A stretch of DNA of 64,000 nucleotides, taken from a virus. Each line of letters opens with the position of its first letter. Within the stretch, counting starts at the first letter, position 1. Both the position numbers and the translations under genes were made by a program. Location: the IMG/VR virus record IMGVR_UViG_3300023174_000042, positions 186,001 to 250,000 of that record. One strand, 5' to 3'. A model generated the notes under the pieces. That model did not search any database, was not told where the DNA came from, and worked only from the letters and a program-made list of their open reading frames with translations. Positions 1 to 64,000 of the stretch are shown here, one piece after another.

Positions 1-245
1 GTTGGTTGAATTTTATTTATCAAATTTTCGTAAGCAATAATTGATTCGTTTACAAACTCAACGGCCATATTTTCTGATAAACCTTTTTTTGTTGATAACT
101 CATCATACAAGAAAAAAAGTTTAGAAATATTTTTATTTTTTAAAACCAACTCTTCAAAAATAAAAAAATTATCTTTAAATAAATTTTTCTTGTAAGACTC
201 AGTAAGTTGATTTTCTATTTTTGATTTTATTTCACCAAATTTCAT
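1..245 (-). CDS. Hypothetical protein, 5' part only (runs off the left edge)
   Basis: An open frame starts with ATG at 245 and runs to the window edge without a stop (about 81 codons visible). It begins MKFGEIKSKIENQLTESYKK and is lysine/phenylalanine rich. A TATTTAT motif (262-268, read on the minus strand) lies 17 bases upstream, as for neighbouring virion genes. It lies downstream of portal and terminase, where T4-like phages carry prohead core and protease genes. I do not recognise the protein itself. Confidence 0.7.
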   Translation of the reverse strand, partial: MKFGEIKSKIENQLTESYKKNLFKDNFFIFEELVLKNKNISKLFFLYDELSTKKGLSENMAVEFVNESIIAYENLINKIQP

Positions 246-268
246 TTTTTTTGTTTTTTTTATAAATA

Positions 269-727
269 TCAACTTATTTTATTTATTTCATCTATTTCCG
301 TTTCACTAGTTTCTTCATCATATTCGTCTCGGTCAATCATCTCACCATTCCACCAATCATATCCACCAAACCAAGAAGTATAATCTTCAACACCTTCTAT
401 GTCATCAAAGTAGCTTTCATATGTATTTTTCCAATACTCTATAACTTGAATACTTGCATATCTTTTTGTTACAATTTCATATTCGTGTAACTCAGGTATG
501 TTAATTTCTTCAGTTAAATAATTTGGGTTATCTCTATAGAGCGCAAAAACAAACTCAATATCTTTATTATTAATATTCATTCCAATATCATTAAAAATGT
601 CCCTTACGATTTTTTGATTTGAGCTGGATATTAATTGTCTTCCATCACCAAATTGTTCAATACCTTCATTCATTCTTTTTAGAATAAACTTTAAATTTTT
701 TTGTGGTAGTTTTTCTAATTTACTCAT
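269..727 (-). CDS. Hypothetical acidic protein, paralogue of the 44760-45236 product
   Basis: A 152-residue protein with an acidic C-terminus. The central segment (about residues 75-107), with the pattern LHEYEIVTKRYASIQ then NTYESYF, matches LKSYEITHVYERNARIQ then NTYDSYI in the 158-residue product at 44760-45236, so the two are paralogues. ATG at 727 is preceded by a TATTTAT promoter-like motif at 732-738. It sits 11 bases downstream of the portal gene, on the same strand, and is probably co-expressed with it. Function unknown. Confidence 0.8.
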   Translation of the reverse strand: MSKLEKLPQKNLKFILKRMNEGIEQFGDGRQLISSSNQKIVRDIFNDIGMNINNKDIEFVFALYRDNPNYLTEEINIPELHEYEIVTKRYASIQVIEYWKNTYESYFDDIEGVEDYTSWFGGYDWWNGEMIDRDEYDEETSETEIDEINKIS

Positions 728-738
728 GTTAATAAATA

Positions 739-2547
739 TTAGTCACCAAGAAGTTTTGAAAGATGGTCGTCTAAATCACCTAGTGTGCTATTAACTTTTT
801 GAAAATCCAAAAATTCATCTTCATCAAAATCATCATCCAAAGATTCTAAAATCAATTTATTTTTATCTTTTTTTATCGACTCTGGTACTGGGGGTGGTGC
901 CCCTCCTTCAGGTCCAGATGGAGGTGGTGGTGGTGCTCCACCGCCCGCTTCTTCACCAGCAGGGGCCGCTCCTCCACTAGTGGGTGTTCCTCCTGTTACT
1001 GGTTGATAAAGTCTATCTACGGTGCTAAAAATACCTGTCTTAGTGATTATTGTCGCGGTGTTATCGAGTTCTGCAGAAACCGCTCTTTCCATTCTAATTT
1101 GTAATAATTCATTTTTAATTTCATCATCAGAAAAACCAAAAATATGTTTTTTAGCCCAAGTTGCTGAAGTTGGTTGAATTGATTTAGCGATTTCACTAAC
1201 CATATCTTTATACAACGTTACTTTTTCTTTCCAAACATCAATCATTAGAAGGTCCGCTTGTTTTGATGGATTTGTAAGTTGTAATGTAAAATTTGATAAT
1301 TCATCTTCAAAACCCATTAAATATAAATGAATAATTGCGATTTTATTCATTTCGGCAATGGCCGATTTTTGAATTCTATTAATCGTTCTAGCAAATCTAA
1401 TATCCAAAAGAGAAAGATTTTTTCCATCACCAACTGGTTCTTCAAACCCAAGATACGCTTTAGGAACCCTTAATGCCGTGACCAATTTCTTTTGAATATA
1501 TTCAATATCAGCAATTTCAGAAAGGTTTGTTGCTCCCGGTAATGTATCAATCGGACTTGCTTGAGTGGCATCACGAACAGGTATGAAATAATCTTGATCC
1601 ACCGCCATTTGATTAAAACGTAAATCAACGTTTCCGGTTTTTCTATCAACAACCTGATCTCTTTTAAATTTGTTGGCAACTCTTTGAACATATGGTTCAA
1701 CATCTTTATCATCCATGTTCCCAACAAATACTTTAAACACCCTTCTTTCAGGAGCTCTTGATGTTCTATAAATTAACATCGCATCTTCAGATAAAACCAA
1801 TTGTTTCCAAATACGACGTGCTTTTTCTAACATTGACGTTCCATAAGGAAGTTTTCTATCATCACCCAATAATCTAAAGTGAGCAACTTCCCAAGTGTTA
1901 AACTCGGCGTCTCTTGCTTTCCATGAAAACTTTAAAGCCTTTCTGTTAACGTTTATTGTTGATTGAAAAGTTCTAGAATCCATACCCCTTTCTAATCTTT
2001 CAATTTCAATATTTGGTAATTGTAAACAACCTGTAACACCTTTTTCGTGATCTAACTTTAGATAAACAAAATTATCACCATATTTACACATATTTCTAAT
2101 CCACATAGGTAGATTAGTGTTAATATCTAAAACATTAACAAACAAATCGACTAAAATACTTTTGATTCTTTTTGACTCTGAATAAACTTGTAAAATGTAT
2201 CCATTTTGATCGGGTGTTGTTGATTCTTCGGCATATATGTCCAAAGCTGTTGAAATTTCAGGAGTATATTCCATCGATTCGTAATCATAAAACGCAGCCA
2301 ATCTTGTTGGTTCATAGTAAACGGCTTGTGTATAAAGATTATTTTCTACTTTAGCCCAATTGGTGCTAAGATATAATGATTGTTGATTTTGTAACTTAGC
2401 CCTTTCGTATTCGGCCTTATCTTGTGTTTTTAAAAGTTCTTTTTTATCTAATTTGTAATCTGGTTGCCCTTGACCTAAAGTAGAGTCAGGACCAAAGGTT
2501 TTTGCCAATCTTTGCCAAACCGTAAGATTTTGATTATTATTTTCCAT
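739..2547 (-). CDS. 20: Portal vertex protein, T4 gp20-like
   Basis: The 602-residue product would form the dodecameric portal ring through which DNA enters and leaves the head. It shows gp20-family signatures. TPEISTALDIYAEESTTPD lies near residues 94-112, RAPERRVFKVFVGN follows mid-protein, and IEYIQKKLVTALRVPKAYLGF comes after that. Length is somewhat above T4 gp20 because of a C-terminal extension (about 520-602) that is proline/glycine-rich and then acidic. A TATTTAT motif lies at 2569-2575. The terminase gene is two genes upstream on the same strand, as expected for a T4-type packaging cluster. Confidence 0.94.
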   Translation of the reverse strand: MENNNQNLTVWQRLAKTFGPDSTLGQGQPDYKLDKKELLKTQDKAEYERAKLQNQQSLYLSTNWAKVENNLYTQAVYYEPTRLAAFYDYESMEYTPEISTALDIYAEESTTPDQNGYILQVYSESKRIKSILVDLFVNVLDINTNLPMWIRNMCKYGDNFVYLKLDHEKGVTGCLQLPNIEIERLERGMDSRTFQSTINVNRKALKFSWKARDAEFNTWEVAHFRLLGDDRKLPYGTSMLEKARRIWKQLVLSEDAMLIYRTSRAPERRVFKVFVGNMDDKDVEPYVQRVANKFKRDQVVDRKTGNVDLRFNQMAVDQDYFIPVRDATQASPIDTLPGATNLSEIADIEYIQKKLVTALRVPKAYLGFEEPVGDGKNLSLLDIRFARTINRIQKSAIAEMNKIAIIHLYLMGFEDELSNFTLQLTNPSKQADLLMIDVWKEKVTLYKDMVSEIAKSIQPTSATWAKKHIFGFSDDEIKNELLQIRMERAVSAELDNTATIITKTGIFSTVDRLYQPVTGGTPTSGGAAPAGEEAGGGAPPPPPSGPEGGAPPPVPESIKKDKNKLILESLDDDFDEDEFLDFQKVNSTLGDLDDHLSKLLGD

Positions 2548-2568
2548 ATTAATAATTTAACTATAGAT

Positions 2569-2575
2569 ATAAATA
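2569..2575 (-). promoter_or_regulatory. TATTTAT promoter-like motif before the portal gene
   Basis: Minus-strand AATATTTATATC, 22 bases before the portal ATG. Confidence 0.55.
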
Positions 2576-2614
2576 TTTCAATAGTAATTTGTCTTTTATG
2601 ATATTTTCCTTATG

Positions 2615-3949
2615 CTATATGGCGTTGATATAAGTATTCCATGCTGTCACAAATGCGGTGTTTTGACTACCCAAATAACCACCCATAGCATATCCAGCAA
2701 CAATATGATTTCCGAAGTTGATTCCTGATCTTCCGATAAACTGATTGTTGTTCTGAACGGATGTTACAAATGACAATCTGGCAGTTATAGATGTTCCATT
2801 AGAAAGTCTAAGAGATTGACTACCAAGTCTTTGAATTGATTTAACTGATGGAATGTTTTTTGGTCCACTTGGGTCGTTTAGATAATTAAACGCAGTATTA
2901 AGATCAAAAGGACCTTGGTTAATTCGTTGTGCTAACGAATTTCCTAACTGAAAGCTGTTTATATATGAATTTGGTGTTGTTCCTATACCATCAAAAACTC
3001 CAGACGTTACCGAATATGGCATAAAATACCTTGATGATTGTGAAGTTTGATAATTGACACCACTTGTAAATGGATTGAACTGAGTATCAATATAACCACT
3101 CACACCATCTAAAGAGAATCCTTGGTTCGGAATAAACGTATAACCACTGTAAGCGACCGAGTTTCTGGTGTTAGTTTTCCAATCAGTTAGGGCATAAAAC
3201 TCATCTCCGTCTGTTGCACAAACTATGAAATAATCTAACTTAGCCCAAGCGCCAGATGATTTAACACCTAACATTAATTGATTTTGTAAAATACTTTGTC
3301 CAACCGAAGGAGGTCCTATTGTGTATCCTGTGTAAATTGCATAATAATCACTATCGTAAATATAATTGGTGTTATTACTGCTATTAGCAACTCCACTACC
3401 ATATAGATTTATTGCCGTTACTTCACAATAAACGTAAGTGTTTGCTTCAGATTGTGTTAGTAAGTAAGAAGAATTAGTCGCTCCTGTTATTAAAGTAGGA
3501 CTTCCACCTGAATAATTTACACTATACCACTGATAAGTAAAAGATGTTGGTGAATTACTCCACGTCCCGTTAGAGGTTAATAATACCGAACCAACTGAAT
3601 TTACTCCTGAAACCACAGGGATACTAATGTTTGTTGGAGGTAAAGGTATAGGTGGTGTTGGAGTTGGGGTTGGTGTATTTGTCGGGGTTTGTGTTGGTGT
3701 GGGTGTATTAGTTGGTGATTGTGATGGTTGAGGGGTATTAGTTGGTGTATTTGTTGGTGTCACTGATGGAGTTGGTTGGGGTGTTAAAAACGGCAATATT
3801 TGTTCTAATAAATCTCGATCGATTGGTGCTGATTTTTTGTTTTTAAAAGTTGGCTCAAAAACTTTTTGTCCAAGATACTGCTGACCAGGAACAATAAGTC
3901 TTGATCCGTTGGCTATTTTTCCATTTTTCTTTCTATAACTTAGTCCCAT
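2615..3949 (-). CDS. Fibre or decoration-like virion protein with Thr/Pro linker and Ig-like domain
   Basis: A 444-residue protein. Residues about 55-105 are a low-complexity TPTPTPTNTP linker. They are followed by an Ig-like beta-sandwich segment (pattern NGTWSNSPTSFTYQWY, then YLLTQSEANTYVYCEVTA). The last 230 residues are Gly/Ser/Asn/Tyr-rich and resemble a lectin or laminin-G type fold. No catalytic residues are evident. It lies between terminase and portal, with only 4 bases separating it from terminase. That position and the modular beta-rich build suggest a surface-exposed structural or receptor-binding protein, but I do not recognise the family. Confidence 0.75.
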   Translation of the reverse strand: MGLSYRKKNGKIANGSRLIVPGQQYLGQKVFEPTFKNKKSAPIDRDLLEQILPFLTPQPTPSVTPTNTPTNTPQPSQSPTNTPTPTQTPTNTPTPTPTPPIPLPPTNISIPVVSGVNSVGSVLLTSNGTWSNSPTSFTYQWYSVNYSGGSPTLITGATNSSYLLTQSEANTYVYCEVTAINLYGSGVANSSNNTNYIYDSDYYAIYTGYTIGPPSVGQSILQNQLMLGVKSSGAWAKLDYFIVCATDGDEFYALTDWKTNTRNSVAYSGYTFIPNQGFSLDGVSGYIDTQFNPFTSGVNYQTSQSSRYFMPYSVTSGVFDGIGTTPNSYINSFQLGNSLAQRINQGPFDLNTAFNYLNDPSGPKNIPSVKSIQRLGSQSLRLSNGTSITARLSFVTSVQNNNQFIGRSGINFGNHIVAGYAMGGYLGSQNTAFVTAWNTYINAI

Positions 3950-3953
3950 TTTT

Positions 3954-5732
3954 TTATCTTCTTATTCCCCCAAATAACCAACCATATTTTTGATAATCAT
4001 CTCTGGTTGGTCCATTATTTTGAAATCCCGCTCTTTCTCTCAATACGTTATCGTTAGGTATTGTAGGATTAAACTCTATTTCTTTTTTTACCGAATCGTT
4101 ATTTACAACCGCCCAAGAATCAATCATTGATTTTGCTTGTTCGGTTGCTTTTTCTAATCTTGAAAAAGAAGACTCCCCAACATAAATAGCCATCGACATT
4201 CCCATGATTAAATCATCATGTTGTCCTTTTTGGTGATCAGGTCTTCCATTAACATAAACAAACGTGTTCATTTCACTAAATAAACGAACACTTTTTACTT
4301 TAAATTTGTGTCTTATTGCTTCTTCAAAGGATGCAATAATCTGAACTCTTTTATTATTAAAATTAATTCCCGGTATTTTTTCACTATTACCTTTGTTTGA
4401 TGACCAAACATTAAAAGCATCGACACCATCCACATATAAGTTTCTATATCCAAGTTCTTGCATTTTTCTTACAGTTGTAATACCCATACCTCCTGTAATA
4501 TCGACAACGACAAAACAATTATACATAATACCCCACTTGTATGCAACTTCTGCTAGTGTGTCAGGTGGAATTTTTCCAACATATTCTAAAACTTGTTCTC
4601 TATCATCAAAATCAATAATTTGAATAGTTGAATAATCCTCGCTGTCGCCACGAGATACGTCAACACCCATTATATATTTGTGACCTTCAATCGGATCTTT
4701 CCAAATCCAAAGCGAATTTCCCATAAGTTTTGATACTGGATCTTGTAAAAAATCATTTTTTATGTCCTCAAGTTGTTTGTTGTCAAATACGTTATCTCCC
4801 GAACCCAAGAATTCACAATTTAACTCTTGGTTTATTTTTCGTTTGTCGTATTTAAGTTTTTTAACCATTTTTTCATACCAAGAAGAACATGGTTTATATC
4901 CTTGTTTGAAAAAATGTTTTAATTCTTCATAATCTCTTTCATAGGGATCTATGTGTGAAAGGGAAATATTTTTTGAATCATCATATTCTTCTCGATTCAA
5001 AAGATAATGAACTAAATCTTCTGTTGGAACTAAATATAAATCCTTTGTATATCTTGGATCTCTATACCAAAACATTTCAGAAATTTTAAATTGGTTCATT
5101 CCTTTTAATGCCTGATCGTATATGTCGTGATAAATTGCATCATATCCGTTTGGTGTTGATATTACAATTACTTTACCACCCGTAGATAGGGACGCCATAC
5201 AAGCGGCCCAAAAGTCACCATCGGCCTCAATAAACGCCGCCTCATCAAAAATAAGTATTGTTGGTGTAAACCCACGAAGAGCGTCTTTTGAAGTCGCTAC
5301 CGCCTTAACCTCGGAACCATTATTTAATTTATAATGTCTTTGTGAATTTTTCTCGGCAGAAAATCCAGCACCAACCCAAGATGGCCATTGATCAACAAAT
5401 GTTCTAATTTTATTTGACATCTCCATCGAGGTATCAAGTTTGTTGGCAATTATTAGAATTTTTTCAGGTTGTGTTTTTTTTGCAAATACCAGTCTTTTTG
5501 AAATCCAAGCGGCTGTTACCGTAGATACTCCCGCTTGTCTATATTTTAACGCAATATTTTCTTCGTATTCTTCGTAATCTTTTAATAAAGAAATTTGATC
5601 AGGGAATAGCTCCAAAGGAACGTATTTTGACACGGTATTATCATATGTTTGTAAATATGTTCTAAGAGCATATGGAGTGTCGCTCATACATTTAGCATAT
5701 TCAATTAAAACTTGTTCTTTAGATAAACCCAT
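3954..5732 (-). CDS. 17: Terminase large subunit, T4 gp17-like (packaging ATPase and nuclease)
   Basis: The 592-residue motor packages DNA into the prohead and cuts the concatemer. ATPase domain: a deviant Walker A RQAGVST (65-71), Walker B ILIFDEAAF (159-167) and coupling motif ISTPNG (191-196). RNase H-fold nuclease domain: acidic residues at MGVDVSRG (D358), VVVDITGG (D411) and GQHDDLIMG (D506/D507). Length matches gp17. TATTTAT lies upstream at 5739-5745. Start MGLSKEQVL is the first ATG after that motif. Confidence 0.96.
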   Translation of the reverse strand: MGLSKEQVLIEYAKCMSDTPYALRTYLQTYDNTVSKYVPLELFPDQISLLKDYEEYEENIALKYRQAGVSTVTAAWISKRLVFAKKTQPEKILIIANKLDTSMEMSNKIRTFVDQWPSWVGAGFSAEKNSQRHYKLNNGSEVKAVATSKDALRGFTPTILIFDEAAFIEADGDFWAACMASLSTGGKVIVISTPNGYDAIYHDIYDQALKGMNQFKISEMFWYRDPRYTKDLYLVPTEDLVHYLLNREEYDDSKNISLSHIDPYERDYEELKHFFKQGYKPCSSWYEKMVKKLKYDKRKINQELNCEFLGSGDNVFDNKQLEDIKNDFLQDPVSKLMGNSLWIWKDPIEGHKYIMGVDVSRGDSEDYSTIQIIDFDDREQVLEYVGKIPPDTLAEVAYKWGIMYNCFVVVDITGGMGITTVRKMQELGYRNLYVDGVDAFNVWSSNKGNSEKIPGINFNNKRVQIIASFEEAIRHKFKVKSVRLFSEMNTFVYVNGRPDHQKGQHDDLIMGMSMAIYVGESSFSRLEKATEQAKSMIDSWAVVNNDSVKKEIEFNPTIPNDNVLRERAGFQNNGPTRDDYQKYGWLFGGIRR

Positions 5733-5738
5733 ATTACA

Positions 5739-5745
5739 TAAATAT
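5739..5745 (-). promoter_or_regulatory. TATTTAT promoter-like motif before the terminase gene
   Basis: Minus-strand GATATTTATGTAATATG; the motif ends 6 bases before the ATG. Confidence 0.55.
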
Positions 5746-5770
5746 CAATCTTGGGTTTTTGTTGTAAAGA

Positions 5771-6631
5771 TTACTTTTTACCAATAGAAAACATTTTACC
5801 GATTGGTAATTCCATGGGTGCTTGGTCAGAAAACATTGTCAATTTTTTTGGTTTACGAATAATCATAGAATCAGATTTTTTTATTTTTTTTTTGATTGTA
5901 TTAACCAAATCTTTTTTTGACATTTTTGGTTCAATATTGTTTTCAACAATATTTTCAATTTTATCTTCCAAATATTTTTGTAAACTTTCTTTAGTTTCAC
6001 TTTTTTTATAATTTACAGTTTTCTCGGGATGTTTTTTTTCTGGCATGTTTTTATATTCTTTTTTTGTTGTAGAATCAGAAAACTCTTTTGCCATTTTACA
6101 CCATTTACAATTTTTAGAAGAACATTTATTACAACGAGCCCAAAATAAACCTTGTTGGGCTTTTGATTCGAACTTTTCGTTTAATTTAGATTCCGCAATT
6201 CCTTCATTACCTCTATCATTACAAGAATCATCGTCCATACCATCACAGGCTTGATCATTAGCATCATGAGGAGCTTCTTGCCCTGTATATGATTGTAAAG
6301 ATAAATCACCTAAAGCGTTTGAAGATGTAACATCATCAGTTTCATCTTCTTGTATTTCTTCAGTTGGGGTTGCTTTTATACCTGTGTTTGTTTTTTGAAT
6401 TACCATTTTTTTACCTGGAACTTCAGGTATTGTAGTTCCTTTTTCTAAATCGGCGTTTGGTATTTCATAACTGGTTGTAACTTTTTGTGTAACCGCTTCT
6501 TTATTTTCTCTTTTGTTTAGTTTTTTGAACTTTTCAACCAACAAACCAAATTGTTTATTAGACAATGACGAAATTGTATTAGAAGATAATCCGTTCTCAA
6601 GCAAAAATAAAATATTTTTTTTAGTTTTCAT
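5771..6631 (-). CDS. Hypothetical protein with Cys-rich (possible zinc) cluster
   Basis: I chose the ATG at 6631 (MKTKKNILFLLENG). The longer frame begins at TTG and lies further inside the upstream gene. The product is 286 residues. The N-terminus carries LLENG, which fits the [I/L]-x-E tag pattern seen in this genome. A cluster near residues 167-184 (ARCNKCSSKNCKWCKMA) could bind zinc. The C-terminal 80 residues are lysine-rich. It overlaps the 6621 gene by 11 bases, so translational coupling is likely. I do not recognise the family; virion association is suggested only by position. Confidence 0.8.
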   Translation of the reverse strand: MKTKKNILFLLENGLSSNTISSLSNKQFGLLVEKFKKLNKRENKEAVTQKVTTSYEIPNADLEKGTTIPEVPGKKMVIQKTNTGIKATPTEEIQEDETDDVTSSNALGDLSLQSYTGQEAPHDANDQACDGMDDDSCNDRGNEGIAESKLNEKFESKAQQGLFWARCNKCSSKNCKWCKMAKEFSDSTTKKEYKNMPEKKHPEKTVNYKKSETKESLQKYLEDKIENIVENNIEPKMSKKDLVNTIKKKIKKSDSMIIRKPKKLTMFSDQAPMELPIGKMFSIGKK

Positions 6632-7028
6632 AAACCACTTTTTTTTCAAATTGTAATACTATATCTCTTTCATATAGTTTGTTTTTAACATCTTCTTCAG
6701 ATTCTCCAAAGTGAAAAACTAAACGTTTTACTAATGAAAAATCAATGTTATCGGTTTCAACCTCCCAACCCATAGCAATAACTCCATCCATAGAATCAAT
6801 CAAAGAAAATACATCTGAATTTTGAACCAAATCAAAAGATATTTCTTCATTTATCATAGTTCCAACTTTTCTGATATATTCTAAGTCAGGTGGTGATGGA
6901 TAACCATTTGCTGGTTTTGATTCCCAATTTTCACCAAAAACTTCCAAAGTGTCGGAAAAAATAAATTCATAAATATTGTCCCCTTTATAGTTTGGACCTA
7001 AACCATTAATATAAATCAATCGATTCAT
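6621..7028 (-). CDS. Hypothetical protein in virion cluster
   Basis: The 135-residue protein begins MNRLIYINGLGPNYKGDN and has regular mixed alpha/beta character, with no signal peptide or membrane segment. Its start overlaps the stop of the upstream gene by 4 bases (7025-7028) and its 3' end overlaps the next gene, so three genes are tightly coupled. Function not recognised. Position within the portal-terminase block suggests a head or neck role (inference). Confidence 0.8.
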   Translation of the reverse strand: MNRLIYINGLGPNYKGDNIYEFIFSDTLEVFGENWESKPANGYPSPPDLEYIRKVGTMINEEISFDLVQNSDVFSLIDSMDGVIAMGWEVETDNIDFSLVKRLVFHFGESEEDVKNKLYERDIVLQFEKKVVYEN

Positions 7029-8518
7029 ATAATATCACCATTTTTTGTGATTTTAGTTTCGTTAAGTCCGTCTTTAAAAATTAAATTTCCTCTTGTTGAT
7101 AATCCTATCAATCTTGTTCTTGGATTTTGTTTAATATAATTCAAAGAAACATCTAATTGATTTCCTGATTCAGAAAGTCTAATAACATTTTCTTTATTTT
7201 GTTTGTAAAGTTGGTTTGTCTTAGTTTCTTTTGATTTTTGATAGTTATTGTTGTCATCTTCATTTGTAAGAAAATATTTTGACAAAACTTTATCTACTTT
7301 GGATTCGGCAAAAGTCCCATGTTCAAATCTATCAACATTGGGATAATTTTTTCTTCCCCTTCTTCTTTCTCTGTGATATTCGTCTTGATCATCAAATTCG
7401 TTATCAAAATGATGTGTCATAGACTCAGTTTTTTCGCCTTGCATATTTCTGATTGCGATATTAGAATATGCCCCACCTAATAGGTCTTGGAATGCGTCGC
7501 CAAAATTGTCATATCCTTCGGCCATTTCAGGTTCTTGTGGTGGTTCAGGAGCCACATCTTCATTACCCATTTCAGGTTCTTCTATTTTTTTCTTTCTAAC
7601 TTTTATTTCTTCTTCATCTCCTTTTTCTTCACCTTCTTCTTCAACCCCCTCAAGTTTAGAAATAATTTGTTCAATATCGTCTTCGTCTAAAGCATCAACA
7701 TCAATCGCAGATAAAATAGAGTTAATAATATATTTTATGTCTTTAGCGTCCAATTCTTTTTCTTCCTCATACGATCTTATTTTTTGGGCTAACTTACCTG
7801 TTAAAATTTGTATTCTTTTAAGTTCTGATACCTTTTTTTCTTTTGGTTTTTCTTCAACATCAACTTCTTCCTCTTCTTCTTCTCCTCCCATATCAGGTGC
7901 CGGCATTGGTTGTTCTTCTCCTCCCATATCAGGAGCCGGTTCTTCCATTGGTGATCCTCCCATATCAGGAGCCGGTTCTTCCATTGGTGATCCTCCCATA
8001 TCAGGTGCTGGCATTGCTTGTTCTTCTCCACCCATATCAGGTGCGGGAGCAGGTGCTTCTGGTGCGGGTTCAGGAGCAGGAGTTGCGGGAGCGGGTTCTG
8101 TGGTTTCTGATTCAGGACCTTCCGTTGTTTTTGGTTTTTTACTTTTCAGTATGAACTTTTTTTTTTGCTCCCCTAAAAGTGGTGTCCCTTCTTCATTTTC
8201 AAAAAGAGTATTAATTTCTTTTGTCATTAGATTTAATCTCTTTAATGCTTGTGAATATGAAGAATAATATTTTCTTCCTTTAATATTGTCTATGTATTCA
8301 GTTTCAGACTCATTAATAGTTTTTTTAATGATATATCCTTGTCTTTCTTTGATAATCTCATAAGAATTACCATCCGCCAAACTGATTTTATACTCACTTG
8401 ATTGAATATCATTATTTCTTTGTGGGATATTTTCATTATAACGAGCAATTTCCATTATTCGTCTTAATTTGTCTGTTCCTTGAAGTTTTTCACTTCCGAT
8501 AGGTTTAATTCCTGCCAT
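7025..8518 (-). CDS. Acidic repeat-containing structural or scaffold-like protein
   Basis: A 497-residue protein. Residues about 140-215 hold a proline/alanine stretch and four to five copies of PAPDMGG with EEQ or SPMEE spacers, followed by poly-Glu. Two further acidic helical blocks follow (about 225-330), then a basic C-terminal third with an RRRGRKNYPNVDRFEHGTF segment. No enzyme motif is seen. High acidity, repeats and location near portal and terminase suggest a prohead core, scaffold or head-associated protein. The antisense Ser-rich frame is a by-product of the repeats. Confidence 0.8.
   Translation of the reverse strand: MAGIKPIGSEKLQGTDKLRRIMEIARYNENIPQRNNDIQSSEYKISLADGNSYEIIKERQGYIIKKTINESETEYIDNIKGRKYYSSYSQALKRLNLMTKEINTLFENEEGTPLLGEQKKKFILKSKKPKTTEGPESETTEPAPATPAPEPAPEAPAPAPDMGGEEQAMPAPDMGGSPMEEPAPDMGGSPMEEPAPDMGGEEQPMPAPDMGGEEEEEEVDVEEKPKEKKVSELKRIQILTGKLAQKIRSYEEEKELDAKDIKYIINSILSAIDVDALDEDDIEQIISKLEGVEEEGEEKGDEEEIKVRKKKIEEPEMGNEDVAPEPPQEPEMAEGYDNFGDAFQDLLGGAYSNIAIRNMQGEKTESMTHHFDNEFDDQDEYHRERRRGRKNYPNVDRFEHGTFAESKVDKVLSKYFLTNEDDNNNYQKSKETKTNQLYKQNKENVIRLSESGNQLDVSLNYIKQNPRTRLIGLSTRGNLIFKDGLNETKITKNGDII
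7880..8045. repeat. In-gene tandem repeat encoding PAPDMGG units
   Basis: Near-identical 27-45 base units, recognisable as ccatatcaggagccgg or ccatatcaggtgc, recur four to five times. They encode the PAPDMGG(EEQ/SPMEE) repeats of the 7025-8518 product. Unit boundaries vary, consistent with slippage or unequal recombination. Confidence 0.8.
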
Positions 8519-8595
8519 AATTATTTTTTGTATTATGAATTATTTTTTTCTTAATAAATATATCAATAAATATATTTGTTTGAAATTCTGATTAA

Positions 8596-9330
8596 TTATT
8601 GTTTCATTGACAATCCCTTTTCTAAAATCTTGTGTGATGCTTCACTTAATTTTTCTAAATATCCATTTCTTCTTAGGATTTTAAACACCAAATTTTCTGA
8701 AGAATATTCGCCTCCTTTTTGAAGACCACAAGTTCTGAATTTTTTTAATTTGTCCTTGTATTTGGAAATTAATTCTTTAGCATCTTCAATATCTTCACCT
8801 TCAATATTTTCCAACACTTTATCAATATTGTCCATCCACTGCTTTGCCTTTCTTTTAATTGTGTTTTTATCTATTTCTATATCTTCTTTTTTTGGTTTGT
8901 TTTGCCAATCATTATATAATAATGAATATATACCGCTTGAAAAATGTGCTTCATCTTCCGATTCTACATATAATTCTGTTTCATAACCAAAAATTCTAAT
9001 GTCGTGATCTTTGTTAAAGATCGCTTTTTTTAACATAAATAATTCTTTATACAAGTCGATTTGGGAAGGTAGAAACTGATTGAAATTTGCAATTATGTGA
9101 ATGTCAAAATCAGAATATTTTGACCAATTATAATTTGCTAAAGAACCTGTTAAAACAATATCTGTAACAATTATGTCTATTTTAAGATATTCTATAAATT
9201 GATTGGCGATTTCCAACAAACGATTTCTTACTTCGGGTTTCATAGTATATGAATTACCCTCTTTAATCCATATTTTAGGATTTAATTCTTTTTGTGGTTC
9301 AAAACTTTTAATTAGTTCTGTTGTATTCAT
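8596..9330 (-). CDS. Nucleotidyltransferase-fold protein
   Basis: The 244-residue protein has the minimal nucleotidyltransferase signature TGSLANYNWSKYSDFDIH (residues 61-78). G62-S63 are followed by the DxD metal ligands D74 and D76. Such proteins transfer a nucleotide to RNA, protein or small molecules, so the substrate cannot be told. The C-terminal half is helical and basic. ATG at 9330 is preceded by a TATTTAT motif. It is followed 19 bases on by the KTSC gene on the same strand. Confidence 0.8.
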   Translation of the reverse strand: MNTTELIKSFEPQKELNPKIWIKEGNSYTMKPEVRNRLLEIANQFIEYLKIDIIVTDIVLTGSLANYNWSKYSDFDIHIIANFNQFLPSQIDLYKELFMLKKAIFNKDHDIRIFGYETELYVESEDEAHFSSGIYSLLYNDWQNKPKKEDIEIDKNTIKRKAKQWMDNIDKVLENIEGEDIEDAKELISKYKDKLKKFRTCGLQKGGEYSSENLVFKILRRNGYLEKLSEASHKILEKGLSMKQ

Positions 9331-9349
9331 ATAGATAAATACTTTCTAA

Positions 9350-9592
9350 TTATAGTTTCTTGTATGGATAAGTTTTAGAAATGTTTTTATTAAAATAATT
9401 TCCTTGTGATTGAGCTGATCTAAATTCGGTATATTTTTGATGTGGGACATTATCATACTCATATCTCATACCATTTTTGAATTCCGCAATCATTTTTTTT
9501 GTTGATGTATCGTATTCAGTTCTAACGATGTTAGATGACTCTACTTCATTTAAAATTGTAAATCCACTAATTATTTCACTTGTAATTGCCAT
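9350..9592 (-). CDS. KTSC domain protein
   Basis: The 80-residue protein is essentially one KTSC-type domain. It shows VESSNIVRTEYD, MIAEFKNGMRYEYDNVP, and the terminal FRSAQSQGNYFNKNISKTY pattern. This domain is widespread in phages and sometimes fused to other modules. It is proposed to bind nucleic acids, but no firm biochemical function is known to me. Confidence 0.82.
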   Translation of the reverse strand: MAITSEIISGFTILNEVESSNIVRTEYDTSTKKMIAEFKNGMRYEYDNVPHQKYTEFRSAQSQGNYFNKNISKTYPYKKL

Positions 9593-9645
9593 AACATTTT
9601 TTTATAAAAAGTTATTTTAAGAAAAACAAAAGTGAATAAAAAAAA

Positions 9646-10152
9646 TTAATTGTCGTAAAGTGGGGTTGTAGCCTTCCAAGAAAAGTTTTGTTTTGGGAAA
9701 TTTGCAACACAGTATCTTTTAAACATTAATTTTGAATTATCTGTTAACGGCAAATTAGGTCCACCAATAAAACTATTTAATTTACCATAATTTGCGTTCC
9801 CTTTATTTTCAATTTCATCACAGTCAACTACCCATGAACCTCCTTTTTTTCCTGTGACTGTTACTACATAATCTACTAAACTTTGATCAACATCTGAAAT
9901 TTTAGAAAAAACACCACCTCCTGTATTATCAACAACTTGGTTATTGTAGGCTTGAGACAAAAGTTGACCATATGTTGCATTTTTTTTTGTTGCATCATTA
10001 TACGTAGGTATGTCTTTTCCGTTAATTTTTACGGTTTTTCCTTGATCTAAATTTTGTGAAGGAGTATCACCAGTTGGATTTTGTTCAAATAATAAAGGTT
10101 TGACATTACCTAACTTTGATTCTAATAATTGTTTAAATCTATTCACATTCAT
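9646..10152 (-). CDS. Tagged hypothetical protein (LLFEQ tag)
   Basis: The start was placed at ATG 10152 (MNVNRFKQLLESKLGNVKPL). The longer frame runs back through a terminator and the TATTTAT motif. The product is 168 residues. The N-terminal segment ends in PLLFEQ, matching the [I/L]-x-E tag rule of this genome. The remainder is a small globular domain with no recognised motif. Confidence 0.8.
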   Translation of the reverse strand: MNVNRFKQLLESKLGNVKPLLFEQNPTGDTPSQNLDQGKTVKINGKDIPTYNDATKKNATYGQLLSQAYNNQVVDNTGGGVFSKISDVDQSLVDYVVTVTGKKGGSWVVDCDEIENKGNANYGKLNSFIGGPNLPLTDNSKLMFKRYCVANFPKQNFSWKATTPLYDN

Positions 10153-10195
10153 AATTTTTTGTGTTTGATAATAAATATACACATATAAAAAAAAA

Positions 10196-10218
10196 TCCAC
10201 CATAAAGGTGGATTAAAT
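10196..10218 (-). terminator. Intrinsic terminator after the UVR-motif gene
   Basis: The perfect stem AATCCACC / GGTGGATT has a short loop and, read on the minus strand, is followed by a run of T. It terminates transcripts of 10218-10580. Confidence 0.75.
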
Positions 10219-10580
10219 TACTTAAGAGATTTTATTTGGTCTCGATATTGTATCGCTTTTTCAAAGTCTTGGGTTCGAATACATTCGTCCAATTTAAATT
10301 TCAACTTTGATAACTCTTCTTTGTTTTTTTCTAACTTTTTTATCTCATCTCTTAAATTTACCGCTTCTTCAAAATTTTCTTCTCTAACCGCCAAGTTTAA
10401 CTTTTCTTTTAACACATATAATTCATCAGTAGGTTTTTCATTATTAAAATTTCTTGTCATAAAAGACATAGAATACAAACCATCTTTTGATCTATAAGTA
10501 TTTTTAGTCCAGTTTTTATCATCGAAAGATGAAGAAAAAATTTCATTTAATAATTTGTCAAATTCGTTCCAATTAAACAT
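10218..10580 (-). CDS. Small protein with two UVR (UvrB/UvrC-type) motifs
   Basis: A 120-residue protein. Its C-terminal half holds two tandem UVR motifs, LAVREENFEEAVNLRDEIKK (about 67-86) and ECIRTQDFEKAIQYRDQIKS (about 98-117). UVR motifs mediate protein-protein contact in UvrB/UvrC and in McsA/ClpC. It is divergently transcribed from a ClpC-like gene that carries a similar motif (DVIKKQDYEQAAELRDRE), so an adaptor or regulator role for that unfoldase is plausible. That link is inference from motif and neighbourhood. Confidence 0.82.
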   Translation of the reverse strand: MFNWNEFDKLLNEIFSSSFDDKNWTKNTYRSKDGLYSMSFMTRNFNNEKPTDELYVLKEKLNLAVREENFEEAVNLRDEIKKLEKNKEELSKLKFKLDECIRTQDFEKAIQYRDQIKSLK

Positions 10581-10648
10581 TTTTTTTATTTTTTTTATAG
10601 GTTTATTTTGATTTTTTTATATGAAAAATTATACCAACCAATATTATC

Positions 10649-10663
10649 TGACAAATTGTCAGT
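10649..10663. promoter_or_regulatory. Palindromic operator-like site between UVR gene and clpC
   Basis: CTGACA-AAT-TGTCAG is a perfect inverted repeat with a 3-base spacer. A partial copy, CTGACATTATGACAA, lies about 25 bases further on. It sits in the divergent intergenic region, close to the -33 zone of a possible minus-strand promoter. Binding protein unknown. Confidence 0.4.
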
Positions 10664-10732
10664 AAAATAATAATTTAGAAAAAATAAACTGACATTATGA
10701 CAATTATGGACTTTTTATTTTATTAATATTAT

Positions 10733-10739
10733 TATTTAT
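10733..10739 (+). promoter_or_regulatory. TATTTAT promoter-like motif before clpC
   Basis: TATTTAT lies 10 bases before the ATG at 10750, the same placement as before most tagged genes in the window. Confidence 0.5.
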
Positions 10740-10749
10740 AAAAAAAATT

Positions 10750-12792
10750 ATGTTAGAATTTATGGACGAAGGAAATGACAAATCTAAAAAAAAGAGTGAT
10801 AGCACAACTCCTGTTTTAGATAATTTTAGTAAAGACTTGAATAAGTTAGCACAAGAAGGAAAATTGGATCCTGTTATCGGAAGAAAAAAAGAAATTTTAA
10901 GAATTGCTCAAATTCTTTCAAGGAGGAAAAAAAATAATCCAATCATAATCGGTGAACCTGGAGCAGGAAAAACGGCAATTGTAGAAGGTTTAGCAATGAT
11001 GATTCATAATGGTGAATGTCCCAAAAATCTTATGGATAAAAGAATTGTATCATTAGATATGAATTCATTAGTTGCCGGAACTAAATACAGAGGTCAATTT
11101 GAAGAAAGAATGAAAGTAATTATTGAAGAATTACAATTGGCTCCAAATATTATTTTATTTATAGACGAAATTCACACCATTGTAGGAGCAGGAAATAGTT
11201 CAGGTTCGTTAGACGCTTCAAACATCTTCAAACCAGCACTTTCAAGAGGAGAAATTCAGTGTATTGGTGCCACAACACTTGACGAATACCGAACAAACTT
11301 TGAAAAAGACGGAGCGCTTGAGAGACGTTTTCAGAAAGTTATAGTTGATCCATCTTCAAAAGAAGAAACATTAGAAATTTTAATGTTAAGTAAATCAAAA
11401 TATGAAGATCACCATAAAGTTACCTATGATGAAAATACTTTAAAAATATTCGTTGAATTAGCAGATCGTTATATCACAGACAGAGAATTTCCTGACAAAG
11501 CATTTGATATATTGGATGAGGTTGGAGCAAGAATGCAAATTGATGTTAAATTACCAAAAGAAATAGAAGATTTAAAAGAAGAAGCAAATAAAATCAAACA
11601 AGAAAAAATAGACGTAATTAAAAAACAAGATTACGAACAAGCGGCCGAACTTCGTGATCGTGAAAGAAATGTTATTTCTAAACTTGATTTAGAGAAGAAA
11701 AAATTTGAGGAATTTTTAAAAAATAGCAAACGAAACATACCGGAAGAACTAATTTATGAAGTAGTATCTAACATGACAAAAATTCCTATTTCTAATATTA
11801 ATGTTGATGAAAAAAATAATTTAATTAATTTGAGTTCAAATTTGAATTCGAAAGTTATTGGTCAAGAAATTGCTGTTAACAAGATTTCAAAAGCAATCAG
11901 AAGAAACAGAATGGGAATCAAAGACCCAAATAAACCGATCGGTTCGTTTATATTTTTGGGGTCAACTGGTGTTGGTAAAACTTATTTAGCAAAACAATTA
12001 GCAAAAGAAATCTTTGGAAGTCCTGATAATATGATTCGAGTTGATATGAGTGAATACCAAGAAAAACACACAATATCGCGGCTTATTGGATCACCTCCAG
12101 GGTATGTTGGTCATGATGATGGGGGTCAATTAACAGAACAAGTAAAAAACAAACCTTACTCTGTTATATTATTTGACGAGATAGAAAAAGCACACAAAGA
12201 CATTTTCTCAACACTTCTTCAGTTGTTAGATGATGGTCATATTACAGATTCATTAGGTCGTAAAATTAACTTCAAAAATTGTTTAATTATTATGACTTCC
12301 AACATTGGAGTAAAAAAATTACAAGATTTTGGAACTGGAGTTGGTTTCAAGACCACAAAAAGTGATGTCGTTTTAGAAGAAGAAAAACAAGACGTTTTGA
12401 AAAAAGAACTAAAAAAGTTTTTTGCACCTGAGTTTTTGAATAGAATTGACGATGTTATTATTTTCAATAGTTTAGAAAAAAGTCATATTGATCAAATTAC
12501 AAAACTTGAAATTGATAAACTATTAAGTAGAGTTTTAGAAAAACATTATATCTTTTCTTACAACGATGATTTAATTGAATATATTTCTAAAGTAGGTTTT
12601 GATGAAACCTTTGGAGCAAGACCAATCAAGAGAGCAATTCAAGAAAAAATTGAAGATTTAATTTCAGAAAAAATATTAATGTCGGAAATTGAAGAAAATA
12701 AGGAATATGTTTTCAAAGTTGAAAATGATGAAATCATCGTAGTTGAAAAAGAAGAAAAACCAAAAAAAAGAAGTAGGAAAAAAAGCGAATAA
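10750..12792 (+). CDS. clpC: ClpC/ClpA-type AAA+ protein unfoldase lacking the Clp N-domain
   Basis: The 680-residue product has two AAA+ modules. Walker A GEPGAGKT (68-75) with FIDE (137-140) is followed by Walker A GSTGVGKT (404-411) with ILFDEIE (473-479). The middle region holds a UVR-like stretch (about 285-320), as in ClpC. The N-terminal Clp repeat domain is missing. A VGF triplet (531-533) stands where ClpC carries its ClpP-docking loop, so pairing with host ClpP is possible. A lysine-rich tail follows. Phage-encoded Clp ATPases may redirect host proteolysis; the target is not visible. Confidence 0.92.
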   Translation: MLEFMDEGNDKSKKKSDSTTPVLDNFSKDLNKLAQEGKLDPVIGRKKEILRIAQILSRRKKNNPIIIGEPGAGKTAIVEGLAMMIHNGECPKNLMDKRIVSLDMNSLVAGTKYRGQFEERMKVIIEELQLAPNIILFIDEIHTIVGAGNSSGSLDASNIFKPALSRGEIQCIGATTLDEYRTNFEKDGALERRFQKVIVDPSSKEETLEILMLSKSKYEDHHKVTYDENTLKIFVELADRYITDREFPDKAFDILDEVGARMQIDVKLPKEIEDLKEEANKIKQEKIDVIKKQDYEQAAELRDRERNVISKLDLEKKKFEEFLKNSKRNIPEELIYEVVSNMTKIPISNINVDEKNNLINLSSNLNSKVIGQEIAVNKISKAIRRNRMGIKDPNKPIGSFIFLGSTGVGKTYLAKQLAKEIFGSPDNMIRVDMSEYQEKHTISRLIGSPPGYVGHDDGGQLTEQVKNKPYSVILFDEIEKAHKDIFSTLLQLLDDGHITDSLGRKINFKNCLIIMTSNIGVKKLQDFGTGVGFKTTKSDVVLEEEKQDVLKKELKKFFAPEFLNRIDDVIIFNSLEKSHIDQITKLEIDKLLSRVLEKHYIFSYNDDLIEYISKVGFDETFGARPIKRAIQEKIEDLISEKILMSEIEENKEYVFKVENDEIIVVEKEEKPKKRSRKKSE

Positions 12793-12818
12793 AAAGATAG
12801 TAATTCAAAAAATTTTTA

Positions 12819-12826
12819 TAAATTTG
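12819..12826 (+). promoter_or_regulatory. Bacteroidetes-type -7 promoter element (TAAATTTG)
   Basis: TAAATTTG fits TAnnTTTG and lies 17 bases before the ATG of the CAP-domain gene. Confidence 0.5.
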
Positions 12827-12842
12827 TTTAGTAACTTTACAA

Positions 12843-13355
12843 ATGAAAACATTATCAATTTTTATCTTCTTTATTTTCTTTCACAACTTTGGTCAAACTG
12901 TAAATGATATAATCATTAAAAAAGTTAATCAATATCGAAAAGAATATAATTTAACACCATTAAAATATTCTTCAGAGGCAAAATTAGCAAATACACAGAT
13001 GCTAAACTATATGGTCGAGACATCAACAATGCCAGTTGATCACTCCCAAAAGATTCCATCTTCTTTTGGAAAAACTTTTGATAATTTTTCTGATCGAATT
13101 ACATACCTGTATGGTTACAATTATGAATATATTGGTGAGAATTTATGCACTTTCGATGATAAAAAAACAGATGAAGAAAGAGCAAATAAAGTATTAGAAA
13201 TATGGAAAAAATCTCCAACACATAACGCTCTTTTACTTAGTCTTAAATATGATGGTGTTTGTGTTGGGTCTAAGATATCAAATACAATTTATTATGGTAA
13301 TTTGTATTATGAAAACACCCCAACCTTTTATTGTGTTTTAACAATGTATAAGTAA
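12843..13355 (+). CDS. Secreted CAP/SCP-superfamily protein
   Basis: A 170-residue protein with an N-terminal signal peptide (about residues 1-18, ending NFGQ). The mature part has CAP-family order. VNQYRKEYNLTPLKYSSEA comes first, then a His-containing segment (VDHSQK), then EYIGENLCTF and WKKSPTHNALLL. Family members are extracytoplasmic, and the conserved His/Glu residues are present. In a phage this is likely a host-modifying or envelope-acting accessory gene rather than a virion part. It follows clpC but has its own host-type promoter. Confidence 0.82.
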   Translation: MKTLSIFIFFIFFHNFGQTVNDIIIKKVNQYRKEYNLTPLKYSSEAKLANTQMLNYMVETSTMPVDHSQKIPSSFGKTFDNFSDRITYLYGYNYEYIGENLCTFDDKKTDEERANKVLEIWKKSPTHNALLLSLKYDGVCVGSKISNTIYYGNLYYENTPTFYCVLTMYK

Positions 13356-13404
13356 AAATATATCAAATTTTTTAAAAACATTTTTTTTCTTTAATTAATT
13401 TTTA

Positions 13405-13412
13405 TATATTTG
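13405..13412 (+). promoter_or_regulatory. Bacteroidetes-type -7 promoter element (TATATTTG)
   Basis: TATATTTGTAGAAA lies 20 bases before the ATG of the 13433 gene. The same extended string recurs before the peptidase, the lipoprotein and the DUF2927-like gene. Confidence 0.65.
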
Positions 13413-13432
13413 TAGAAATAAACAAATACAAC

Positions 13433-13855
13433 ATGAAAACATTTCTTTTAACCTTCGGTCTTTTGTTATCTTTATTTAGTTTTTCTCAAAAATTAGTAAT
13501 TGAAATTTTCGAAAGACAAGAATTAATTTCTTATAGAAATACAACTTTAGATTCTGTAATTATGAGTCCTGATGTGGTTAGTGATCTTGAGGTTACAAAA
13601 ACAACATATGTCATTGATTTAGATGAAAAGACATCTTCTTACTTTGTTGGTGAAGAACTTTTAAGTGTTTTACCTGTTGATGTAATTCGTGGTGGTGATG
13701 GACTTTTTGTTGTAAAAATATTGGAAAAAGGATTTGATTACGGTTTGATTGTTCACATTGGAAATGATGGTGATAATGTTTTGTGGTACTGGAATGCCGA
13801 TCAAATGACCACAGTTAAAAAAATGATCAAGTTTAATATTGTCAAATCTTCATAA
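13433..13855 (+). CDS. Secreted hypothetical protein, first of a paralogous pair
   Basis: A 140-residue protein with a clear signal peptide (MKTFLLTFGLLLSLFSFSQ). The mature part is acidic and beta-rich. It aligns along its length with the next gene product: KLVIEIFERQE against NIIIEVYETQP, and VVKILEKGFDYGLIVHIG against QIDILVKGFNVGLILNLN. It likely acts in the periplasm or at the surface of the host. Family not recognised. Confidence 0.82.
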   Translation: MKTFLLTFGLLLSLFSFSQKLVIEIFERQELISYRNTTLDSVIMSPDVVSDLEVTKTTYVIDLDEKTSSYFVGEELLSVLPVDVIRGGDGLFVVKILEKGFDYGLIVHIGNDGDNVLWYWNADQMTTVKKMIKFNIVKSS

Positions 13856-13864
13856 AAAATCAAA

Positions 13865-14281
13865 ATGAAAAAACTTTTTTTAATCATCAGTTTGTTATTT
13901 TTTTTAATTTCCTTCTCTCAAAATATTATTATTGAGGTATATGAAACTCAACCATTTTACGGAGATACTTCACAGAAAATTGACGAAATTTTTGATAGTA
14001 ATTTGTATGATAAAATTTTACCGGCAGGTTGTAAATACTTTATTAATACAACACAAAATTATTTAGATTTTTATAGGAACGATACATTAAAAATGACATA
14101 CCCTATAAAAACGTCAAAAAATCAAAATTTTATTCAAATTGACATCTTGGTTAAAGGATTCAATGTAGGTTTGATCCTGAACCTAAATCCATTCAATGAA
14201 ATTGCGGCGTATTTTAACATACAGGAATCTTATGTAATTTATAACAAATTTATAAAATACAAAATCATCAAAGAGCAATGA
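13865..14281 (+). CDS. Secreted hypothetical protein, second of a paralogous pair
   Basis: A 138-residue protein with signal peptide MKKLFLIISLLFFLISFSQ. It starts 9 bases after the first paralogue stops, so the pair form one operon from the promoter at 13405. The similarity runs from the start of the mature protein to the C-terminus, indicating tandem duplication followed by divergence. Function unknown. Confidence 0.82.
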   Translation: MKKLFLIISLLFFLISFSQNIIIEVYETQPFYGDTSQKIDEIFDSNLYDKILPAGCKYFINTTQNYLDFYRNDTLKMTYPIKTSKNQNFIQIDILVKGFNVGLILNLNPFNEIAAYFNIQESYVIYNKFIKYKIIKEQ

Positions 14282-14297
14282 AAAAAATTTTTGTTGA

Positions 14298-14783
14298 TTA
14301 TTTAACAGCGGCTCTAACTTTATCCATACCACTTCTAATTGCTGTTTGAATGTAATTAGATGTATTTGCGTCTGTAAAAGTAGTTTTAACAGAATCTATA
14401 AATGTAGATTGAAAAACTGATAATTTATAGGTAACATCATTAGATTTATATATGGGGTCTACTGCAGGTGATGGAGTTGCCGGACTTTCTAAAACTTTAG
14501 TTATTGCAACACCAAAATCTCTTGGAGATGTAACTTTTACTTTTCCATTTTCAAGTATAGAAATAGTTCCGTGATAATCATCAATACCCTTGTTATAGTT
14601 TGCGGTGTATGTTGCCATAGTAGTATCACCCTTTTTATATGCTGCCATAACACGGTTGAATTCATTTACAAACAAAGTTGCTGTATCACTTGCCCCTTCC
14701 ATCAAATATTGTCTTGATGTTGCATTTTGATGCATTTCCAAAATTCTTTGTTTTTCTTGTTCTGAGATTATAAATTGTTTCAT
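14298..14783 (-). CDS. Tagged hypothetical protein (ISEQEKQRIL tag)
   Basis: The 161-residue protein begins MKQFIISEQEKQRILEMHQN. This is the same tag sub-type as the 30669-31865 product (MKKIIIQESEKQRILSKYVN). The tag region ends YLMEG at about residue 30, an [I/L]-x-E site. The rest is a Thr/Ala/Asn-rich globular domain without recognised motifs. It is followed upstream by another tagged gene only 12 bases away. Confidence 0.82.
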   Translation of the reverse strand: MKQFIISEQEKQRILEMHQNATSRQYLMEGASDTATLFVNEFNRVMAAYKKGDTTMATYTANYNKGIDDYHGTISILENGKVKVTSPRDFGVAITKVLESPATPSPAVDPIYKSNDVTYKLSVFQSTFIDSVKTTFTDANTSNYIQTAIRSGMDKVRAAVK

Positions 14784-14795
14784 AGTTATTTTAAT

Positions 14796-15305
14796 TTATT
14801 TTTGAGTTGGTGTTGCGTTATAGTCGGCAATTTGAAAAGATGCGTATTTACTATCACCGCTAAAATTGATAAACATTTTTTGAGAACCGGCTTGCATAGG
14901 TTTACCAAGTTCTACTTTTAATTTGTCATACATTTCTTGAGTTAATCCAAATGAACCTGAAATATTTCCATTACTTGTGTCCGTAGCTTTAGTTGTAATG
15001 CCAACCGCAGCAACATCATCAAACGCCATGGCGGTTATTTTTTTATATTCATCAGTATTAAAACCTCCACCAGGTGTTTTTTGCCCAATTATTGTAAATT
15101 TTGCTCTTCCAAGTGGATTGTATTTTTTAGATTGGTTTTTTGGATCTAACGTATATGGTAAATAAATATATATGGTTGGGGTATTTGATTGTGTTATACC
15201 TTCGTCTTCCATCAACAAATGTCTTGATTTTTCTTCTAGTCTTCTACTTTCTAACATCAAGTTTGCTTCTTGAATGTGTCTAATTTTGCTAAAACTTTTA
15301 TTCAT
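14796..15305 (-). CDS. Tagged hypothetical protein (LLMED tag)
   Basis: The 169-residue protein has a helical N-terminus containing ANLMLESRRLEEKSRHLLMED, which offers two [I/L]-x-E sites (LES/LME). The remaining 130 residues look like a compact beta domain (TIYIYLPYTLDPKNQSKKYN and onward). It forms a two-gene unit with 14298-14783. The TATTTAT motif upstream sits further from the ATG than usual. Function unknown. Confidence 0.8.
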   Translation of the reverse strand: MNKSFSKIRHIQEANLMLESRRLEEKSRHLLMEDEGITQSNTPTIYIYLPYTLDPKNQSKKYNPLGRAKFTIIGQKTPGGGFNTDEYKKITAMAFDDVAAVGITTKATDTSNGNISGSFGLTQEMYDKLKVELGKPMQAGSQKMFINFSGDSKYASFQIADYNATPTQK

Positions 15306-15354
15306 AATTTTGTAATTTATTTAATAAATACTTTGTATAGTCAAAAAATAAATC

Positions 15355-15362
15355 TATATTTG
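15355..15362 (+). promoter_or_regulatory. Bacteroidetes-type promoter (TTTG-19-TATATTTG)
   Basis: TATATTTGTAGAAATA lies 15 bases before the ATG at 15378. TTTG at 15332-15335 gives a 19-base spacer, matching the Bacteroidetes housekeeping promoter pattern. Confidence 0.75.
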
Positions 15363-15377
15363 TAGAAATAATATAAA

Positions 15378-16409
15378 ATGAATATAGAAAAATTTAAAGA
15401 ACTCTTATCTGTCCCAACCAAGACTTATAAAGAAAGTAAAATGGTTGAATACATATTGTCAGTTCTTGAGGGTATGGAAGGTGTGATTTATAACTACGAT
15501 GATCATAATAACATATACGCAACAAAAGGCTCATTAGAAGATGACGAGTTTTATCCCATGTTTATTTCTCATACAGACACGGTTCATGAACTTGTTGAAA
15601 AAATAGTTGTTAAAGAAGAACAACTTGTTCGCCCATTTACATTTGGAAAAGATTTCGGAAAAGATCAAGTTTTATGTTTAAAAGCATATGATAAAGATGA
15701 TAAACCAACAGGAATTGGTGGTGATGACAAATGTGGAATTTATATTTGTTTGGAACTTCTATCTCAATTAGACAAAGTTAAAGTGGCATTTTTTGTTTCA
15801 GAAGAAACGGGTTGTCACGGATCAAAATTTGTTGATAAAGAGTTTTTAAAAGACGTTGGTTACTGCGTTCAATATGACGCACCAGGAGATCATTTAATTT
15901 CTCAATCTTGTTTTGGAACCACTTTATTTGATAAAGAAGGAGAGTTTTTTAAATTATCACTTGAAGCGATCACAAAAGGGTTTGGTAATGAAATGATGGT
16001 TCAGTCTCATCCATATACCGATATTATGATGATTAAACAACAATCTGATCTATCTTGTATCAATATGTCATGTGGTTATTATAATATGCACACAGCAAAC
16101 GAATTTGTTTGTATCGATGACGTTCAAAGAGCAATTGAATCAGGAAAAAACATGGTAAAAGATCTTGGTTTAAAAAAATATGAATTTAAATATAATGAAC
16201 CAAAACCAACAAAATCTTTACTACCGTTTGATGATTTCGATGAAAACCCATTTTATGATGATGTTCATCAATTAACTTCGATTGACATAATTGAAGATAA
16301 AGATGGTATTATAATCTCGGATATATACGATGAAAACCAATTTTTTATTGATGATGAAGATGGTTACAAATTATATGAGATTTTAAAAGAACGTTATCGT
16401 CTTAATTGA
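15378..16409 (+). CDS. M20/peptidase T-like zinc aminopeptidase
   Basis: A 343-residue protein with the metal-binding order of M20-type di-zinc peptidases. HTDTVH (H65, D67) comes first, then the bridging Asp in GIGGDDKCG (D116), the catalytic Glu pair in SEETGCHGS (E142/E143), D167 in YDAPGD, and a late His in YYNMHTANE (H238). It probably trims peptides in the cytoplasm. It has a strong host-type promoter. Its 3' end overlaps the convergent 16394 gene by 16 bases. Confidence 0.88.
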   Translation: MNIEKFKELLSVPTKTYKESKMVEYILSVLEGMEGVIYNYDDHNNIYATKGSLEDDEFYPMFISHTDTVHELVEKIVVKEEQLVRPFTFGKDFGKDQVLCLKAYDKDDKPTGIGGDDKCGIYICLELLSQLDKVKVAFFVSEETGCHGSKFVDKEFLKDVGYCVQYDAPGDHLISQSCFGTTLFDKEGEFFKLSLEAITKGFGNEMMVQSHPYTDIMMIKQQSDLSCINMSCGYYNMHTANEFVCIDDVQRAIESGKNMVKDLGLKKYEFKYNEPKPTKSLLPFDDFDENPFYDDVHQLTSIDIIEDKDGIIISDIYDENQFFIDDEDGYKLYEILKERYRLN

Positions 16410-17527
16410 CCTGGATCAATTCTAAACTCAGTTGGGTTAAATAAACCTGGCTGAGTTACCATTTGAATTACCTCATTAGCAGACGCCAAACCATATTTAC
16501 GATCACCAAAATAACTACCTGAACCGATTAAATATTTTACCTTTAATGTTTCAGGATCAACTGACTCCACTTTTATAAATAAATTTTTTTGACCTGGAAT
16601 TTCTTTTCTATAAAATAAATTCAAAGATGAAAGCTTATCTATAATTTTTCTAAATTCAGAAGAAAATTCTTCTTGGGCTCTTTCTATATATTCATCAATC
16701 AAATCAACTAATTTTTCACAAGACTCAGATTCAAACATTTCATCATCCATTACATAATATTCCATTTCGTAATGTTCAGGAAGACCATGTATAAATTTTT
16801 TATATATTTTTTGAATTAATACGTCAAGAACTTTTCCATCAAATTCACCATCTTCAATAAATAACTGTACCAGATTACCCCAACTTATAAAGTATAATCC
16901 AAAACACCACTTACCCCATTTTTCAACTCCAAACTGACTAAGTGTTTCACAATATTCTTTTTCGATTGCTTCTTTAGCTCCCGATTCAGTTGCATTCGCT
17001 TTAGCAGAACATATAATCTCATCTATTTCATCTGCAATATGTTGAAAGTATTTGTCTAATACACTTGTAATCGCACCTTCATCATCAATTCTACCGTTTT
17101 CATGAATATTATCAACAAGGTTAGGTGAGATTATTTTAAGTAATTCTTTTAATCTGATTTTTGCTTCACGACAAAGATATCCTAAAGTATATCCCTCACT
17201 CCAATCGTCGTATGCTCGATCTTGACACTCACTATAAAAATCATAAGAACCATAATACATACGATCATAGTTAATAGCATCCCACTCACCGTCAGTTCCT
17301 TCTTCAAATGTAGGATAATGAAAAAACTTTAAAAACTGTTCTAAATCATCAAAATCAAATAATAGACCATCAGGTTTTACTTGAACATGATTTAAGTTCA
17401 AACCTTCATGATTATCACTTTTGAATTCAACATCATCGGAAGACAACTTTCTTTTATTTAAAAGAAGAATTTTTTGAAAGTCCGTCATTTCTGAAACATC
17501 ATTTTCTACTAAAAGTCTTTTTTTCAT
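16394..17527 (-). CDS. Hypothetical protein with short N-terminal LLVEN tag
   Basis: The 377-residue protein begins MKKRLLVENDVSE (LVE fits [I/L]-x-E), followed by a helical acidic protein. Conserved-looking aromatic patches include YDRMYYGSYDFYSECQDRAYDDW, and the C-terminal domain includes LFIKVESVDPETLKVKYLIG. No known enzyme motif. A palindromic TATTTATAAATATA stretch lies directly upstream of its ATG. It is transcribed away from the tmRNA. Confidence 0.82.
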   Translation of the reverse strand: MKKRLLVENDVSEMTDFQKILLLNKRKLSSDDVEFKSDNHEGLNLNHVQVKPDGLLFDFDDLEQFLKFFHYPTFEEGTDGEWDAINYDRMYYGSYDFYSECQDRAYDDWSEGYTLGYLCREAKIRLKELLKIISPNLVDNIHENGRIDDEGAITSVLDKYFQHIADEIDEIICSAKANATESGAKEAIEKEYCETLSQFGVEKWGKWCFGLYFISWGNLVQLFIEDGEFDGKVLDVLIQKIYKKFIHGLPEHYEMEYYVMDDEMFESESCEKLVDLIDEYIERAQEEFSSEFRKIIDKLSSLNLFYRKEIPGQKNLFIKVESVDPETLKVKYLIGSGSYFGDRKYGLASANEVIQMVTQPGLFNPTEFRIDPGQLRR

Positions 17528-17565
17528 ATATTTATAAATATATTGGATAATACAAATCTTTGTAT

Positions 17566-17573
17566 TATATTTG
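17566..17573 (+). promoter_or_regulatory. Bacteroidetes-type promoter of tmRNA (TTG-20-TATATTTG)
   Basis: TATATTTG lies 21 bases before the tmRNA 5' end, with TTG at 17543-17545 (20-base spacer). Confidence 0.7.
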
Positions 17574-17594
17574 TATAGAAGTTATTTGACATAT

Positions 17595-18002
17595 GGGCCT
17601 ATATCGGAATTGACGGGCGTTGGTTGAATAAAAGAAGCATGTAGGGACTAAGTTAATCTCTTTAAAAACTGACTTAGAAAACAACTGGCAATGTGCTAAA
17701 CAAAATGGAAACTCTTGGTTTACTAAGAGGTTCTGAAGTTACTGTAGCTTAAGAAGTTTACGGAAACGCGAGCCGGTTCACATACGCTCAGGAACAGAAG
17801 TGATGAAGGTGAAATACAACTGAACCATAAATCGAGTTGTCTATTGGTTTTTAATTTACGATAGTGAAGAACAAATTAAAATTGTTTTTGATCAAGTAAA
17901 AATCAAATATTTTGGGGTATTAGAAAATACCAACCTAAACATGTAGTTGTCTTTTAGACAAAACGAGCCGGACGAGGGAGTCGGAGCCCTCTAGGTCCAC
18001 CA
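17595..18002 (+). ncRNA. ssrA: tmRNA (transfer-messenger RNA)
   Basis: The 408-base gene has paired ends, GGGCCTA (17595-17601) with TAGGTCC (17992-17998), then A and an encoded CCA. The 5' domain shows the tmRNA hallmarks AATTGACGGGCG and GCATGTAGGGACTAAGTTAATC. A tag frame can be read from about 17687 (GGC) to a TAA at 17750, ending GSEVTVA-stop; the resume codon is uncertain. The T-arm stem GAGGG/CCCTC has an unusual 8-base loop. tmRNA rescues stalled ribosomes and tags products for proteolysis. Phage copies are known. An intrinsic terminator follows. Confidence 0.88.
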
Positions 18003-18006
18003 ATTG

Positions 18007-18039
18007 ATCCCACTATTTAATTATGGTGGGATTTTTTTT
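18007..18039 (+). terminator. Intrinsic terminator of tmRNA
   Basis: The perfect 7-bp stem ATCCCAC / GTGGGAT has a 12-base loop and eight T residues on the plus strand. Confidence 0.85.
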
Positions 18040-18060
18040 GTGCCTTAGTTTTAAAGCATA

Positions 18061-18093
18061 AAAAAAGGGATCAATTGATCCCTGAATTTTTTT
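18061..18093. terminator. Bidirectional terminator closing the long RNA
   Basis: AGGGATCAATTGATCCCT (18066-18083) is a perfect palindrome. On the minus strand it is followed by TTTTTT, ending the long RNA. On the plus strand a T8 run follows a few bases later. CAATTGATCC also occurs at the tmRNA 3' end and inside the long RNA near 18300. Confidence 0.8.
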
Positions 18094-19058
18094 TGCCGGT
18101 TTTTGCTCCATTTCTAAAAAAGAAAAATAAAAACGCTGAGATTACACGTCGTGTTTGAGAACCTTTAGAGTCATTATTGTTTCTACTCTTATCCACTTTC
18201 TTTTGGAAAGTATTTCTCAGTGCTGGTTATTTAGGTGAACCACTCCTTGAGATCTTATCTACTCTCTTACTACTCGATACTCTTCGAGGATGCCTCCCCA
18301 ATTGATCCTTGCGGGACTAGAGATCTTTTGTAAAACTACACTCGGTCTTGGGAACCTAATGTGCCACGGACAACCCGTGACTAAGTAAGCACCTTTCAAC
18401 AAGATCTGACGGACACTTTTCCTTATTTATAATTAATTGTTTAATGATAATTAAGTTTTGTGTCGTGGATTGTCGAAGTAGTGGTCCGCCACCAGAGCCA
18501 ACCCATCTTTTGAACGAGTCGATACTCAACTACTCCGTGAAATGTCCCCATTTCCATACTTCAAGAACTCTTCGAATTATTACCTTGGTGGGTAATTAAT
18601 AAGGACGATGTCAGCACCACCTGTTACTCATCTTGTCTTTCGACGTTAAGATTCCTTTGATATTGGAACTCGCAATTAAAGTGTTGGAGCACTTAGTTTT
18701 GCAAAAATCCCTACGAGTTATTCCTATTGGTGTCCCCACCTCAATTAGACGACCCACATCGCCCAATCATCTAACCACTTTCCCTACAGCGTCGCCCTCG
18801 GTACTAAAGGTTAAACGGTATCCCGCTTGTGTACTCGACCTCAATTATCCGAAGACAACTAAGACGCAAACCATATAACACAAATGGTTCACTTTATCCC
18901 ACTTTCGTGGTTTATTTTAATGGACCATACACGGCCCAATATCTTCATCAATCAAAGAAGAGAATTCCATCTCAATTACTTGCCAAATAATCTGACAAAA
19001 CTTATCATGAACGGATAGTCATTTTTTCAAAGAACGTTATCGGACGTTTCCGATTTGT
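18061..19058 (-). ncRNA. Long structured noncoding RNA, about 1 kb, unknown family
   Basis: Neither strand holds a convincing gene here, and only a spurious 81-codon plus frame exists. The minus strand is purine-rich and bounded by a host-type promoter (-7 at 19063-19070) and an intrinsic terminator. Perfect hairpins include ATCGGA/TCCGAT (19039-19054), CCAC-GAAA-GTGG (18899-18910), GTC-GAAA-GAC (18635-18644), CACGG/CCGTG (18365-18379), CTCGA/TCGAG (18273-18288), ACTTTC/GAAAGT (18195-18211) and long-range CTGAGA/TCTCAG. GNRA loops occur only in the minus sense. An A/T linker near 18420-18465 splits two domains. It recalls ornate phage RNAs such as GOLLD or ROOL in size and tRNA/tmRNA context, but identity is unproven. 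Confidence 0.7.
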
Positions 19059-19062
19059 TTTA

Positions 19063-19093
19063 CAAAGATAGGACATTTATTTTAATTTGTCAA
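19063..19093 (-). promoter_or_regulatory. Second Bacteroidetes-type promoter of the long RNA
   Basis: On the minus strand TTTG-20-TATCTTTG (-7 at 19063-19070, TTG at 19091-19093). It would start transcription just before the first perfect hairpin of the long RNA. Confidence 0.65.
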
Positions 19094-19097
19094 ACTT

Positions 19098-19212
19098 TTC
19101 TTTCACTTTTTTTTTGGTGGTTTCGGATTTTTACCGAAGTTAAGGAAGTTTACGTTTCCTTTTACAACCTCACGTTAGGCTTGTGTTTCATACACTCCCA
19201 CCCCCAAATTGT
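19098..19212 (-). ncRNA. Small multi-branched RNA upstream of the long RNA
   Basis: From the promoter at 19217 the minus strand reads GGGGGTGGGAGTGTATGAAA and onward. It folds into four short hairpins in sequence: GTGT/ACAC, GCCT/AGGT, GGAA/TTCC, and CTTCGG/CCGAA(A). These are closed by GGTGG/CCACC. Its start resembles the leader of the tRNA operon at 24375-24425. It may be the 5' part of the long RNA or a separate small RNA. Confidence 0.5.
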
Positions 19213-19216
19213 TCTA

Positions 19217-19247
19217 CAAATATAAATACTTTATTTTAATTAATCAA
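19217..19247 (-). promoter_or_regulatory. Bacteroidetes-type promoter of the RNA locus (TTG-20-TATATTTG)
   Basis: -7 element TATATTTG (19217-19224) and TTG (19245-19247), exactly 20 bases apart on the minus strand. It overlaps the 3' end of the 19236 gene. Confidence 0.78.
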
Positions 19248-19412
19248 GTTTTTTAACTCAATTTTTTCAACAAAAACATTATCTGTCCCTTCTTTACTTG
19301 CTCTAAGTTGAGCGAACATCAAATTGGATGTCCAAAGTTTAATTCCGTTTACCATATAATAATACATTTCAACTTCTTTAACTTCTGTTAATTGTTTAAT
19401 TTCTTCGTTCAT
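19236..19412 (-). CDS. Small hypothetical protein (58 residues)
   Basis: ATG at 19412, TAA at 19236-19238. The product begins MNEEIKQLTEVKEVEMYYYM, then VNGIKLWTSNLMFAQLRASK, and ends LKNLIN. Codon use resembles the neighbours and the composition is typical of a small soluble protein. Its 3' end overlaps the promoter of the structured RNA locus. Confidence 0.65.
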   Translation of the reverse strand: MNEEIKQLTEVKEVEMYYYMVNGIKLWTSNLMFAQLRASKEGTDNVFVEKIELKNLIN

Positions 19413-19468
19413 TTGTTTATTTATTACAATTGAAATGATAGTGTTTTAATTTTGTTAAGTCAAATATC

Positions 19469-20770
19469 TTAGAGAACTTTTTTCATGATATTTTTTATAT
19501 TATGGATTTCATAAATTAATTCTTCATTTATTTCTTTTACTTTTGAAGTTGAAATTGCTGGAGGTGCAATATTTTTTGTCGTCAACGTTCTTTTGATACC
19601 TTCACCAGTTCCCCATTTTTTTAAATCTGAAGAACAATTCGTTGCTATGTTTATTGCTCCAATATCTTTCTTTAATCCATTCACAATACAACCATAATTA
19701 CCATTCATCAAAGTTTGAGCCGTGGCATCAATACCATCAGACTCAGATTTATAATTTCTAACGCCACCTAAACATTTTCCTTCTTTTCTTTTTAAACAAT
19801 TCCAAAAAGAAGATCCTTCTTTTTTTTGTGTTGTATTAAAAGGGTTAAATGTTGATTTAGCACCTTCGGCTTGTCTCCATGCGTAAAAAAATAATAAATT
19901 TTGTGGTGACTCAGGTGCCCCAATTTTTTTTAACACTTGAGAGTAAAACTCATCATCTGTTTGTGCGGGTTTTGTTATTTTATAATCACTTATAGACGTT
20001 GTTTGACTTGTTTGACTTGATTGGTCAGAATCTAATGTTTGCTCTTCTTTAGATGACACAGAAGTGGTCGGTTGATCTTTAAATCCAAAAAACTTTTTCC
20101 ATTGATCACTACCTTTTGAAACACGGTCACTAATACCAAGACTTGAAGTAATCTGACTTACAAAATCGTTAATTGAAAAATCTTTTGTTTTTTTATCTTG
20201 ACTTGATTGACTTGATTGATCTTGACTTGATGTATCATCAGATTCAGGTGCTGAAGTATCTACAGTGATTTTTTCTTTCAAATATGAGTCACAATTTTTG
20301 TCTCTGTTTGGTCCTGATCCACAGAATGTAAAATGCCAAGGTTCTCCAACCGCCTTTCCCTCTCCCCATGTCCAACCATATTTTTCTCCATTCTCTTTAA
20401 TCCATTTTTGAACGTTTGATGGCGATATATCAATTGCTCTACCCCATCCGTGATTTGAACTTCCAGGATAAGCCGCCGCAGTTCCTGCTGTCCCCTTTTT
20501 TCTTTTTTTTCCCGTTTTTTCATAATGGTCAAAATCAAAAATTTTACACTGAACATTCAAAGGTCTATAAGAATCTGATAATTTAACTGAACTTTTTATT
20601 TCACTTGGCATATCAGAATACATTTTTATAAATGCGTTTGCTGCGTCTGTTTGTAATTTATGATTACCAATACCAAGAGATTTTAGTTGGGAATTACTAA
20701 TACATCCACTCGCATCTCCAAAACCTGAGCATGGATCGGAAGAACTACAAGCCGATTTTGTAACTTTCAT
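19469..20770 (-). CDS. Bifunctional cell-wall hydrolase: M15 (VanY-like) carboxypeptidase plus lysozyme-like domain
   Basis: A 433-residue protein. The N-terminal domain has the M15 signature SSNHGWGRAID (104-114; zinc ligands H107 and D114) and GEPWHFTF (E143, H146), a D-Ala-D-Ala peptidase arrangement. A Ser/Gln/Thr linker (about 170-270) leads to a second domain. There, LLFFYAWRQAEGAKSTFNPF, then ESDGIDATAQTLMNGNYGCI, resembles a phage transglycosylase/glucosaminidase-type module. It cleaves both peptide and glycan parts of peptidoglycan, for entry or lysis. TATTTAT precedes the ATG. Holin candidates lie just upstream. Confidence 0.85.
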   Translation of the reverse strand: MKVTKSACSSSDPCSGFGDASGCISNSQLKSLGIGNHKLQTDAANAFIKMYSDMPSEIKSSVKLSDSYRPLNVQCKIFDFDHYEKTGKKRKKGTAGTAAAYPGSSNHGWGRAIDISPSNVQKWIKENGEKYGWTWGEGKAVGEPWHFTFCGSGPNRDKNCDSYLKEKITVDTSAPESDDTSSQDQSSQSSQDKKTKDFSINDFVSQITSSLGISDRVSKGSDQWKKFFGFKDQPTTSVSSKEEQTLDSDQSSQTSQTTSISDYKITKPAQTDDEFYSQVLKKIGAPESPQNLLFFYAWRQAEGAKSTFNPFNTTQKKEGSSFWNCLKRKEGKCLGGVRNYKSESDGIDATAQTLMNGNYGCIVNGLKKDIGAINIATNCSSDLKKWGTGEGIKRTLTTKNIAPPAISTSKVKEINEELIYEIHNIKNIMKKVL

Positions 20771-20791
20771 ATAAATAAATACTCTGTTATT

Positions 20792-21259
20792 TCAAAACCA
20801 TTCAGGAATTTCTCTATTTTTCCATTTAGCAAACTCTTTTTTTGCCCCACGATAATAATTTCTGTAGGATTCTACCACATCACCAACTTTATATTCGTCA
20901 GGCATTGCTTTAGGTGGTGTGGTGAAGTTTTTATCTGCGATATTTGGTTTATTAGACAAGCACCATTCTATAACATCTTGTGACTTGTGTCTTTTACCAT
21001 AACGATATGTATATTCTTTACACAACTCTAAACCAAGATCACATAAATAAAGATAATTAGATAATGACTCACGAACCCATATGGCACAAGGATGATTTTT
21101 ATGTGATAACTTGTAGGGAACTTGGGGGGTAACTTGGGGGGTCATATGGTGAACTCCACATAAAAGTTGTGCGGTTTCCAATATCATTTTAACAACGTGT
21201 TTATCGCAATGATATTTAGCACATTTATTAGTGTCAAAATCCAAAAAGAAAATGTTCAT
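20792..21259 (-). CDS. Conserved phage protein of unknown function
   Basis: The 155-residue protein begins MNIFFLDFDTNKCAKYHCDK, followed by HVVKMILETAQLLC, NHPCAIWVRESLSNYLYL and ESYRNYYRG, ending REIPEWF. I recognise this pattern as a widespread protein of large myoviruses, but know no established function. A short internal duplication (TPQVTPQV) is present. A host-type -7 element TATCTTTG (21264-21271) lies 5 bases before the ATG, implying a very short leader. Confidence 0.82.
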   Translation of the reverse strand: MNIFFLDFDTNKCAKYHCDKHVVKMILETAQLLCGVHHMTPQVTPQVPYKLSHKNHPCAIWVRESLSNYLYLCDLGLELCKEYTYRYGKRHKSQDVIEWCLSNKPNIADKNFTTPPKAMPDEYKVGDVVESYRNYYRGAKKEFAKWKNREIPEWF

Positions 21260-21282
21260 ATCACAAAGATATGAAATGTTAT

Positions 21283-21885
21283 TTACTTATTCAAATAACT
21301 CATTAAAACACCACCAACGGAGGAAGCATGAACTAACAGATGATTTACAGATTCAATATCTAAAACGGTTTTCTTTTTTGTGTAATCGACCGAAAGAATA
21401 CCTATAAACTTATCTTCAATTGTTTTGATAGCAAATAAATAAGACGATTTAGATCCACATTCTTCTGCAATGTATTTAAGACCAAAAGTTGCAACTTTTT
21501 CGTCTTTGAAGTCTGGAATTTGAATAATATCGTTTTGGTAAAGTTCGTTAATTGCTTTTGAAAAAAGTTGGACTGGTATATTTTGAAAACTTGTCTGAAT
21601 AGATTGTGCGTTTGCTCCGACTGATTCATAAACAATAGAAAATTTAGCCATAGACTTTCCTGTTGGATAAAAATTTCCACCATTGTGAAATTGTGAAATC
21701 CAAACACGATCTGCTTTGAATTCTTCTTTGATATGATCAATTTTTTGATTCACTAACTCGCTCACTCTAAGAGTGTCGGTAACCATATCAGGTTTTTTCT
21801 TATTTTTGTTTAATAAATTTTTTATAAGTAGAATACTAATTGGTCCCAAGACTCCAGTAATAAATGCAATTATAATCTCTGCCAT
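21283..21885 (-). CDS. Membrane-anchored GAF-like protein
   Basis: I chose ATG 21885 (MAEIIIAFITGVLGPISILL), since the longer frame starts at GTG inside the promoter zone. The product is 200 residues: one N-terminal transmembrane helix, a short lysine-rich cytoplasmic linker, and a domain with GAF-like order (ADRVWISQFHNGGNFYPTGK, then SYLFAIKTIEDKFIGILSVDY). It could be a small-molecule sensor or an envelope-localised protein. It lies beside holin candidates and a cell-wall hydrolase. Confidence 0.75.
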   Translation of the reverse strand: MAEIIIAFITGVLGPISILLIKNLLNKNKKKPDMVTDTLRVSELVNQKIDHIKEEFKADRVWISQFHNGGNFYPTGKSMAKFSIVYESVGANAQSIQTSFQNIPVQLFSKAINELYQNDIIQIPDFKDEKVATFGLKYIAEECGSKSSYLFAIKTIEDKFIGILSVDYTKKKTVLDIESVNHLLVHASSVGGVLMSYLNK

Positions 21886-21909
21886 ACAAATTATTTTATA
21901 CAAATAAAT

Positions 21910-21945
21910 ATCCCCCACTTTTATAAAATAGGGGATACTTTTTTT
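21910..21945. terminator. Hairpin (ATCCCC / GGGGAT) with T run
   Basis: ATCCCCCACTTTTATAAAATAGGGGAT is followed by a T-rich run on the plus strand. It lies between the holin candidate and the GAF-like gene. On the minus strand it may act as an attenuator rather than a full stop. Confidence 0.45.
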
Positions 21946-21948
21946 TCT

Positions 21949-22122
21949 TTAGGCTTTGTTTTTAGAAATAACTGACCAAATTGTTCCTGTTAGTGTTATA
22001 ACACCACCCACAATTTCAGTCACAGTAGTCTCATCAATAAGACCTTTCATTACTAAAATACCACCAATAAAGGTAAGGGCATGTCTTGTAATTCCTAAAA
22101 TTTGTTCTTTTGTAAGTTTCAT
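21949..22122 (-). CDS. Small membrane protein, holin candidate (57 residues)
   Basis: ATG at 22122, TAA at 21949-21951. It begins MKLTKEQILGITRHALTFIG, has a hydrophobic segment and a second one (VGGVITLTGTIWSVIS), and ends in a charged SKNKA tail. Two short transmembrane helices with a charged tail suit a holin or pinholin. It lies next to the cell-wall hydrolase gene. A TATTTAT motif lies about 40 bases upstream. Confidence 0.7.
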   Translation of the reverse strand: MKLTKEQILGITRHALTFIGGILVMKGLIDETTVTEIVGGVITLTGTIWSVISKNKA

Positions 22123-22194
22123 TTTATTAAAGTTTTAATTTTAATTTTTTTAATAAATACTTAACATAAAAAAAATTATTAAATAAATTTTATT

Positions 22195-22293
22195 TTACAA
22201 TTTTTTTCTATTGTCATTTACTGTTGCTAAAATTAAAACAGTAACAAAGACAACAATTGGAATTGATACTGCGATGATTGTTTCTATACTCAT
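22195..22293 (-). CDS. Tiny single-pass membrane protein (32 residues)
   Basis: ATG at 22293, TAA at 22195-22197. It has one transmembrane helix (IIAVSIPIVVFVTVLILATV), then NDNRKKL. It is placed between two other small membrane proteins in a lysis-like cluster. Short length keeps confidence moderate. Confidence 0.55.
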   Translation of the reverse strand: MSIETIIAVSIPIVVFVTVLILATVNDNRKKL

Positions 22294-22374
22294 AATTTAA
22301 TTTTTTTAATTGACGAACAAAAAATAAAAACTCTTTTTGCAAATGATTATTCACTATTATTGATAGAGCAAAGT

Positions 22375-22578
22375 TTATTTTTTATTTTTTTTAAATAAAC
22401 TAAGAATTCTAATTTCCCACCTTTCAATAGCCGGATATACAATAAAAAATCCTATAACACCTAAAAGAATGGTCACCACAGAAATTTCTTTTTGTGAGTA
22501 TAAACTCATAAGATAACCACCCAACATTACTATACCAGTCGCTATAGATCCAACAAAAAAATCTACTATCTTATTCAT
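22375..22578 (-). CDS. Two-helix membrane protein, holin candidate
   Basis: A 67-residue protein with two hydrophobic helices (FFVGSIATGIVMLGGYLMSL and VVTILLGVIGFFIVYPAI) and a basic C-terminal tail (FKKNKK), the layout of a class II holin. It is 3 bases downstream of the 22582 gene on the same strand. Lysis role is inferred from topology and from the hydrolase gene nearby. Confidence 0.68.
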   Translation of the reverse strand: MNKIVDFFVGSIATGIVMLGGYLMSLYSQKEISVVTILLGVIGFFIVYPAIERWEIRILSLFKKNKK

Positions 22579-22581
22579 AAT

Positions 22582-22812
22582 TTATGCATTTACTTTGTGT
22601 TTTGACATTAATTCAGTTGCTTTTTCTGTTGCGGTCACTTTATTTGAAAATCCGTGTTGAATTAATTTTTTTGAATGATAAATTAAATATTCGGTTTTAG
22701 CAACCTGTGGTTTTGATCCACGACCTGATTGGGGTTTCATTGTGTCTTTTGCGTAGATATCATAAAAACCAACTTTACAAATATAACGCCCTTTAGTTTG
22801 TCCTTTACTCAT
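22582..22812 (-). CDS. Small basic hypothetical protein
   Basis: The 76-residue protein begins MSKGQTKGRYICKVGFYDIY and carries a GRGSKPQVAKTEYLIYHSKK segment. It is lysine-rich, with no membrane helix. It is coupled to the two-helix membrane protein that follows. Function unknown. Confidence 0.7.
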   Translation of the reverse strand: MSKGQTKGRYICKVGFYDIYAKDTMKPQSGRGSKPQVAKTEYLIYHSKKLIQHGFSNKVTATEKATELMSKHKVNA

Positions 22813-22848
22813 TTTTTTTCTTTTTTTTTAATTAAACAATATTTTTTG

Positions 22849-22935
22849 CGGTCTCGAAGGGAGTCGAACCCTCTTTTTCGTTTACCTACTTGCTACCGTG
22901 ACAGGGTAGTGCACCAACCATTATGCGCCGAGACC
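22849..22935 (-). tRNA. tRNA-Asp(GUC) with enlarged variable region
   Basis: Acceptor GGTCTCG/CGAGACC, D-arm GCATAATGGTTGGTGC, anticodon arm CTACC-CTGTCAC-GGTAG (anticodon GTC), T-arm GAGGG-TTCGACT-CCCTT. All stems pair. The variable region is 19 bases (CAAGTAGGTAAACGAAAAA) instead of the usual 5 for Asp. No CCA is encoded. Confidence 0.88.
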
Positions 22936-22940
22936 AATTA

Positions 22941-23219
22941 TTATATCAAAGCGTCCCATTCAGACACAATAAATTCAAGTTTTAAAAGACCCTCAACTGA
23001 AATGTAGGTTACATGAAAACCTCCTGAAGCAACATCTGTTTCACTTTCTATTGCTTGAGTTAAAAGTTGTCTTGCTTTTTCTCTAATTTCACCTTGACAA
23101 GGAATTTTTTCTTCACTACCTACCCATTCCCAACGAAGAGCTTTCATAGTTTTATGAACTTTTTCAAAGTCAAACCAATCCATAATGTTGTCTATCGCTT
23201 TTCTTTGTTCTTCTGTCAT
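22941..23219 (-). CDS. Small conserved phage protein
   Basis: The 92-residue protein begins MTEEQRKAIDNIMDWFDFEK and is helical through about residue 55, with a beta-type C-terminus (GGFHVTYISVEGLLKLEFIV). This type is common in large myoviruses with no assigned function. It starts 23 bases from the preceding gene on the same strand and ends just before tRNA-Asp. Confidence 0.75.
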   Translation of the reverse strand: MTEEQRKAIDNIMDWFDFEKVHKTMKALRWEWVGSEEKIPCQGEIREKARQLLTQAIESETDVASGGFHVTYISVEGLLKLEFIVSEWDALI

Positions 23220-23242
23220 GTTTTAAACATAATAATATTTTT

Positions 23243-23713
23243 TTATAATGATTGCACTTGTTCCATAATTTCTGATACTTCATGAGGTTCTAAATAACCA
23301 ATCACATCGTTTGTCACAGAAGTTTCATAAGTTAGTTTTCCATCTTTATCTAAAACAGCAACTTCAAACAAACCATCTTTACCACCGTAAGAAAATGTGT
23401 GAGACACAACACTAACACCAAATCCATTATCAAACTGTAGTCTTGCTTGTTTTCCAACCATGTGTGGAGCATCATCAAGCATTTCAAATTCCAGATCTTC
23501 AAATTTTTTCATAACTTTTATTTTTTTTGTTTCTTTTAATACTGTTTTTGCACAAGCTTTGCCAAATGAAAATCCACCTTGACTTTCATGATTTGTAGGA
23601 AAACTATTTGAGTCATAATAATTTCCGTCAGTTAAAGATAATTCTAACCAAACGGCAGTTTTTGGATTTATCTTGTCTCCACATTTTTCACAATAAATTA
23701 TTTTGTCATTCAT
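23243..23713 (-). CDS. Hypothetical protein with N-terminal CxxC zinc-ribbon-like segment
   Basis: A 156-residue protein. YCEKCGDKINPKTAVWLELS (7-26) and a later KAC form a probable metal site. The C-terminal half (from MKKFEDLEFEMLDD) reads as an independent beta domain (KQARLQFDNGFGVSVVSHTF). The methionine at that joint suggests two ancestral genes fused in frame. A TATCTTTG -7 element (23718-23725) lies 4 bases before the ATG. Confidence 0.75.
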   Translation of the reverse strand: MNDKIIYCEKCGDKINPKTAVWLELSLTDGNYYDSNSFPTNHESQGGFSFGKACAKTVLKETKKIKVMKKFEDLEFEMLDDAPHMVGKQARLQFDNGFGVSVVSHTFSYGGKDGLFEVAVLDKDGKLTYETSVTNDVIGYLEPHEVSEIMEQVQSL

Positions 23714-23784
23714 TAAACAAAGATAAATAGAATATTTTATACTATCAAATTTTTTACAAAAAAAAATTTACAATTTAAGGTTTG

Positions 23785-23856
23785 TAGCCCATCCCGGTAA
23801 CGCTCCGAGATTTGTTGGATGAAAACCAACTGTCCTTACTTTTAGACGAATGGGCC
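23785..23856 (-). tRNA. tRNA-Glu(UUC), elbow-deficient
   Basis: Acceptor GGCCCAT/ATGGGCT, anticodon arm GTTGG-TTTTCAT-CCAAC (anticodon TTC), T-stem CTCGG/CCGGG. The D-loop (TAAAAGTAAG) lacks the conserved GG. The T-loop is AGCGTTA instead of TTCRANY. Loss of both halves of the D-loop/T-loop contact is unusual outside organelles. Confidence 0.75.
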
Positions 23857-23862
23857 GTAAAT

Positions 23863-23925
23863 TAGGGTAGACACGGGCTTAGCTAGCCGTCTTTCAGGAA
23901 AAGCCCTTTTTCATATTCTACCCTA
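23863..23925 (-). ncRNA. Structured element between two tRNA genes
   Basis: A perfect 9-bp stem TAGGGTAGA/TCTACCCTA encloses a 6-bp stem GGGCTT/AAGCCC and a 20-base loop with GCTAGC. It lies in the tRNA transcript between the Met and Glu tRNAs. It does not fold as a tRNA. It may be a processing signal or a small RNA. Confidence 0.55.
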
Positions 23926-23929
23926 CTTG

Positions 23930-24002
<73 letters not shown>

Positions 24003-24007
24003 ATGTG

Positions 24008-24081
24008 TAGTTAATACTGGACTCGAACCAATGACCTATTCCGTATCAGGGAATCGCTCTAACCAACTGAGCTAATTAACT
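24008..24081 (-). tRNA. tRNA-Ile(GAU)
   Basis: Acceptor AGTTAAT/ATTAACT, D-arm with CTCAGTTGGTTAGAG, anticodon arm ATTCC-CTGATAC-GGAAT (anticodon GAT), T-arm ATTGG-TTCGAGT-CCAGT. Fully canonical cloverleaf of 74 bases. Confidence 0.92.
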
Positions 24082-24094
24082 ATTAATATTTTCG

Positions 24095-24175
24095 TACTGA
24101 CGGTTGGATTCGAACCAACGTTTTCAACTTACCACTACAGGTATAGATGATATAAGCATCCACTGGTACGCCAGC
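24095..24175 (-). tRNA. Non-canonical tRNA-like RNA, possibly Ile(UAU), no D-arm
   Basis: Acceptor GCTGGCG/CGTCAGT and a canonical T-arm (GTTGG-TTCGAAT-CCAAC) are clear. Between them there is no D-arm. A 7-bp stem GTGGATG/CATCTAT has a 7-base loop CTTATAT (TAT in anticodon position), followed by a small hairpin (TACC/GGTA) and an A-rich stretch. Either a degenerate tRNA or a specialised tRNA mimic. Confidence 0.55.
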
Positions 24176-24182
24176 TTATTTG

Positions 24183-24254
24183 TGGTATGGGAGTGGATTC
24201 GAACCACCGGCACAAGTTTTTCACACTTTGCTCTACCTACTGAGCTACCACACC
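24183..24254 (-). tRNA. tRNA-Phe(GAA)
   Basis: Acceptor GGTGTGG/CCATACC, D-arm GCTCAGTAGGTAGAGC, anticodon arm AAAGT-GTGAAAA-ACTTG (anticodon GAA; outermost pair mismatched), T-arm GGTGG-TTCGAAT-CCACT. One extra C separates T-stem and acceptor. Confidence 0.85.
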
Positions 24255-24270
24255 ATTTTTTTGTAATTAA

Positions 24271-24310
24271 TAGTTGATACACACTCTCGTTTCACCATCT
24301 TGTATCAACA
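24271..24310 (-). ncRNA. Strong hairpin in the tRNA leader
   Basis: GTTGATACA / TGTATCAAC, a perfect 9-bp stem with an approximately 19-base loop. It lies between the promoter and tRNA-Phe and resembles in size the stem element at 23863-23925. Confidence 0.5.
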
Positions 24311-24377
24311 GGTTAATGTACTTTACGAGTTTCCCTTTTCTTACAATCACAATATTTTTAAATCAAAGAACTTTTTC

Positions 24378-24465
24378 CCTTTTGTGGTGGGGGTGAGACC
24401 ACCATCACACTTTCTCACCCCCTTGTTTGTTATACAAATATATGTAGTTTATTTTAAACTGACAA
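24378..24465 (-). promoter_or_regulatory. Promoter and G-rich leader hairpin of the tRNA operon
   Basis: On the minus strand TTG (24463-24465), a 20-base spacer, then TATATTTG (24435-24442). The transcript starts AACAAACAAGGGGGTGAG and forms a GGGGGTGAG.../...CTCACCCCC stem. This start resembles that of the RNA locus at 19210. Confidence 0.75.
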
Positions 24466-24504
24466 ATCTTTATTAAACTTTTTTTTAATTTGTCTAAAAA
24501 TAAA

Positions 24505-24536
24505 AAACCCCACCTCTTTTCGAAGATGGGGTCGTA
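24505..24536 (-). terminator. Intrinsic terminator upstream of the tRNA operon
   Basis: CCCCATCTTCGAAAAGAGGTGGGG is followed by TTTTTTATTTT on the minus strand. It separates the 24555 gene from the tRNA promoter. Confidence 0.8.
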
Positions 24537-24554
24537 AAAGGTCATAAATAAAAT

Positions 24555-25304
24555 TTAAATAACTTCTCTTGTGTCAATATGTGCCTCATACATTAATCTT
24601 CTTGTTGATAAAGATCTGTAATAATAATAGTCTTCCAAAATAGACTCAAACAAACCGCTCACAAATCCTGATGCCGCATCCCAAGCATTTGAAAGTCCTT
24701 TCCCAACTGCCTGTGCCCCGCTTTGAATAGCGCTTCCTACCGCTTGAGCTCCTTTTTTAATTCCTTGTCCTACAGCTTGAACACCACCTTTAACAAAGTT
24801 GTATGCTTTATTCAACATGTTTCCTGCAAATTGTTTTACGTAAGACCAAAGTTCAGCAATTTTTGAGGCGGCGATAACTGCGGCCCCCCAAGCGGCTTGT
24901 CCTAATTTCCATATGGCATCAAACATAGATTTAAAAAATTGTAATATGTTTGTAGATGCTTTACTGATAAAACTAGAAATTTGATTTGCGGTATATTTAA
25001 TGGTTTGAGCGGCACCAATTACTATACCTTTAACTTGTTTTGCAAGTGCGGTTAAAAAACTCAAAATAACATTTCCAATTGCCTGTGCCACTTTAAAAGT
25101 AGCCTGACCAAGTTTAATTCCAACAATTGCAGGAAGAAAAATGATTGTCAATGAAATTTGACCAATTTTAATTACCGTTTGTTTGACAGCTTTACCAGCC
25201 TGAAAGCCAGCTTTGAATGCCGCGCTTTGGACATTTTGTTCTGAAATAACTTGTTTGATAACTTTTATCAAATCATTTTCAGTTAATTTTATTACCTTTT
25301 TCAT
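24555..25304 (-). CDS. Tagged amphipathic-helix membrane-active protein
   Basis: The 249-residue protein begins MKKVIKLTENDLIKVIKQVI then SEQ (tag with ISE). The body is a series of Ala/Gly-rich hydrophobic and amphipathic helices. It ends in quasi-repeats GVQAVGQGIKKGAQAVGSAI and AQAVGKGLSNAWDAASGF, rich in Lys, Gly and Ala. This resembles pore-forming or DNA-ejection proteins in composition. I do not recognise a family. A TATTTATAAATA motif precedes the ATG. Confidence 0.82.
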   Translation of the reverse strand: MKKVIKLTENDLIKVIKQVISEQNVQSAAFKAGFQAGKAVKQTVIKIGQISLTIIFLPAIVGIKLGQATFKVAQAIGNVILSFLTALAKQVKGIVIGAAQTIKYTANQISSFISKASTNILQFFKSMFDAIWKLGQAAWGAAVIAASKIAELWSYVKQFAGNMLNKAYNFVKGGVQAVGQGIKKGAQAVGSAIQSGAQAVGKGLSNAWDAASGFVSGLFESILEDYYYYRSLSTRRLMYEAHIDTREVI

Positions 25305-25360
25305 AACTTTTTTTATTTATAAATACATCGTAAGTTGAAAAAATTTTGCAAAAGAAAAAA

Positions 25361-25816
25361 TCATCGACAATGGTAATCTGCAGCTCTTGTTGCGATTTGA
25401 TTATCAGGTTTTATATTTGCCTTATAACCCAATGACGTAACCAATCCAACGGCAGGAGATACGAGTTTTGAACTAAAATGTTTTTCTTGTGAATTATAGT
25501 CCAAATCGATCTCAATTTTTACACTTATTTTACTTGACAACCAATTTGCGACCTCAACAGAATGTTCACATTCAGTCCAAAGACGTGTCCATTTATCTTT
25601 TATTTTTCTTACCTTTTGTTTATGATAAATGTAATGAACACCCCTGTTTCCAAATCTATATGCAATTGCTGTTACATATACAGTATTTCTTCTGTGATTT
25701 TGTGAATCAGTTCCTATATGGATTTCTACATATGGACATTCTTTTAAAATATCAATTGTATGATTTACTATATCAAAAACAGCGTCTCCTTCTACTTTTT
25801 TAAATACCCTGTTCAT
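25361..25816 (-). CDS. DUF458/YkuK-like RNase H-fold protein
   Basis: A 151-residue protein with the family pattern VEIHIGTDSQNHRRNTVYVT (first acidic strand, D38), then IEIDLDYNSQEKHFSSKLVS and a C-terminal GYKANIKPDNQIATRAADYH. The fold is RNase H-like; substrate and activity are not established. It stands alone on the minus strand, with no clear phage promoter upstream. Confidence 0.8.
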   Translation of the reverse strand: MNRVFKKVEGDAVFDIVNHTIDILKECPYVEIHIGTDSQNHRRNTVYVTAIAYRFGNRGVHYIYHKQKVRKIKDKWTRLWTECEHSVEVANWLSSKISVKIEIDLDYNSQEKHFSSKLVSPAVGLVTSLGYKANIKPDNQIATRAADYHCR

Positions 25817-25917
25817 AAATTGATTTGGGTGAGAAAATTCAAAATTTTATTATAATTTCTGTTGTATGAAATATTTGACTATCGATCACTCCTTTTATAA
25901 ATAGTATTAACAAAATA

Positions 25918-26526
25918 CTAATAAACAAAATCAACAAAAAAATAAAAAATTCCATTGTCATAAAAAACACAAGTTGCCGCAATTGTGTTTGATTTATATC
26001 CTTTATCTAAAAAGTAAGTGTTATGTAATAAAGATCTTTGTGTACATCGGTGCATATATGATTTTTCCCAACACATAATCATGTGATCTGCCAATTGTTC
26101 ATATGTATCCATTTTATATGTCGTATACCCACAATTTTCACTTAGAGTTAATTTAAATCCTTTGTTATTTGTTGGGTAAACTTCATCTAAAAATAAAAAT
26201 TGATTATTTTTATCACTCCACCAAGATGATCTATCAACATGAAATAATTTTTTTTGTTTTACATTTTCAAGGGCATTTGGTAAAACAATAGTATCATATA
26301 AAAGTTCTGACCAAATAAGTTTCATCAACTGATTGTTATTTTCCAACATAGGCCAAGCGGATAAAAGATTTTTACCATAACCAGTTGTAGTTATGGTGTC
26401 TCTGAAAGCGTTTAACTTGTCGAATAAAACTTTCGATGCGTGTTTAGAATCAAAATTGTTGTAGTCAATATTTTGTGAAAAAGAAATGTGACCAATAAAA
26501 AGAAGGATTGTTAGGATATTTTTCAT
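25918..26526 (-). CDS. Secreted protein, possibly divergent CAP domain
   Basis: A 202-residue protein with signal peptide MKNILTILLFIGHISFSQ. The C-terminal half contains LSENCGYTTYKMDTYEQLAD, then MIMCWEKSYMHRCTQRSLL. This echoes the GEN...W..SP.H core of the CAP protein at 12843, but with low similarity. Four Cys residues could form disulfides. Probably periplasmic or surface-acting. Confidence 0.72.
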   Translation of the reverse strand: MKNILTILLFIGHISFSQNIDYNNFDSKHASKVLFDKLNAFRDTITTTGYGKNLLSAWPMLENNNQLMKLIWSELLYDTIVLPNALENVKQKKLFHVDRSSWWSDKNNQFLFLDEVYPTNNKGFKLTLSENCGYTTYKMDTYEQLADHMIMCWEKSYMHRCTQRSLLHNTYFLDKGYKSNTIAATCVFYDNGIFYFFVDFVY

Positions 26527-26543
26527 ATTACAAATAAAAAAAA

Positions 26544-27041
26544 TTATTTTACTTCAAAAGCACATCTCATAATTTTTTTTGTTTTAACAGAATCCTCGAA
26601 GTTTCCTATAACAACACCATCTTTGATTGTAAATGCGTGTTGTCTAACTAAAACAAAAAATGTACCTTTTGGGTTTTGTTTAATAAAAGTCCCAACGGTC
26701 ATTTGTCTTAATTTGGTTTCACCTTTGATTGTAACATTATAAGACAAAGAATTAATCAATGTAGAACTTTTCCTTACTCCAACTGTGTGAATTTTTTTAT
26801 TATTGATTAATGTATTATTATCAACCATTTTTAAAAGTTTTGTTATAGTCCCAAAAGTTCCTTTTTTTGGTTTTCTTTGAAATTCTTTTGCGACATATTT
26901 GTGAGCGTCATCATAAGGAATTTCAAATGAAGATGCAAATGCTCTAACAACACAATCGTTTGTTTCTGATTTTGCGATTACAGATTCAGAATATCCTTGA
27001 ATCGCTTTTGATGTGGCTTCGTATGGGAGTTTGTTTTTCAT
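26544..27041 (-). CDS. Papain-like cysteine peptidase-like protein
   Basis: The start was moved to ATG 27041 (MKNKLPYEATSK), because the longer frame uses TTG within the -7 element. The product is 165 residues. SETNDCVVRAFASSFEIPYD (active-site-like Cys with adjacent Asn/Asp) and VLVRQHAFTIKDGVV (His) give a Cys-His layout seen in C39/papain-like phage proteins. Activity not certain. Promoter TATCTTTG at 27046-27053. Confidence 0.72.
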   Translation of the reverse strand: MKNKLPYEATSKAIQGYSESVIAKSETNDCVVRAFASSFEIPYDDAHKYVAKEFQRKPKKGTFGTITKLLKMVDNNTLINNKKIHTVGVRKSSTLINSLSYNVTIKGETKLRQMTVGTFIKQNPKGTFFVLVRQHAFTIKDGVVIGNFEDSVKTKKIMRCAFEVK

Positions 27042-27063
27042 ACTACAAAGATACAAAAAATTT

Positions 27064-27159
27064 TTAAATCAAACCATATTGGTGTAATTCATATAAAAAT
27101 TTTTCATATTCCTCTGAGTTTATAAACTCTTCATGTAGTTGATAAAATATTTCTTCCAT
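27064..27159 (-). CDS. Possible micro-protein (31 residues)
   Basis: ATG at 27159, TAA at 27064-27066. It begins MEEIFYQLHEEFINSEEYEK and ends LHQYGLI. Acidic amphipathic helix. It fills the gap between the intron-containing tRNA and the peptidase-like gene. Supported only by open frame and spacing. Confidence 0.4.
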   Translation of the reverse strand: MEEIFYQLHEEFINSEEYEKFLYELHQYGLI

Positions 27160-27173
27160 AATTTTAATATTTG

Positions 27174-27450
27174 TGATCCCGAATGGATTCGAACCATTGA
27201 CCTACTGCTTAGACATACCACTATAGTTTTCACTACCAACTTAATTGTTGTTTGTGGTCTGGACTTTCTCTTTACCTTATCTTTCGACTTAGGCACTCAC
27301 CGTCAAGTCTCTACACCTTCTTCTTTTCAGAAGCTTGGCTCGGGATTACCATTTTACAGGCTTCCCCGAATTTGATGAGTTCTATTTAATCGTTTCCAAC
27401 TAAACGCCCCCTTTGAGGCAGTTGCTCTATTCCAGCTGAGCTACGGGACC
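27174..27450 (-). tRNA. tRNA-Arg(UCU) interrupted by a group I intron
   Basis: Exons: GGTCCCG acceptor, D-arm GCTCAGCTGGAATAGAGC, ACTGC-CT | intron | TCT-AA-GCAGT, AGGTC, T-arm AATGG-TTCGAAT-CCATT, CGGGATC-A. The joined anticodon loop is CTTCTAA, giving anticodon UCU. Splicing after U33 restores perfect 5-bp anticodon and 7-bp acceptor stems. Confidence 0.88.
27214..27415 (-). other. Group I intron in tRNA-Arg anticodon loop (202 bases, no ORF)
   Basis: P1 is visible: exon TGCCT pairs with GGGGCG, with a U.G wobble at the splice site. The core contains AATCCCGAGCC, GAAGGTGTAGAGACTTGACG, and GAGAAAGTCCAGACCACAAA, which closely resemble P/Q/R/S regions of cyanobacterial tRNA-Leu introns. It ends in G (omega G) before the TCT of the anticodon. 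It encodes no endonuclease. Confidence 0.87.
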
Positions 27451-27465
27451 ATATTTTACATTTAG

Positions 27466-27550
27466 CAGAGGAGGAGGGATTCGAACCCCCGGATCCGTAA
27501 AGATCAACGGTTTTCAAGACCGCCTCATTCGACCGCTCTGACACTCCTCT
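27466..27550 (-). tRNA. tRNA-Ser(UGA)
   Basis: Class II tRNA of 85 bases: acceptor AGAGGAG/CTCCTCT, anticodon arm GCGGT-CTTGAAA-ACCGT (anticodon TGA), long variable arm ATCTTTACGGAT, T-arm GGGGG-TTCGAAT-CCCTC. No CCA is encoded. Confidence 0.9.
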
Positions 27551-27588
27551 AACATTTTCAAAGAACACTAACCTACTTGATAAGTATA

Positions 27589-28353
27589 CTAGTTATTATA
27601 TAAAATATCAATCACTTCTCTATCAATAGGTGCATATTCTGTGTTACTATTTGAATTTTGATAGAAAATGCTTTCTGGATATTTTTCTGAATCATTAAAA
27701 AATCCTAATGATTGTGTAAGTTCTTCTCGTAAAATACTTTTTTGTGAAATTGTATCATCACCAGACCCAACCATTTCAACATACATTACAGATCCAGACG
27801 AAGGATATACTTCAAAATATCCCCAATTTCCTCTTAGATTTTCTTCTTGAATTTGTGGATATAAAGTTTTGAACCCTTCTTTTGAGCCTAAGAAAATAAA
27901 TGTGTTTGCTTCACTACGATTTTTTACAATCTTGATTTCAATCGTATTAATAATTTCATTGAGGTCTTTCACAATTTTATCTAATTCATCCATCATGTAT
28001 TGAGGACAAGATCCATGAACATAGATTTTAACGTCTCTTTTCCATTTGAACGCTTTATTTACACCACCGTATTCATCACGAAGACATATTTCTTTATAGT
28101 AATCCAATGCTTCCGAGGAATACGAATGTTGGTTTTGATTTTTTTGATAATCAAATGAATCTAATGAACTTCCATTTGATTTTGATAATTCTTTTTCTGT
28201 TGTTTCTAAAACACGCCTAAGAGATCCTTCATTTAAATTGAATAAAACTTCGCCAGACTTGAGGACGCGATTTTTTATTTCTTTTGTTGATAAACAGAAA
28301 GCAATTACCATAATTGCTATTAATCCTAAACTGTAGTTTACTAAATTTTTCAT
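27589..28353 (-). CDS. Secreted DUF2927-like protein
   Basis: A 254-residue protein with an N-terminal signal/anchor (LGLIAIMVIAFCLS). The C-terminal domain shows VKIYVHGSCPQYMMDELDKI, an EANTFIFLG strand, and ILREELTQSLGFFNDSEKYP with SIFY, typical of DUF2927 proteins thought to be metallopeptidase relatives. The HExxH-equivalent reads EELTQ, so catalysis is doubtful. TATATTTGTAGAA (28375-28382) precedes it. Likely host-surface or periplasmic accessory gene. Confidence 0.78.
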   Translation of the reverse strand: MKNLVNYSLGLIAIMVIAFCLSTKEIKNRVLKSGEVLFNLNEGSLRRVLETTEKELSKSNGSSLDSFDYQKNQNQHSYSSEALDYYKEICLRDEYGGVNKAFKWKRDVKIYVHGSCPQYMMDELDKIVKDLNEIINTIEIKIVKNRSEANTFIFLGSKEGFKTLYPQIQEENLRGNWGYFEVYPSSGSVMYVEMVGSGDDTISQKSILREELTQSLGFFNDSEKYPESIFYQNSNSNTEYAPIDREVIDILYNN

Positions 28354-28374
28354 ATTTGTTTGTTTTTATTTCTA

Positions 28375-28382
28375 CAAATATA
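28375..28382 (-). promoter_or_regulatory. Bacteroidetes-type -7 element (TATATTTGTAGAA)
   Basis: Read on the minus strand it lies 21 bases before the ATG at 28353. The extended GTAGAA is identical to other host-type promoters in the window. Confidence 0.6.
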
Positions 28383-28405
28383 GGAAGTTTCTTGATACAA
28401 AAAAA

Positions 28406-29539
28406 TTAAAACCTGAATTTTTTTAGTTCTTCATTTAAAAAAATATTAATCTTTTTCTCAATTGAACTTTCTTTGATATTTCCATATTTTGCTTTACCTA
28501 CGACTCTTCGTAAATTAGCAATTCCATAAGGACCACCATTAAGTTTGATTCTATCAAATTCATCTTCTAAACCAAAAATACCACCAATTTTTGGGGATTC
28601 ACATCTTAAAGCGATAAATTTATTTTTAAACAAATCAACACCACAGTCTCTTGCTGTGTCTGAAGTTATACAATTATAAAGTTTTTTGATCGTTGTTCTA
28701 CAGGTTTTTTTATCAGGATATAATATTTCATTCATAGGATAAATTACATCATTATCTCTTCCAACACCAGCTTGAGAGGTTAAAGCTGGCCAATCATTTT
28801 TAATGTCTTTGAAATAAAACGAATATTTATTTTCATCCGACTCCGGATTTTCAGGTTCAGTAGTTGTAAAGTTTTGTTTTGTTAACATGGATTCAATCTG
28901 ATCCATTTTACCTTGTGTTGTTTGTTTTAAACCAACTTTTCTCCACAAATATCCAGGTCCAGTATAATTAGGTAAAATAGGTTGTCCAGTACTTGTGTTT
29001 TTCAAATCTTTATATAATACTTCTTCGTATTGACTTGGATTTTTTGGATCAAACCTGACATAAACTCCGCCAGAATTATCAACAAATTCTTGTAATGTTG
29101 CCTCATCTTTTGGACCTAATGATGCAATTCCTAAATTCTCAAGTGCCTTTAATTGTTCACATTGACTTCCTAACCCATTAGGAACCCTACTTGCAGGCTT
29201 ATCATATGTTATTCTATAGGATAGAAGTGCTGTTTGAGGTGCTTTATCATCTTTAACACCAAATACCATATAATAATCACCTTGACCTCCTGTTGGTTGA
29301 CTTGATATATAAAAGGCACTTTCTAAACCTTTACTTTGTAATTCTGGAAAATAACTCCAATATTTTTTTTCTAATTCTTTGATTGGTCTGTTTTTTAAAA
29401 AATCTAAAAAAGAACAATTGTCTCGAACACCTTCTAACATTCTTTTTTGATCGTTATAGTCTAGACCTTTAACGGTTTTGTTTTTTTGAAGTTCATCGTC
29501 TTCTAATAAAACTTTTCGAATAATTTTTGAAATTTCCAT
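28406..29539 (-). CDS. Tagged hypothetical protein (VLLED tag)
   Basis: The 377-residue protein begins MEISKIIRKVLLEDDELQ (LLE site). Two globular regions follow, with GQGDYYMVFGVKDDKAPQTA and a Cys-containing C-terminal part (CRTTIKKLYNCITSDTARDC). It ends with a second helix of the same kind (SSIEKKINIFLNEELKK). It is first of three consecutive large tagged genes separated by 3-7 bases, evidently one operon. Function unknown. Confidence 0.82.
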   Translation of the reverse strand: MEISKIIRKVLLEDDELQKNKTVKGLDYNDQKRMLEGVRDNCSFLDFLKNRPIKELEKKYWSYFPELQSKGLESAFYISSQPTGGQGDYYMVFGVKDDKAPQTALLSYRITYDKPASRVPNGLGSQCEQLKALENLGIASLGPKDEATLQEFVDNSGGVYVRFDPKNPSQYEEVLYKDLKNTSTGQPILPNYTGPGYLWRKVGLKQTTQGKMDQIESMLTKQNFTTTEPENPESDENKYSFYFKDIKNDWPALTSQAGVGRDNDVIYPMNEILYPDKKTCRTTIKKLYNCITSDTARDCGVDLFKNKFIALRCESPKIGGIFGLEDEFDRIKLNGGPYGIANLRRVVGKAKYGNIKESSIEKKINIFLNEELKKFRF

Positions 29540-29542
29540 TTT

Positions 29543-30661
29543 TTATAATTCTGCTAATGTTGACCCCAAACCTGACCTACAAATATATTTTATGTCGTCT
29601 TTGGTAAAAGATATTTGATTTATTTTTTTTGATAATGCGGTTTCCGTTTCTTTATTGAATAACCCTGTTACTTTAACACCCAAACAAGATTGTGCTTTAG
29701 ATATTAAATCTTCAGACCCTTTTGGTGTTTTACACCCAATATAATATTCTTTTGTGCAATCTCTATAAACATTACCGTCTTCATCGGTTATTTGTGTTGG
29801 ATCATCATCACTTGATCCTTTTTTTACACAATCATTTTTTTCAACACTAAACTCATAACCTTCTTGTTCACATTCTATTTTGGTATTTCCTTTTTTCTTG
29901 AAAAAAAGATACCAAACCCCAACACCAATACCTGTTAAAAGTGCTAATTTGATAAGTGCTTTGGCTTTAATAACTCTTTTAACAGGATCCCAAATGCCTC
30001 GTCTTTCTAACCAATCTAAAACTTTATTTGGTTTTTTATCTATTTCTTTTTTCAAGTCAATAATCTCTTCTTTAGTTGGTGGAACTTCTTCTATGGGTTT
30101 TGGTTCAGGTTTTGGTTCAGGTTTTGGTAAATCACGTTCACCTTTCCAAGTATCCAAGTCTTTTAGTCGTCTTTCATTTGCATCAAAAATGGCCTTTAAT
30201 TGTTCATCGGGAAGCTTTGGATTTTTTTGTTTTAATTTTAAAAACCTATCACCACTAGTCCCAAAAGAATAATTATCTTTAAATGTTTTTGTATCAACAA
30301 TGTCTTCAGCAATTGCCGAAATTAATTTTTTATTTTTTGTATTGGTGTATACACTCCACTTTACTTTCATTCGTTCGGCGTTGGATAATTTACCATCTTT
30401 AAGTGCTCCTATAATTTCATCAATACTTTTGAGACTTTTTCCGTCTTTAGTCATTACACCACCAAATTTTAGAAGTTGTTTCTCAACTGATTGTAGTTCG
30501 GTTCTAAATTCTCTTGCTAATTCGGCATCTCCACGTAAAGCATCAATCAATCCTCTTACTTGTTCGGATATAATTGTAAAATTTTCTTTGGATGTTTTTG
30601 ATAAATCATATCCACTTAAAAATTTAATCCTGTTAATTTCCTCTATTATAATATTTTTCAT
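29543..30661 (-). CDS. Tagged membrane protein with C-terminal peptidoglycan-binding-like domain
   Basis: The 372-residue protein has tag MKNIIIEEINRIKFLSGYDL then IISEQ (ISE). It has a helical N-terminal region, a KPEPKPEPKP linker (about 185-195), one transmembrane helix (ALIKLALLTGIGVGVWYLFF), and a C-terminal module LISKAQSCLGVKVTGLFNKE then TETALSKKIN. That module resembles peptidoglycan-binding repeats and the module in the endolysin at 62141. A wall-anchoring role during entry is plausible (inference). Confidence 0.82.
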   Translation of the reverse strand: MKNIIIEEINRIKFLSGYDLSKTSKENFTIISEQVRGLIDALRGDAELAREFRTELQSVEKQLLKFGGVMTKDGKSLKSIDEIIGALKDGKLSNAERMKVKWSVYTNTKNKKLISAIAEDIVDTKTFKDNYSFGTSGDRFLKLKQKNPKLPDEQLKAIFDANERRLKDLDTWKGERDLPKPEPKPEPKPIEEVPPTKEEIIDLKKEIDKKPNKVLDWLERRGIWDPVKRVIKAKALIKLALLTGIGVGVWYLFFKKKGNTKIECEQEGYEFSVEKNDCVKKGSSDDDPTQITDEDGNVYRDCTKEYYIGCKTPKGSEDLISKAQSCLGVKVTGLFNKETETALSKKINQISFTKDDIKYICRSGLGSTLAEL

Positions 30662-30668
30662 AATTTTT

Positions 30669-31865
30669 TTATTTTATATACGCACTGAAATCATCTTCTC
30701 CTTTATTTTTTTCTAATGCTGCGATTAATTCTTTTTCATCAGATTTATTTGATGCAACTTGTTTTTCTTTTTGATATTCCCCATATGTTCCTATAGCAGA
30801 CAACAAACCTAAATTAATTAAAACGGGTTTAAGTGCTGGACTTTTGAACAAACTTTTAATACCATTTATAATTGTTTTAATAAAACTTGAAATACCAGAA
30901 AGTGCCTTTGAAAATAATTTTGAAAAGAAGGTTCCCTCCTTGAAGTATTTAGCAGCACTTGTAAACTTTGATGGTAAAGATTTTAGAGCATCAATTCCTG
31001 TTTTTAACATTTCCATAAATCCTCTGTTTTTTGCTAAAGATTTCCCAACTTCCCCACTTGCTTTAGCGGCACTAATCGCACCTTTTGCGGATATTTTGGC
31101 CGCTTTTGCGGCACTTCCAGCAAAAACTAAACCAATTACATCTATAATAAAAAATACAATTCTCATCCACATTGGTTCGGTTGGATCTTCATAGTCTCCT
31201 GTAACTAGTTCATATATATCTAAACCTACGACTATTGCCCAAACAACTAACTGAGGCACTTTACCTATACCAGTCGCAACTAAAATAGTATCTATAATAA
31301 TACCAACAGGACTATAAACTGCTTGTCTAATTTTTCTAGCCAACCATTTAGCACCTTTTTTTGCCAACATTAAAATTTCGTTCCAATCCCCTTTAGATAT
31401 GGCCAATCCTAATTTTTTTATACCATCCCAAGAATCAACAACAAAATCAGAAACGCCTTTTACTGTTGATTTTGCGGTATCAGAAACCCAACTTGTAAAG
31501 TTATCCCACAAATTTTCTTGTAGATAACTTTTTACTAATGGTTTTATTGAAGATAGATCAACATCATTTTCGACCAATAAAAGGTTGTCAAAAACATTTC
31601 TTGCCTCTTCTTTTATTGATTTTTTTAAACTTGAAACTCTAAAGGTGTGTTCTAAAAAAAGAATTAAATTGTCAGGTCTTTCCCAAATATTTCCTAAACT
31701 TTTTCCTTCTTTAAGATCAATAAGATCATCTAAAAAAATTACATATCTTTCATCAGGAGACAACCAATCCGTAAAAACCAAATTTTCCAACATAATATCT
31801 TTAGTATTTACATACTTAGATAAAATTCGTTGTTTTTCAGATTCTTGAATTATTATTTTTTTCAT
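30669..31865 (-). CDS. Tagged multi-helix membrane protein, ejection-pore candidate
   Basis: The 398-residue protein begins MKKIIIQESEKQRILSKYVN with downstream LVEN and LQEN sites. Residues about 165-260 contain several hydrophobic helices (VGIIIDTILVATGIGKVPQL, then VVWAIVVGLDIY and IVFFIIDVIGLVFAGSAAKA). They are followed by Lys/Ala/Ser amphipathic helices. It shares its operon with the peptidoglycan-binding-like protein. Composition suggests membrane insertion. Confidence 0.8.
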   Translation of the reverse strand: MKKIIIQESEKQRILSKYVNTKDIMLENLVFTDWLSPDERYVIFLDDLIDLKEGKSLGNIWERPDNLILFLEHTFRVSSLKKSIKEEARNVFDNLLLVENDVDLSSIKPLVKSYLQENLWDNFTSWVSDTAKSTVKGVSDFVVDSWDGIKKLGLAISKGDWNEILMLAKKGAKWLARKIRQAVYSPVGIIIDTILVATGIGKVPQLVVWAIVVGLDIYELVTGDYEDPTEPMWMRIVFFIIDVIGLVFAGSAAKAAKISAKGAISAAKASGEVGKSLAKNRGFMEMLKTGIDALKSLPSKFTSAAKYFKEGTFFSKLFSKALSGISSFIKTIINGIKSLFKSPALKPVLINLGLLSAIGTYGEYQKEKQVASNKSDEKELIAALEKNKGEDDFSAYIK

Positions 31866-31894
31866 TTTCTTTTATAAATATCAATATTAATGGA

Positions 31895-32128
31895 TTATAA
31901 TAAAGTATTTGCTTTACCTCTTGTAATTTTATTTAAGTCTTTCCACTTAGCCTTATAATCTATTTGGTTTGCAACACCCCTTGTCAAACCCGTTTCCCAT
32001 TTTGTTACAGTAGGATAAGTTGTTCCTCCTGCTCCACCAGCATCACCTTGTTCATCTATTTCAGAATTTTTTTGTTTTTCTGAACGAGTATATGTTTTCA
32101 ATAAATAAATAATTTCGTCTAAATCCAT
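31895..32128 (-). CDS. Small hypothetical protein
   Basis: A 77-residue protein, MDLDEIIYLLKTYTRSEKQK, with a Gly/Ala-rich middle (GDAGGAGGTTYP) and a basic C-terminus. A TATTTATAAAA motif stands directly before its ATG. No tag of the [I/L]-x-E type is seen. Function unknown. Confidence 0.7.
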   Translation of the reverse strand: MDLDEIIYLLKTYTRSEKQKNSEIDEQGDAGGAGGTTYPTVTKWETGLTRGVANQIDYKAKWKDLNKITRGKANTLL

Positions 32129-32166
32129 TTTTTTTATAAATATTATAATTAGAATAAAAAAATATT

Positions 32167-32174
32167 TATATTTG
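32167..32174 (+). promoter_or_regulatory. Bacteroidetes-type -7 element (TATATTTGTAGAA)
   Basis: 15 bases before the ATG of the lipoprotein gene, identical in extended sequence to other host-type promoters. Confidence 0.65.
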
Positions 32175-32189
32175 TAGAAAGAAACAATT

Positions 32190-32693
32190 ATGAAAAATTT
32201 ATTTTATTTATCGGTATTGGTTTTGGTTTTTTCATCTTGTATGAAATACGCAGAACCACAATTATTAAGTCTAAGTGGTGAGTATCGAATTGACAAAATT
32301 ACTTATGAAAATAGAGATAACTCTGGTTTGAATCAGGTGTTTTATCCTGGTGATTTATATGTTAATCAAAGTGAAACCAAACCTTTAGACTCAATTTCAG
32401 TCGGGTTTACTCGTATGGCGTTAGACTATTCTGTGATTTATTTTAATCCGATTGATGATCCAAGCACCGGATCAACAACATGGACCAAAAAGTTCACATA
32501 TACAATTCAAGGACACCATAGCGTTTATGATTTAGGATATATTGTATTTAATTACGACGGCACAAGACGTGTATGGAAAATTATCGATGATGGAACTGAA
32601 AGTCTTGTAATTAGAACTTCGGGAAGTTATGATTATGGAAACAGCACCAGTGGAGAAACAACCACAATGTATTTAACTCGAGTTGGTCCTTAA
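32190..32693 (+). CDS. Putative lipoprotein
   Basis: A 167-residue protein with a lipoprotein signal peptide (MKNLFYLSVLVLVFSSC; lipobox FSSC). The mature part is beta-rich with a LSGEYRIDKITYENRDN start and a final TTMYLTRVG strand, suggesting a small lipocalin-like barrel. Host-type promoter. As an outer-membrane lipoprotein made during infection it could alter host surface properties (inference). It overlaps the convergent 32690 gene by 4 bases. Confidence 0.8.
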   Translation: MKNLFYLSVLVLVFSSCMKYAEPQLLSLSGEYRIDKITYENRDNSGLNQVFYPGDLYVNQSETKPLDSISVGFTRMALDYSVIYFNPIDDPSTGSTTWTKKFTYTIQGHHSVYDLGYIVFNYDGTRRVWKIIDDGTESLVIRTSGSYDYGNSTSGETTTMYLTRVGP

Positions 32694-32989
32694 ATCAAGT
32701 CAATTTTTGGTAATTTGTCAGGATAAACAATATAGTATTCATTTAGAAATGATATTAAATTGTCTTCGTCGATTGATGTTGATTCGCCCCAAAAAAATTC
32801 ATCATCTTCTTCTTCGTCACCCATATCATGATCTTCCAAAATCAAGTCAAAACCAAAATCATTAACATCTGATAAATTAATTATGTCCAATCTAATTTCT
32901 TCTTCTGAGTCCGTGATTAAACGAAACTGAACTTCTATTGTATTATCAATTTCATGTAAATAATAAAATATTAGTTCAGAAACTTCCAT
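32690..32989 (-). CDS. Small acidic hypothetical protein
   Basis: The 99-residue protein begins MEVSELIFYYLHEIDNTIEV and has an acidic run (DMGDEEEDDEFFWGE). It starts 4 bases after the 32994 gene stops, so the two are co-transcribed. Its 3' end overlaps the lipoprotein gene by 4 bases. No family recognised. Confidence 0.75.
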   Translation of the reverse strand: MEVSELIFYYLHEIDNTIEVQFRLITDSEEEIRLDIINLSDVNDFGFDLILEDHDMGDEEEDDEFFWGESTSIDEDNLISFLNEYYIVYPDKLPKIDLI

Positions 32990-32993
32990 CTTT

Positions 32994-33587
32994 TTAATTG
33001 TATTTTTTAAATCTTTTAAACATGTCTAAAGATTCGTTTAATTTTGAAATAAAGTCAGGTAATATTTCTTCATCAATATTTGAATACATTTCTGAATCAT
33101 CAAATTCTTCTTCTTCGGTCTCTTCAAGTTCTTTTGACATGTCTTCCGAAGAATAATCTTCTAACTGGTCAATATCGTATTCGTATTGATCTTCGTTGTT
33201 GTCTAATTCATCTGTCATATTACCAAAAGAAATGTATTCTTCTTCATTCTCATTTGGTGACGGATAGATATCGTGCATAAATTGAGTATTTCTGTTGTCA
33301 GTATCTTCATAACTATCAATATCTACCGTTCCATTTTTTAAATCCATAGGGCCATCACCAATACGATCTAATGGTTGTTCGTTAATTCTAAAATTTGTGT
33401 AGTTTCCAATAGTTCCATCATTTTTTAATGAAATTCCATTTTTATCATTTGCCAAATCCTGAACATATAAAGGATATTGATTACTTTGTTGGTTATATTT
33501 TGTAACATACCCATCATAAACATGTTTATGTTGGTCTAAAATATTTTCTTTTTCTTGTTTATTCATTTTGAAAAAATATGCATTCAT
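32994..33587 (-). CDS. Tagged acidic hypothetical protein (KQEKENILDQH tag)
   Basis: The start was set at ATG 33587 (MNAYFFKMNKQEKENILDQH), since the longer frame begins with TTG before the TATTTAT motif. The product is 197 residues. The N-terminus belongs to the EKQRIL-like tag sub-type. The middle is Asn/Gly/Asp-rich and the C-terminal half is very acidic, ending in a helix (FISKLNESLDMFKRFKKYN, with LNE). Likely a virion or internal protein by tag; function unknown. Confidence 0.8.
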   Translation of the reverse strand: MNAYFFKMNKQEKENILDQHKHVYDGYVTKYNQQSNQYPLYVQDLANDKNGISLKNDGTIGNYTNFRINEQPLDRIGDGPMDLKNGTVDIDSYEDTDNRNTQFMHDIYPSPNENEEEYISFGNMTDELDNNEDQYEYDIDQLEDYSSEDMSKELEETEEEEFDDSEMYSNIDEEILPDFISKLNESLDMFKRFKKYN

Positions 33588-33686
33588 AAGTTCTTTTTTT
33601 TTTATAAATATCATTTGGTTCAACAAATATTTGAAATATTAATAATTGTTCTATTTTTAATTGAAATAAACTTTGTTTTGTTTAGA

Positions 33687-33693
33687 TATTTAT
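33687..33693 (+). promoter_or_regulatory. TATTTAT motif on the plus strand
   Basis: TATTTAT lies 7 bases before the ATG at 33701. It shows that the motif follows gene orientation. Confidence 0.55.
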
Positions 33694-33700
33694 TATTGAT

Positions 33701-34321
33701 ATGAAAATAATTTTAACTGAGGATCAATATATTTCATTACTTAAAGAAGAAAAAGAAAATGAAATTGAACAAACTTTTACAAACTCAAAAAAATTTACAA
33801 AAAGATTATTAAGGGATGTTAAAAATCAATATGGGATTGATTTTAATTTTGCTTTAACTTGGGGTTCTGTAATCGGTGGTTTTGTTGGTCCAATATCAAA
33901 ATACTTAGAAGGAAAATATACAAATCTTTCAAAAACTGATATTACATTAATTTGTTTTGGAATAGTTCTAACTTTTTTTTCTGAAAACAAAGAAAAATTA
34001 CACAAAGTATTAGAATTAATAAAGGAAAACAAATTAATTACTTTTTTTGATCATGCTTTAATGAAAGCTTACGATTTAAAAGATGCGTTTTTTAATTTTT
34101 TGGAGTCTTTAAATATGACATTTTCAAAAGTTTCAAATATGGTCGCTTATACTTTTTTGGTCCCTCTGATTCCCTTATTAAAAAATTTGGCAGATATGGA
34201 TTTATCTTCAGATCAAATTCATTTATTGTCGATGGGCGTGTCCCACTATACAGGAACAATAATTTCTTCAAAAATAATTACCGAATTAATCAAAAAAATA
34301 ATTAAAAGATTTAGATCTTAG
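33701..34321 (+). CDS. Tagged multi-pass membrane protein (MKIILTEDQY tag)
   Basis: The 206-residue protein begins MKIILTEDQYISLLKEEKEN (LKE site). About three hydrophobic segments follow (FALTWGSVIGGFVGPISKYL; DITLICFGIVLTFF; VSNMVAYTFLVPLIPLL), and a basic tail ends FRS. It is one of the few tagged genes on the plus strand. It overlaps the convergent metallopeptidase gene by 11 bases. Function unknown; membrane role likely. Confidence 0.8.
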   Translation: MKIILTEDQYISLLKEEKENEIEQTFTNSKKFTKRLLRDVKNQYGIDFNFALTWGSVIGGFVGPISKYLEGKYTNLSKTDITLICFGIVLTFFSENKEKLHKVLELIKENKLITFFDHALMKAYDLKDAFFNFLESLNMTFSKVSNMVAYTFLVPLIPLLKNLADMDLSSDQIHLLSMGVSHYTGTIISSKIITELIKKIIKRFRS

Positions 34322-34916
34322 AATTGTAATCTAAAATCATTTTAATAATATTTTGTTCTTCTTCGTTTGACAGGTGGTGAATGTCTTTGTGAGTTCTAAA
34401 CCAATTTCTTACCAACTCTTCAAATGGTCTCTTGGTTATTTTTTTCATTCTTCTAAATCCATAAACTTGAGCATCAATTTCTTCAGGACTAGAATAATAT
34501 TCAAAAGGTGTTCTATCATCATTATTATTCAAATCAAACATTTCGGTATCTCTTTGATGTAAATGTCTTAATTCGTGTGAAACTAATTCATTTAATTCAC
34601 CAATTAAATCATAAAGCAATTGATTTTTGTTTTTAGGGTTATATACGATTTTAATAGCGATAATATCATCATTTTTGTAAAATTCGGCATTTACCATAAA
34701 TCCATCTATGTCATAATCTTGTTCAATAATTAATTCAATTGAAATGGATATGTCTGAAAAGTTGTATTCAATTTCATCTTCTTTGATTTCTTCAGGAAGA
34801 TAATATTCACCTTCAGATTCTTTTTTGAAAACACTTATAATGTCTCTAACAATTTCTCTAATTAATGAATCGTTTTTTGAAGTTTCTAATATTAAACTTT
34901 TTTTAATTTCAATCAT
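34311..34916 (-). CDS. Tagged zinc metallopeptidase-like protein (HELRH)
   Basis: A 201-residue protein. An N-terminal helix with LILETSK (LET/ILE) resembles the tags. ELVSHELRHLHQ gives an HExxH zinc motif (H114, E115, H118), followed 30 residues later by SPEEIDAQVYGFRRM, a possible third-ligand helix. This is the layout of gluzincin-type peptidases. Substrate unknown. TATTTAT lies just upstream of the ATG. Confidence 0.78.
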   Translation of the reverse strand: MIEIKKSLILETSKNDSLIREIVRDIISVFKKESEGEYYLPEEIKEDEIEYNFSDISISIELIIEQDYDIDGFMVNAEFYKNDDIIAIKIVYNPKNKNQLLYDLIGELNELVSHELRHLHQRDTEMFDLNNNDDRTPFEYYSSPEEIDAQVYGFRRMKKITKRPFEELVRNWFRTHKDIHHLSNEEEQNIIKMILDYNSKI

Positions 34917-34974
34917 ATTGATAAATATTGGTTTATAGTTTATTATTAGTATAAATAAAATGTAATTTAATTGT

Positions 34975-35943
34975 ATGAAAAAAAAATTTGATTTTGAAAA
35001 TATAACCTTGATTCCAAATTATAGTTATGTAGAAAGTAGAAGTGAGTGCAAAACAACTATTAAATTTGGTCATTTAGAGTTTAAATTACCAATAGTTCCT
35101 TCAAATATGGAAAGTATTATAGATTCTAATTTGGCTATCAAATTGGCGAAAAACAATTATTTTTATATAATGCACAGATTTAACATAAACCCTGTTGAAT
35201 TTACAAGTCAAATGCATCGTCTTGGTTTATATTCTTCAGTGTCTATTGGTGTTAATGAAGACTCTTACGAATATATTAATCAATTTGTAGAGTTAGGTCT
35301 TTGTCCTGAATACATTACAATTGATATTGCTCATGGTCATTGTGTTAAGATGAAAAAAATGGTGAAATACATTAAAGAAAATTTACCAAATACATTTTTA
35401 ATTGGTGGGAATGTTTCTACACCAGATGCGGTGGAAGATTTACAAAAGTGGGGTTGTGATGCGATCAAATGTGGTATTGGTGGTGGATCGGCATGCACAA
35501 CATACCATTCGACAGGTTTCGGAAATAGGGGATGGCAAGCAAATATGATTTTGGATTGTTCTAAAGTTTCAAAAGTTCCGATCATCGCCGATGGGTCAAT
35601 TAAAGAACATTCCGACATTGTAAAAAGTTTGGTTTTAGGAGCAACTATGGTAATGGTTGGGGGAATGTTATCCGGTTATGTTGATTCACCTGGAGAGAAG
35701 GTTAAAAACTTGGTGGATGGTCTATGGTATAAAGAATTTTGGGGGAGTGCTTCATCATCACAATCAGGAAAAACAAATAGAATCGAGGGTATTAGAAAAT
35801 TAGTTCCATTCAAGGATTACTCAATATTCACCAAACTAACTCAAATTGAAGAATCTTTACAAAGTGCTATATCATACGCAGGAGGGAATCACTCTAATTT
35901 AGAGTCTTTTAATAAGGTCGAATATTGTATTAAAATGAATTAA
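34975..35943 (+). CDS. guaC: GMP reductase
   Basis: A 322-residue TIM-barrel enzyme of the IMPDH/GMPR family: FENITLIPNYSYV start, VPSNMESIID, and the catalytic loop GIGGGSACTT (Cys174), then IIADGSIKEHSDIVKSLVLG and a GKTNRIEG flap. No CBS insert and the short length favour GMP reductase over IMP dehydrogenase. It converts GMP to IMP with NADPH, so the phage could shift purine pools toward adenine nucleotides, suiting its A/T-rich genome. Confidence 0.88.
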   Translation: MKKKFDFENITLIPNYSYVESRSECKTTIKFGHLEFKLPIVPSNMESIIDSNLAIKLAKNNYFYIMHRFNINPVEFTSQMHRLGLYSSVSIGVNEDSYEYINQFVELGLCPEYITIDIAHGHCVKMKKMVKYIKENLPNTFLIGGNVSTPDAVEDLQKWGCDAIKCGIGGGSACTTYHSTGFGNRGWQANMILDCSKVSKVPIIADGSIKEHSDIVKSLVLGATMVMVGGMLSGYVDSPGEKVKNLVDGLWYKEFWGSASSSQSGKTNRIEGIRKLVPFKDYSIFTKLTQIEESLQSAISYAGGNHSNLESFNKVEYCIKMN

Positions 35944-35945
35944 AA

Positions 35946-36533
35946 TTACCACGCTTTGCAGCTCCAATATCTTGCTTTCCATCTTGGTCCAGGATTATCA
36001 CAATTCATTCTTGCTCTAAAAGATTTTCTTCTTGCCGGATTATTTTTTTTGATAACCATTCGTTTTCCGTGTGCAGATTTACCACCAAAACCAAAATTTA
36101 CTTTAACAACATTTCCTTTGTCGTTTTTTACATATACTTTGAATTTTTTTATGTCTCCTTGCATTATCTTTCCAAGTTTTACTTCTCGACCTTTATATTT
36201 TGCTTCAGATAAATAAATTGGATCCTCCATAGGGATTTCTAAATAAACAACTTGACCATTTTCTAAAATAACTTTTTTACCTAAGTCAGACTCAACAATA
36301 AATCTGTCTTCATCATTTAAATCAATAAAATCAAAATTGTATAATCTTCTTACTTCGTTAATTAAGTTTATAAAGGATTTTGAATAATCTTTAAGCGGTG
36401 TTTCGCATAAAGGTATTTTTTTATCCAAGTGATATTTTAATTGATCTGAAACTTTAACATTTTCTTTAAGTTTCATAGGGTGATAAAAGATTTTTTCTAA
36501 AGATCTCCTAACAATATTTTCAACTATTTTCAT
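35946..36533 (-). CDS. Conserved phage protein with basic Cys/Trp C-terminus
   Basis: A 195-residue protein. The N-terminal helix MKIVENIVRRSLEKIFYHP resembles a tag without a clear cleavage site. The C-terminal half has DPIYLSEAKYKGREVKLGKI and ends NPARRKSFRARMNCDNPG then WKARYWSCKAW, a conserved block I know from many large phages (DUF5872-like). Function unestablished; basic residues suggest nucleic-acid contact. Confidence 0.8.
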   Translation of the reverse strand: MKIVENIVRRSLEKIFYHPMKLKENVKVSDQLKYHLDKKIPLCETPLKDYSKSFINLINEVRRLYNFDFIDLNDEDRFIVESDLGKKVILENGQVVYLEIPMEDPIYLSEAKYKGREVKLGKIMQGDIKKFKVYVKNDKGNVVKVNFGFGGKSAHGKRMVIKKNNPARRKSFRARMNCDNPGPRWKARYWSCKAW

Positions 36534-36587
36534 ACTTAATGATATTTATTTATATAAATATTAAAAGTATTTAAAATTTGATGAATT

Positions 36588-37118
36588 ATGAAAATAAAAC
36601 AAATAACAGAAAGAGATATTAATAAAATTGTTAGATCTGTTCTTAAAGAAGATGATATGTCTTTTAAATCAAAAAAGAAAGATAAAAAACCAAGTTGTCT
36701 ACCTGAGAATGTGATTCCTCTTGACGAAATTGTCGGAAGATCTGATGAATACTCAAGATATACTCCAGGAATTACTAAAAGAATATCAGGAGTAAATTCT
36801 ATGGTAGACACATTAGGTATATTAAACAACTTACGATTGTTTAAAGATGTTAAAGATGGGGGATCTCATTTGGCTTACGAAATGATGAATCATTTAAATA
36901 GATTCAGAAATAAAAATTATTACGACGAAACAACCGGAAATTGTCACAAAGCAATGGATAAGATAATTGAATTGTATAAAGAAAATGAACACGGGACAGA
37001 ATTAGTAAAAGATATTGAGAGAGTTTTGAACCTTCAAACAAGAGAAGACGAATATACTCCGTCACCAAGAGCAAAAGAATATTTAAAGCAATCTATAAAC
37101 TTAGTAAAAGGAATGTAA
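36588..37118 (+). CDS. Tagged hypothetical protein (VLKED tag)
   Basis: The 176-residue protein begins MKIKQITERDINKIVRSVLK then ED (LKE site), the plus-strand version of the RLTESDL tag class. The body is helical with a single Cys-His region (TTGNCHKAMDKI). It is preceded by a TATTTAT motif. The opposite-strand frame at 36536-36829 is its shadow. It is followed one base later by a membrane protein gene. Confidence 0.8.
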   Translation: MKIKQITERDINKIVRSVLKEDDMSFKSKKKDKKPSCLPENVIPLDEIVGRSDEYSRYTPGITKRISGVNSMVDTLGILNNLRLFKDVKDGGSHLAYEMMNHLNRFRNKNYYDETTGNCHKAMDKIIELYKENEHGTELVKDIERVLNLQTREDEYTPSPRAKEYLKQSINLVKGM

Positions 37119-37119
37119 A

Positions 37120-37371
37120 ATGAAAAGATTAAAAAGAATTGCAAGTTCTTATTGGGCACCTACACCAAAAAAGTGGAGAAAATTCGGAGATTCTTTATTA
37201 GCGGTAGCATCAGTTTTAGCGGTTGGTGGATTATGGCAATTTGACAATCTAAAAGATATATTTTCGCCATTTGAAATCAAAGCGATGATCGTTTCATCTA
37301 TTATTTTAGGGGTTTGTGGTAAATTTATTACCAACTTTTTTAAAGAAGACACTACAGAAAACTCTAATTAA
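37120..37371 (+). CDS. Two-helix membrane protein, holin candidate
   Basis: The 83-residue protein begins MKRLKRIASSYWAPTPKKWR. It has a basic aromatic N-terminus, two hydrophobic helices (LLAVASVLAVGGLWQF and KAMIVSSIILGVCGKFI), and an acidic tail. It starts one base after the 36588 gene. Holin-like topology, though it is distant from any hydrolase gene. Confidence 0.72.
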   Translation: MKRLKRIASSYWAPTPKKWRKFGDSLLAVASVLAVGGLWQFDNLKDIFSPFEIKAMIVSSIILGVCGKFITNFFKEDTTENSN

Positions 37372-37376
37372 ATCAA

Positions 37377-37406
37377 AAAACCCCTTAAAATAAAGGGGTT
37401 TTTTTG
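37377..37406 (+). terminator. Intrinsic terminator
   Basis: CCCCTTAAAATAAAGGGG followed by T7, directly after the plus-strand operon 36588-37371. Confidence 0.9.
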
Positions 37407-37458
37407 TATATATGAAGACAAAAAAGACATTTTTTTGATCTTTTTTGAGGAGTTTTAC

Positions 37459-37752
37459 TTATTTTTTACCCATTTTTTTAGCAAATTCATTCATTCTTTG
37501 ACTAAAATCAGTTAATTTATTGTCAAAATTACCCATTTGACCCCCAAAATTACCCATATTTTTGTAAAAATCCTCTAAATTACCTAAATTTTCCATGTTT
37601 TCCATGAAATTTTGTGGATTTTGCATGTTTTTTAGGTCTTTTAGTGTTGAAAATAATGTTTTTCCATATTTTTTCCACCAAAATATAAATAAAATGATAA
37701 AAATTAGTATAATTATACTAAAAACGAGTAAAGAAATAGATAAAAGTGTCAT
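37459..37752 (-). CDS. Membrane protein with Asn/Met-rich repeats
   Basis: A 97-residue protein. One N-terminal transmembrane helix (ISLLVFSIIILIFIILFIFW) is followed by a cytoplasmic tail of repeated LKNMQNPQNFMENMENLGNL type sequence. The cognate DNA has repeated ttacccat units. Possibly a phage-shock or spanin-like peptide, but not recognised. Confidence 0.65.
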   Translation of the reverse strand: MTLLSISLLVFSIIILIFIILFIFWWKKYGKTLFSTLKDLKNMQNPQNFMENMENLGNLEDFYKNMGNFGGQMGNFDNKLTDFSQRMNEFAKKMGKK

Positions 37753-37796
37753 AATTTATGTGATTTTACTTAAAAATAGGTGTTTTTTTTATAAAA

Positions 37797-38453
37797 TCAA
37801 TAAAAAGACTTAATATACCACTGTAATATCTCTTTTGTGAGTCTATTTATCCTATTTGTTGCTGATTGCGGTGTAATTTCTTTATTTTGTCGTTCTAAAT
37901 CAGTAATTGACGCTGAAATCATAATATTTCTGACATTTTCACCCATATCTATGATTTTTTCGATCAATTCTTCGTCATTATCGTCTAAATCTCGTTGCAT
38001 TCGGTATAAATCGAAGTATTTTGTTAGATATTCTTTAGTTTGACCTAAAATTTGACCTGATTGTAGCATATTTACTACTCCTAACTCTCTAATTGCCATT
38101 AAAAAGTCTAAAACATATTGTAAATCAGCCTTTTTAAACAATTTTGACCACTCATGGTGTCTAATTAGATCATCTAAGTCAGTAAAACGGGCTTCTTGGA
38201 GGTTTTTTTGATTAAATTCAGGATCTAACATCCAAATATCACCTTGTGGGAGTAAAGATAAAGAAGAAATGACATTTCCATTGTCATCATACCACTCTAC
38301 ATCATACTTATAATTAAATTCTGACCCAAAACCAGGTTGTTCACCAATTTTTTTTACCTTTCCTTTGGTTCCTGTATCAAGATCTTCACCTGGCATGTAT
38401 ATTAATACAATACGATCACCTTCTTTTAACTTAGGATTTTGTTTTTTATTCAT
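37797..38453 (-). CDS. Hypothetical protein with N-terminal DUF4314-like domain
   Basis: A 218-residue protein. KEGDRIVLIYMPGEDLDTGTKGKV (residues 11-34, described in parts: GDRIVLIYMPGED and GTKGKV) matches small DUF4314-type domains. The C-terminal two thirds are helical (FTDLDDLIRHHEWSKLFKKA and onward), with no enzyme motif. TATTTAT precedes the ATG. Function unknown. Confidence 0.75.
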   Translation of the reverse strand: MNKKQNPKLKEGDRIVLIYMPGEDLDTGTKGKVKKIGEQPGFGSEFNYKYDVEWYDDNGNVISSLSLLPQGDIWMLDPEFNQKNLQEARFTDLDDLIRHHEWSKLFKKADLQYVLDFLMAIRELGVVNMLQSGQILGQTKEYLTKYFDLYRMQRDLDDNDEELIEKIIDMGENVRNIMISASITDLERQNKEITPQSATNRINRLTKEILQWYIKSFY

Positions 38454-38468
38454 ATAAATAAATATCTT

Positions 38469-40916
38469 TTATCTGATAAGTGTGAAATTTCCTAAAAACT
38501 CTTTAACTTCATCAGTTTTAGGAGATTTAAACCTTAATTTCCAAGTATATATCCCATCTTGACACATAAAATTGTTATAAGTCCCATCCCAACCTTCATA
38601 GGGATTAAAAGATTCCCAAATAATTTGACCCCAACGATTATAAATAACAAAAGTATAGTTAAAAATGTCCACACCACTAGTAATTACTGGTTTAAGTATA
38701 TTATTTCTTTCATCACCGTCAGGAGTAAAGGCATTTGGTATGTAAAATATTTCATTTGGACACAATTCTAAAGTAATTGTAAAGTTTTCTGGGTTAGAAA
38801 CACAACCATTATTCCATCTAACCCCTTGAAAAGTAAAAATTCCATCTGTATTCCATGTATGTGTTAATATATTTGAAGTAATTGTGTCTCCAAACACATA
38901 CCATTGGTTAAAACCTCCCCCAACTGACGATAAATTAAAGAAATCTGTTAGAGTGTCTCCTTCACAAATTTGATGATAAGTAAAATTTTGATCAGAAATA
39001 CCGTTTGTAATTGGTAAAACACTTGGTCTTGGGTAAACTTGAACATGAATGGAATCAAAAAACCAACATCCCGATTGATTATACATGTAATAAACGGTAT
39101 CAATACCAATAAATCCGTTATCAGGACAATATTGACTATTCCAAACATTCAAACCATTAAAAATTCCACCTTGAGGAGTTGCATTTAGGTTAATACAGTT
39201 ATTGTATTCGCAAAACGGACCCATAGGTGTTATATTTGGTATAACATTTAAGTCGTAAATTGTAAAAGTTTGTGGTTGAGATTGACAACCCAACTGATTA
39301 ACACCAATAACTGATAAAGTATTTGCGTAAAGTCCGCTATTTACACCTGAAACATTTAAGTTTATTGAATTTGGAGATTGACCTAAAGTTATAACCCCAA
39401 TTTGTGAAGTCCAATTATATGTTAAATTTAAAAAATTACTTGTAACGTTGTATAAATTACTTGTAGAATTGAAACACACTGTATCAAATCCAGTTATTGG
39501 GTTGATTGTAACTTGTGGTGGGTTATTTAATGTTGTTGTTTGATTAGAAACACACCCATTTAGGTCAGTAACAACAACAGAATAGTTTCCAAAACATAAA
39601 TTAGTCGCTGTTTGTGTTGTTTGACCATTACTCCATAAATAAGTATAAGGAGCAAGACCACTTATAGGGTTAACTGTTGCAGATCCATTACAATCATTAA
39701 AACAAACAGGATCTGTTGGCGTAATTGTTGGTTGTTGTAATGGTGGTGGATTATTTAAAGTTGTTGCTCCATTATAAACACAGCCGGATCCATCAGTTAA
39801 TGTAAATGTATAGTTTCCCGAACAAAGGTTATTTAAAGTTAATGTGTTTCCACCCATATTCCAAATAATATTAAATGGTTGAGTCCCCCCAATAGGAGTA
39901 ACAACAACAGATCCGTTGCAACCATTATTACACAAAGGATCAATTGGTGTAATTGTAGGGGGTGGTAAATTAGGGGTTAAAGTGACATGAATTGTGTCAG
40001 GACCTAACCCTACACCAACATTACAAACGGACCACCCAGCATTACAAGTTGGATATACAGGAATACAAGTATAATACGCTCCTTGTGGTGGAGGATTTAC
40101 AACTATTGATAAACCCGTTCCAATTGAATTAACATTTCCAACCTGAAACCACGTATAAGTCGGAGTTACAGTTGGTCCTTGTGGTGTATAACGATAAGAG
40201 TTATTAATTGTCGACCATTGTGTTGAATTTCTTCCTGGAACTGTAACTGCTGACGTTCCTAATAAATCGTGAATACCTTGAACTGCGGTTCCTCCTGCCC
40301 ACTGCGGACAATTTGGTTTATTTGCAATATGATTTTCAATAATGTTTGTTGATTCATATATTACAATATGAAATGTTCCTTGTAGATTAGTGCATGAAAA
40401 CATTGGGACTCCGACCCAACTAACAACTAATTTTCTACAAGGAGCTGTTCCTGAAACTTGATATTTAATTTGACCTCCAAGACCAGGATTCCAATCTTGC
40501 CAAGGTCCCATAATACAATTTTTTGGTATTGTAATTCCAGCATTCGGAATAGACGCTGATGTAAAAGTTGTTGGCTGATTTGAACTAAATGAAATCCACC
40601 CATTAGACCCGATATAAAATTGATTATAAGTCTGACCATAAAAACAAAAATTAAAACCAATGTTAAATGGACCTGTTTGCGAATCATCGGTTAAAAAAAC
40701 GTTTGTTCCTGTATTATTTTGAGCAACATAAGGGATATTTGTTACTCCGTAAGATGTGGTTTGTTTTGGTTGAGATCCAGGTCCACACTGAGATAAGTCG
40801 GCCGTTAATGTTGTTTGATTTACACCACAAGGTAAAGTTAAATCAGGCCCTAAATACGGACAATACTGTGAGTATATAAAAAGGGGAAACAAAAATAGAA
40901 TTAATAATTTTTTCAT
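38469..40916 (-). CDS. Secreted SprB-repeat adhesin-like protein with T9SS type B sorting domain
   Basis: An 815-residue protein. Signal peptide 1-16 (MKKLLILFLFPLFIYS). The N-terminal 300 residues form a beta-rich, Cys-containing region. Two SprB-type repeats follow (about 325-470; patterns PIGGTQPFNIIWNMGG and PISGLAPYTYLWSNGQ, each ending TDGSGC/TDLNGC). The last 90 residues are a gliding-motility-associated C-terminal domain (FYIPNAFTPDGDERNN, YNRWGQIIWES, GWDGTYN). That domain directs export by the Bacteroidetes type IX secretion system. A phage gene for a host-exported surface adhesin is striking. Confidence 0.92.
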   Translation of the reverse strand: MKKLLILFLFPLFIYSQYCPYLGPDLTLPCGVNQTTLTADLSQCGPGSQPKQTTSYGVTNIPYVAQNNTGTNVFLTDDSQTGPFNIGFNFCFYGQTYNQFYIGSNGWISFSSNQPTTFTSASIPNAGITIPKNCIMGPWQDWNPGLGGQIKYQVSGTAPCRKLVVSWVGVPMFSCTNLQGTFHIVIYESTNIIENHIANKPNCPQWAGGTAVQGIHDLLGTSAVTVPGRNSTQWSTINNSYRYTPQGPTVTPTYTWFQVGNVNSIGTGLSIVVNPPPQGAYYTCIPVYPTCNAGWSVCNVGVGLGPDTIHVTLTPNLPPPTITPIDPLCNNGCNGSVVVTPIGGTQPFNIIWNMGGNTLTLNNLCSGNYTFTLTDGSGCVYNGATTLNNPPPLQQPTITPTDPVCFNDCNGSATVNPISGLAPYTYLWSNGQTTQTATNLCFGNYSVVVTDLNGCVSNQTTTLNNPPQVTINPITGFDTVCFNSTSNLYNVTSNFLNLTYNWTSQIGVITLGQSPNSINLNVSGVNSGLYANTLSVIGVNQLGCQSQPQTFTIYDLNVIPNITPMGPFCEYNNCINLNATPQGGIFNGLNVWNSQYCPDNGFIGIDTVYYMYNQSGCWFFDSIHVQVYPRPSVLPITNGISDQNFTYHQICEGDTLTDFFNLSSVGGGFNQWYVFGDTITSNILTHTWNTDGIFTFQGVRWNNGCVSNPENFTITLELCPNEIFYIPNAFTPDGDERNNILKPVITSGVDIFNYTFVIYNRWGQIIWESFNPYEGWDGTYNNFMCQDGIYTWKLRFKSPKTDEVKEFLGNFTLIR

Positions 40917-40983
40917 ATACGATTTACGATATTAAGTTTAGTAAGTTGTTTTTATATGTTAAATGAAAATCTATAAATATTAA

Positions 40984-41166
40984 TTACTTTGACTTCCATT
41001 CAAGATAAATAGTATGAATAACCATTAAATTAATCAATAAACAAAGAGAAGTTTCTAAAGCCCAATGCCAATTAACTTGTGTCATTCCTAAATGAACCCC
41101 AAACCACATAAATGATCCGTATTTGTTCATTACTGTAATATAAAAGTATCTTAAAAAATTTTTCAT
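40984..41166 (-). CDS. Small membrane protein
   Basis: A 60-residue protein, MKNFLRYFYITVMNKYGSFM, with a hydrophobic, aromatic helix (LETSLCLLINLMVIHTIYLE). A TATTTAT motif (GATATTTATAATTAAATG) stands immediately before the ATG, supporting expression. Function unknown. Confidence 0.65.
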   Translation of the reverse strand: MKNFLRYFYITVMNKYGSFMWFGVHLGMTQVNWHWALETSLCLLINLMVIHTIYLEWKSK

Positions 41167-41226
41167 TTAATTATAAATATCATTTTACAAAAACATTTTT
41201 TAATAGTATGTTTATTAAAAAAAACT

Positions 41227-41652
41227 ATGAAAATTGTAGACGTAAACAGTTCCGTGACTGTTAATTACACGGGTAAATTAGAAGATGGTTCAATTTTTGA
41301 TTCTTCATTAAACGAAGGTCGTGAACCATTATCAGCAACTTTGGGTCAAGGTTCTTTAATTCCTGGGTTTGAAAAAGGATTACTTGGCATGACCGAAGGA
41401 GAAACCAAGACAATTACAATTCCTTTTTCTGAAGGTTATGGCGATATTAATCCTGATTTGATTGCTGAAGTCCCAAAAGACAGAGCACCTGAAGGCGTTA
41501 CAGAAGGACAGATGCTTCAAACTATGACTAATCAAGGACCATTAAATGTTATTGTAAAAGAAATCAAAGAAGAAAGTTTGGTAATTGATGGTAACCACCC
41601 ATTAGCAGGTAAAGATTTAATTTTTGATTTGGAGTTAATTTCCGTAGAGTAA
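41227..41652 (+). CDS. FKBP-type peptidyl-prolyl isomerase, SlyD-like
   Basis: A 141-residue protein. VTVNYTGKLEDGSIFDSS, GQGSLIPGFEKGLLGMTEGE, an insert-in-flap region and DGNHPLAGKDLIFDLELISV are the order of SlyD-type FKBPs. The His-rich metal tail of SlyD is absent. It catalyses proline isomerisation and may help fold virion proteins. It stands alone on the plus strand. Confidence 0.9.
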   Translation: MKIVDVNSSVTVNYTGKLEDGSIFDSSLNEGREPLSATLGQGSLIPGFEKGLLGMTEGETKTITIPFSEGYGDINPDLIAEVPKDRAPEGVTEGQMLQTMTNQGPLNVIVKEIKEESLVIDGNHPLAGKDLIFDLELISVE

Positions 41653-41676
41653 TTTTTTTATTTCAATTTATTTTTA

Positions 41677-41711
41677 TATATTTGTTTTATAACAACTATA
41701 AAAATATTTAT
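41677..41711 (+). promoter_or_regulatory. Tandem host-type and TATTTAT promoter elements
   Basis: TATATTTG (41677-41684) and TATTTAT (41705-41711) both precede the ATG at 41716. Both promoter classes occur before one gene. Confidence 0.5.
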
Positions 41712-41715
41712 TGAT

Positions 41716-42042
41716 ATGAATAATTTAAATAAAGAAATTGATTTATATAAAGACTTAAAAAAGAATGAACTAAAAAAAGTAATTCGACAATATAAATTTT
41801 TGTCTTTTACGAATAGTGAACTTTTTTATTTTTTATACACATTTCTTATATGTGGATTGGTTTTTTTCTTTTTTGTTGAGATATCTTTAAAGAATGTTTT
41901 TGTGTTAGTGTTATTTCACTATATTTTTATGTGGGAACTAATTTACAATTTAACAAAATTTAGATCTACAGATAAAAAAGAGAAAAAAGAGATAGATCAA
42001 ATAATCCATACTCTTGAAAAATATCTTAAAGATAAAAATTAA
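41716..42042 (+). CDS. Two-helix membrane protein
   Basis: A 108-residue protein with a charged N-terminal helix, two membrane helices (FLYTFLICGLVFFFFVEISL; VFVLVLFHYIFMWELIYNL) and a Lys/Glu C-terminal coiled segment. No known family. It ends just before an intrinsic terminator. Confidence 0.75.
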   Translation: MNNLNKEIDLYKDLKKNELKKVIRQYKFLSFTNSELFYFLYTFLICGLVFFFFVEISLKNVFVLVLFHYIFMWELIYNLTKFRSTDKKEKKEIDQIIHTLEKYLKDKN

Positions 42043-42070
42043 AACCCCTTTTTAAGAGGGGTTTTTTATT
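42041..42070. terminator. Terminator between convergent genes
   Basis: AAAACCCCTTTTTAAGAGGGGTTTTTTAT: a CCCCT/AGGGG stem with T run on the plus strand and A/T flank on the other, likely serving both converging transcripts. Confidence 0.85.
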
Positions 42071-42596
42071 ATCTACCTAATCTTGTGTCTCTATCTACTC
42101 GTCCTTTAAGCGCTAATAGTAATCCTGCAAATACCATTGCTGCGGATACTGGACCACCACCCATTTTGTCAACATAATCATGAACTTGGATCATAAGTTC
42201 ACCAGCGTCAGTATATCCCATTGCTTGACTAATCATACCCAAAGCACCGGCTCCCATCATACCTAATCCACCTCTCATCATTGCTTTTTCTTTGAATGAT
42301 TTCATTCTGTCTGAAATATCCTCTCTTAGAAACATTTCAGTTAAACCTTCAACTTCTTGATTGCTAACAATATCTTCCAAATCTTCAATTTCTTCGTCAT
42401 CCAATCTTCTTAATTTCTTTTCGAAAAAGTCAGCAATTGTGTTTACTACTTCAGATTTATCCATTTTACTGTAATCACTTTCATTATCCATTTCGTGATC
42501 ATCAGATTCCATGCCCATTTCATTTTGAGTTTCGATAATAATTCTTTTGATTAAAGAATGAAACTCTGATTCTGTAAGTCTAATTTTTCTTCCCAT
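42069..42596 (-). CDS. Tagged hypothetical protein (RLTESEFHSLIKRIIIE tag)
   Basis: The 175-residue protein begins MGRKIRLTESEFHSLIKRII then IET (IIE site). The middle is acidic. The C-terminal part has Gly/Met-rich helices (GGLGMMGAGALGMISQAMGY; GPVSAAMVFAGLLLALKGRV) that could insert in membrane. TATTTATAAATA lies upstream. Function unknown. Confidence 0.8.
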   Translation of the reverse strand: MGRKIRLTESEFHSLIKRIIIETQNEMGMESDDHEMDNESDYSKMDKSEVVNTIADFFEKKLRRLDDEEIEDLEDIVSNQEVEGLTEMFLREDISDRMKSFKEKAMMRGGLGMMGAGALGMISQAMGYTDAGELMIQVHDYVDKMGGGPVSAAMVFAGLLLALKGRVDRDTRLGR

Positions 42597-42649
42597 TTTT
42601 TTATTTTATTTATAAATATATTGTTATTTGAAATAAATTGGTATTTAAT

Positions 42650-43501
42650 TTATTTTTTTTGAATTGAGATTTTATATTTGTATTCGTTTGCTACACCCAA
42701 ATTCAAATTTTTCGATTTTCCCCATTTTTTAATTATTTGTTCAAGTTCTGAAACATAAATTTCAGGAACTTTGGTGGCAACTCTAATTTGTTTTACATTA
42801 GTTGGATTTGGTGTTGGATTTGGAATTATATCATTTTTTTTAGGAGCATTTTTTTGATATAAATAACCAGGAGTTCTTGTATTGTCACCAATGTCACCTT
42901 TAGGGTCAATATCTATCATTTTAGTTCCTGAAATAACCATATTAACATTTTGTGCAGTTTCTGGATTATCAAAATTTGAAACTTTAGCGGTGCCTTTTAC
43001 AATCTTTACGTTTGGTAAATTCAAACTATTTAAATATGCGACCATGTTGTCTCTTCTTTTTGCGGCTAACTCTTCATTTTTTTTCTTAGCCTCAGGAGAT
43101 CCTGCTTTGAAATTACCCCATTGTGTATCGGAACTTGATCCGTTCACTGTCACAGTTCCACCTCCTTGTTGATTTATATTTCGGATTTGAAAAACCGCAT
43201 CTTTAACTTTTTGTGAATTCGGGTCGATTTGATCTTGTCCCGATTTAAAATTGTTACTACCTTCAACTTTTATAACTTGTGGAATACTTCCTTTTTTTCC
43301 TAAAGCTCTCATTCTATCCACACTACTCATAGAACTATTTGGATAATTTGCGTAATCTGTTGTAGTCATCAGAGGCCCTTTGTAATTTTTGTCGAACATA
43401 TTTGTTTTATCATCTTCTGTTATTGATTTGCCAGACTTTTTAAACTCATGTAGGAGTAAAATTCTTTTTTTTTCGTAATTATCAACTTTTAAACTTTTCA
43501 T
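42650..43501 (-). CDS. Tagged protein with OmpA-like segment
   Basis: The 283-residue protein begins MKSLKVDNYEKKRILLLHEF then SITED, a variant of the EKQRIL tag. Residues about 110-190 (GTVTVNGSSSDTQWGNF, EELAAKRRDNMVAYLNSLNL, VKIVKGTAKV) resemble an OmpA-type peptidoglycan-binding fold, with the RR-DN helix in place. A proline-rich linker and a final beta segment follow. Confidence 0.75.
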   Translation of the reverse strand: MKSLKVDNYEKKRILLLHEFKKSGKSITEDDKTNMFDKNYKGPLMTTTDYANYPNSSMSSVDRMRALGKKGSIPQVIKVEGSNNFKSGQDQIDPNSQKVKDAVFQIRNINQQGGGTVTVNGSSSDTQWGNFKAGSPEAKKKNEELAAKRRDNMVAYLNSLNLPNVKIVKGTAKVSNFDNPETAQNVNMVISGTKMIDIDPKGDIGDNTRTPGYLYQKNAPKKNDIIPNPTPNPTNVKQIRVATKVPEIYVSELEQIIKKWGKSKNLNLGVANEYKYKISIQKK

Positions 43502-43548
43502 ACTTTTGTTTTATAATAAATATTCAGAAATTTTTATTTATTTATTGT

Positions 43549-44040
43549 TTATAATAAATCATTAAGATTTTTCCATTTTTTACATTTACTTTTTTTGGGA
43601 ATCATGGCCACAATGATAATGATTAAAATAAAAATTCCAATCGCAATTAAAATTCCAGGAGAGACCGCAATTGTTCCTATCATAATTGCCTCAGTTAGTT
43701 GTTCTTTTACTTCTTCCTTTTTCTGAGATTTTTTTAATGATAAAAAGGCATCCTTAACTTTTTTGAATGTTTCTTTCAATTTTGTTTTATTTTGTGGGTC
43801 ATGAGCCCAATCCCAAATTTTGGATAAAATTGTGTCATGTTCTTGATTTCCGGTTTTTGGAGGAGAGCAAATAGGATTGGATTTATCCAAAACATTTTTA
43901 ACTTCAACATTCAAACCTTCCAAATTTGACAAATTTTGTATTTTACTTAAATCCGATGCTTGATCTATTTTTGTTTCCTCTTCATTTAACAAACCCATCA
44001 TTTGTCTAATTGTATTTATTTCATTTAATAAATTATTCAT
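43549..44040 (-). CDS. Tagged membrane protein (MGLLNEE tag)
   Basis: The 163-residue protein begins MNNLLNEINTIRQMMGLLNE then E (LNE site), the same tag sub-type as the endolysin at 62141. A helical lysine-rich middle is followed by a long hydrophobic helix near the C-terminus (ILIAIGIFILIIIIVAMIPK). Function unknown. Confidence 0.8.
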   Translation of the reverse strand: MNNLLNEINTIRQMMGLLNEEETKIDQASDLSKIQNLSNLEGLNVEVKNVLDKSNPICSPPKTGNQEHDTILSKIWDWAHDPQNKTKLKETFKKVKDAFLSLKKSQKKEEVKEQLTEAIMIGTIAVSPGILIAIGIFILIIIIVAMIPKKSKCKKWKNLNDLL

Positions 44041-44062
44041 TTTGATTTTTTTTTAATAAATA

Positions 44063-44401
44063 TTACTTTTTTACAAAACAGAAAGGTTTTCCGTCTTTCA
44101 TTATTGTAATACCAAGTTCGTCTGAAGGTGCTTTAGGATCAAATGTTAAATCAACATTATTAACTCTCTTACTTTCTTCATCTTTTAGAGAGTGTGTGTT
44201 GAAAGAAACCATGGTTGTATCTGACTTCATCATCATAGAAAAACAATCAGGAAGTATGTTAAAATCAGGAATAGGTCGTCTGTAATCCATTTTATCGGGC
44301 TGAACACCTGGTAGGTTAGAAAATTCCATTTCATTTATTAATTGTCCTCTTTTGTAGTCAAGAAGATATTTGATTTGAGACAGTTGTTCTTGGATATTCA
44401 T
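44063..44401 (-). CDS. Tagged hypothetical protein (MNIQEQ tag)
   Basis: The start was placed at ATG 44401 (MNIQEQLSQIKYLLDYKRGQ), preceded by GATATTTATTTAT, since the longer frame begins at GTG upstream of that motif. The product is 112 residues. LINE follows the tag helix (an INE site). The rest is a small beta domain. Confidence 0.78.
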   Translation of the reverse strand: MNIQEQLSQIKYLLDYKRGQLINEMEFSNLPGVQPDKMDYRRPIPDFNILPDCFSMMMKSDTTMVSFNTHSLKDEESKRVNNVDLTFDPKAPSDELGITIMKDGKPFCFVKK

Positions 44402-44412
44402 ATAAATAAATA

Positions 44413-44712
44413 TCACAAAGGTAGTTCTTCAAAAAAGTCAATATATTCAACTCCTTTAAAAATCATTTGTTCTGAATATCTTTCTTTAATCCAAATTGAA
44501 AATTGTTTAATAAATTCGTCTCGGTGAAGCGGAATAAAAGATGAAAAATCAAGTTCTATGTCCCTTAAAGTTTTAATTTCTTTAGTAGAAGGGTAATAAA
44601 CAATTAGAGGTGAATTTTTATTGTCTATTGTATAAAATATGAAAACCATTTTACCAAAAAATTTTGATTCTACGGGAAATAACTCACCGTAAACCAAATC
44701 AAATAATTTCAT
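44413..44712 (-). CDS. Hypothetical protein with host-type promoter
   Basis: I chose ATG 44712 (MKLFDLVYGELFPVESKFFG, 99 residues), because TATATTTG (44734-44741) leaves no leader for the upstream ATG at 44727, though that start is possible. The product looks like a small alpha/beta protein with no recognised motif. It lacks the N-terminal tag, unlike its neighbours. Confidence 0.7.
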   Translation of the reverse strand: MKLFDLVYGELFPVESKFFGKMVFIFYTIDNKNSPLIVYYPSTKEIKTLRDIELDFSSFIPLHRDEFIKQFSIWIKERYSEQMIFKGVEYIDFFEELPL

Positions 44713-44759
44713 ACTTGCCTTTTTCATTCTAAACAAATATAAAATAAAAAAATCAAAAA

Positions 44760-45236
44760 TTAAACTTCTCTAATGTCGTCAATCCAATCATCAACCCAAT
44801 CAGAATCGATTACTTCTGAATCAATTTCTTCACCATTATACGGTTCATAAAAACCATCAGATTGCATTTCTTGTAACATACCTTTTGTTATTGGAATATA
44901 ACTATCATATGTGTTTAAATATGTGTCTTGAATTCTTGCGTTTCTTTCGTAAACATGAGTAATTTCATAACTTTTCAACTTAGGTCTTTTGATTGGTTCA
45001 GTTGCGAACTCAGGATTTTCAAGTAAAATGTAAATAATGTAAGTAACATCTTCGAACTCAGATTCTAAACCAAAAGTTTCTAATTCTGATTCAATTGGTC
45101 CGTAAGCCTCAATAAACCTATCTTCATAATCTTCAAGTAGATCATCTAAAGACACACCTTTATTTTCTAATGTTTCAACTATACTAATTAAAATTGGTCT
45201 AAGCGCTTTATCGGGATATTGTTCTATTTTTCTCAT
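44760..45236 (-). CDS. Hypothetical acidic protein, paralogue of the 269-727 product
   Basis: The 158-residue protein shares the LKSYEITHVYERNARIQ ... NTYDSYI core with the product at 269-727, 44 kb away. The acidic C-terminus (DSDWVDDWIDDIREV) parallels that protein's acidic end. Its start overlaps the stop of 45233-45634 by 4 bases. Function unknown. Confidence 0.8.
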   Translation of the reverse strand: MRKIEQYPDKALRPILISIVETLENKGVSLDDLLEDYEDRFIEAYGPIESELETFGLESEFEDVTYIIYILLENPEFATEPIKRPKLKSYEITHVYERNARIQDTYLNTYDSYIPITKGMLQEMQSDGFYEPYNGEEIDSEVIDSDWVDDWIDDIREV

Positions 45237-45634
45237 AAATTGTCATTAATATTTTTAATTTTTTCATCGTATTCTTCACTAAATTGTATTTTAACAATTT
45301 TAATTCCAATGTATTCATCACCAAAAAAATACGACATTTCTTCTCTAATTAAATTAGTCAAATAATTATTTAATCTATAATCTTTATCTAAATTATTTTT
45401 TAATGCTTTAAACACATGAAAAATTTTTGTAGCTCTTTCATCACCATCAATAATTTCAACTAGCACATCTAAATAATCTTGATATTCTCCAACAGAAATC
45501 ATTCTTCTTTGACCTGTTATTATAAATTGAAATTGAAAATTTATTTTAAGATCAGTAACAATATCTCCGTCATAATCAAAAACCATGTCTTTGATTACAT
45601 TATTTATTTTTTTTATGTGTTTTTCTGAAATCAT
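45233..45634 (-). CDS. Hypothetical small alpha/beta protein
   Basis: The 133-residue protein begins MISEKHIKKINNVIKDMVFD and has alternating helix/strand composition similar to the many 100-130-residue orphans of the 46-62 kb array. An ISE triplet at the extreme N-terminus may be coincidental. It is translationally coupled to 44760-45236 and lies 5 bases from 45640. Confidence 0.75.
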   Translation of the reverse strand: MISEKHIKKINNVIKDMVFDYDGDIVTDLKINFQFQFIITGQRRMISVGEYQDYLDVLVEIIDGDERATKIFHVFKALKNNLDKDYRLNNYLTNLIREEMSYFFGDEYIGIKIVKIQFSEEYDEKIKNINDNL

Positions 45635-45639
45635 ATAAT

Positions 45640-46500
45640 TTACATAAACTTACTTATATAGTAATCAATCAATTCCTTAATTGGCTCGATTAACAATTTA
45701 GGATATTCATTATTTAAAAAATTAATTAGTTCTGAAATAGACTCAAAACTTTTTGGGGTATAACTTGTTTGAAAACCTTGATTGTCATACATATCATAAT
45801 AATCACCAGATTCCCTATCTTCAAAATATCCTCCTTCAACAGGAGTTCTACACTCACCATTCCAATAAGGTGTTGCAAACCCACTTAACATGTAGTCTGG
45901 ATTGTAATATTCAAAAGTAATAGCACCACCAAAAGTGTCCCAATTTAGAACTAAATCTACAGTTCCGTCATCAAAACTATGTTTTTTATTTACTAAATCA
46001 GTATAATTAAAAAGTATTCTAACTAATTTTTCAGCAAAATCACAATTAATATGCATTTTTTTATCTTTTAATAAAAAAATTATTTGTTCTAAAGATAATC
46101 CTGTCAATTCTGAAATTTCTTTAAAATCCATACCATCATTATACATTTTATAAATGAGTTTTGAATTTTTATCAAAAGTTGATTCATTAATATTTTTTTC
46201 TAAACGAGACATAAAGTAATCTTTAATTTTCGTGTAATATTCATTTGTAATATATCGTTGGGTTTGGTTTCTTAATGTCACTTTTTCATCTCCTGTAAGT
46301 TTTGTTTGATTTGCAATTTCATTTGCTAATTTCATTACAACAGTGGATTCAAATGAACGGTAAAGTCTTTTGTCTAAAGGAGTGTTATAATTACCTTGTA
46401 AGTAACTGTAGACTAAATCCATAGTAGGATCAATTAATCTTTCAATTTCACCGATTCGTCTAATAAGACCAAGTTGATTTTCTGAAATTAATATTTTCAT
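45640..46500 (-). CDS. Tagged protein with helix-turn-helix-like segment
   Basis: The 286-residue protein begins MKILISENQLGLIRRIGEIE (ISE; MKII.TEDQ tag class). Residues about 120-150 (YNDGMDFKEISELTGLSLEQ) read as a helix-turn-helix. The C-terminal domain is Tyr/Gly/Asp-rich (GGYFEDRESGDYYDMYDNQG). It could bind DNA, but regulation is not shown. Confidence 0.75.
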   Translation of the reverse strand: MKILISENQLGLIRRIGEIERLIDPTMDLVYSYLQGNYNTPLDKRLYRSFESTVVMKLANEIANQTKLTGDEKVTLRNQTQRYITNEYYTKIKDYFMSRLEKNINESTFDKNSKLIYKMYNDGMDFKEISELTGLSLEQIIFLLKDKKMHINCDFAEKLVRILFNYTDLVNKKHSFDDGTVDLVLNWDTFGGAITFEYYNPDYMLSGFATPYWNGECRTPVEGGYFEDRESGDYYDMYDNQGFQTSYTPKSFESISELINFLNNEYPKLLIEPIKELIDYYISKFM

Positions 46501-46556
46501 ATATTATAAATACAGTAGAAAACAAAAAACCCCACTTGTTATAAATGGTGCCAAAC

Positions 46557-46727
46557 TTAAAAAAAAATACTAAACAGAATATTTTTTAAATCAACCAAAA
46601 TAAATGGAAAGTATCTATAAACTAAGTAAATTCCTAGTATGATTAAAATTACACGATAAAATTTTTTGATTAGGTATCTAACTAAAAGAATTGCTAAAAT
46701 TAAAAAAATGATAAGAGAAATTGACAT
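46557..46727 (-). CDS. Small membrane protein (56 residues)
   Basis: ATG at 46727, TAA at 46557-46559. Two hydrophobic stretches (ISLIIFLILAILLVRYLI; YRVILIILGIYLVYRYFPFI) with a basic hinge between them. Supported by continuous frame and composition. Confidence 0.55.
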   Translation of the reverse strand: MSISLIIFLILAILLVRYLIKKFYRVILIILGIYLVYRYFPFILVDLKNILFSIFF

Positions 46728-46780
46728 TGTATGATTATATTTTTACAAATATAAATATTTTTTTTTATTCACAAAAAAAA

Positions 46781-46906
46781 TCATTCATTTTTTTCATCAT
46801 TATCGTTTCTGACATTTTTTTTCACGATTTTTTTAAATTTTTTAAACTTAAGTGTGTCTTTTGATATTCCTGATGAAGAGTGTTCTCTAATTTTTGGTTT
46901 TTTCAT
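46781..46906 (-). CDS. Small basic peptide (41 residues)
   Basis: ATG at 46906, TGA at 46781-46783. It begins MKKPKIREHSSSGISKDTLK and then has a Lys/Phe-rich helix, highly basic. Could bind nucleic acid. Low support beyond open frame. Confidence 0.45.
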   Translation of the reverse strand: MKKPKIREHSSSGISKDTLKFKKFKKIVKKNVRNDNDEKNE

Positions 46907-46970
46907 TTCATTAGATAATTTAACATTAAATATTTAAGATCATCAAATGTTTTATTTTTTAAAAAGACCA

Positions 46971-47049
46971 AAAAAAAACCCGAAGGGTTCAGGTCAAAAA
47001 ATTTCCGACGTAGTCGGGAAGTGGTTTCCGGCACCCCACACAAAGGAAG
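46971..47049 (-). ncRNA. Three-hairpin RNA motif ending in a terminator, copy 1
   Basis: Minus strand: CTTCCTTTGTGTGGGGTGCCGGAAACC..., hairpin CCGAC-TAC-GTCGG, then AACCCTTCGGGTT and a long T run. It is closely related to copy 2 at 48036-48112, with compensating changes in the stems. The loop string GCCGGAAAC is identical in both. Confidence 0.65.
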
Positions 47050-47082
47050 AAAAATAAAAAACCCCCAATAATAATTAAAAAT

Positions 47083-47241
47083 TTATGAATTATTTGATTT
47101 ATCATATATAATCCAAAAAACCCAATATAAAATTTGATAACAACCAATTAAATTAATTATTTGTTTTGGCAAATATATAAAAGAAACAATTGTTAAAACA
47201 ATTACAAAAAATATATATAAAAACTTTTTTAAAATCACCAT
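47083..47241 (-). CDS. Small membrane protein (52 residues)
   Basis: ATG at 47241 overlaps the end of the 47235 gene; TAA at 47083-47085. Hydrophobic helices LKKFLYIFFVIVLTIVSFIY and YQILYWVFWIIY. Translational coupling supports it. Confidence 0.55.
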   Translation of the reverse strand: MVILKKFLYIFFVIVLTIVSFIYLPKQIINLIGCYQILYWVFWIIYDKSNNS

Positions 47242-47645
47242 TTAATTCTTTTATTTTTTTTGACATTAAAATTGTATTTGACTAACACAGGATTTCCTAT
47301 AAGATCGGATTTTTTCTCATAAAAAAATTCAACACAATCAATATTAAGTTTTGTTTTTTCATTAACATAAGATAAAATGGTTCTTGAAAACATTTTTTTT
47401 CTTGTGATAGCTTTTGATATAAAACTTTCAATTTCATCTAAGATGTCTGTAGAAACATACATATCTTTTTTGCAACCTGGCATTCTTCCCGCTTTAGTAT
47501 AAACTGTAAAAATATCCTCACCATCCTTTGATATTATATGAATTATACTATCCTTTTTTTTATATGAAATGTTTGGTCCATAAAAATTATCTAATAATTT
47601 AAAAACCACTTTTTTATATTGATCTTCTGTAACAATAATTTTCAT
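47235..47645 (-). CDS. Tagged hypothetical protein (MKIIVTEDQY tag)
   Basis: The start was placed at ATG 47645 (MKIIVTEDQYKKVVFKLLDN), one base after the upstream gene ends; the longer frame overlaps that gene by 100 bases. The product is 136 residues, basic at the C-terminus (NFNVKKNKRIKW). This tag sub-type is shared with 33701, 45640, 47647, 50607 and 51417. No domain recognised. Confidence 0.78.
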   Translation of the reverse strand: MKIIVTEDQYKKVVFKLLDNFYGPNISYKKKDSIIHIISKDGEDIFTVYTKAGRMPGCKKDMYVSTDILDEIESFISKAITRKKMFSRTILSYVNEKTKLNIDCVEFFYEKKSDLIGNPVLVKYNFNVKKNKRIKW

Positions 47646-47646
47646 A

Positions 47647-47970
47647 TTAATCTTTTGACATTTGTTTAACAAAATAAACATCTCGAATCGGATACCAAAA
47701 CTTATTTTGAATCCAAATTTTAATAACTTCTTTTGCTTTTTCTTCATCCAAGTCTGAGGTCATATCTATTAATTCATCAACATACTTTTTAAAAAAATAA
47801 ACATCTTCACTTCTTTCACTATAAGTAAAAATTCTAATATCCCCAATATAATATAGTTTATAACCTCTTTCAGATTTTTCTTTATTTAATTCAATACCTT
47901 TAAGTATTAAATCCAAACTCTTCAAGTAGAATAACAGATTTAGTTGCGATTCTGAAATAATAATTTTCAT
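47647..47970 (-). CDS. Tagged hypothetical protein (MKIIISESQL tag)
   Basis: The 107-residue protein begins MKIIISESQLNLLFYLKSLD (ISE site). A small alpha/beta body includes YYIGDIRIFTYSERSEDVYF. GATATTTATTTATATG-type sequence precedes the start. It is first of a three-gene run (47970 to 47083) ended by the three-hairpin motif copy 1. Confidence 0.78.
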   Translation of the reverse strand: MKIIISESQLNLLFYLKSLDLILKGIELNKEKSERGYKLYYIGDIRIFTYSERSEDVYFFKKYVDELIDMTSDLDEEKAKEVIKIWIQNKFWYPIRDVYFVKQMSKD

Positions 47971-48035
47971 ATAAATAAATATAGTGTTCGACCTCTTTTT
48001 TTAATGAACCATTTTAATAAGTTATAATATAAAAC

Positions 48036-48112
48036 AAAAAAACCCCGAAGGGTTTAAGTCAAAAATTTTCGACGAAGTCGTAGGGGGTTTCCGGCCCCCC
48101 ACACAAAGGAAG
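48036..48112 (-). ncRNA. Three-hairpin RNA motif ending in a terminator, copy 2
   Basis: Minus strand: CTTCCTTTGTGTGGGGGGCCGGAAACCCCC, CGAC-TTC-GTCG, then AAACCC-TTCG-GGGTTT with a T run. It lies about 1 kb from copy 1, with the same order and the same 5' CTTCCTTTGTGTGGGG box. Confidence 0.68.
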
Positions 48113-48151
48113 AAAATAAAAAAAAGTATTTTATTTTTTTATAAAATAAAA

Positions 48152-48457
48152 TTAATAATCTTCACCCATTTCATCACCCATAGGGTTTCTCAAACTTTCT
48201 GATCCCCAATTTGGATTTCTATGTTTGGAAGCAACTTCCATATTATTCATTTCTAGTTTGATTGCATGTTGTAAAGCCTTCAAATCATCCATAATTTCTT
48301 CAGGAGTTCTTGCCCCCAACATTCCACCTCTTTCTCTTAAAAAAGAATCTACCGCCTTCATAGCACTTGGTAAATTACTCATTTCGCCACTTTCTTTAAT
48401 TACACGTCTAACAATTCTTGTTAAATCTCTTTCGTTTAATCTTACAGTTCTTTTCAT
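48152..48457 (-). CDS. Tagged small protein (MKRTVRLNERDLTRIV tag)
   Basis: The 101-residue protein begins MKRTVRLNERDLTRIVRRVI then KES (IKE site). The body is helical and ends NPMGDEMGEDY. It belongs to the largest tag sub-type. TATTTATAAATA lies upstream in an A/T-rich spacer. Function unknown. Confidence 0.8.
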   Translation of the reverse strand: MKRTVRLNERDLTRIVRRVIKESGEMSNLPSAMKAVDSFLRERGGMLGARTPEEIMDDLKALQHAIKLEMNNMEVASKHRNPNWGSESLRNPMGDEMGEDY

Positions 48458-48635
48458 AACTTTATTTTTTTTTATTATTTATTTATTTATAAATATATCA
48501 TAAAATAAAAAACCCCCACTTTAAGGGAGAGGATTTAATTTTCAATTATCCGATATACGGTGTTTTTTTTAAAAATTAGTAGAAATTTAAAATTGGTCTT
48601 TATATTTATCGATATCTGAAATAATTTGTTTTTTA

Positions 48636-49064
48636 CTAAAAATCTTGATCATCATCATTATACATATGATCTCCCCACTGATAAGGTTTTTCACTTTCAA
48701 CCCACATACGATTTTTACCGTGGGACCCCTTTCTAATTCCTATCTTTATACTTTTAATTCCATTTTTTGAAATACCTTTAACGATTTCAAAAAAAGTTTT
48801 TTTAACATCAGAAAAATCCATAGAAACCTTGTCTCTTTGATACATAATGTCAGCATCAGATTTATTCATATATGCGCCATATAAATCTTTAATAACATTT
48901 TTTAATTGTTGATCATTTGAATTTTCTACTTCATCCATGACATCTTCAATATCATCTTTTGAAGGTTCTCCCAAGAAGGTTCTTCTTAAAAAATTTGTTT
49001 CAGAAATAACACGTTTAACAATACGAGTTAAATCTCTTTCTGTTAGTCTTACAATTCTTTTCAT
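48636..49064 (-). CDS. Tagged hypothetical protein (MKRIVRLTERDLTRIV tag)
   Basis: The start was placed at ATG 49064 (MKRIVRLTERDLTRIVKRVI then SET, an ISE site), since the longer frame would translate the promoter motif. The product is 142 residues. The central acidic helix (KDDIEDVMDEVENSNDQQ) is followed by a basic region (IKIGIRKGSHGKNRMWVES). Function unknown. Confidence 0.8.
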   Translation of the reverse strand: MKRIVRLTERDLTRIVKRVISETNFLRRTFLGEPSKDDIEDVMDEVENSNDQQLKNVIKDLYGAYMNKSDADIMYQRDKVSMDFSDVKKTFFEIVKGISKNGIKSIKIGIRKGSHGKNRMWVESEKPYQWGDHMYNDDDQDF

Positions 49065-49131
49065 AATATTTTTATTTATAAATATATTATAAAACAAAAA
49101 ACCCCACTTTAAGGGAGGGGGGGTTTTTTTA

Positions 49132-49530
49132 TTATCCTTTATTAGCTGTTTTTTTAAATTTATAAGTTTTGTAATCTCCTAAATCTTTTAAAATTTTGTT
49201 GTGGTCTACAAGGTAATCAGGTGGTGATAAAGGGTATGTTTTATTTATTATGGTTTTTCCATTAACAGATACAATCAACTGTATCTTTTTAGAACTTGAG
49301 CTATAGTAGATATAAGCACCATTACTATCATCACCTTTACTTAAACCATTAAATACACCATCAGGACCAAGGACACTACTAGCATTATTTAGTTTTTCAA
49401 ACCCGTATGGGGTAAGTGCTTGAGCAAGATGATACATAGGACTATGTGTTCCACCTTCCATTTCTTCATTAATAACTCGTCTTACAATTCGAGCCAAGTC
49501 TGATTCTGTTAATCTTACAATTCTTTTCAT
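49132..49530 (-). CDS. Tagged hypothetical protein (MKRIVRLTESDLARIV tag, cassette A)
   Basis: Start ATG 49530: MKRIVRLTESDLARIVRRVI then NEE (INE site). The product is 132 residues. After the tag comes a small domain including GFEKLNNASSVLGPDGVFNG. Its promoter, leader and tag-coding DNA are nearly identical to those of 49706-50047, while the bodies differ except for a related GFxxxxxxDG start. Confidence 0.82.
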   Translation of the reverse strand: MKRIVRLTESDLARIVRRVINEEMEGGTHSPMYHLAQALTPYGFEKLNNASSVLGPDGVFNGLSKGDDSNGAYIYYSSSSKKIQLIVSVNGKTIINKTYPLSPPDYLVDHNKILKDLGDYKTYKFKKTANKG

Positions 49531-49596
49531 AATATTTTTATTTATAAATATATCAATCAAAAAAAAAAAACGATTTTTTTATAAAAATTTTTTTTC
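49459..49596. repeat. Promoter-plus-tag cassette, copy A
   Basis: About 138 bases covering the tag codons, ATG, the palindromic TATTTATAAATA motif and a poly-A/poly-T spacer. Nearly identical to 49975-50113. A more diverged relative lies at 52265-52420. Confidence 0.85.
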
Positions 49597-49705
49597 AGTA
49601 TTTGACCATATTTGAAATGGGGGGGTTAATTTATTTATAAATATATCATAAAATAAAAAACCCCACTGATGAGGTGGGGGATTTAATATGTTGTATGTTT
49701 AATTA

Positions 49706-50047
49706 TTATATTTTTGATGTTATTGTCGAATAAACTTTATCAACCACTCTATGATCTCCACTCACTGTACCATTTACTCCAGGTTTACCGTATCTGAACA
49801 CTCCTCTTAGATTCGATGGATTTTTAATATCAAAATGATAATATTGTACATAACTAGCATTTGGGTCTTTACCTTTTTGTAGCATTTCGTTTCCATCGGG
49901 ATCTGTAGAATATTTAAACCCTTTAGGTTCATAATGGTTTCTTAATTTTTTCCAAACGCAATCAGCGTCGCATCCCATTTCTTCATTAATAACTCGTCTT
50001 ACAATTCGAGCCAAGTCTGATTCTGTTAATCTTATAATTCTTTTCAT
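49706..50047 (-). CDS. Tagged hypothetical protein (MKRIIRLTESDLARIV tag, cassette B)
   Basis: Start ATG 50047: MKRIIRLTESDLARIVRRVI then NEE. The product is 113 residues. The body includes DCVWKKLRNHYEPKGFKYST. Tag and upstream DNA are copy B of the repeated cassette. No function recognised. Confidence 0.82.
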   Translation of the reverse strand: MKRIIRLTESDLARIVRRVINEEMGCDADCVWKKLRNHYEPKGFKYSTDPDGNEMLQKGKDPNASYVQYYHFDIKNPSNLRGVFRYGKPGVNGTVSGDHRVVDKVYSTITSKI

Positions 50048-50113
50048 AATATTTTTATTTATAAATATATCAGTCAAAAAAAAAAAACGATTTTTTTTAT
50101 AAAAATTTTTTTT
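49975..50113. repeat. Promoter-plus-tag cassette, copy B
   Basis: Direct repeat of 49459-49596 with only a handful of differences across about 138 bases, in both coding and non-coding parts. This indicates recent duplication or gene conversion. Confidence 0.85.
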
Positions 50114-50151
50114 GTATTTGGTGTTTATTTGAAAAGGTGGGGTTAATTTAT

Positions 50152-50610
50152 TTATAAATATCTTTCTCTTAGAGTTTCTCTAACAATTCTTTTAATTAAA
50201 GATTCATCAATCACACTTTCACCTTTTCTTTTTTCATCATAACCATAGACAGTTGTATAAACACTGAATGGTAGATCCTCCAAATACTCAAGATAAAAAT
50301 CATCTCTAAGTTCTTGAATATACCAAATGTCGTTATCATAACCACTATCGGCCCAAACAGGATAATAGTCCTCACCATTTTTTGTTATAGAATCAATAAT
50401 AGTATCTATATCACCAACGGCATCTATTCCTTCACCAATAACACTTCTAACGACAATATGAAATTTAAATTCATAGATGATATCACCAAGAACATAGTTA
50501 TATCCATCATAAACATCTTCAGTATCTGTGAGCGTCATTTCAAACTCCTTGTTTTCAAAGAGTTTCTTTAATAAATTTTTTAGTTTTTTATTTCCAATAT
50601 TTATTTTCAT
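50152..50610 (-). CDS. Hypothetical protein with tag-like helix at the C-terminus
   Basis: A 152-residue protein. An N-terminal basic helix MKINIGNKKLKNLLKKLFEN has no clear cleavage site until LFEN. The C-terminus reads GESVIDESLIKRIVRETLRE then RYL, i.e. an IDE site followed by a helix like the RLTESDLARIVRRVI tags. It overlaps 50607-50939 by 4 bases. Function unknown. Confidence 0.75.
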   Translation of the reverse strand: MKINIGNKKLKNLLKKLFENKEFEMTLTDTEDVYDGYNYVLGDIIYEFKFHIVVRSVIGEGIDAVGDIDTIIDSITKNGEDYYPVWADSGYDNDIWYIQELRDDFYLEYLEDLPFSVYTTVYGYDEKRKGESVIDESLIKRIVRETLRERYL

Positions 50611-50939
50611 GGATCAACAAAATTAAACACCCAAACTGCGGTCCATTTACCATCTTTCTTTGGGAATAATGACTCAAACATCTCATCAATATCATTTGTT
50701 ATGGGTGAGTTATCTGATTCTCCATCATGAAATGATTGTTCATGATCATTTGTTTTAATATTAAACCTATACAACGGAACCTTATATGATTTCGGATGTC
50801 TAAACATAAATGGTTCAACTTTAACACCATCGATTCCTTCATACCAAGGATATTCAGATAGAATATAATCAATATATTTTTCAAATACTTTGATCTTTCT
50901 AAGAGACTCCGCTTGATCTTCAGTTATAATGATTTTCAT
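50607..50939 (-). CDS. Tagged hypothetical protein (MKIIITEDQ tag)
   Basis: The 110-residue protein begins MKIIITEDQAESLRKIKVFE. The body has YKVPLYRFNIKTNDHEQSFH and ends WTAVWVFNFVDP. It overlaps both neighbours by 4 bases, making a three-gene coupled set with 50936-51331 and 50152-50610. Confidence 0.78.
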   Translation of the reverse strand: MKIIITEDQAESLRKIKVFEKYIDYILSEYPWYEGIDGVKVEPFMFRHPKSYKVPLYRFNIKTNDHEQSFHDGESDNSPITNDIDEMFESLFPKKDGKWTAVWVFNFVDP

Positions 50940-51331
50940 AAAAATAAATGAAATCCTCCGTTTAGTATTTGTTCAACATTTTGATCATATCTTTTATTGA
51001 ACCAATCAACTACCATTTGTTTATTAGGGATATAATCCATAATTGTGTTATATATATCTTCTCTAATATACAAACTTTTTGGATTTTCAATCGGCATAAT
51101 TCTACTTTGTGGGTCATCTGAATCCCAATAGGAACTTTTAAATGGTTCTACAACTCTAAAGAGCATTTTTTTTAGATGAGGATTATAATACCCAACACTA
51201 GTTTTATGAAAACTCCAAGGGTCTTTAATAACGTGAGATTCCAAATTATCTAAGTCCAAGTCAGAAAACATGGAGTCAAAGAATTTCTCAATAAGTGTTT
51301 CGTTAATAATTCTTTTAATTATATGATCCAT
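50936..51331 (-). CDS. Tagged hypothetical protein (MDHIIKRIINET tag), relative of 60255-60899
   Basis: The 131-residue protein begins MDHIIKRIINETLIEKFFDS (INE site). The C-terminal part LYIREDIYNTIMDYIPNKQM then VVDWFNKRYDQ parallels IYIPNDIFKELMSDIPVRAS then YLFEEWFDD in the 60255-60899 product, so they are probably distant paralogues. Function unknown. Confidence 0.78.
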   Translation of the reverse strand: MDHIIKRIINETLIEKFFDSMFSDLDLDNLESHVIKDPWSFHKTSVGYYNPHLKKMLFRVVEPFKSSYWDSDDPQSRIMPIENPKSLYIREDIYNTIMDYIPNKQMVVDWFNKRYDQNVEQILNGGFHLFL

Positions 51332-51416
51332 AATGATAAATAGTTAGGATTTTCTAAAATTTTTTCTGGAAATTTTTTTTCAGTATTTGACCATAATTGA
51401 AATGGGGGGTCATGTT

Positions 51417-51836
51417 TTAGAAATCCTCTTCTTTAAAATACATATCAATAATATCTGAGAATCTTAAACCCATTATTGCGATTCCAAGTTGTTCGGGTAT
51501 TTCATTTTCAATATATATATTTCCATTCTCATCAATAAACTTCTCATGATCCCCCACATCTAAATAAAGATATTTTTTCCCGTCAAGTTCAAAAAGATAC
51601 ATAGGTCCATATTTGTTTAAATAACGATTAATCAATCCAGGTGAAATATATCCAGCAAATTCCATTGGAATATCATAAGTTGAGGTTATTTGTTGAATGC
51701 CATTTGTAAAATCAATACCCAACTTGTTTTTTAAAAACTTTTTGTTTTTTTCTAACATAGAGTCATTTTCACTAATCACTCGTTTAACGAGGTTAGTTAA
51801 TTGTCCGTATTGATCTTCAGTTATAATGATTTTCAT
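51417..51836 (-). CDS. Tagged protein homologous to polyprotein module 3
   Basis: Start ATG 51836: MKIIITEDQYGQLTNLVKRV then ISEN (ISE site). The product is 139 residues. NKKFLKNKLGIDF, ISPGLINRYLNKYGPMYLFE and a final IIDMYFKEEDF align with residues about 303-414 of the 57199-60255 polyprotein (NKNFIKNKLGIDF, ISNDWLNRFMNNHGPCYLMK, IVDLFFNEEN). The same domain therefore exists both as a single tagged protein and as a polyprotein module. Confidence 0.85.
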   Translation of the reverse strand: MKIIITEDQYGQLTNLVKRVISENDSMLEKNKKFLKNKLGIDFTNGIQQITSTYDIPMEFAGYISPGLINRYLNKYGPMYLFELDGKKYLYLDVGDHEKFIDENGNIYIENEIPEQLGIAIMGLRFSDIIDMYFKEEDF

Positions 51837-51854
51837 ATTAGATAAATATAATGG

Positions 51855-51893
51855 AAAATAAAAAACCCCACTCTTATGAAGATGGGGGTTTAG
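51855..51893 (-). terminator. Intrinsic terminator after 51910-52341
   Basis: CCCCCATCTTCATAAGAGTGGGG followed by TTTTTTATTTT on the minus strand. Confidence 0.75.
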
Positions 51894-51909
51894 TAATAAC
51901 AATATGTTT

Positions 51910-52341
51910 TTAATTTAGTCCTTTAATTATTTTTTTTACTGTTGAGATAACATTTTGTGGGTTTGAGTAGTCTAATGTAAGGTCGTCTGTATAATATTTA
52001 CCGTCAAAACTAGGAGATTTACCGGTTAATGTTTCGTATGCATCGGCTGTGTCCTCGTCTTGAGTTCCAAACTTTAATCTTTGGTCATCTGAGGATACGC
52101 TAATACCCCATGGTTTTTTTTTCCCTGCATCACTATGGTTTCCCCAATTTAATGATGTGATTTTTTTTCCTTCATACGTAAAAGGAATTATTTTTGGGCT
52201 ATTTCCTGATACATCGGTAAATGATTTTAAACCCGAATAAATAATTGGCCAATTATCAGTAGCACCTTTCATTTCTTCTTTAATAACTCTTTTAACAATT
52301 CTTGCTAAATCCGATTCTGTTAATCTTATAATTCTTTTCAT
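51910..52341 (-). CDS. Tagged hypothetical protein (MKRIIRLTESDLARIV tag, third cassette)
   Basis: The 143-residue protein begins MKRIIRLTESDLARIVKRVI then KEE (IKE site). The body includes SLNWGNHSDAGKKKPWGISV. Upstream DNA is a diverged third copy of the promoter-tag cassette. It is followed by an intrinsic terminator. Confidence 0.82.
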   Translation of the reverse strand: MKRIIRLTESDLARIVKRVIKEEMKGATDNWPIIYSGLKSFTDVSGNSPKIIPFTYEGKKITSLNWGNHSDAGKKKPWGISVSSDDQRLKFGTQDEDTADAYETLTGKSPSFDGKYYTDDLTLDYSNPQNVISTVKKIIKGLN

Positions 52342-52972
52342 AACTTTATTTTTTTTTATTATTTATTTATAAATATATCAATCAAAAAAAAAAAAAAAGA
52401 TTTTTTTATAAAAATTTTTCCATAAATTTTTTTGTGAATACTTTATAGAGGGGATTGAACCCCCCTTTGCCCCTGACAGAAAGTCACTTATGGGGGGGAT
52501 ACGGTAGGGGGGAGGGGGGTATATAATAAGGTAGGGGCCTATGCCAAACAAGAAGGGAGGGGATATGTAGGAAGGGGTTTTTATTAAAAGTTATAAACAA
52601 TAAAGCATAAAAAAATTCCCCATCTATTAGAAAGAGATTAGATTTAAAGATCCCCTCGTTTGAGAATCATATGTAATGTTGTTTTAAAAACCTCATCTTA
52701 TTTTTTACGTATCACTTGGATGACTAAATAACTAATTCCCAACTCCACTGGCGTGTCGGTCTTCGACACCGTGGGGAAAATAAGATTTCTATTAATAAAT
52801 ATATTATTGTTTTAAAAAAGATCAATGGTTTATTTGTTTATGTCAATTTTTTTATCTACCTTTATAATGACACTAAAAATAAAGGTTAAGTCGGGCTTGA
52901 GAGAACAACAAGATGGAGCTTCCATCAGAGGCAGCCTCTCTTATAATGTTTATTGTTAATCCCCAATGTTTT
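52342..52972 (-). other. Gene-free interval with G/C-rich and structured parts
   Basis: No plausible gene on either strand. It contains the cassette-type A/T spacer, then an unusual G-run tract (52490-52575, with several runs of G5-G7 on the plus strand), then the closed RNA domain at 52695-52786. A TATTTAT motif at about 52795 on the minus strand could drive it. Near 52890-52940, nested hairpins GATGGA/TCCATC and AGAGGC/GCCTCT are enclosed by GAGAG/CTCTC. Confidence 0.6.
52695..52786 (-). ncRNA. Structured RNA domain closed by a 10-bp stem
   Basis: ATCTTATTTT (52695-52704) pairs perfectly with AAAATAAGAT (52777-52786). Inside, TTCC.../...GGAA, CCAC/GTGG and GTGTCG/CGACAC stack into one long hairpin (about 52736-52780). 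The minus-strand TATTTAT motif lies 10-15 bases upstream. No coding potential. Confidence 0.5.
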
Positions 52973-53281
52973 TTACTGATTGTAGTTTTGAACTTGAGAT
53001 AGTGAGTGATCACGTATTAGTTTATTAACTTCTTGAAGATTCTCACTTGACAGTGGGGAATTTAAGTGAATGAATTCTATAACATCCCCCATGTCTGTAT
53101 TAGTAAGTAACAATGCTTTTTGTTTAAATCTTTTAACAGTCCCAAACAATTTTGGAGAATTATTTACATCAATTAGTTTATATTCACAATAACCTGTCAG
53201 TGTGTCATGTTTATAATTGACAAATATGGAACCATTATTTTCACTAACCTCTGTATCGAACTTTTCTATCAGGTGTATCAT
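52973..53281 (-). CDS. Hypothetical protein without tag
   Basis: The 102-residue protein begins MIHLIEKFDTEVSENNGSIF. Beta-rich middle (VNYKHDTLTGYCEYKLIDVN) and helical C-terminus (SSENLQEVNKLIRDHSLSQV). It is isolated between two gene-free structured intervals. No family recognised. Confidence 0.7.
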   Translation of the reverse strand: MIHLIEKFDTEVSENNGSIFVNYKHDTLTGYCEYKLIDVNNSPKLFGTVKRFKQKALLLTNTDMGDVIEFIHLNSPLSSENLQEVNKLIRDHSLSQVQNYNQ

Positions 53282-53335
53282 TAAAGTTGGTTTTTAATAT
53301 TATTTTTTTATTAAATACTTGAATATGTCAAAATG

Positions 53336-53500
53336 TCAGTCGGAGGGTTGAACACGACACAATCCCCTTCCCCACTTTTTTACCACAAACTCCCACAATA
53401 ATCTACCACTATTTCCCACCATAATTGGTCCTGTTGCTATACTGAGAACAAAAAAATCCCTTTTCTTGCTATCTACAGGACCACTTTTTTTACTACTCAT
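53336..53500 (-). CDS. Doubtful small ORF (54 residues)
   Basis: ATG at 53500, TGA at 53336-53338. It begins MSSKKSGPVDSKKRDFFVLS and is basic and hydrophobic. Part of it overlaps an 8-bp inverted repeat (GGTCCTGT/ACAGGACC), so the region could instead be structured RNA. Confidence 0.3.
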   Translation of the reverse strand: MSSKKSGPVDSKKRDFFVLSIATGPIMVGNSGRLLWEFVVKKWGRGLCRVQPSD

Positions 53501-54029
53501 GTTTTCCAGCTAAAAAAGTATAGTTATAGAACAAAGTGCGTGTATAGTCCTTTAGGACGTTAGAATACAACTTCAACGACCACTTTAGTGATTTATTAAA
53601 CCCCAACTTAGTGTCTTACTTAGATCCAACTTAACCTTCGACCCACAAATTATAGACACTTAATTAGACTTGTAAACCACTTAATTATTCATATTCATCT
53701 TATGTCTATTGACATATAAATAATATAAAACATAAGTTACTAATTGATCTACTAAAACAAAGTGGTAGTAAGTGGGAACCACAATATATAAAACTTTATA
53801 AATAGATCACAAATTAGTCTTCTTTATTTCTGTCACTCTTTAATGGGGGTCTTTAATTTTGGTGGGGGGATTACATTACTGTTTAATATATGTGGTAATT
53901 AGTGGGACATATCTTTTATAGAAATGTAAGAGTATAAGATAAATTTATGAGGTGAATTCTGAAACGGAGTGTAACGTAGTGAAAGACTATGAACCGAATG
54001 AATTGATCATATACTCTTACAATTACTTG
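53501..54029 (-). other. Gene-free interval, possible structured RNA
   Basis: No open frame of note on either strand. A perfect 10-bp closure GTAAGAGTAT (53927-53936) with ATACTCTTAC (54009-54018) encloses a purine-rich 72-base loop region in the plus sense, next to the 3' end of 54030-54905. Palindromes near 53700 (ATTATTCATATTCATC, TATGTCTATTGACATA) are weak. Confidence 0.45.
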
Positions 54030-54905
54030 TCATACAAAATATAACCTTAAATATTCTGATCTTATTGTATCTATGATTGGGTAACCGCCAATTGAAGAAA
54101 TTATAAGTTCTAATTCATTGTTTAAATCATTAAGTTCTCCTTTTTTTACGATTTCTCCTAGTAAAACTGGATTTTCGTCTTCCCATCCGCTGTTTGAAGG
54201 AAAAGGTTTATATTCATGATACTCTCTCCACCGTTTTTCTCCCCACTTTTCATCTACTTTTAATTTGCCGTGAATTGTTATTTTATGAAAGAATTCATCA
54301 TAACTAATATGATTTATTTCTATTTTTTTAAACCACTTAAATTTTTTTGGTATTATTTTATTTATTACCGTTTCTACATTAAAATCTTCTTCTGAATTTT
54401 TGGCTTCTTTTAATGTTTTATTTTTTTTTTTAACACAATTAGGGTATCTTTTACCAAACATAGTTTTCATTCCTTTTTGAGTATATCCTTTCCAACATTT
54501 TTCTGTAAGTTCGCCTTCTTTCATTTCTTGTTGGTTATCAGACATACTTCCCACTATTTGATTATATCTTTCTTTTATTCTACTACCATAATGTCTAAGA
54601 AGTGGTTTTCTAATTTTATCATAATAGAAATCGTCGTCCTCAAAATATATACGGTTATCATTGGTGAAATAATCTTGTTCTAAATATGTTACCATCTCGT
54701 CAATAACAAATTTCGCAAATAACCATAGAGTGGTTCCTTTTTCTTTATATATAACAGAATTTGGGTTTTCCATTGATTCACTCATTCTATCTAATGCGGA
54801 TTCAAATGCCTCTTCTATAATTTCAGTTGATATTCTTCTTATAATAACAGGAGGTATATGTGTTTCTTCTCTTAATACTTTTCTGATATGTTCTTGTAGG
54901 TTCAT
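54030..54905 (-). CDS. Tagged two-domain protein with KCWKGY motif
   Basis: The 291-residue protein begins MNLQEHIRKVLREETHIPPV (LRE site). Domain 1 is helical. A linker contains GELTEKCWKGYTQKGMKTMF then GKRYPNCVKKKNKTLKEAKN, offering LTE and LKE sites around a conserved basic KCWKGY peptide that I know from other large phages. Domain 2 starts about residue 172. It looks like a two-module version of the 1018-residue polyprotein. Confidence 0.82.
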   Translation of the reverse strand: MNLQEHIRKVLREETHIPPVIIRRISTEIIEEAFESALDRMSESMENPNSVIYKEKGTTLWLFAKFVIDEMVTYLEQDYFTNDNRIYFEDDDFYYDKIRKPLLRHYGSRIKERYNQIVGSMSDNQQEMKEGELTEKCWKGYTQKGMKTMFGKRYPNCVKKKNKTLKEAKNSEEDFNVETVINKIIPKKFKWFKKIEINHISYDEFFHKITIHGKLKVDEKWGEKRWREYHEYKPFPSNSGWEDENPVLLGEIVKKGELNDLNNELELIISSIGGYPIIDTIRSEYLRLYFV

Positions 54906-54906
54906 A

Positions 54907-55344
54907 TTAACAATCTCCTATACCATAAAAAATGCAGTCAATAAGTTCTGCATCATTTTTATCCCATATATAAACCATAGAATCATTATCATTCATTCTA
55001 TCCCTACATAATCTATGGTGTCCATCTACTACAATTAGTTTTCCCTTGTGTTTGTATAAATGAATATCTTTTTTATCATATGTTTCATCGGACATATCAT
55101 TTACGTAGTCCATATTAATATCTTTTTGAAGACTATAAACTTTTTTTGTTGGTGACAATCTTTGTTTTTTTGGGTTAAGTGTGTGTATTAATTCATCACT
55201 ATCATTTACCACCATATCAAAAATGTTTGTGGATTCTAAATCTTTTTTTAATTCAGGTTCGTATATAATTCCACAGTCTTTATGACTTTCGGTTATCATC
55301 CACATCATTGATTTCATTCTTGATATTTGTTCTTGTAGATTCAT
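54907..55344 (-). CDS. Tagged ParB/sulfiredoxin-fold-like protein
   Basis: Start ATG 55344: MNLQEQISRMKSMMWMITES (ITE site), one base after the upstream gene ends. The product is 145 residues. KLIVVDGHHRLCRDRMNDND (102-121) carries the DGHHR core of ParB-type nuclease/CTPase folds. Such folds can bind nucleotides or cut DNA. Activity here is unknown. Confidence 0.8.
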   Translation of the reverse strand: MNLQEQISRMKSMMWMITESHKDCGIIYEPELKKDLESTNIFDMVVNDSDELIHTLNPKKQRLSPTKKVYSLQKDINMDYVNDMSDETYDKKDIHLYKHKGKLIVVDGHHRLCRDRMNDNDSMVYIWDKNDAELIDCIFYGIGDC

Positions 55345-55345
55345 A

Positions 55346-55942
55346 TTATAAATCACTTTTAACCATATTATAGAAATACTCACTAACCTTTTCAGGTGAG
55401 TTTATATTCATTCTTCTCATTTGATTTTTATGTTGTTGAACCATCATAGATACTTGTTGTATTGGAAGGTTCTTATACATTTGTGGTGATCTAAAATTTT
55501 TACTTATCAGATCTTTTTTTTGTAGTTGTCTTATTTTTCTTCCTGCGAACTCATCGGCAACTTCTTCTGTATGTTTCATAAAGTCGGCAGCTTCCTCATT
55601 GGATAGTTCCCCAATATAACAATCATACATTATATTTTCACCATACTTTTTAAATTGATATTGGTGAGAAATCTCGTGGAAGATAACAAATAACGCATCT
55701 TCCAATCTACGACTAAGAATTTGTTTGTTGATCAAAACAACATCGTGTAATGCCAAACCTAAAACAGGTATTTTGAAATTGGAAAACTCAATTTTTTTAC
55801 AATCTGAATTCTCAATAAATTTAACAACCTCATCTTTTAACTCATCTGAAATATTAAAAGCATCGGACAACTCATTTATAAAACTTGATATTCCTTCAGT
55901 TTCTTCCTTTAATATTCTTCTTATTTGTTCTTGTAGGTTCAT
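55346..55942 (-). CDS. Tagged zinc metallopeptidase-like protein (HEISH)
   Basis: Start ATG 55942: MNLQEQIRRILKEETEGISS (LKE site), with GATATTTATTTGATATG upstream. The product is 198 residues. ALFVIFHEISHQYQFKKYGE gives HExxH (H89, E90, H93). A downstream helix HTEEVADEFAGRKIRQL has the ExxxD/E third ligand pattern. Likely a small peptidase delivered or acting with the virion (inference). Confidence 0.82.
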   Translation of the reverse strand: MNLQEQIRRILKEETEGISSFINELSDAFNISDELKDEVVKFIENSDCKKIEFSNFKIPVLGLALHDVVLINKQILSRRLEDALFVIFHEISHQYQFKKYGENIMYDCYIGELSNEEAADFMKHTEEVADEFAGRKIRQLQKKDLISKNFRSPQMYKNLPIQQVSMMVQQHKNQMRRMNINSPEKVSEYFYNMVKSDL

Positions 55943-55955
55943 ATCAAATAAATAT

Positions 55956-56213
55956 CTAAAAAACTTTAAATTGACAGGTGATATAAAAATCAAATGGAAA
56001 CATATTTGACATATCTTCTTCTAATTGTTTTAGTATATTCAACTCTCTTCCTTTTGTTCCAAAAAACTTATGAGCTTTTTGTGCTGTATTGCAGTGCAAA
56101 GTAATAAAAACAATTTTTTGATTGTCGTTATATCTAAATTTTAAATCATCATAATCATGTGGAACAATTAACTTAAAATAATCTAATATGACTTTATCTA
56201 ATTTATTTTCCAT
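55956..56213 (-). CDS. Small hypothetical protein
   Basis: The 85-residue protein begins MENKLDKVILDYFKLIVPHD. Alpha/beta composition and length match single modules of the polyprotein at 57199. It overlaps 56198-56500 by 16 bases, so translation is coupled. No tag. Confidence 0.7.
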   Translation of the reverse strand: MENKLDKVILDYFKLIVPHDYDDLKFRYNDNQKIVFITLHCNTAQKAHKFFGTKGRELNILKQLEEDMSNMFPFDFYITCQFKVF

Positions 56214-56500
56214 GATCCATATTTGTATTCTTTAATTATTGGTTTTATATCAATCTTTGGATAATTTATATATTCAACCAATAATTTAACTTTAAAATTA
56301 GGTAAGTATTTTTTTATTTGAACTCTGACATATCTAATGTCATCTTCGCTATTGTATTTTGCGTTATCGTATTTTATATTACTAAATTTAAGATCGTTAG
56401 TTAACACAATTTTATATGATCCATCTTCTTGTAAAGAAATTTGCATAGGTATATCAACGTCATCAAACAAGGATTCTATATATTTGGTTAAGTCTTTCAT
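56198..56500 (-). CDS. Small alpha/beta protein, module-like
   Basis: The 100-residue protein begins MKDLTKYIESLFDDVDIPMQ, then SLQEDGSYKIVLTNDLKFSN. The pattern of an amphipathic helix with LF/D..., then charged beta strands, is like polyprotein modules 5-7 (KLVKEMIYNLFDEVEFIEVD and onward). Function unknown. Confidence 0.72.
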   Translation of the reverse strand: MKDLTKYIESLFDDVDIPMQISLQEDGSYKIVLTNDLKFSNIKYDNAKYNSEDDIRYVRVQIKKYLPNFKVKLLVEYINYPKIDIKPIIKEYKYGSWKIN

Positions 56501-56606
56501 TATTGCTAAAATAAAAAAAATCCCCCAATTTTACAAGTGGAGGAATATAGTTATTTATCTTTTATTTTTTTGAAACAAAAAAAATATTTCTTTACTGAAA
56601 TTTATT

Positions 56607-57170
56607 TTAACTATCACGATCAAAATGATTTTTTATTTTTTGATAAGTTTTAGGAGAAAGAACCCATGAAATATTTTCCACCACATCTTCGGGTAACTCT
56701 TCTTCCATTTTATTATTTATTTCAGTATTTAAATAAGCCTTTATTCCATCAATAGAAAACCATTTAATATCGTCTTCATTAAAGTTTGATGTCATTCCGT
56801 ATAAAACATCTATTTTTTGATTTTTAGGTAAGTTTTCCACATTCGGTAAATCGATATATTCTGATGTTAAATTTTCAATTAATTTATTAACTTCATCACA
56901 TCTAACTTTTTTTACGTTACAATATTTTAGAATTTTTGATACTTCATCTTCATCAAGATCAAATGGATACTTATATTTTTTTGATACATTTGTTCCATAC
57001 TTTTGATCAAATTCTAATGCTGGTTTGCTATTAACATCAATCCAAGTTTCTTCATCCCAACTTGGTAAATCATCTTTTTTTGTTTTAAATAGATTTGAAA
57101 CAAAATCAAAAATTCCTTCATTTAATCCCATTAACTCTCGGGTCCTTTTTAATTCTTCATTTAAATTCAT
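56607..57170 (-). CDS. Tagged hypothetical protein (MGLNEG tag)
   Basis: Start ATG 57170: MNLNEELKRTRELMGLNEGI (LNE site), the MGLLNEE sub-type, with GATATTTATTGTTATG upstream. The product is 187 residues, acidic and helical, with two Cys (YCNVKKVRCDEV). Function unknown. Confidence 0.8.
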   Translation of the reverse strand: MNLNEELKRTRELMGLNEGIFDFVSNLFKTKKDDLPSWDEETWIDVNSKPALEFDQKYGTNVSKKYKYPFDLDEDEVSKILKYCNVKKVRCDEVNKLIENLTSEYIDLPNVENLPKNQKIDVLYGMTSNFNEDDIKWFSIDGIKAYLNTEINNKMEEELPEDVVENISWVLSPKTYQKIKNHFDRDS

Positions 57171-57198
57171 AACAATAAATATCTTTAAAATTATTAAA

Positions 57199-60100
57199 CT
57201 AATCCCAATAACCAATTTGAATTGTTTCCATCATCCAAGAAAGAATTGATAATAACTCTTCATTAGTTAAGCTGTTAATTGTTGTTAGGTATTGGTCTTT
57301 TGTTATCCTCTGACCATAATTATCTTCATAATATTCCCATATTTCAACAGCAATTTGGTCGCTATCTTGAACCATAATATCATAAATTAATTTGGTATTA
57401 CTTAGTCGTATTTTTAGACCAAAAAGAGAACCACTATTTTTACTACTCATCCCATCATGTTCTAAAACATATTCTCTAATATATTGTTTAATTATTTTTT
57501 TTGGATTGTCTATTTTATTTAAAATTGATTTGACTTGATTGAAGTCTAATCCTGACATTTCAATAAAGTTGTATAATCCGTCTTTTTCTATAATTTTTTG
57601 TAATGATTGTTTTTTATTATCCGATTCATTTATATTTTTATCAAAATGTATGTGATATTTGAAATTAAGTGGAAATATATCAAGATCCTCCATAACTTGT
57701 TTTCCTACTTTTTTAATAACTGAGTTAATTCCACCACCCAATTTGACGGACTCAACTGGATCAAAAAATATATTTACAATAACATCATCAAATTGTTCAT
57801 CGTAATATAACATGAATTTTTTTACACTCAGATATTCGTTGGAGTTTAAATAATCTTCTACATTTTGAATCAATTTATTAAACTTTCTTTCTTGTTTAGA
57901 TTCGTCAGATTCGTTTATAACATTACCTTCATCATCATATTTTATTTTTTGAACATCAATATAAAGGTCTGCATTTTTATATTTCCAATCCCAACCGTAA
58001 CCCCACCATGGAGATAAAATAACACCATCTCCTGTCAGTTCCATAATTTCATCTATTATTTTATGTGTAAACCAATTATCGTAGTTTGCTGCGGTATCTT
58101 CCACATCATGAAAGACTTTGATAAGTGGTTTTCCTTGATAATTTGTATCGACTTCAATAAATTCAACCTCATCAAAAAGATTATAAATCATTTCTTTTAC
58201 TAACTTAAGTTTTTTATCTTCTGATTTATTTTCTGATTCCATCAAATCATCTATTTTTTGACATTTTGTTGTGTCATACGCTAAATAAAGATTATCAACA
58301 ATTGGAAAAAAATCTTTTATCATTTTTTTTATCTCGGTTCTTGTTTCGTGAAATGTAAAAGGTCTAAATTTGTTTTTTTTGTATTTTAGAATCAATCTTA
58401 AAGAAGGTTTTTCAGAATATTTTGAATCAAAAAAACTATCTATTTCAATCCCACATAACAATTCTTTATCAACGACACTGTATACCATGTCATTTAAAAG
58501 TTTTTCATATTTTGAAAAGTCATTATGTTCAAATTTACTTTCTGATTCCACAAGTTCTGAATCTTCCCTTAATGTTCTTCTATTAGGTGAATCTTCAGGC
58601 CAAGAATTTAAAATATCTTCACTACTTCCTGTCCCTTCATATTTTAAAGTTATCGCCTCTTTTGGGATATCTTGAAATGTTACAATATGTTTTGACCTTG
58701 ACTCAAAATGTCTATCTTTAAACCATTTAACATCTGGAATCTTTGTTGTGTCAATAAACCAAATGTCGTCATCATATGTTGAATCAAACCAAGCTCTTTT
58801 GTTTGTTGAGTTGGTTGCAAAAATTGCTGGTTTACATTTAACCCCATAACCCACATATATTTTATAACATTCTCCGGCTCTTACTTTAAGACCGTTTTCC
58901 ATTATCTTATCTCTGAACTTTGGATTGGATTTATGGACAACAATCTGATTGGGTTTTACTTCTTTACCCGCCGGACTATAATCTTCGTTTTCGTTTAATA
59001 CTTCATCAGAATTTTCTTCATTAAAAAATAAATCCACAATAGTTTTAAGTGAAATTCCTGTGTGGTCAATTTTAATTTTTTCTGTATATTCTCGGTCTGT
59101 ATAATTTAAACCGTCTTCACTATCTATAACTAAACCTTCATCACCATTACCCGTAATATATAAAGGATTGTATAAGATATATTCTTTATTAATTTTCATT
59201 AGATAACAAGGACCATGATTGTTCATAAATCGGTTTAACCAATCATTTGAAATAAAATTAAAAGTTTGCCACGGTAAATCCCAAGCACTTTGAACTAATT
59301 CTATTTTACCATCGAAATCAATTCCTAATTTGTTTTTTATAAAATTCTTATTTTTTTCTTCTAACTTATTTTCATTTAAAAAACTATTTTCTTCTTCATT
59401 ACAGTTCGAAGTTTGTTCTCCACGAACACCAATTACTACTCCTGTATAAGTTGCAATTTCTTTTGAAATGTCATCTAAAACTTCAATATACATGTTTCTT
59501 ATACCTTGTGTCATGGGCCAAAGTTTTGTTCCGTAACCTCCAATAAATAAAACTGTAACTTCAGGTATATTAAAAACTTCGTTTAATGTGATTTCATAAG
59601 AACAAATGATATGATTATATTCAGGAAGTATTAGGTCTTCCATAATCATTTTTGTTATTTTTAAAAGTTTTTTTAAATCCTTTTCACTTTTGTTTGAACT
59701 TTCATTTAAACTTTCAGATTCACCATAAAGTTTGTTGTGTATTCTTATCACATCTTTTTTTGAAAAAGAATATTCATCCTCATGTATATCGACATCTTTT
59801 CCGTTTATTTGTTTAATATCAAAATAATTGGAGTCTTTAAAATTAAGTGTTTTTGTTTTTATTTTTCCTGTGGTATTATCGTTTTGAATTACGGCGATTA
59901 TGGATTTTAAAGTTTCATTTTCACTTGGACTTAATTTATCTTCGTCATAAATAAGATTTAATTCAGGCCAAGAATTTGTTTCCGATATATTTTTTCTAAT
60001 GTTTATTATTTCATACTGAAGTGGAAATACGATAGGTTTTGGGTCTCTGAAATAATCATATACTGAAAAATCAACAACACCTGTTAAATCATCTAATATT

Positions 60101-60255
60101 TCAGAAAATTCAGGATCATTCTTGAATGCTTTTTTGAGGTTTTTTAATCCTCCAACCATGTCAATAGCATCAAAGATACCATTATCTTCAATAACTTGTT
60201 TCAACTCTTGTTGGAGTCTATTTTCTTTTAAGATATGTCTAATCAGTTCTCTCAT
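57199..60255 (-). CDS. Tagged 1018-residue polyprotein of about eight modules
   Basis: It begins MRELIRHILKENRL (LKE). Six further module joints carry [I/L]-x-E within Ser/Asn/Asp/Glu/Lys-rich linkers: LNE 183-185, LNE 293-295, LNE 420-422, LRE 562-564 with LVE 568-570, LME 671-673, INE 780-782 and INE 875-877. Modules are about 95-175 residues. Module 3 matches the stand-alone 51417 product. Modules 1 and 8 share IE(D/K)xG(I/L)(F/Y)xxI(D/E)MxG. Module 4 resembles an ADP-ribosyltransferase-like fold (VVHKSNP, IFATNS, FDSTYDDDIWFID). Cleavage is inferred, not shown. Confidence 0.88.
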   Translation of the reverse strand: MRELIRHILKENRLQQELKQVIEDNGIFDAIDMVGGLKNLKKAFKNDPEFSEILDDLTGVVDFSVYDYFRDPKPIVFPLQYEIINIRKNISETNSWPELNLIYDEDKLSPSENETLKSIIAVIQNDNTTGKIKTKTLNFKDSNYFDIKQINGKDVDIHEDEYSFSKKDVIRIHNKLYGESESLNESSNKSEKDLKKLLKITKMIMEDLILPEYNHIICSYEITLNEVFNIPEVTVLFIGGYGTKLWPMTQGIRNMYIEVLDDISKEIATYTGVVIGVRGEQTSNCNEEENSFLNENKLEEKNKNFIKNKLGIDFDGKIELVQSAWDLPWQTFNFISNDWLNRFMNNHGPCYLMKINKEYILYNPLYITGNGDEGLVIDSEDGLNYTDREYTEKIKIDHTGISLKTIVDLFFNEENSDEVLNENEDYSPAGKEVKPNQIVVHKSNPKFRDKIMENGLKVRAGECYKIYVGYGVKCKPAIFATNSTNKRAWFDSTYDDDIWFIDTTKIPDVKWFKDRHFESRSKHIVTFQDIPKEAITLKYEGTGSSEDILNSWPEDSPNRRTLREDSELVESESKFEHNDFSKYEKLLNDMVYSVVDKELLCGIEIDSFFDSKYSEKPSLRLILKYKKNKFRPFTFHETRTEIKKMIKDFFPIVDNLYLAYDTTKCQKIDDLMESENKSEDKKLKLVKEMIYNLFDEVEFIEVDTNYQGKPLIKVFHDVEDTAANYDNWFTHKIIDEIMELTGDGVILSPWWGYGWDWKYKNADLYIDVQKIKYDDEGNVINESDESKQERKFNKLIQNVEDYLNSNEYLSVKKFMLYYDEQFDDVIVNIFFDPVESVKLGGGINSVIKKVGKQVMEDLDIFPLNFKYHIHFDKNINESDNKKQSLQKIIEKDGLYNFIEMSGLDFNQVKSILNKIDNPKKIIKQYIREYVLEHDGMSSKNSGSLFGLKIRLSNTKLIYDIMVQDSDQIAVEIWEYYEDNYGQRITKDQYLTTINSLTNEELLSILSWMMETIQIGYWD

Positions 60256-60899
60256 TAATATAATCCTCTTAATCTATCATACTCAACGTTACGAAGTTTT
60301 TCTAAATATGTTTTTTCAATCCATCCTGGACTTTCTTCTTCTTGTTTCATTATGGCATCTCTTCTAAAAAGTGTGGTTTTAAGAATAAGTTCTATCATAT
60401 CCTCCTCAGTCACGCCTTCAGGTTTTGTCATTGGTGGAACACAAGTTTGAGCATCTCTATCATCTATATTAAATTCAGAAATATGAATGTCATTTCTACC
60501 CATCTTACTTTGAATTTCACCTAAATAGGTGTCGTCAAACCATTCTTCAAAAAGGTATTTTAAGTAACTTGCTCTAACAGGAATATCAGACATCAACTCT
60601 TTAAATATATCATTTGGAATATAAATTGAACCTGATTCAAAATCTCTTTCTTCAGTTTTTCTTCTATCGTCAAAAACATCACTATTATCTTCAAAAAATA
60701 ATATAAATTTCATTATTTCTTTTCCATGATTACACCATTCAAAATCATGTCTTGTTTCCCACGATTTGTCATGATACATTTTTGCACCATCAAAATAGTT
60801 GTTTAACCACCTATAAACAAGTTGTTCTACCTTTGGTGTAGGTTTAGAATATTTTCTAGTAACCTCATCTTCTAATATTAATTTAATTAAATTTCTCAT
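60255..60899 (-). CDS. Tagged hypothetical protein (LILED tag)
   Basis: The 214-residue protein begins MRNLIKLILEDEVTRKYSKP (ILE site). The body includes IYIPNDIFKELMSDIPVRAS then YLKYLFEEWFDDTYLGEIQS, related to the 50936-51331 product, and a C-terminal helical part (GVTEEDMIELILKTTLFRRD). It overlaps the polyprotein start by one base. Function unknown. Confidence 0.8.
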   Translation of the reverse strand: MRNLIKLILEDEVTRKYSKPTPKVEQLVYRWLNNYFDGAKMYHDKSWETRHDFEWCNHGKEIMKFILFFEDNSDVFDDRRKTEERDFESGSIYIPNDIFKELMSDIPVRASYLKYLFEEWFDDTYLGEIQSKMGRNDIHISEFNIDDRDAQTCVPPMTKPEGVTEEDMIELILKTTLFRRDAIMKQEEESPGWIEKTYLEKLRNVEYDRLRGLY

Positions 60900-61333
60900 C
60901 TAAATTTAAATCTATCTGGTTCTAATTTTTTTATATCGTTAAATTGATCTTTAACCGTTAAATGCTCAGGAAGCATTTCATAAATGTCATTTAATTCTTG
61001 TTTTATTTTTTTATAATCTTCAAACATTTCATCACTTGTCATTTCATTTTTAATATTTAATATTGAAACGGCATATGGATAATCTTCGTTGGATAATTCA
61101 TTTTGGTATCTTTTGTGATAGGGGTTTAAGTCACTATTATAAAATTCTTTTAGTTTTTTTATATCACAAATAATATTAATATCAATTGAAAAATTACCAT
61201 CATTACCTAATTCCCACCCAATGATAAATGGATAAGTTTTTTTTATTATTTTAATTACAAGGTCAATTCCTTTTTCAAGAGTTTTTGAATCATCCGTTTC
61301 TTCTTTTAATATATGTCTAATCAGTTCTTTCAT
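60896..61333 (-). CDS. Tagged hypothetical protein (MKELIRHILKEE tag)
   Basis: The 145-residue protein begins MKELIRHILKEETDDSKTLE (LKE site). It is followed by a single alpha/beta module (IDLVIKIIKKTYPFIIGWEL, then FSIDINIICDIKKLKEFY) like the polyprotein modules. It overlaps both neighbours by 4 and 17 bases. The first 14 residues are identical to those of 61317-61655. Confidence 0.82.
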   Translation of the reverse strand: MKELIRHILKEETDDSKTLEKGIDLVIKIIKKTYPFIIGWELGNDGNFSIDINIICDIKKLKEFYNSDLNPYHKRYQNELSNEDYPYAVSILNIKNEMTSDEMFEDYKKIKQELNDIYEMLPEHLTVKDQFNDIKKLEPDRFKFR

Positions 61334-61655
61334 TACACATTACTTGTTCTAAAAACTTTTTAATTGTTCTAACTATTTTTTGTCTGTCAGGATCATTCTC
61401 ATTTGAGAAATTATCAACAGGTTCAATAACATTATTTTCTTGTAACATATTCAAAATTTTTTGTATTTGTCTTTTTTTATTATCAAAATTAGAAATTGAG
61501 TAATATTTATCATCTATATTAAAGTAAATTGTTTCGAATTTGAATGTTTCGAGATCAATTTCTTTTTTTTGATATCTTCGAAGCAAAAAATTCATAACTA
61601 TCTGATCAATCTCTTCAGTTTCTTCTTTTAATATATGTCTAATTAACTCTTTCAT
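61317..61655 (-). CDS. Tagged hypothetical protein (MKELIRHILKEE tag)
   Basis: The 112-residue protein begins MKELIRHILKEETEEIDQIV. The body (FLLRRYQKKEIDLETFKFET and onward) could be a small winged-helix-like domain. Tag identical to the next gene's despite unrelated bodies. One-base overlap with 61655-62089. Confidence 0.8.
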   Translation of the reverse strand: MKELIRHILKEETEEIDQIVMNFLLRRYQKKEIDLETFKFETIYFNIDDKYYSISNFDNKKRQIQKILNMLQENNVIEPVDNFSNENDPDRQKIVRTIKKFLEQVMCNERTD

Positions 61656-62089
61656 TATGCGTCGTATTCGTCTTGAAATAATATAAACTCTAAAGTTATC
61701 ATAAATGGTTCATCGCCGTAACTATTCCATTTCATAGCAATTGGCATGCAACTCATAAACCAATCATTGTCAGGTCCTCTTTTTATTAAACCACCACTTT
61801 CAGTGAATGTATATTGTCCTTGTATTTTATAAACTTCGTCTTCCAATTTATCAATATGTTTTGCAATACCTCCAAAATCATGGTCTTCATAGTATGATTT
61901 TACAATAAGTTTTCCTTCAATATAAGGATGTTTTAAAATAAAACTAATATCTTTTATTTCTATAGAATCAATTTTAGAAGAAACATTACTTTCAAATATG
62001 TATTGAAGTTTTTGCATAGAGTTTTTGAACCTTTCTTCAAGATTGTTATCCTCATCTTCTTTTAATATATTTTTAATTAATTTTTTCAT
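61655..62089 (-). CDS. Tagged hypothetical protein (MKKLIKNILKED tag)
   Basis: The 144-residue protein begins MKKLIKNILKEDEDNNLEER (LKE site). An alpha/beta module similar in layout to polyprotein modules (FKNSMQKLQYIFESNVSSKI, then GKLIVKSYYEDHDFGGIAKH). GTATTTATAAAATATG precedes it, and it heads a run of at least four overlapping genes through the polyprotein. Confidence 0.8.
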   Translation of the reverse strand: MKKLIKNILKEDEDNNLEERFKNSMQKLQYIFESNVSSKIDSIEIKDISFILKHPYIEGKLIVKSYYEDHDFGGIAKHIDKLEDEVYKIQGQYTFTESGGLIKRGPDNDWFMSCMPIAMKWNSYGDEPFMITLEFILFQDEYDA

Positions 62090-62140
62090 ATTTTATAAAT
62101 ACTTGAAATTATATAAAAACAAAAAAATCAATTTATGATT

Positions 62141-63637
62141 CTAACTGATTTGTCTAATAGCACTTTCTACTTTATCTTGATTTTTTAACTTGGTATTTTT
62201 TCTATCTTTGATTGCCAATTCAATTAATTGTTGATCCGATAGTCCGTTTTTGATTCCATTTTCCAAACTTTCAGCAAATTTTTTGAAAAACCCCGGTCCA
62301 TTCCAACAAGCATATGACATATGAAGAGTTAAACCTGGTATTGATTGAATTTTTTCTTTAGTTTTTGGATCTTTTACAAAATTTGACATATTTTTGTCAA
62401 AAGATCTTTTCATTATTTTAACTGCCAAATTTTTCAAAGATTGTTCTTTGTCTCCACCTCGATATAACCATTTCCATTCTTTACAAAAGTCATCCATGTT
62501 TGACCAAGTGGTATTTGGTCCAACACCATTTGATTTAGCCCCAGCACCATATTTTTCTCCATCTATAATTTGAAAAAATTCTTTACCTTCAGGTGATGAC
62601 TCAATATTTCCGTTATATCTGTCCAATCCAAACATTGTTTCTGTAGATTTTCCCATATTACCACCTGGATGCTTACAAAACGGATTCCAATATCCGCCTT
62701 CAAACTTATCAATCACAATTTTTGTAACATTTTCAAAATTTGACAAATCAACAGCAGATAAATTGTTTTCATCAGATTGACTTTCCTTACATATCTTTTG
62801 AACATCAGATACGTTAAATTCTTTTTTTCCTGTTTTTTCTTCCATAGCACTTTGAGTTTTAGGTCCAAAATATCCATCTTGATTTATACCCAAGCAACCT
62901 TGCACTTGATATATAATTCCATTAGTATTTGGAGATTTATATTTAGTTCCGACATCTTTACAACCTTTTTTAAAATTTGGTCCATCACAATCGGAGTATT
63001 TTTTTAATTTATCTGATATATCACTAACACTAGAACCACCACCTATAAGTGATATATCGTCACTTGTTTCGATTTCAGTTGGTTTGTCTGTCCTATTATA
63101 TTCACCTTTACCTTCATGTGGAGGATAGTTTTTTGGTAAAGAATATTTGTAAAAAAATTGTCTAATATAAACACCATCAGGGTTTTTGAAGTCTAATACT
63201 AATTTGATGTTTTCTGCGTCTTTTTTTTCTAATTTTCTAGTCAAATCATTTATTTGTCTTTCTGCTCTTATGTCTGCTCTGTTTCCTGCGGATCCTCGTG
63301 TAGAGATTCCCATATAAGCAATTCCATCTTTACTTTCATCAATAGTTGCTTCCCAATTTACAGTATAATTTGTAGAATCAACTTTTATATTCAAATTTGT
63401 AATGTCGGGATTAATTCCAGCATCGTAAACTTCTTTTAATTTTTCATTTATTTTTGTTGACATTTTTCCTCCAAAACCATCTGATTTTCTACTTTCAAAT
63501 GAATGTAATGCGTCCGCATCTCCTTTTGGTGCTGTATAACCACCTTTAACAACAATAGGTAATGAAATTGTTTGTTCTTTTAACAGTCCCATTATTGATT
63601 TAATTCTAAAAATTTCTTCGTTAATATAAGGTTTCAT
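62141..63637 (-). CDS. Tagged endolysin: peptidoglycan-binding module plus GH108-like muramidase
   Basis: The 498-residue protein begins MKPYINEEIFRIKSIMGLLK then EQ (LKE site). An N-terminal beta domain (25-190) with an OmpA-like R..RQIN segment is followed by a peptidoglycan-binding module IYQVQGCLGINQDGYFGPKT (242-261). The C-terminal domain has FEGGYWNP (E313), then GGNMGKSTETMFGLDRYNG, the GH108/ZliS-type muramidase arrangement. A lysin carrying the putative capsid tag could act at entry instead of, or as well as, lysis. Confidence 0.86.
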   Translation of the reverse strand: MKPYINEEIFRIKSIMGLLKEQTISLPIVVKGGYTAPKGDADALHSFESRKSDGFGGKMSTKINEKLKEVYDAGINPDITNLNIKVDSTNYTVNWEATIDESKDGIAYMGISTRGSAGNRADIRAERQINDLTRKLEKKDAENIKLVLDFKNPDGVYIRQFFYKYSLPKNYPPHEGKGEYNRTDKPTEIETSDDISLIGGGSSVSDISDKLKKYSDCDGPNFKKGCKDVGTKYKSPNTNGIIYQVQGCLGINQDGYFGPKTQSAMEEKTGKKEFNVSDVQKICKESQSDENNLSAVDLSNFENVTKIVIDKFEGGYWNPFCKHPGGNMGKSTETMFGLDRYNGNIESSPEGKEFFQIIDGEKYGAGAKSNGVGPNTTWSNMDDFCKEWKWLYRGGDKEQSLKNLAVKIMKRSFDKNMSNFVKDPKTKEKIQSIPGLTLHMSYACWNGPGFFKKFAESLENGIKNGLSDQQLIELAIKDRKNTKLKNQDKVESAIRQIS

Positions 63638-63669
63638 TTACATAATAAATATAATTATTTTTCAAGTTT

Positions 63670-64000
63670 TTATACAGAATAAACAAACCTTTCATTTCCA
63701 CAATTAAAAATTCTATAATATCCCAAAGTATTCATAATTTCCCGTTCAGTAAGTTTAGAATCATATCCCATTTTAACTAATTTATGTTTTTGATAATTAA
63801 TTCTATTTTTACGAACTTTATTTATGACATAACTATAGTTTGGTGGAGTAAAACCATGGGTTTCAAACCCTAACTTTTTATATAACTCCCCTGTTGCCCA
63901 AGAAATATCACAATAAGATAGGATTTTTTTTGGTTGATGATTGTTTAAAAAACATTTAAATAGTTTTGAAGCACCACCAACAACAGAAATTCCAAGTTTA
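63670..64000 (-). CDS. Homing-endonuclease-like protein, C-terminal part (runs off the right edge)
   Basis: The visible 110 residues end with a stop at 63670-63672. SYCDISWATGELYKKLGFET, HGFTPPNYSYV, then a TEREIMNTLGYYRIFNCGNE ending resemble the C-terminal region of phage homing endonucleases of the EDxHD/Vsr-like type. The catalytic part lies outside the window or at its edge. Such genes spread by cutting tag- or intron-less alleles. Confidence 0.7.
   Translation of the reverse strand, partial: KLGISVVGGASKLFKCFLNNHQPKKILSYCDISWATGELYKKLGFETHGFTPPNYSYVINKVRKNRINYQKHKLVKMGYDSKLTEREIMNTLGYYRIFNCGNERFVYSV

Follow-up and report, generated by a model that had tools for sequence, protein, structure and literature searches.

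On the minus strand of the window (the whole 64,000-nucleotide stretch analysed here, part of a 272.6 kb virus record), a gene for a small protein is followed by two promoters, a leader, a large structured RNA in two domains and an intrinsic terminator; a tmRNA on the plus strand converges on the RNA (Table 1). The GC content of the RNA locus is 41%, compared with 30% for the window. The terminase is T4-like (25–29% identity), its nearest relatives including those of uncultured huge phages and of Flavobacterium phages, and both promoters fit the Bacteroidota pattern. The source is probably a T4-like phage infecting Bacteroidota, with the host phylum read from the promoters and leaders only. 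At least 15 otherwise different proteins of the window have a common N-terminal leader like MKRIIRLTESDLARIVRRVINE (e.g. 48155–48478, 48639–49178, 49135–49578, 49709–50179, 51913–52362 and, on the minus strand, 24558–25316), which appears to resemble the capsid-targeting sequence of T4-like internal head proteins cut by the prohead protease.

Table 1. Positions of the features in the window, with the basis for each assignment
Feature	Position	Strand	Basis
BoxA-like variant GTTATTTGACATAT, immediately upstream of the tmRNA	17581–17594	+	
Convergent phage tmRNA	17595–18002	+	RF00023, 64.9 bits (cut-off 47)
Intrinsic terminator, AGGGATCAATTGATCCCT and T-run	18066–18083	-	Terminator scan; folding
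GOLLD 3′ domain, including AT-rich linker (~18473–18422)	18133–18537	-	RF02032 match; covarying helices
GOLLD 5′ domain, absent from the Rfam model	~18538–18937	-	Homologous loci; covarying helices
BoxA-like motif GTTCTTTGA in the GOLLD leader	19027–19035	-	Homologous leaders
Perfect hairpin ATCGGAAACGTCCGAT in the leader, immediately upstream of the boxA-like motif	19039–19054	-	
Downstream promoter P2, TTTG-N20-TATCTTTG	19063–19094	-	Sequence; similar sites in homologues
Leader between P1 and P2, tRNA-like cloverleaf with long variable arm	19116–19206	-	Folding, z -2.1; two near-identical homologues
Upstream promoter P1, TTG-N20-TATATTTG	19217–19247	-	Sequence; kept in locus L068
GOLLD-linked small protein, 58 aa	19239–19412	-	58/58 protein-anchored loci; purifying selection
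BoxA-like motif, leader of tRNA cluster	24363–24371	-	
BoxA-like motif, 8 nt before tRNA-Ser	27558–27566	-	

A GOLLD RNA with a covarying 5′ domain

GOLLD is a known giant phage RNA that forms hollow cages and whose expression rises in phage lysis; we know of no job assigned to it. Few structured non-coding RNAs in bacteria or phages are larger, and GOLLD forms one of few natural RNA-only cages. A covariance-model search against Rfam matched the RNA at 18537–18133 (minus strand) to GOLLD (RF02032), covering the model end to end (positions 1–416 of 416); the score was 309.4 bits (cut-off 150), with E = 1.2e-87. A record-wide search gave this one GOLLD in the entire record. Every other large RNA family, ROOL included, scored below its Rfam cut-off at the locus.

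An earlier note, made from the sequence, had likened the RNA to both GOLLD and ROOL; the likeness to GOLLD holds and that to ROOL does not. The note saw no signature of RNase P, rRNA or OLE, in agreement with the sub-threshold scores of these families. Its suggestion that the RNA may represent a new family fails because of the strong match to RF02032 (E about 1e-87), the very outcome of an Rfam search that the note had named as removing novelty. The full-length match rules out a new RNA family. Superficial likeness of a new large structured phage RNA to GOLLD, an idea that can draw on the 5′ domain lying outside the Rfam model, retains a vanishingly small probability in the face of 309 bits over the full model and of the published GOLLD loop contacts that are kept here (below). 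From sequence comparison it is virtually certain that the RNA is a full-length, two-domain GOLLD. It adds a member to a known family and is in itself an ordinary GOLLD.

More than 130 GOLLD loci were gathered from IMG/VR with DNA patterns, and the 5′ domain was sought in them with a profile of the 400 nt upstream of the Rfam-modelled part. Of the 137 homologous loci examined, 110 have the window-type 5′ domain, among them those of two huge phages (635 and 642 kb). The sample is skewed to the window's GOLLD type, since the 5′ domain was the target of one of the two search patterns. The shared RNA body thus defined spans 18937–18133 (~805 nt). In Acinetobacter phages the GOLLD 3′ domain is joined to a different 5′ part. 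In the RNA bodies of 61 homologues the longest ATG-initiated ORF is 20–117 aa in length (median 51), and no conserved coding frame was found among them, in keeping with the gene-free locus described in the earlier note.

For the analysis of covariation, 61 diverse viral homologues (54–85% identical to the window) were aligned and a consensus fold was computed. The null was provided by 20 alignments preserving the tree and the substitutions per branch, using our own R-scape-like script. The analysis gave 51 column pairs above the null (E < 0.05). The consensus structure accounts for 42 of these (5′ domain, 15; 3′ domain, 27), and at least one significant pair falls in 10 of the 21 helices of the 5′ domain and in 12 of the 17 helices of the 3′ domain. 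The large structured non-coding RNA with many hairpins that the note had proposed is thereby borne out in both domains by covariation beyond the phylogenetic null. Confirmation of the structure comes from this comparative evidence, because one 148 nt segment from the 3′ end is predicted to fold no more stably than its shuffled versions (z 0.10). The homologues supply a covariation-supported 5′ domain that is lacking from Rfam.

The window RNA resembles other GOLLDs in its full 3′-domain match, in its two-domain layout with an AT-rich linker, in its separate and less conserved 5′ domain of ~400 nt with helices of its own, and in its setting in a phage genome near tRNAs. It differs from them in its phage tmRNA neighbour, its boxA-like leader and its linked small protein, all three of which are new to us. 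A tRNA within the linker has been reported for other GOLLDs; a search of the window's linker found none.

One 14.5 kb contig (L215) contains two equal-scoring GOLLD copies in opposite orientation (4080–4483 and 10038–10441), either an inverted duplication or an assembly artefact. The word CAATTGATCC is repeated in the window at 18001–18010 (tmRNA terminator region), 18071–18080 (GOLLD terminator) and 18299–18308 (a stretch of the GOLLD 3′ domain).

Contacts of the published GOLLD cage

The solved GOLLD RNA forms a 14-mer cage in cryo-EM, in which the kissing contact B7 (L20 with J13/15) is made between subunits (PMC12286853). Nine of the significant pairs in our alignment fall outside the consensus structure. 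Among them is 18421–18351, which connects a loop of the 3′ domain with the linker's end and covaries (GC 31, CG 25, AT 3); by its position, rather than by alignment to the solved sequence, this pair is the putative B7 contact (the L20 contact). The symmetric palindromic kissing loop B8 was reported to undergo a GC-to-CG switch (PMC12286853). The window has a CGCAA hairpin loop whose inner GC becomes CG (UCGA type) in a subset of the homologues, and position and pattern, again in place of an alignment to the solved sequence, point to this palindromic loop as B8. The conserved GAAA hairpin at 18646–18634 resembles loop L11a of the solved RNA; both of the GAAA loops picked out in the earlier note exist and both are conserved.

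Since the B7 pair covaries, the B8 loop switches and the GAAA loop is kept, the cage contacts that we examined appear to be preserved, and the inter-subunit contacts of the published 14-mer are very probably conserved in the window RNA. By analogy with the solved homologue, about 14 copies of the RNA would come together as a cage made of RNA only, the AT-rich linker lying in its interior. ROOL is also a large, ornate, cage-forming phage RNA, a likeness that presupposes a cage in the window RNA, but the latter differs in having no Rfam ROOL match.

A leader motif shared by GOLLD, tRNAs, tmRNA and Bacteroidota rRNA

The two Bacteroidota-type promoters and the terminator that the earlier note had placed around the RNA are all present. 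Nearly every homologous RNA has a site of this promoter type upstream. The terminator (18083–18066) was recovered by a scan of both strands over 2 kb that gave six sites of this kind where 1.5 were expected, and its predicted folding energy is -10.6 kcal/mol (z -2.2). The minus-strand leader between P1 and P2 (19206–19116) can be drawn as a cloverleaf, with 2 nt, a D-like arm, an anticodon-like arm, a long variable arm and a 5 bp T-like arm with a 7 nt loop, and its 3′ end is CCACCA; only two close relatives have such a leader, and neither ARAGORN nor Rfam called it as a tRNA.

The convergent tmRNA, as the note had claimed, scores above the Rfam cut-off, and together with tRNAs 3.6–9.3 kb upstream of GOLLD it makes up the tRNA/tmRNA neighbourhood that the note described. 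It resembles other RF00023 tmRNAs in its covariance-model match, its CCACCA 3′ end and the conserved frame of its predicted tag, GNVLNKMETLGLLRGSEVTVA (17687–17752, plus strand), which is kept in homologues through 3-nt indels. It differs in being phage-encoded, in a tag that ends in VA and not the usual AA, and in being overlooked by ARAGORN, which missed it in a run on the window. The predicted tag is unusually long. A tmRNA lies at most 4 kb downstream of GOLLD in 17 of 45 deduplicated loci and is convergent with it in 13. Glu-type tRNA genes bracket GOLLD in huge phages (L002: 2666–2763, 3862–3958 and 4042–4131; L003: 3103–3223); they have an apparent hairpin insert in the D-loop, and ARAGORN misses or miscalls them.

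A boxA antitermination leader binds NusB–NusE and suppresses termination. The role of boxA and the Nus factors in rRNA has been described (PMC4807359, PMC10250234). The 9-mer GTTCTTTGA is present in 51 of 60 homologous GOLLD leaders, after the promoter and ahead of the RNA, at a background of 4.3e-5 per base. It occurs three times in the window: before GOLLD, before the tRNA cluster and before tRNA-Ser. The tmRNA of the window is preceded by a variant of the motif (Table 1), and homologous tmRNAs have GTTCTTTGA or GTTCTTTAACA right after the promoter. In the genome as a whole the short motif is not enriched (8 sites, compared with 10 for the reversed control), so only its position is informative.

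The 16-mer GTTCTTTGACATATTG, a longer form of the motif, had 112 testable hits in Bacteroidota genomes, and 46 of them are followed by a 23S rRNA signature at a distance of 70–307 nt; among random positions, scored by a looser criterion, the corresponding count was 192 of 2187. No 16S rRNA was found downstream of the motif in the Bacteroidota genome hits. A long boxA pattern, tried at the outset, gave no matches, and a longer boxA pattern had no match in the phage's own genome. As in bacterial rRNA leaders, a hairpin and then GTTCTTTGA come soon after the promoter; the difference is that in the window the motif precedes phage non-coding RNAs.

These features suggest that GTTCTTTGA is a boxA acting in antitermination, which we consider probable. 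The motif could instead act in promoter escape as a core element, be a site of processing or serve in the RNA as a site bound by a phage protein, as might be expected of a short element that is always near a promoter. The proximity of the longer form to 23S rRNA, the position of the motif after a hairpin as in rrn leaders, and the presence in tmRNA leaders of GTTCTTTAACA, one step from the E. coli rrn boxA (TGCTCTTTAACA), argue against such roles and make them unlikely. We propose rRNA-type antitermination because the GOLLD, tRNA and tmRNA leaders share the motif with rRNA leaders. GOLLD, tRNAs and tmRNA would then be made by the phage as rRNA is by its host, through a polymerase that Nus factors have modified to resist termination and that produces the long untranslated RNA whole and in quantity. 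That the RNA is a GOLLD, has conserved cage contacts and is transcribed as a host-type stable RNA is, for the three jointly, a combination in which we have high confidence.

A small protein encoded directly upstream of GOLLD

The ORF at the upstream end of the locus is a real gene under purifying selection, as shown by third-position differences of 0.38 compared with 0.19 and 0.16. Its product has one copy in its own genome and belongs to a family of small acidic proteins (43–58 aa) that gave no match in Pfam or PHROG and no relative in 50,697 GenBank phage records. The predicted model (mean pLDDT 83) has the order strand-strand-helix-strand and matched no fold in the PDB.

The family is present in 28 of 54 deduplicated GOLLD loci with enough upstream sequence and missing from the other 26. 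To avoid circularity, IMG/VR was searched with the small protein alone, using profiles from two sub-alignments, which gave 65 loci. GOLLD follows on the same strand, 85–267 nt after the ORF, in 58 of the 58 loci with enough sequence, many of them near-duplicates of one another; the remaining seven contigs end too early downstream. Other neighbour families reach at most 14 of 29 of these loci. Within the searched viral collection, the small-protein family is found only directly upstream of GOLLD.

This tight gene linkage leads us to infer joint action of protein and RNA, and we lean slightly towards a functional link between them. The small acidic protein could serve as cargo, as an assembly or opening factor, or as a regulator of the GOLLD unit. 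It is also quite possible that the protein is a bystander kept by common descent in one phage clade and that GOLLD acts alone: 26 of the 54 GOLLD loci do without it, some other neighbours are shared as well (up to 14 of 29 loci), and the acidic proteins have no recognisable fold. Common descent must then account for a search with the protein alone that gave zero exceptions in 58 loci, for a strand and spacing that never depart from the same strand and 85–267 nt, and for the presence of each other neighbour family in less than half of the protein-anchored loci.

If protein and RNA do act together, the GOLLD cage, its private small protein and rRNA-type antitermination may form one dedicated system in a large clade of Bacteroidota phages, with the protein working inside the cage, on it or in its assembly; we advance this tentatively. 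Such a protein would be the first genetically tied to GOLLD, within the literature searched. The rRNA-type leader and the GOLLD-only protein family make the function of GOLLD open to experiment.

In some relatives other elements occupy the region upstream of GOLLD. A conserved RNA-like element of ~165 nt (GAAACAGTCTAGGTCCGTAGGGCTACTGTTG...; L155: 2898–2735, minus strand; also in L172, L182, L088, L208 and L056) has its own promoter and boxA-like motif; it gave no Rfam match above the cut-off and is a candidate new small RNA. Four loci (L140, L149, L146 and L172) have tandem units of ~91 nt directly upstream of GOLLD, each consisting of a promoter and a short RNA of ~60 nt with a GAGA...TCTC stem.

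Follow-up and report, generated by a model that had tools for sequence, protein, structure and literature searches.

A tagged multi-unit protein of a T4-type jumbo phage, probably cut at its joints by the prohead protease into about eight internal proteins

A chain of eight units behind one N-terminal tag

The window analyzed here (64,000 bases, 186001-250000 in a virus record of 272,576 bases) carries a minus-strand gene at 57199..60255 which, based on its ATG start, open frame, and translation, encodes 1018 aa. This bears out the 1018-residue product of an initial annotation, in which no strand had been given. Related proteins in other phages are between 436 and 1056 aa long. T4-type capsid-targeted proteins have a short N-terminal tag ending in [I/L]-x-E, and this product meets that description with MRELIRHILKE^N (tag residues 1-11, 60223..60255, minus strand; ^ marks a predicted cut). 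The same type of capsid-targeting-sequence-like tag is common to neighboring genes, among them the single-domain genes at 60896, 61317, and 61655.

Eight modules, all encoded on the minus strand, follow the tag. Module 1 (residues 12-185, 59701..60222) occurs elsewhere as free tagged genes of 180 aa (in L138 and L180; L-numbers are our labels for the sequences compared) or fused to module 2, module 8, or one of the units X and Y found in relatives, and ends in the joint site LNE^S (residues 183-185, 59701..59709), which relatives keep before modules 1, 2, 8, X, and Y. Module 2 (186-295, 59371..59700) and module 3 (296-422, 58990..59370) both end in LNE^N (293-295, 59371..59379, and 420-422, 58990..58998). 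Module 4 (423-564, 58564..58989) also occurs on its own in L179, L183, and L184, in tagged genes of 134-146 aa. Its joint with module 5 holds two sites, LRE^D (562-564, 58564..58572) and LVE^S (568-570, 58546..58554), and a complete tag stands after module 4 in L157 (LQESIRRILRE) and L185 (LQESIRSILRE). Module 5 (565-673, 58237..58563) ends in LME^S (671-673, 58237..58245), and relatives likewise have LME^S or IME^S before module 6. Module 6 (674-782, 57910..58236) and module 7 (783-877, 57625..57909) both end in INE^S (780-782, 57910..57918, and 875-877, 57625..57633); relatives keep NVINE^S at the first of these before module 7 or X, and INE^S at the second before module 8, X, or 2. Module 8 (878-1018, 57202..57624) is usually C-terminal, as it is in most relatives, and has a free 139-aa form in L185. 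All nine [I/L]-x-E triplets listed in the initial annotation, LKE^N at residues 9-11 and then eight joint triplets through INE^S at 875-877, lie where it had placed them, and the joints read, in order, LNE, LNE, LNE, LRE/LVE, LME, INE, and INE.

Bare [IL]xE was not significantly enriched in the protein (22 occurrences vs 16.4 by shuffle, p 0.08), while [IL]xE[NSD] was (12 vs 3.7, p 2e-4). The density of the longer motif, 11.8 per 1000 aa, compares with 2.6 in the rest of the phage proteome, counted beyond residue 40, and the only other phage protein of at least 300 aa to reach it is the presumed scaffold. Module interiors contain 13 further [IL]xE triplets and three [IL]xE[NSD].

The prohead protease and the capsid site

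A gp21-type S77 prohead protease gene (PF03420, E 1e-23) lies at 184046-184774 of the record, 1.4 kb past the left edge of the window, near a Gp23-family capsid gene at 180236-182143. Between the two is the presumed scaffold gene (182170-183693 of the record, L002:16170-17693, minus strand), which has no match in Pfam or PHROG and carries a long Met/Asp/Glu-rich repeat stretch. Portal and terminase genes are inside the window. The protease gp21 of T4 cleaves after L/I-x-E and cuts the scaffold gp22 into many pieces (PMC9026906). At the capsid position matching the end of the T4 propeptide the phage reads FLINE^ASSDG, and the triplet INE is present in 77/77 sequences (76 relatives and its own), although no cut has been observed; the capsid propeptide end and the joints of the 1018-aa protein thus carry the same motif. 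We searched 17 module-bearing records of 100 kb or more and found an S77 gene in 13 (6/6 in one set, 7/11 in another). It was not found in the other 4/17, which may be incomplete.

Modules are permuted, dropped, duplicated, or free in related phages

Searches with the whole protein found no relative in IMG/VR, in 50,697 phage records, or in Pfam/PHROGs. Relatives were reached only through free module 3, through module alignments, and through the records behind them; for module 8, a single-sequence search gave no result and an alignment-based search succeeded. Module 4 had no relative among bacterial genome contigs. Independent records hold the same kind of gene, and we rejected an assembly artifact.

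In residue direction, the window protein has the order 1-2-3-4-5-6-7-8. The order is 1-2-4-6-7-X-8 in L139 and L176, 1-Y-2-4-6-7-X-8 in L157 and L172, 1-Y-2-6-4-6-X-?-8 in L164, 4-5-Y-7-2-X in L138, and 6-Y-2-4-6-X in L180, with shorter chains in L141 (1-Y-Z-8), L140 (1-X-8), and L189 (1-8). Across the sequences of related phages, then, modules are permuted, dropped, duplicated, or present as single tagged genes.

The initial annotation had reported one free module within the window and had proposed looking for relatives in which modules are separate genes. The former is real: a free tagged copy of module 3 at 51417..51836 (minus strand, from ATG; open frame 51417-51902) shares 38% identity with module 3 across 116 aa (E 9e-24), and the end of its tag (...VISE^NDSMLEKNKKF) lines up with the joint preceding module 3 in the long protein (...FLNE^NKLEEKNKNF). 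Module 3 is free in other records too, and modules 1, 3, 4, and 8 were all found free and tagged, so that the existence of units as independent proteins elsewhere, a property sought in a polyprotein, holds for these four.

A protease-type site at nearly every joint

We examined 48 module-bearing proteins of related phages, with 71 joints of 30 neighbor types, measuring each joint stretch with a 12-residue widening to the left and comparing it with 2000 within-joint residue shuffles. The motif [ILM]xE was present in 70/71 joints (37 by shuffle, maximum 50) and [ILM]xE[NSDE] in 66/71 (16 by shuffle, maximum 29). Because the sequences are related, the count of one joint per neighbor type is safer, and by that count [ILM]xE[NSDE] occurred in 27/30 vs 7.4 by shuffle. 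If a polyprotein is to have a conserved protease site at each joint, this condition was met in 70/71. Joints contained 41.9 sites per 1000 aa, compared with 3.6 for module cores, and the commonest sites among the 71 joints were INES, LNES, LMES, and MNES.

Since the library modules had been cut at the window protein's own sites, kinship would account in part for conservation at homologous joints. New neighbor pairs provide the independent evidence; in them an identical unit start is read directly after the site behind different partners; the unit start ^SEEKQPKY, for instance, follows module 1, 6, or 7, each time directly after [IL]NE. In aligned homologous joints the P1 Glu was kept in 84% of pairs, compared with 66% for other linker Glu, and hydrophobicity showed no better conservation at P3 than at the remaining I/L/M positions of the linkers. 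At the DNA level, 64 joint sites comprised 42 distinct 12-base versions, with Ser drawn from both the TCN and AGT families near background use. Site DNA this varied suggests selection on the protein, not on a recombination sequence. When raw BLAST ends were first tested as breakpoints, the excess was only modest (29-32% within 5 aa, compared with 11%), and the joint test took over because alignment ends are noisy among paralogues.

Predicted folds and kinship of the modules

The full-length AlphaFold model was poor (pLDDT 52.6), and we dismissed its Foldseek matches to ribosomal and ring proteins as not meaningful. The initial annotation would have been contradicted by triplets lying within folded cores; in this low-confidence model, which makes the test a weak one, joint sites were 72% coil compared with 19% for other [IL]xE, and the contradiction did not arise. 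Modules 2, 5, 6, and 7 are predicted to share an alpha-beta-beta-alpha order, with an extra following strand in 2, 6, and 7. Profiles support paralogy among modules 2, 5, X, and Y (module 5 to module X, hhalign E 1.4e-7) and, weakly, module 6. The kinship between modules 1 and 8 that had been proposed received only weak support (31 columns, hhalign probability 13%), and 2, 5, X, and Y are the better-supported paralogues. For most modules, Pfam/PHROGs searches gave no known fold or family.

Module 4 has no family match at the sequence level. A model built with 18 relatives (pLDDT 62.5) gave Foldseek results in which the 20 best PDB matches were all KptA/Tpt1 RNA 2'-phosphotransferases (probability up to 1.00, best E 8.7e-4); PARP14 and DarT came next, without significant scores. 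The predicted fold of module 4 is of ADP-ribosyltransferase-superfamily type (KptA/Tpt1-like), recalling T4 Alt; we do not infer an activity.

Growth by fusion of tagged genes

Some joints retain a whole internal tag, from which it follows that tagged genes were fused to build up the polyprotein. Module 4 of L157 is preceded by DDLQE^SIRKVLRE^EDYSPAGKE, and free module 4 genes, for example that of L179, begin MNLQESIRRILRE^. A module 3 gene of L139 repeats its own tag internally as QLTNIVKRVISE^NDSM. The domain of the free tagged gene at 61317..61655 (minus strand) is fused, with its tag kept, in L157, L173, and L189, and stands behind module 1 in L142. Other tagged genes of the window are fused elsewhere with the tag retained inside (60896 in L170, 54030 in L139). 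A free tagged HExxH protein, metalloprotease-like, at 55346..55993 (minus strand) is the last polyprotein unit in L181 (57% identity, E 5e-83), where its tag is likewise retained. In L142, the genes at 65189 in window numbering (just past the right end) and 62141 form one gene of 945 aa. The window also contains a second, two-unit fusion at 45640..46500 (minus strand) with NINE^S at its joint, the units of which are separate in L147/L141 and L138/L140.

Fusion and shuffling are thus found in the sequences themselves, with inner tags having shrunk to the cut site after fusion. As an origin, we propose that separately tagged internal-protein genes would have been fused in frame repeatedly, their inner tags being reduced to the cut site, and that the units would then have been shuffled at these sites.

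Several further features were seen among the tagged genes. At least 33 genes of the whole 272-kb record, especially in window 42000-64000, match one or another of several N-terminal tag patterns (M..LIR.ILKE, MKRI.RLTESDL..IVKRVI.E, MKIIITE.Q, and MNLQE.IR.ILKE), which suggests that presumed head-packaged proteins number in the dozens. The 55346-55993 product contains FHEISHQYQF (HExxH) and is a candidate packaged metalloprotease. The motif TEKCWKGYTQKGMKTMFGKRYPNCVKK lies between two units of both window 54030-54905 (minus strand) and L142:7985-9229, in a stretch matched by several PHROGs of unknown function. In L178:4479-6313, a stretch recalling, by eye only, the N-terminal part of cyanophycin synthetase lies in the same open frame as the tag and module 4 that come after it.

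A probable head polyprotein and alternative readings

The protein had been interpreted as one gene placing about eight units in the head under one tag, with a gp21-type protease cutting between them, and this interpretation is supported by the S77 gene, the matching capsid motif, the reordered or free tagged modules and internal tag remnants of relatives, the site at 70/71 joints, and the mostly coil setting of the joint sites in a low-confidence model. From these we infer targeting, cleavage, virion presence, injection, and function, taking the role of the tag by analogy with T4. We put the probability that a T4-type jumbo phage here encodes a head polyprotein, a tagged chain cut at its joints by the S77 protease into about eight internal proteins, at roughly 0.8 on the sequence evidence. 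As inferred from T4, the 11-residue tag would bring the entire chain into the prohead core. The S77 protease would then cut after [I/L]-x-E, removing the tag and severing each joint, as the motif, its conservation, and the capsid site suggest. About eight small internal proteins of 95-174 aa, one of them ADP-ribosyltransferase-like, would be released and may stay with the DNA in the head and enter the next host. Relatives have these units singly, in another order, or swapped, always with such a cut site where they join, so that a single gene probably supplies the virus head with a set of proteins to be injected.

The chain could instead be packaged and remain uncut, as a multidomain injected protein that, in the manner of polyvalent proteins or T4 Alt, loses only its N-terminal tag. 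The joint motifs would then be leftovers of fused tags and serve as flexible linkers. Such relics are to be expected, as the fusions clearly come from tagged genes, and phages do have polyvalent proteins (PMC5512222). We nevertheless find this unlikely: most joints are no longer tag-like beyond the [IL]xE^S core, this core persists at 70/71 joints despite drift of linker sequence and codons, and the joint site matches the capsid site INE.

Still less probable is that neither the tag nor the sites serve as head signals at all and that the protein acts in the cell, with another localization or an assembly role and another meaning of the motif. None of the proteins has been localized and most modules lack a known fold or family, which leaves room for such a role, but the motif is identical to the gp21-type site in the capsid protein of this same phage, the length and ending of the tag fit the T4 capsid-targeting rules (10-19 residues, PMC9026906), and the cultured relative immuto has similarly tagged genes. 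Finally, the abundance of S, N, D, E, and K in the linkers and the evident shuffling of modules might suggest that the joint motifs are not protease sites but a product of linker composition or a seed for recombination at the DNA level, but we rejected chance composition on the within-joint shuffles (16/71 vs 66 observed) and a DNA recombination motif on the highly varied site codons and the two serine codon families, and consider this scarcely credible.

Comparison with described systems

The head polyprotein that we propose resembles the T4 internal proteins IPI-III and Alt, which have a short N-terminal tag ending in [L/I]-x-E and depend on an S77 protease, and in which ten tag residues suffice for capsid targeting (PMC9026906). 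The T4 capsid propeptide of Gp23 is cut at the same motif (PMC9026906); here the capsid site is inferred from sequence. Alt is an injected ADP-ribosyltransferase (PMC9026906), which module 4 resembles by predicted fold. In T4, however, each internal protein has one gene and one tag (Alt also has a C-terminal cut), whereas here about eight units stand under one tag with sites between them.

Repeated cleavage of a single substrate by the prohead protease is known from the T4 core proteins gp22, gp67, and gp68 and from the propeptides of phiKZ and SPN3US (PMC9026906, PMC5694885, PMC10052503). The pieces of those proteins are scaffold or propeptide and are mostly cleared, unlike the conserved, exchangeable units described here, which also exist free. 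Polyvalent proteins of phages and conjugative elements have 2-15 domains per chain, including ADP-ribosyltransferase and metallopeptidase domains, are predicted to be injected with DNA, and have been likened to polyproteins by their authors (PMC5512222). Their release has been proposed to occur via embedded metallopeptidases (PMC5512222), in contrast to the head-protease sites at joints and the capsid tag found here. An embedded metallopeptidase is not evident in the present case: no peptidase family matched in the window polyprotein, and an HExxH unit occurs in one relative, L181.

So far, the prohead substrates known to be cut at several places have been scaffolds or propeptides (PMC5694885, PMC10052503), and no described phage system that we found matches. 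In the open literature (subscription journals were mostly outside the scope of our search) we found no phage polyprotein cut at its joints by the prohead protease. If cleavage is confirmed, this would be, within the literature searched, the first phage polyprotein with units separated by the head-maturation protease, and exchange of cassettes bounded by cut sites would be a route for evolving injected proteins. If the reading is true, it shows a tailed phage loading many effectors under one tag in a fixed ratio, provides a sequence rule by which the injected proteins of uncultured phages could be spotted, and points to a means of loading multi-protein cargo into phage heads.

Host and phage lineage

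The host is probably a Bacteroidota bacterium, because Flavobacterium phage immuto is among the nearest cultured capsid relatives (41%) and has genes with similar tags; it probably lives in freshwater. A place close to the moraphages is possible for the lineage; these are aquatic jumbo phages of up to 307 kb with T4-type head genes, a prohead core protease, and predicted Bacteroidota hosts (PMC12619734). The moraphage paper does not contain the words internal or polyprotein and so does not describe such proteins (PMC12619734). With less assurance than for the polyprotein itself, we favor the broader view that a widespread lineage of Bacteroidota jumbo phages uses its prohead protease as a general polyprotein processor, with genes fused and shuffled at [I/L]-N-E^S joints and one tag delivering a changeable, equimolar set of effectors to the head and then to the host.

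In immuto itself (L201, MW353175 95000-144000), several hypothetical genes have tag-like starts (for example MENTFDLKKFLVE^NK, MADNFNLRSFLTE^NK, and MKKSQLRQIIKE), and this cultured phage could therefore serve as a test system.
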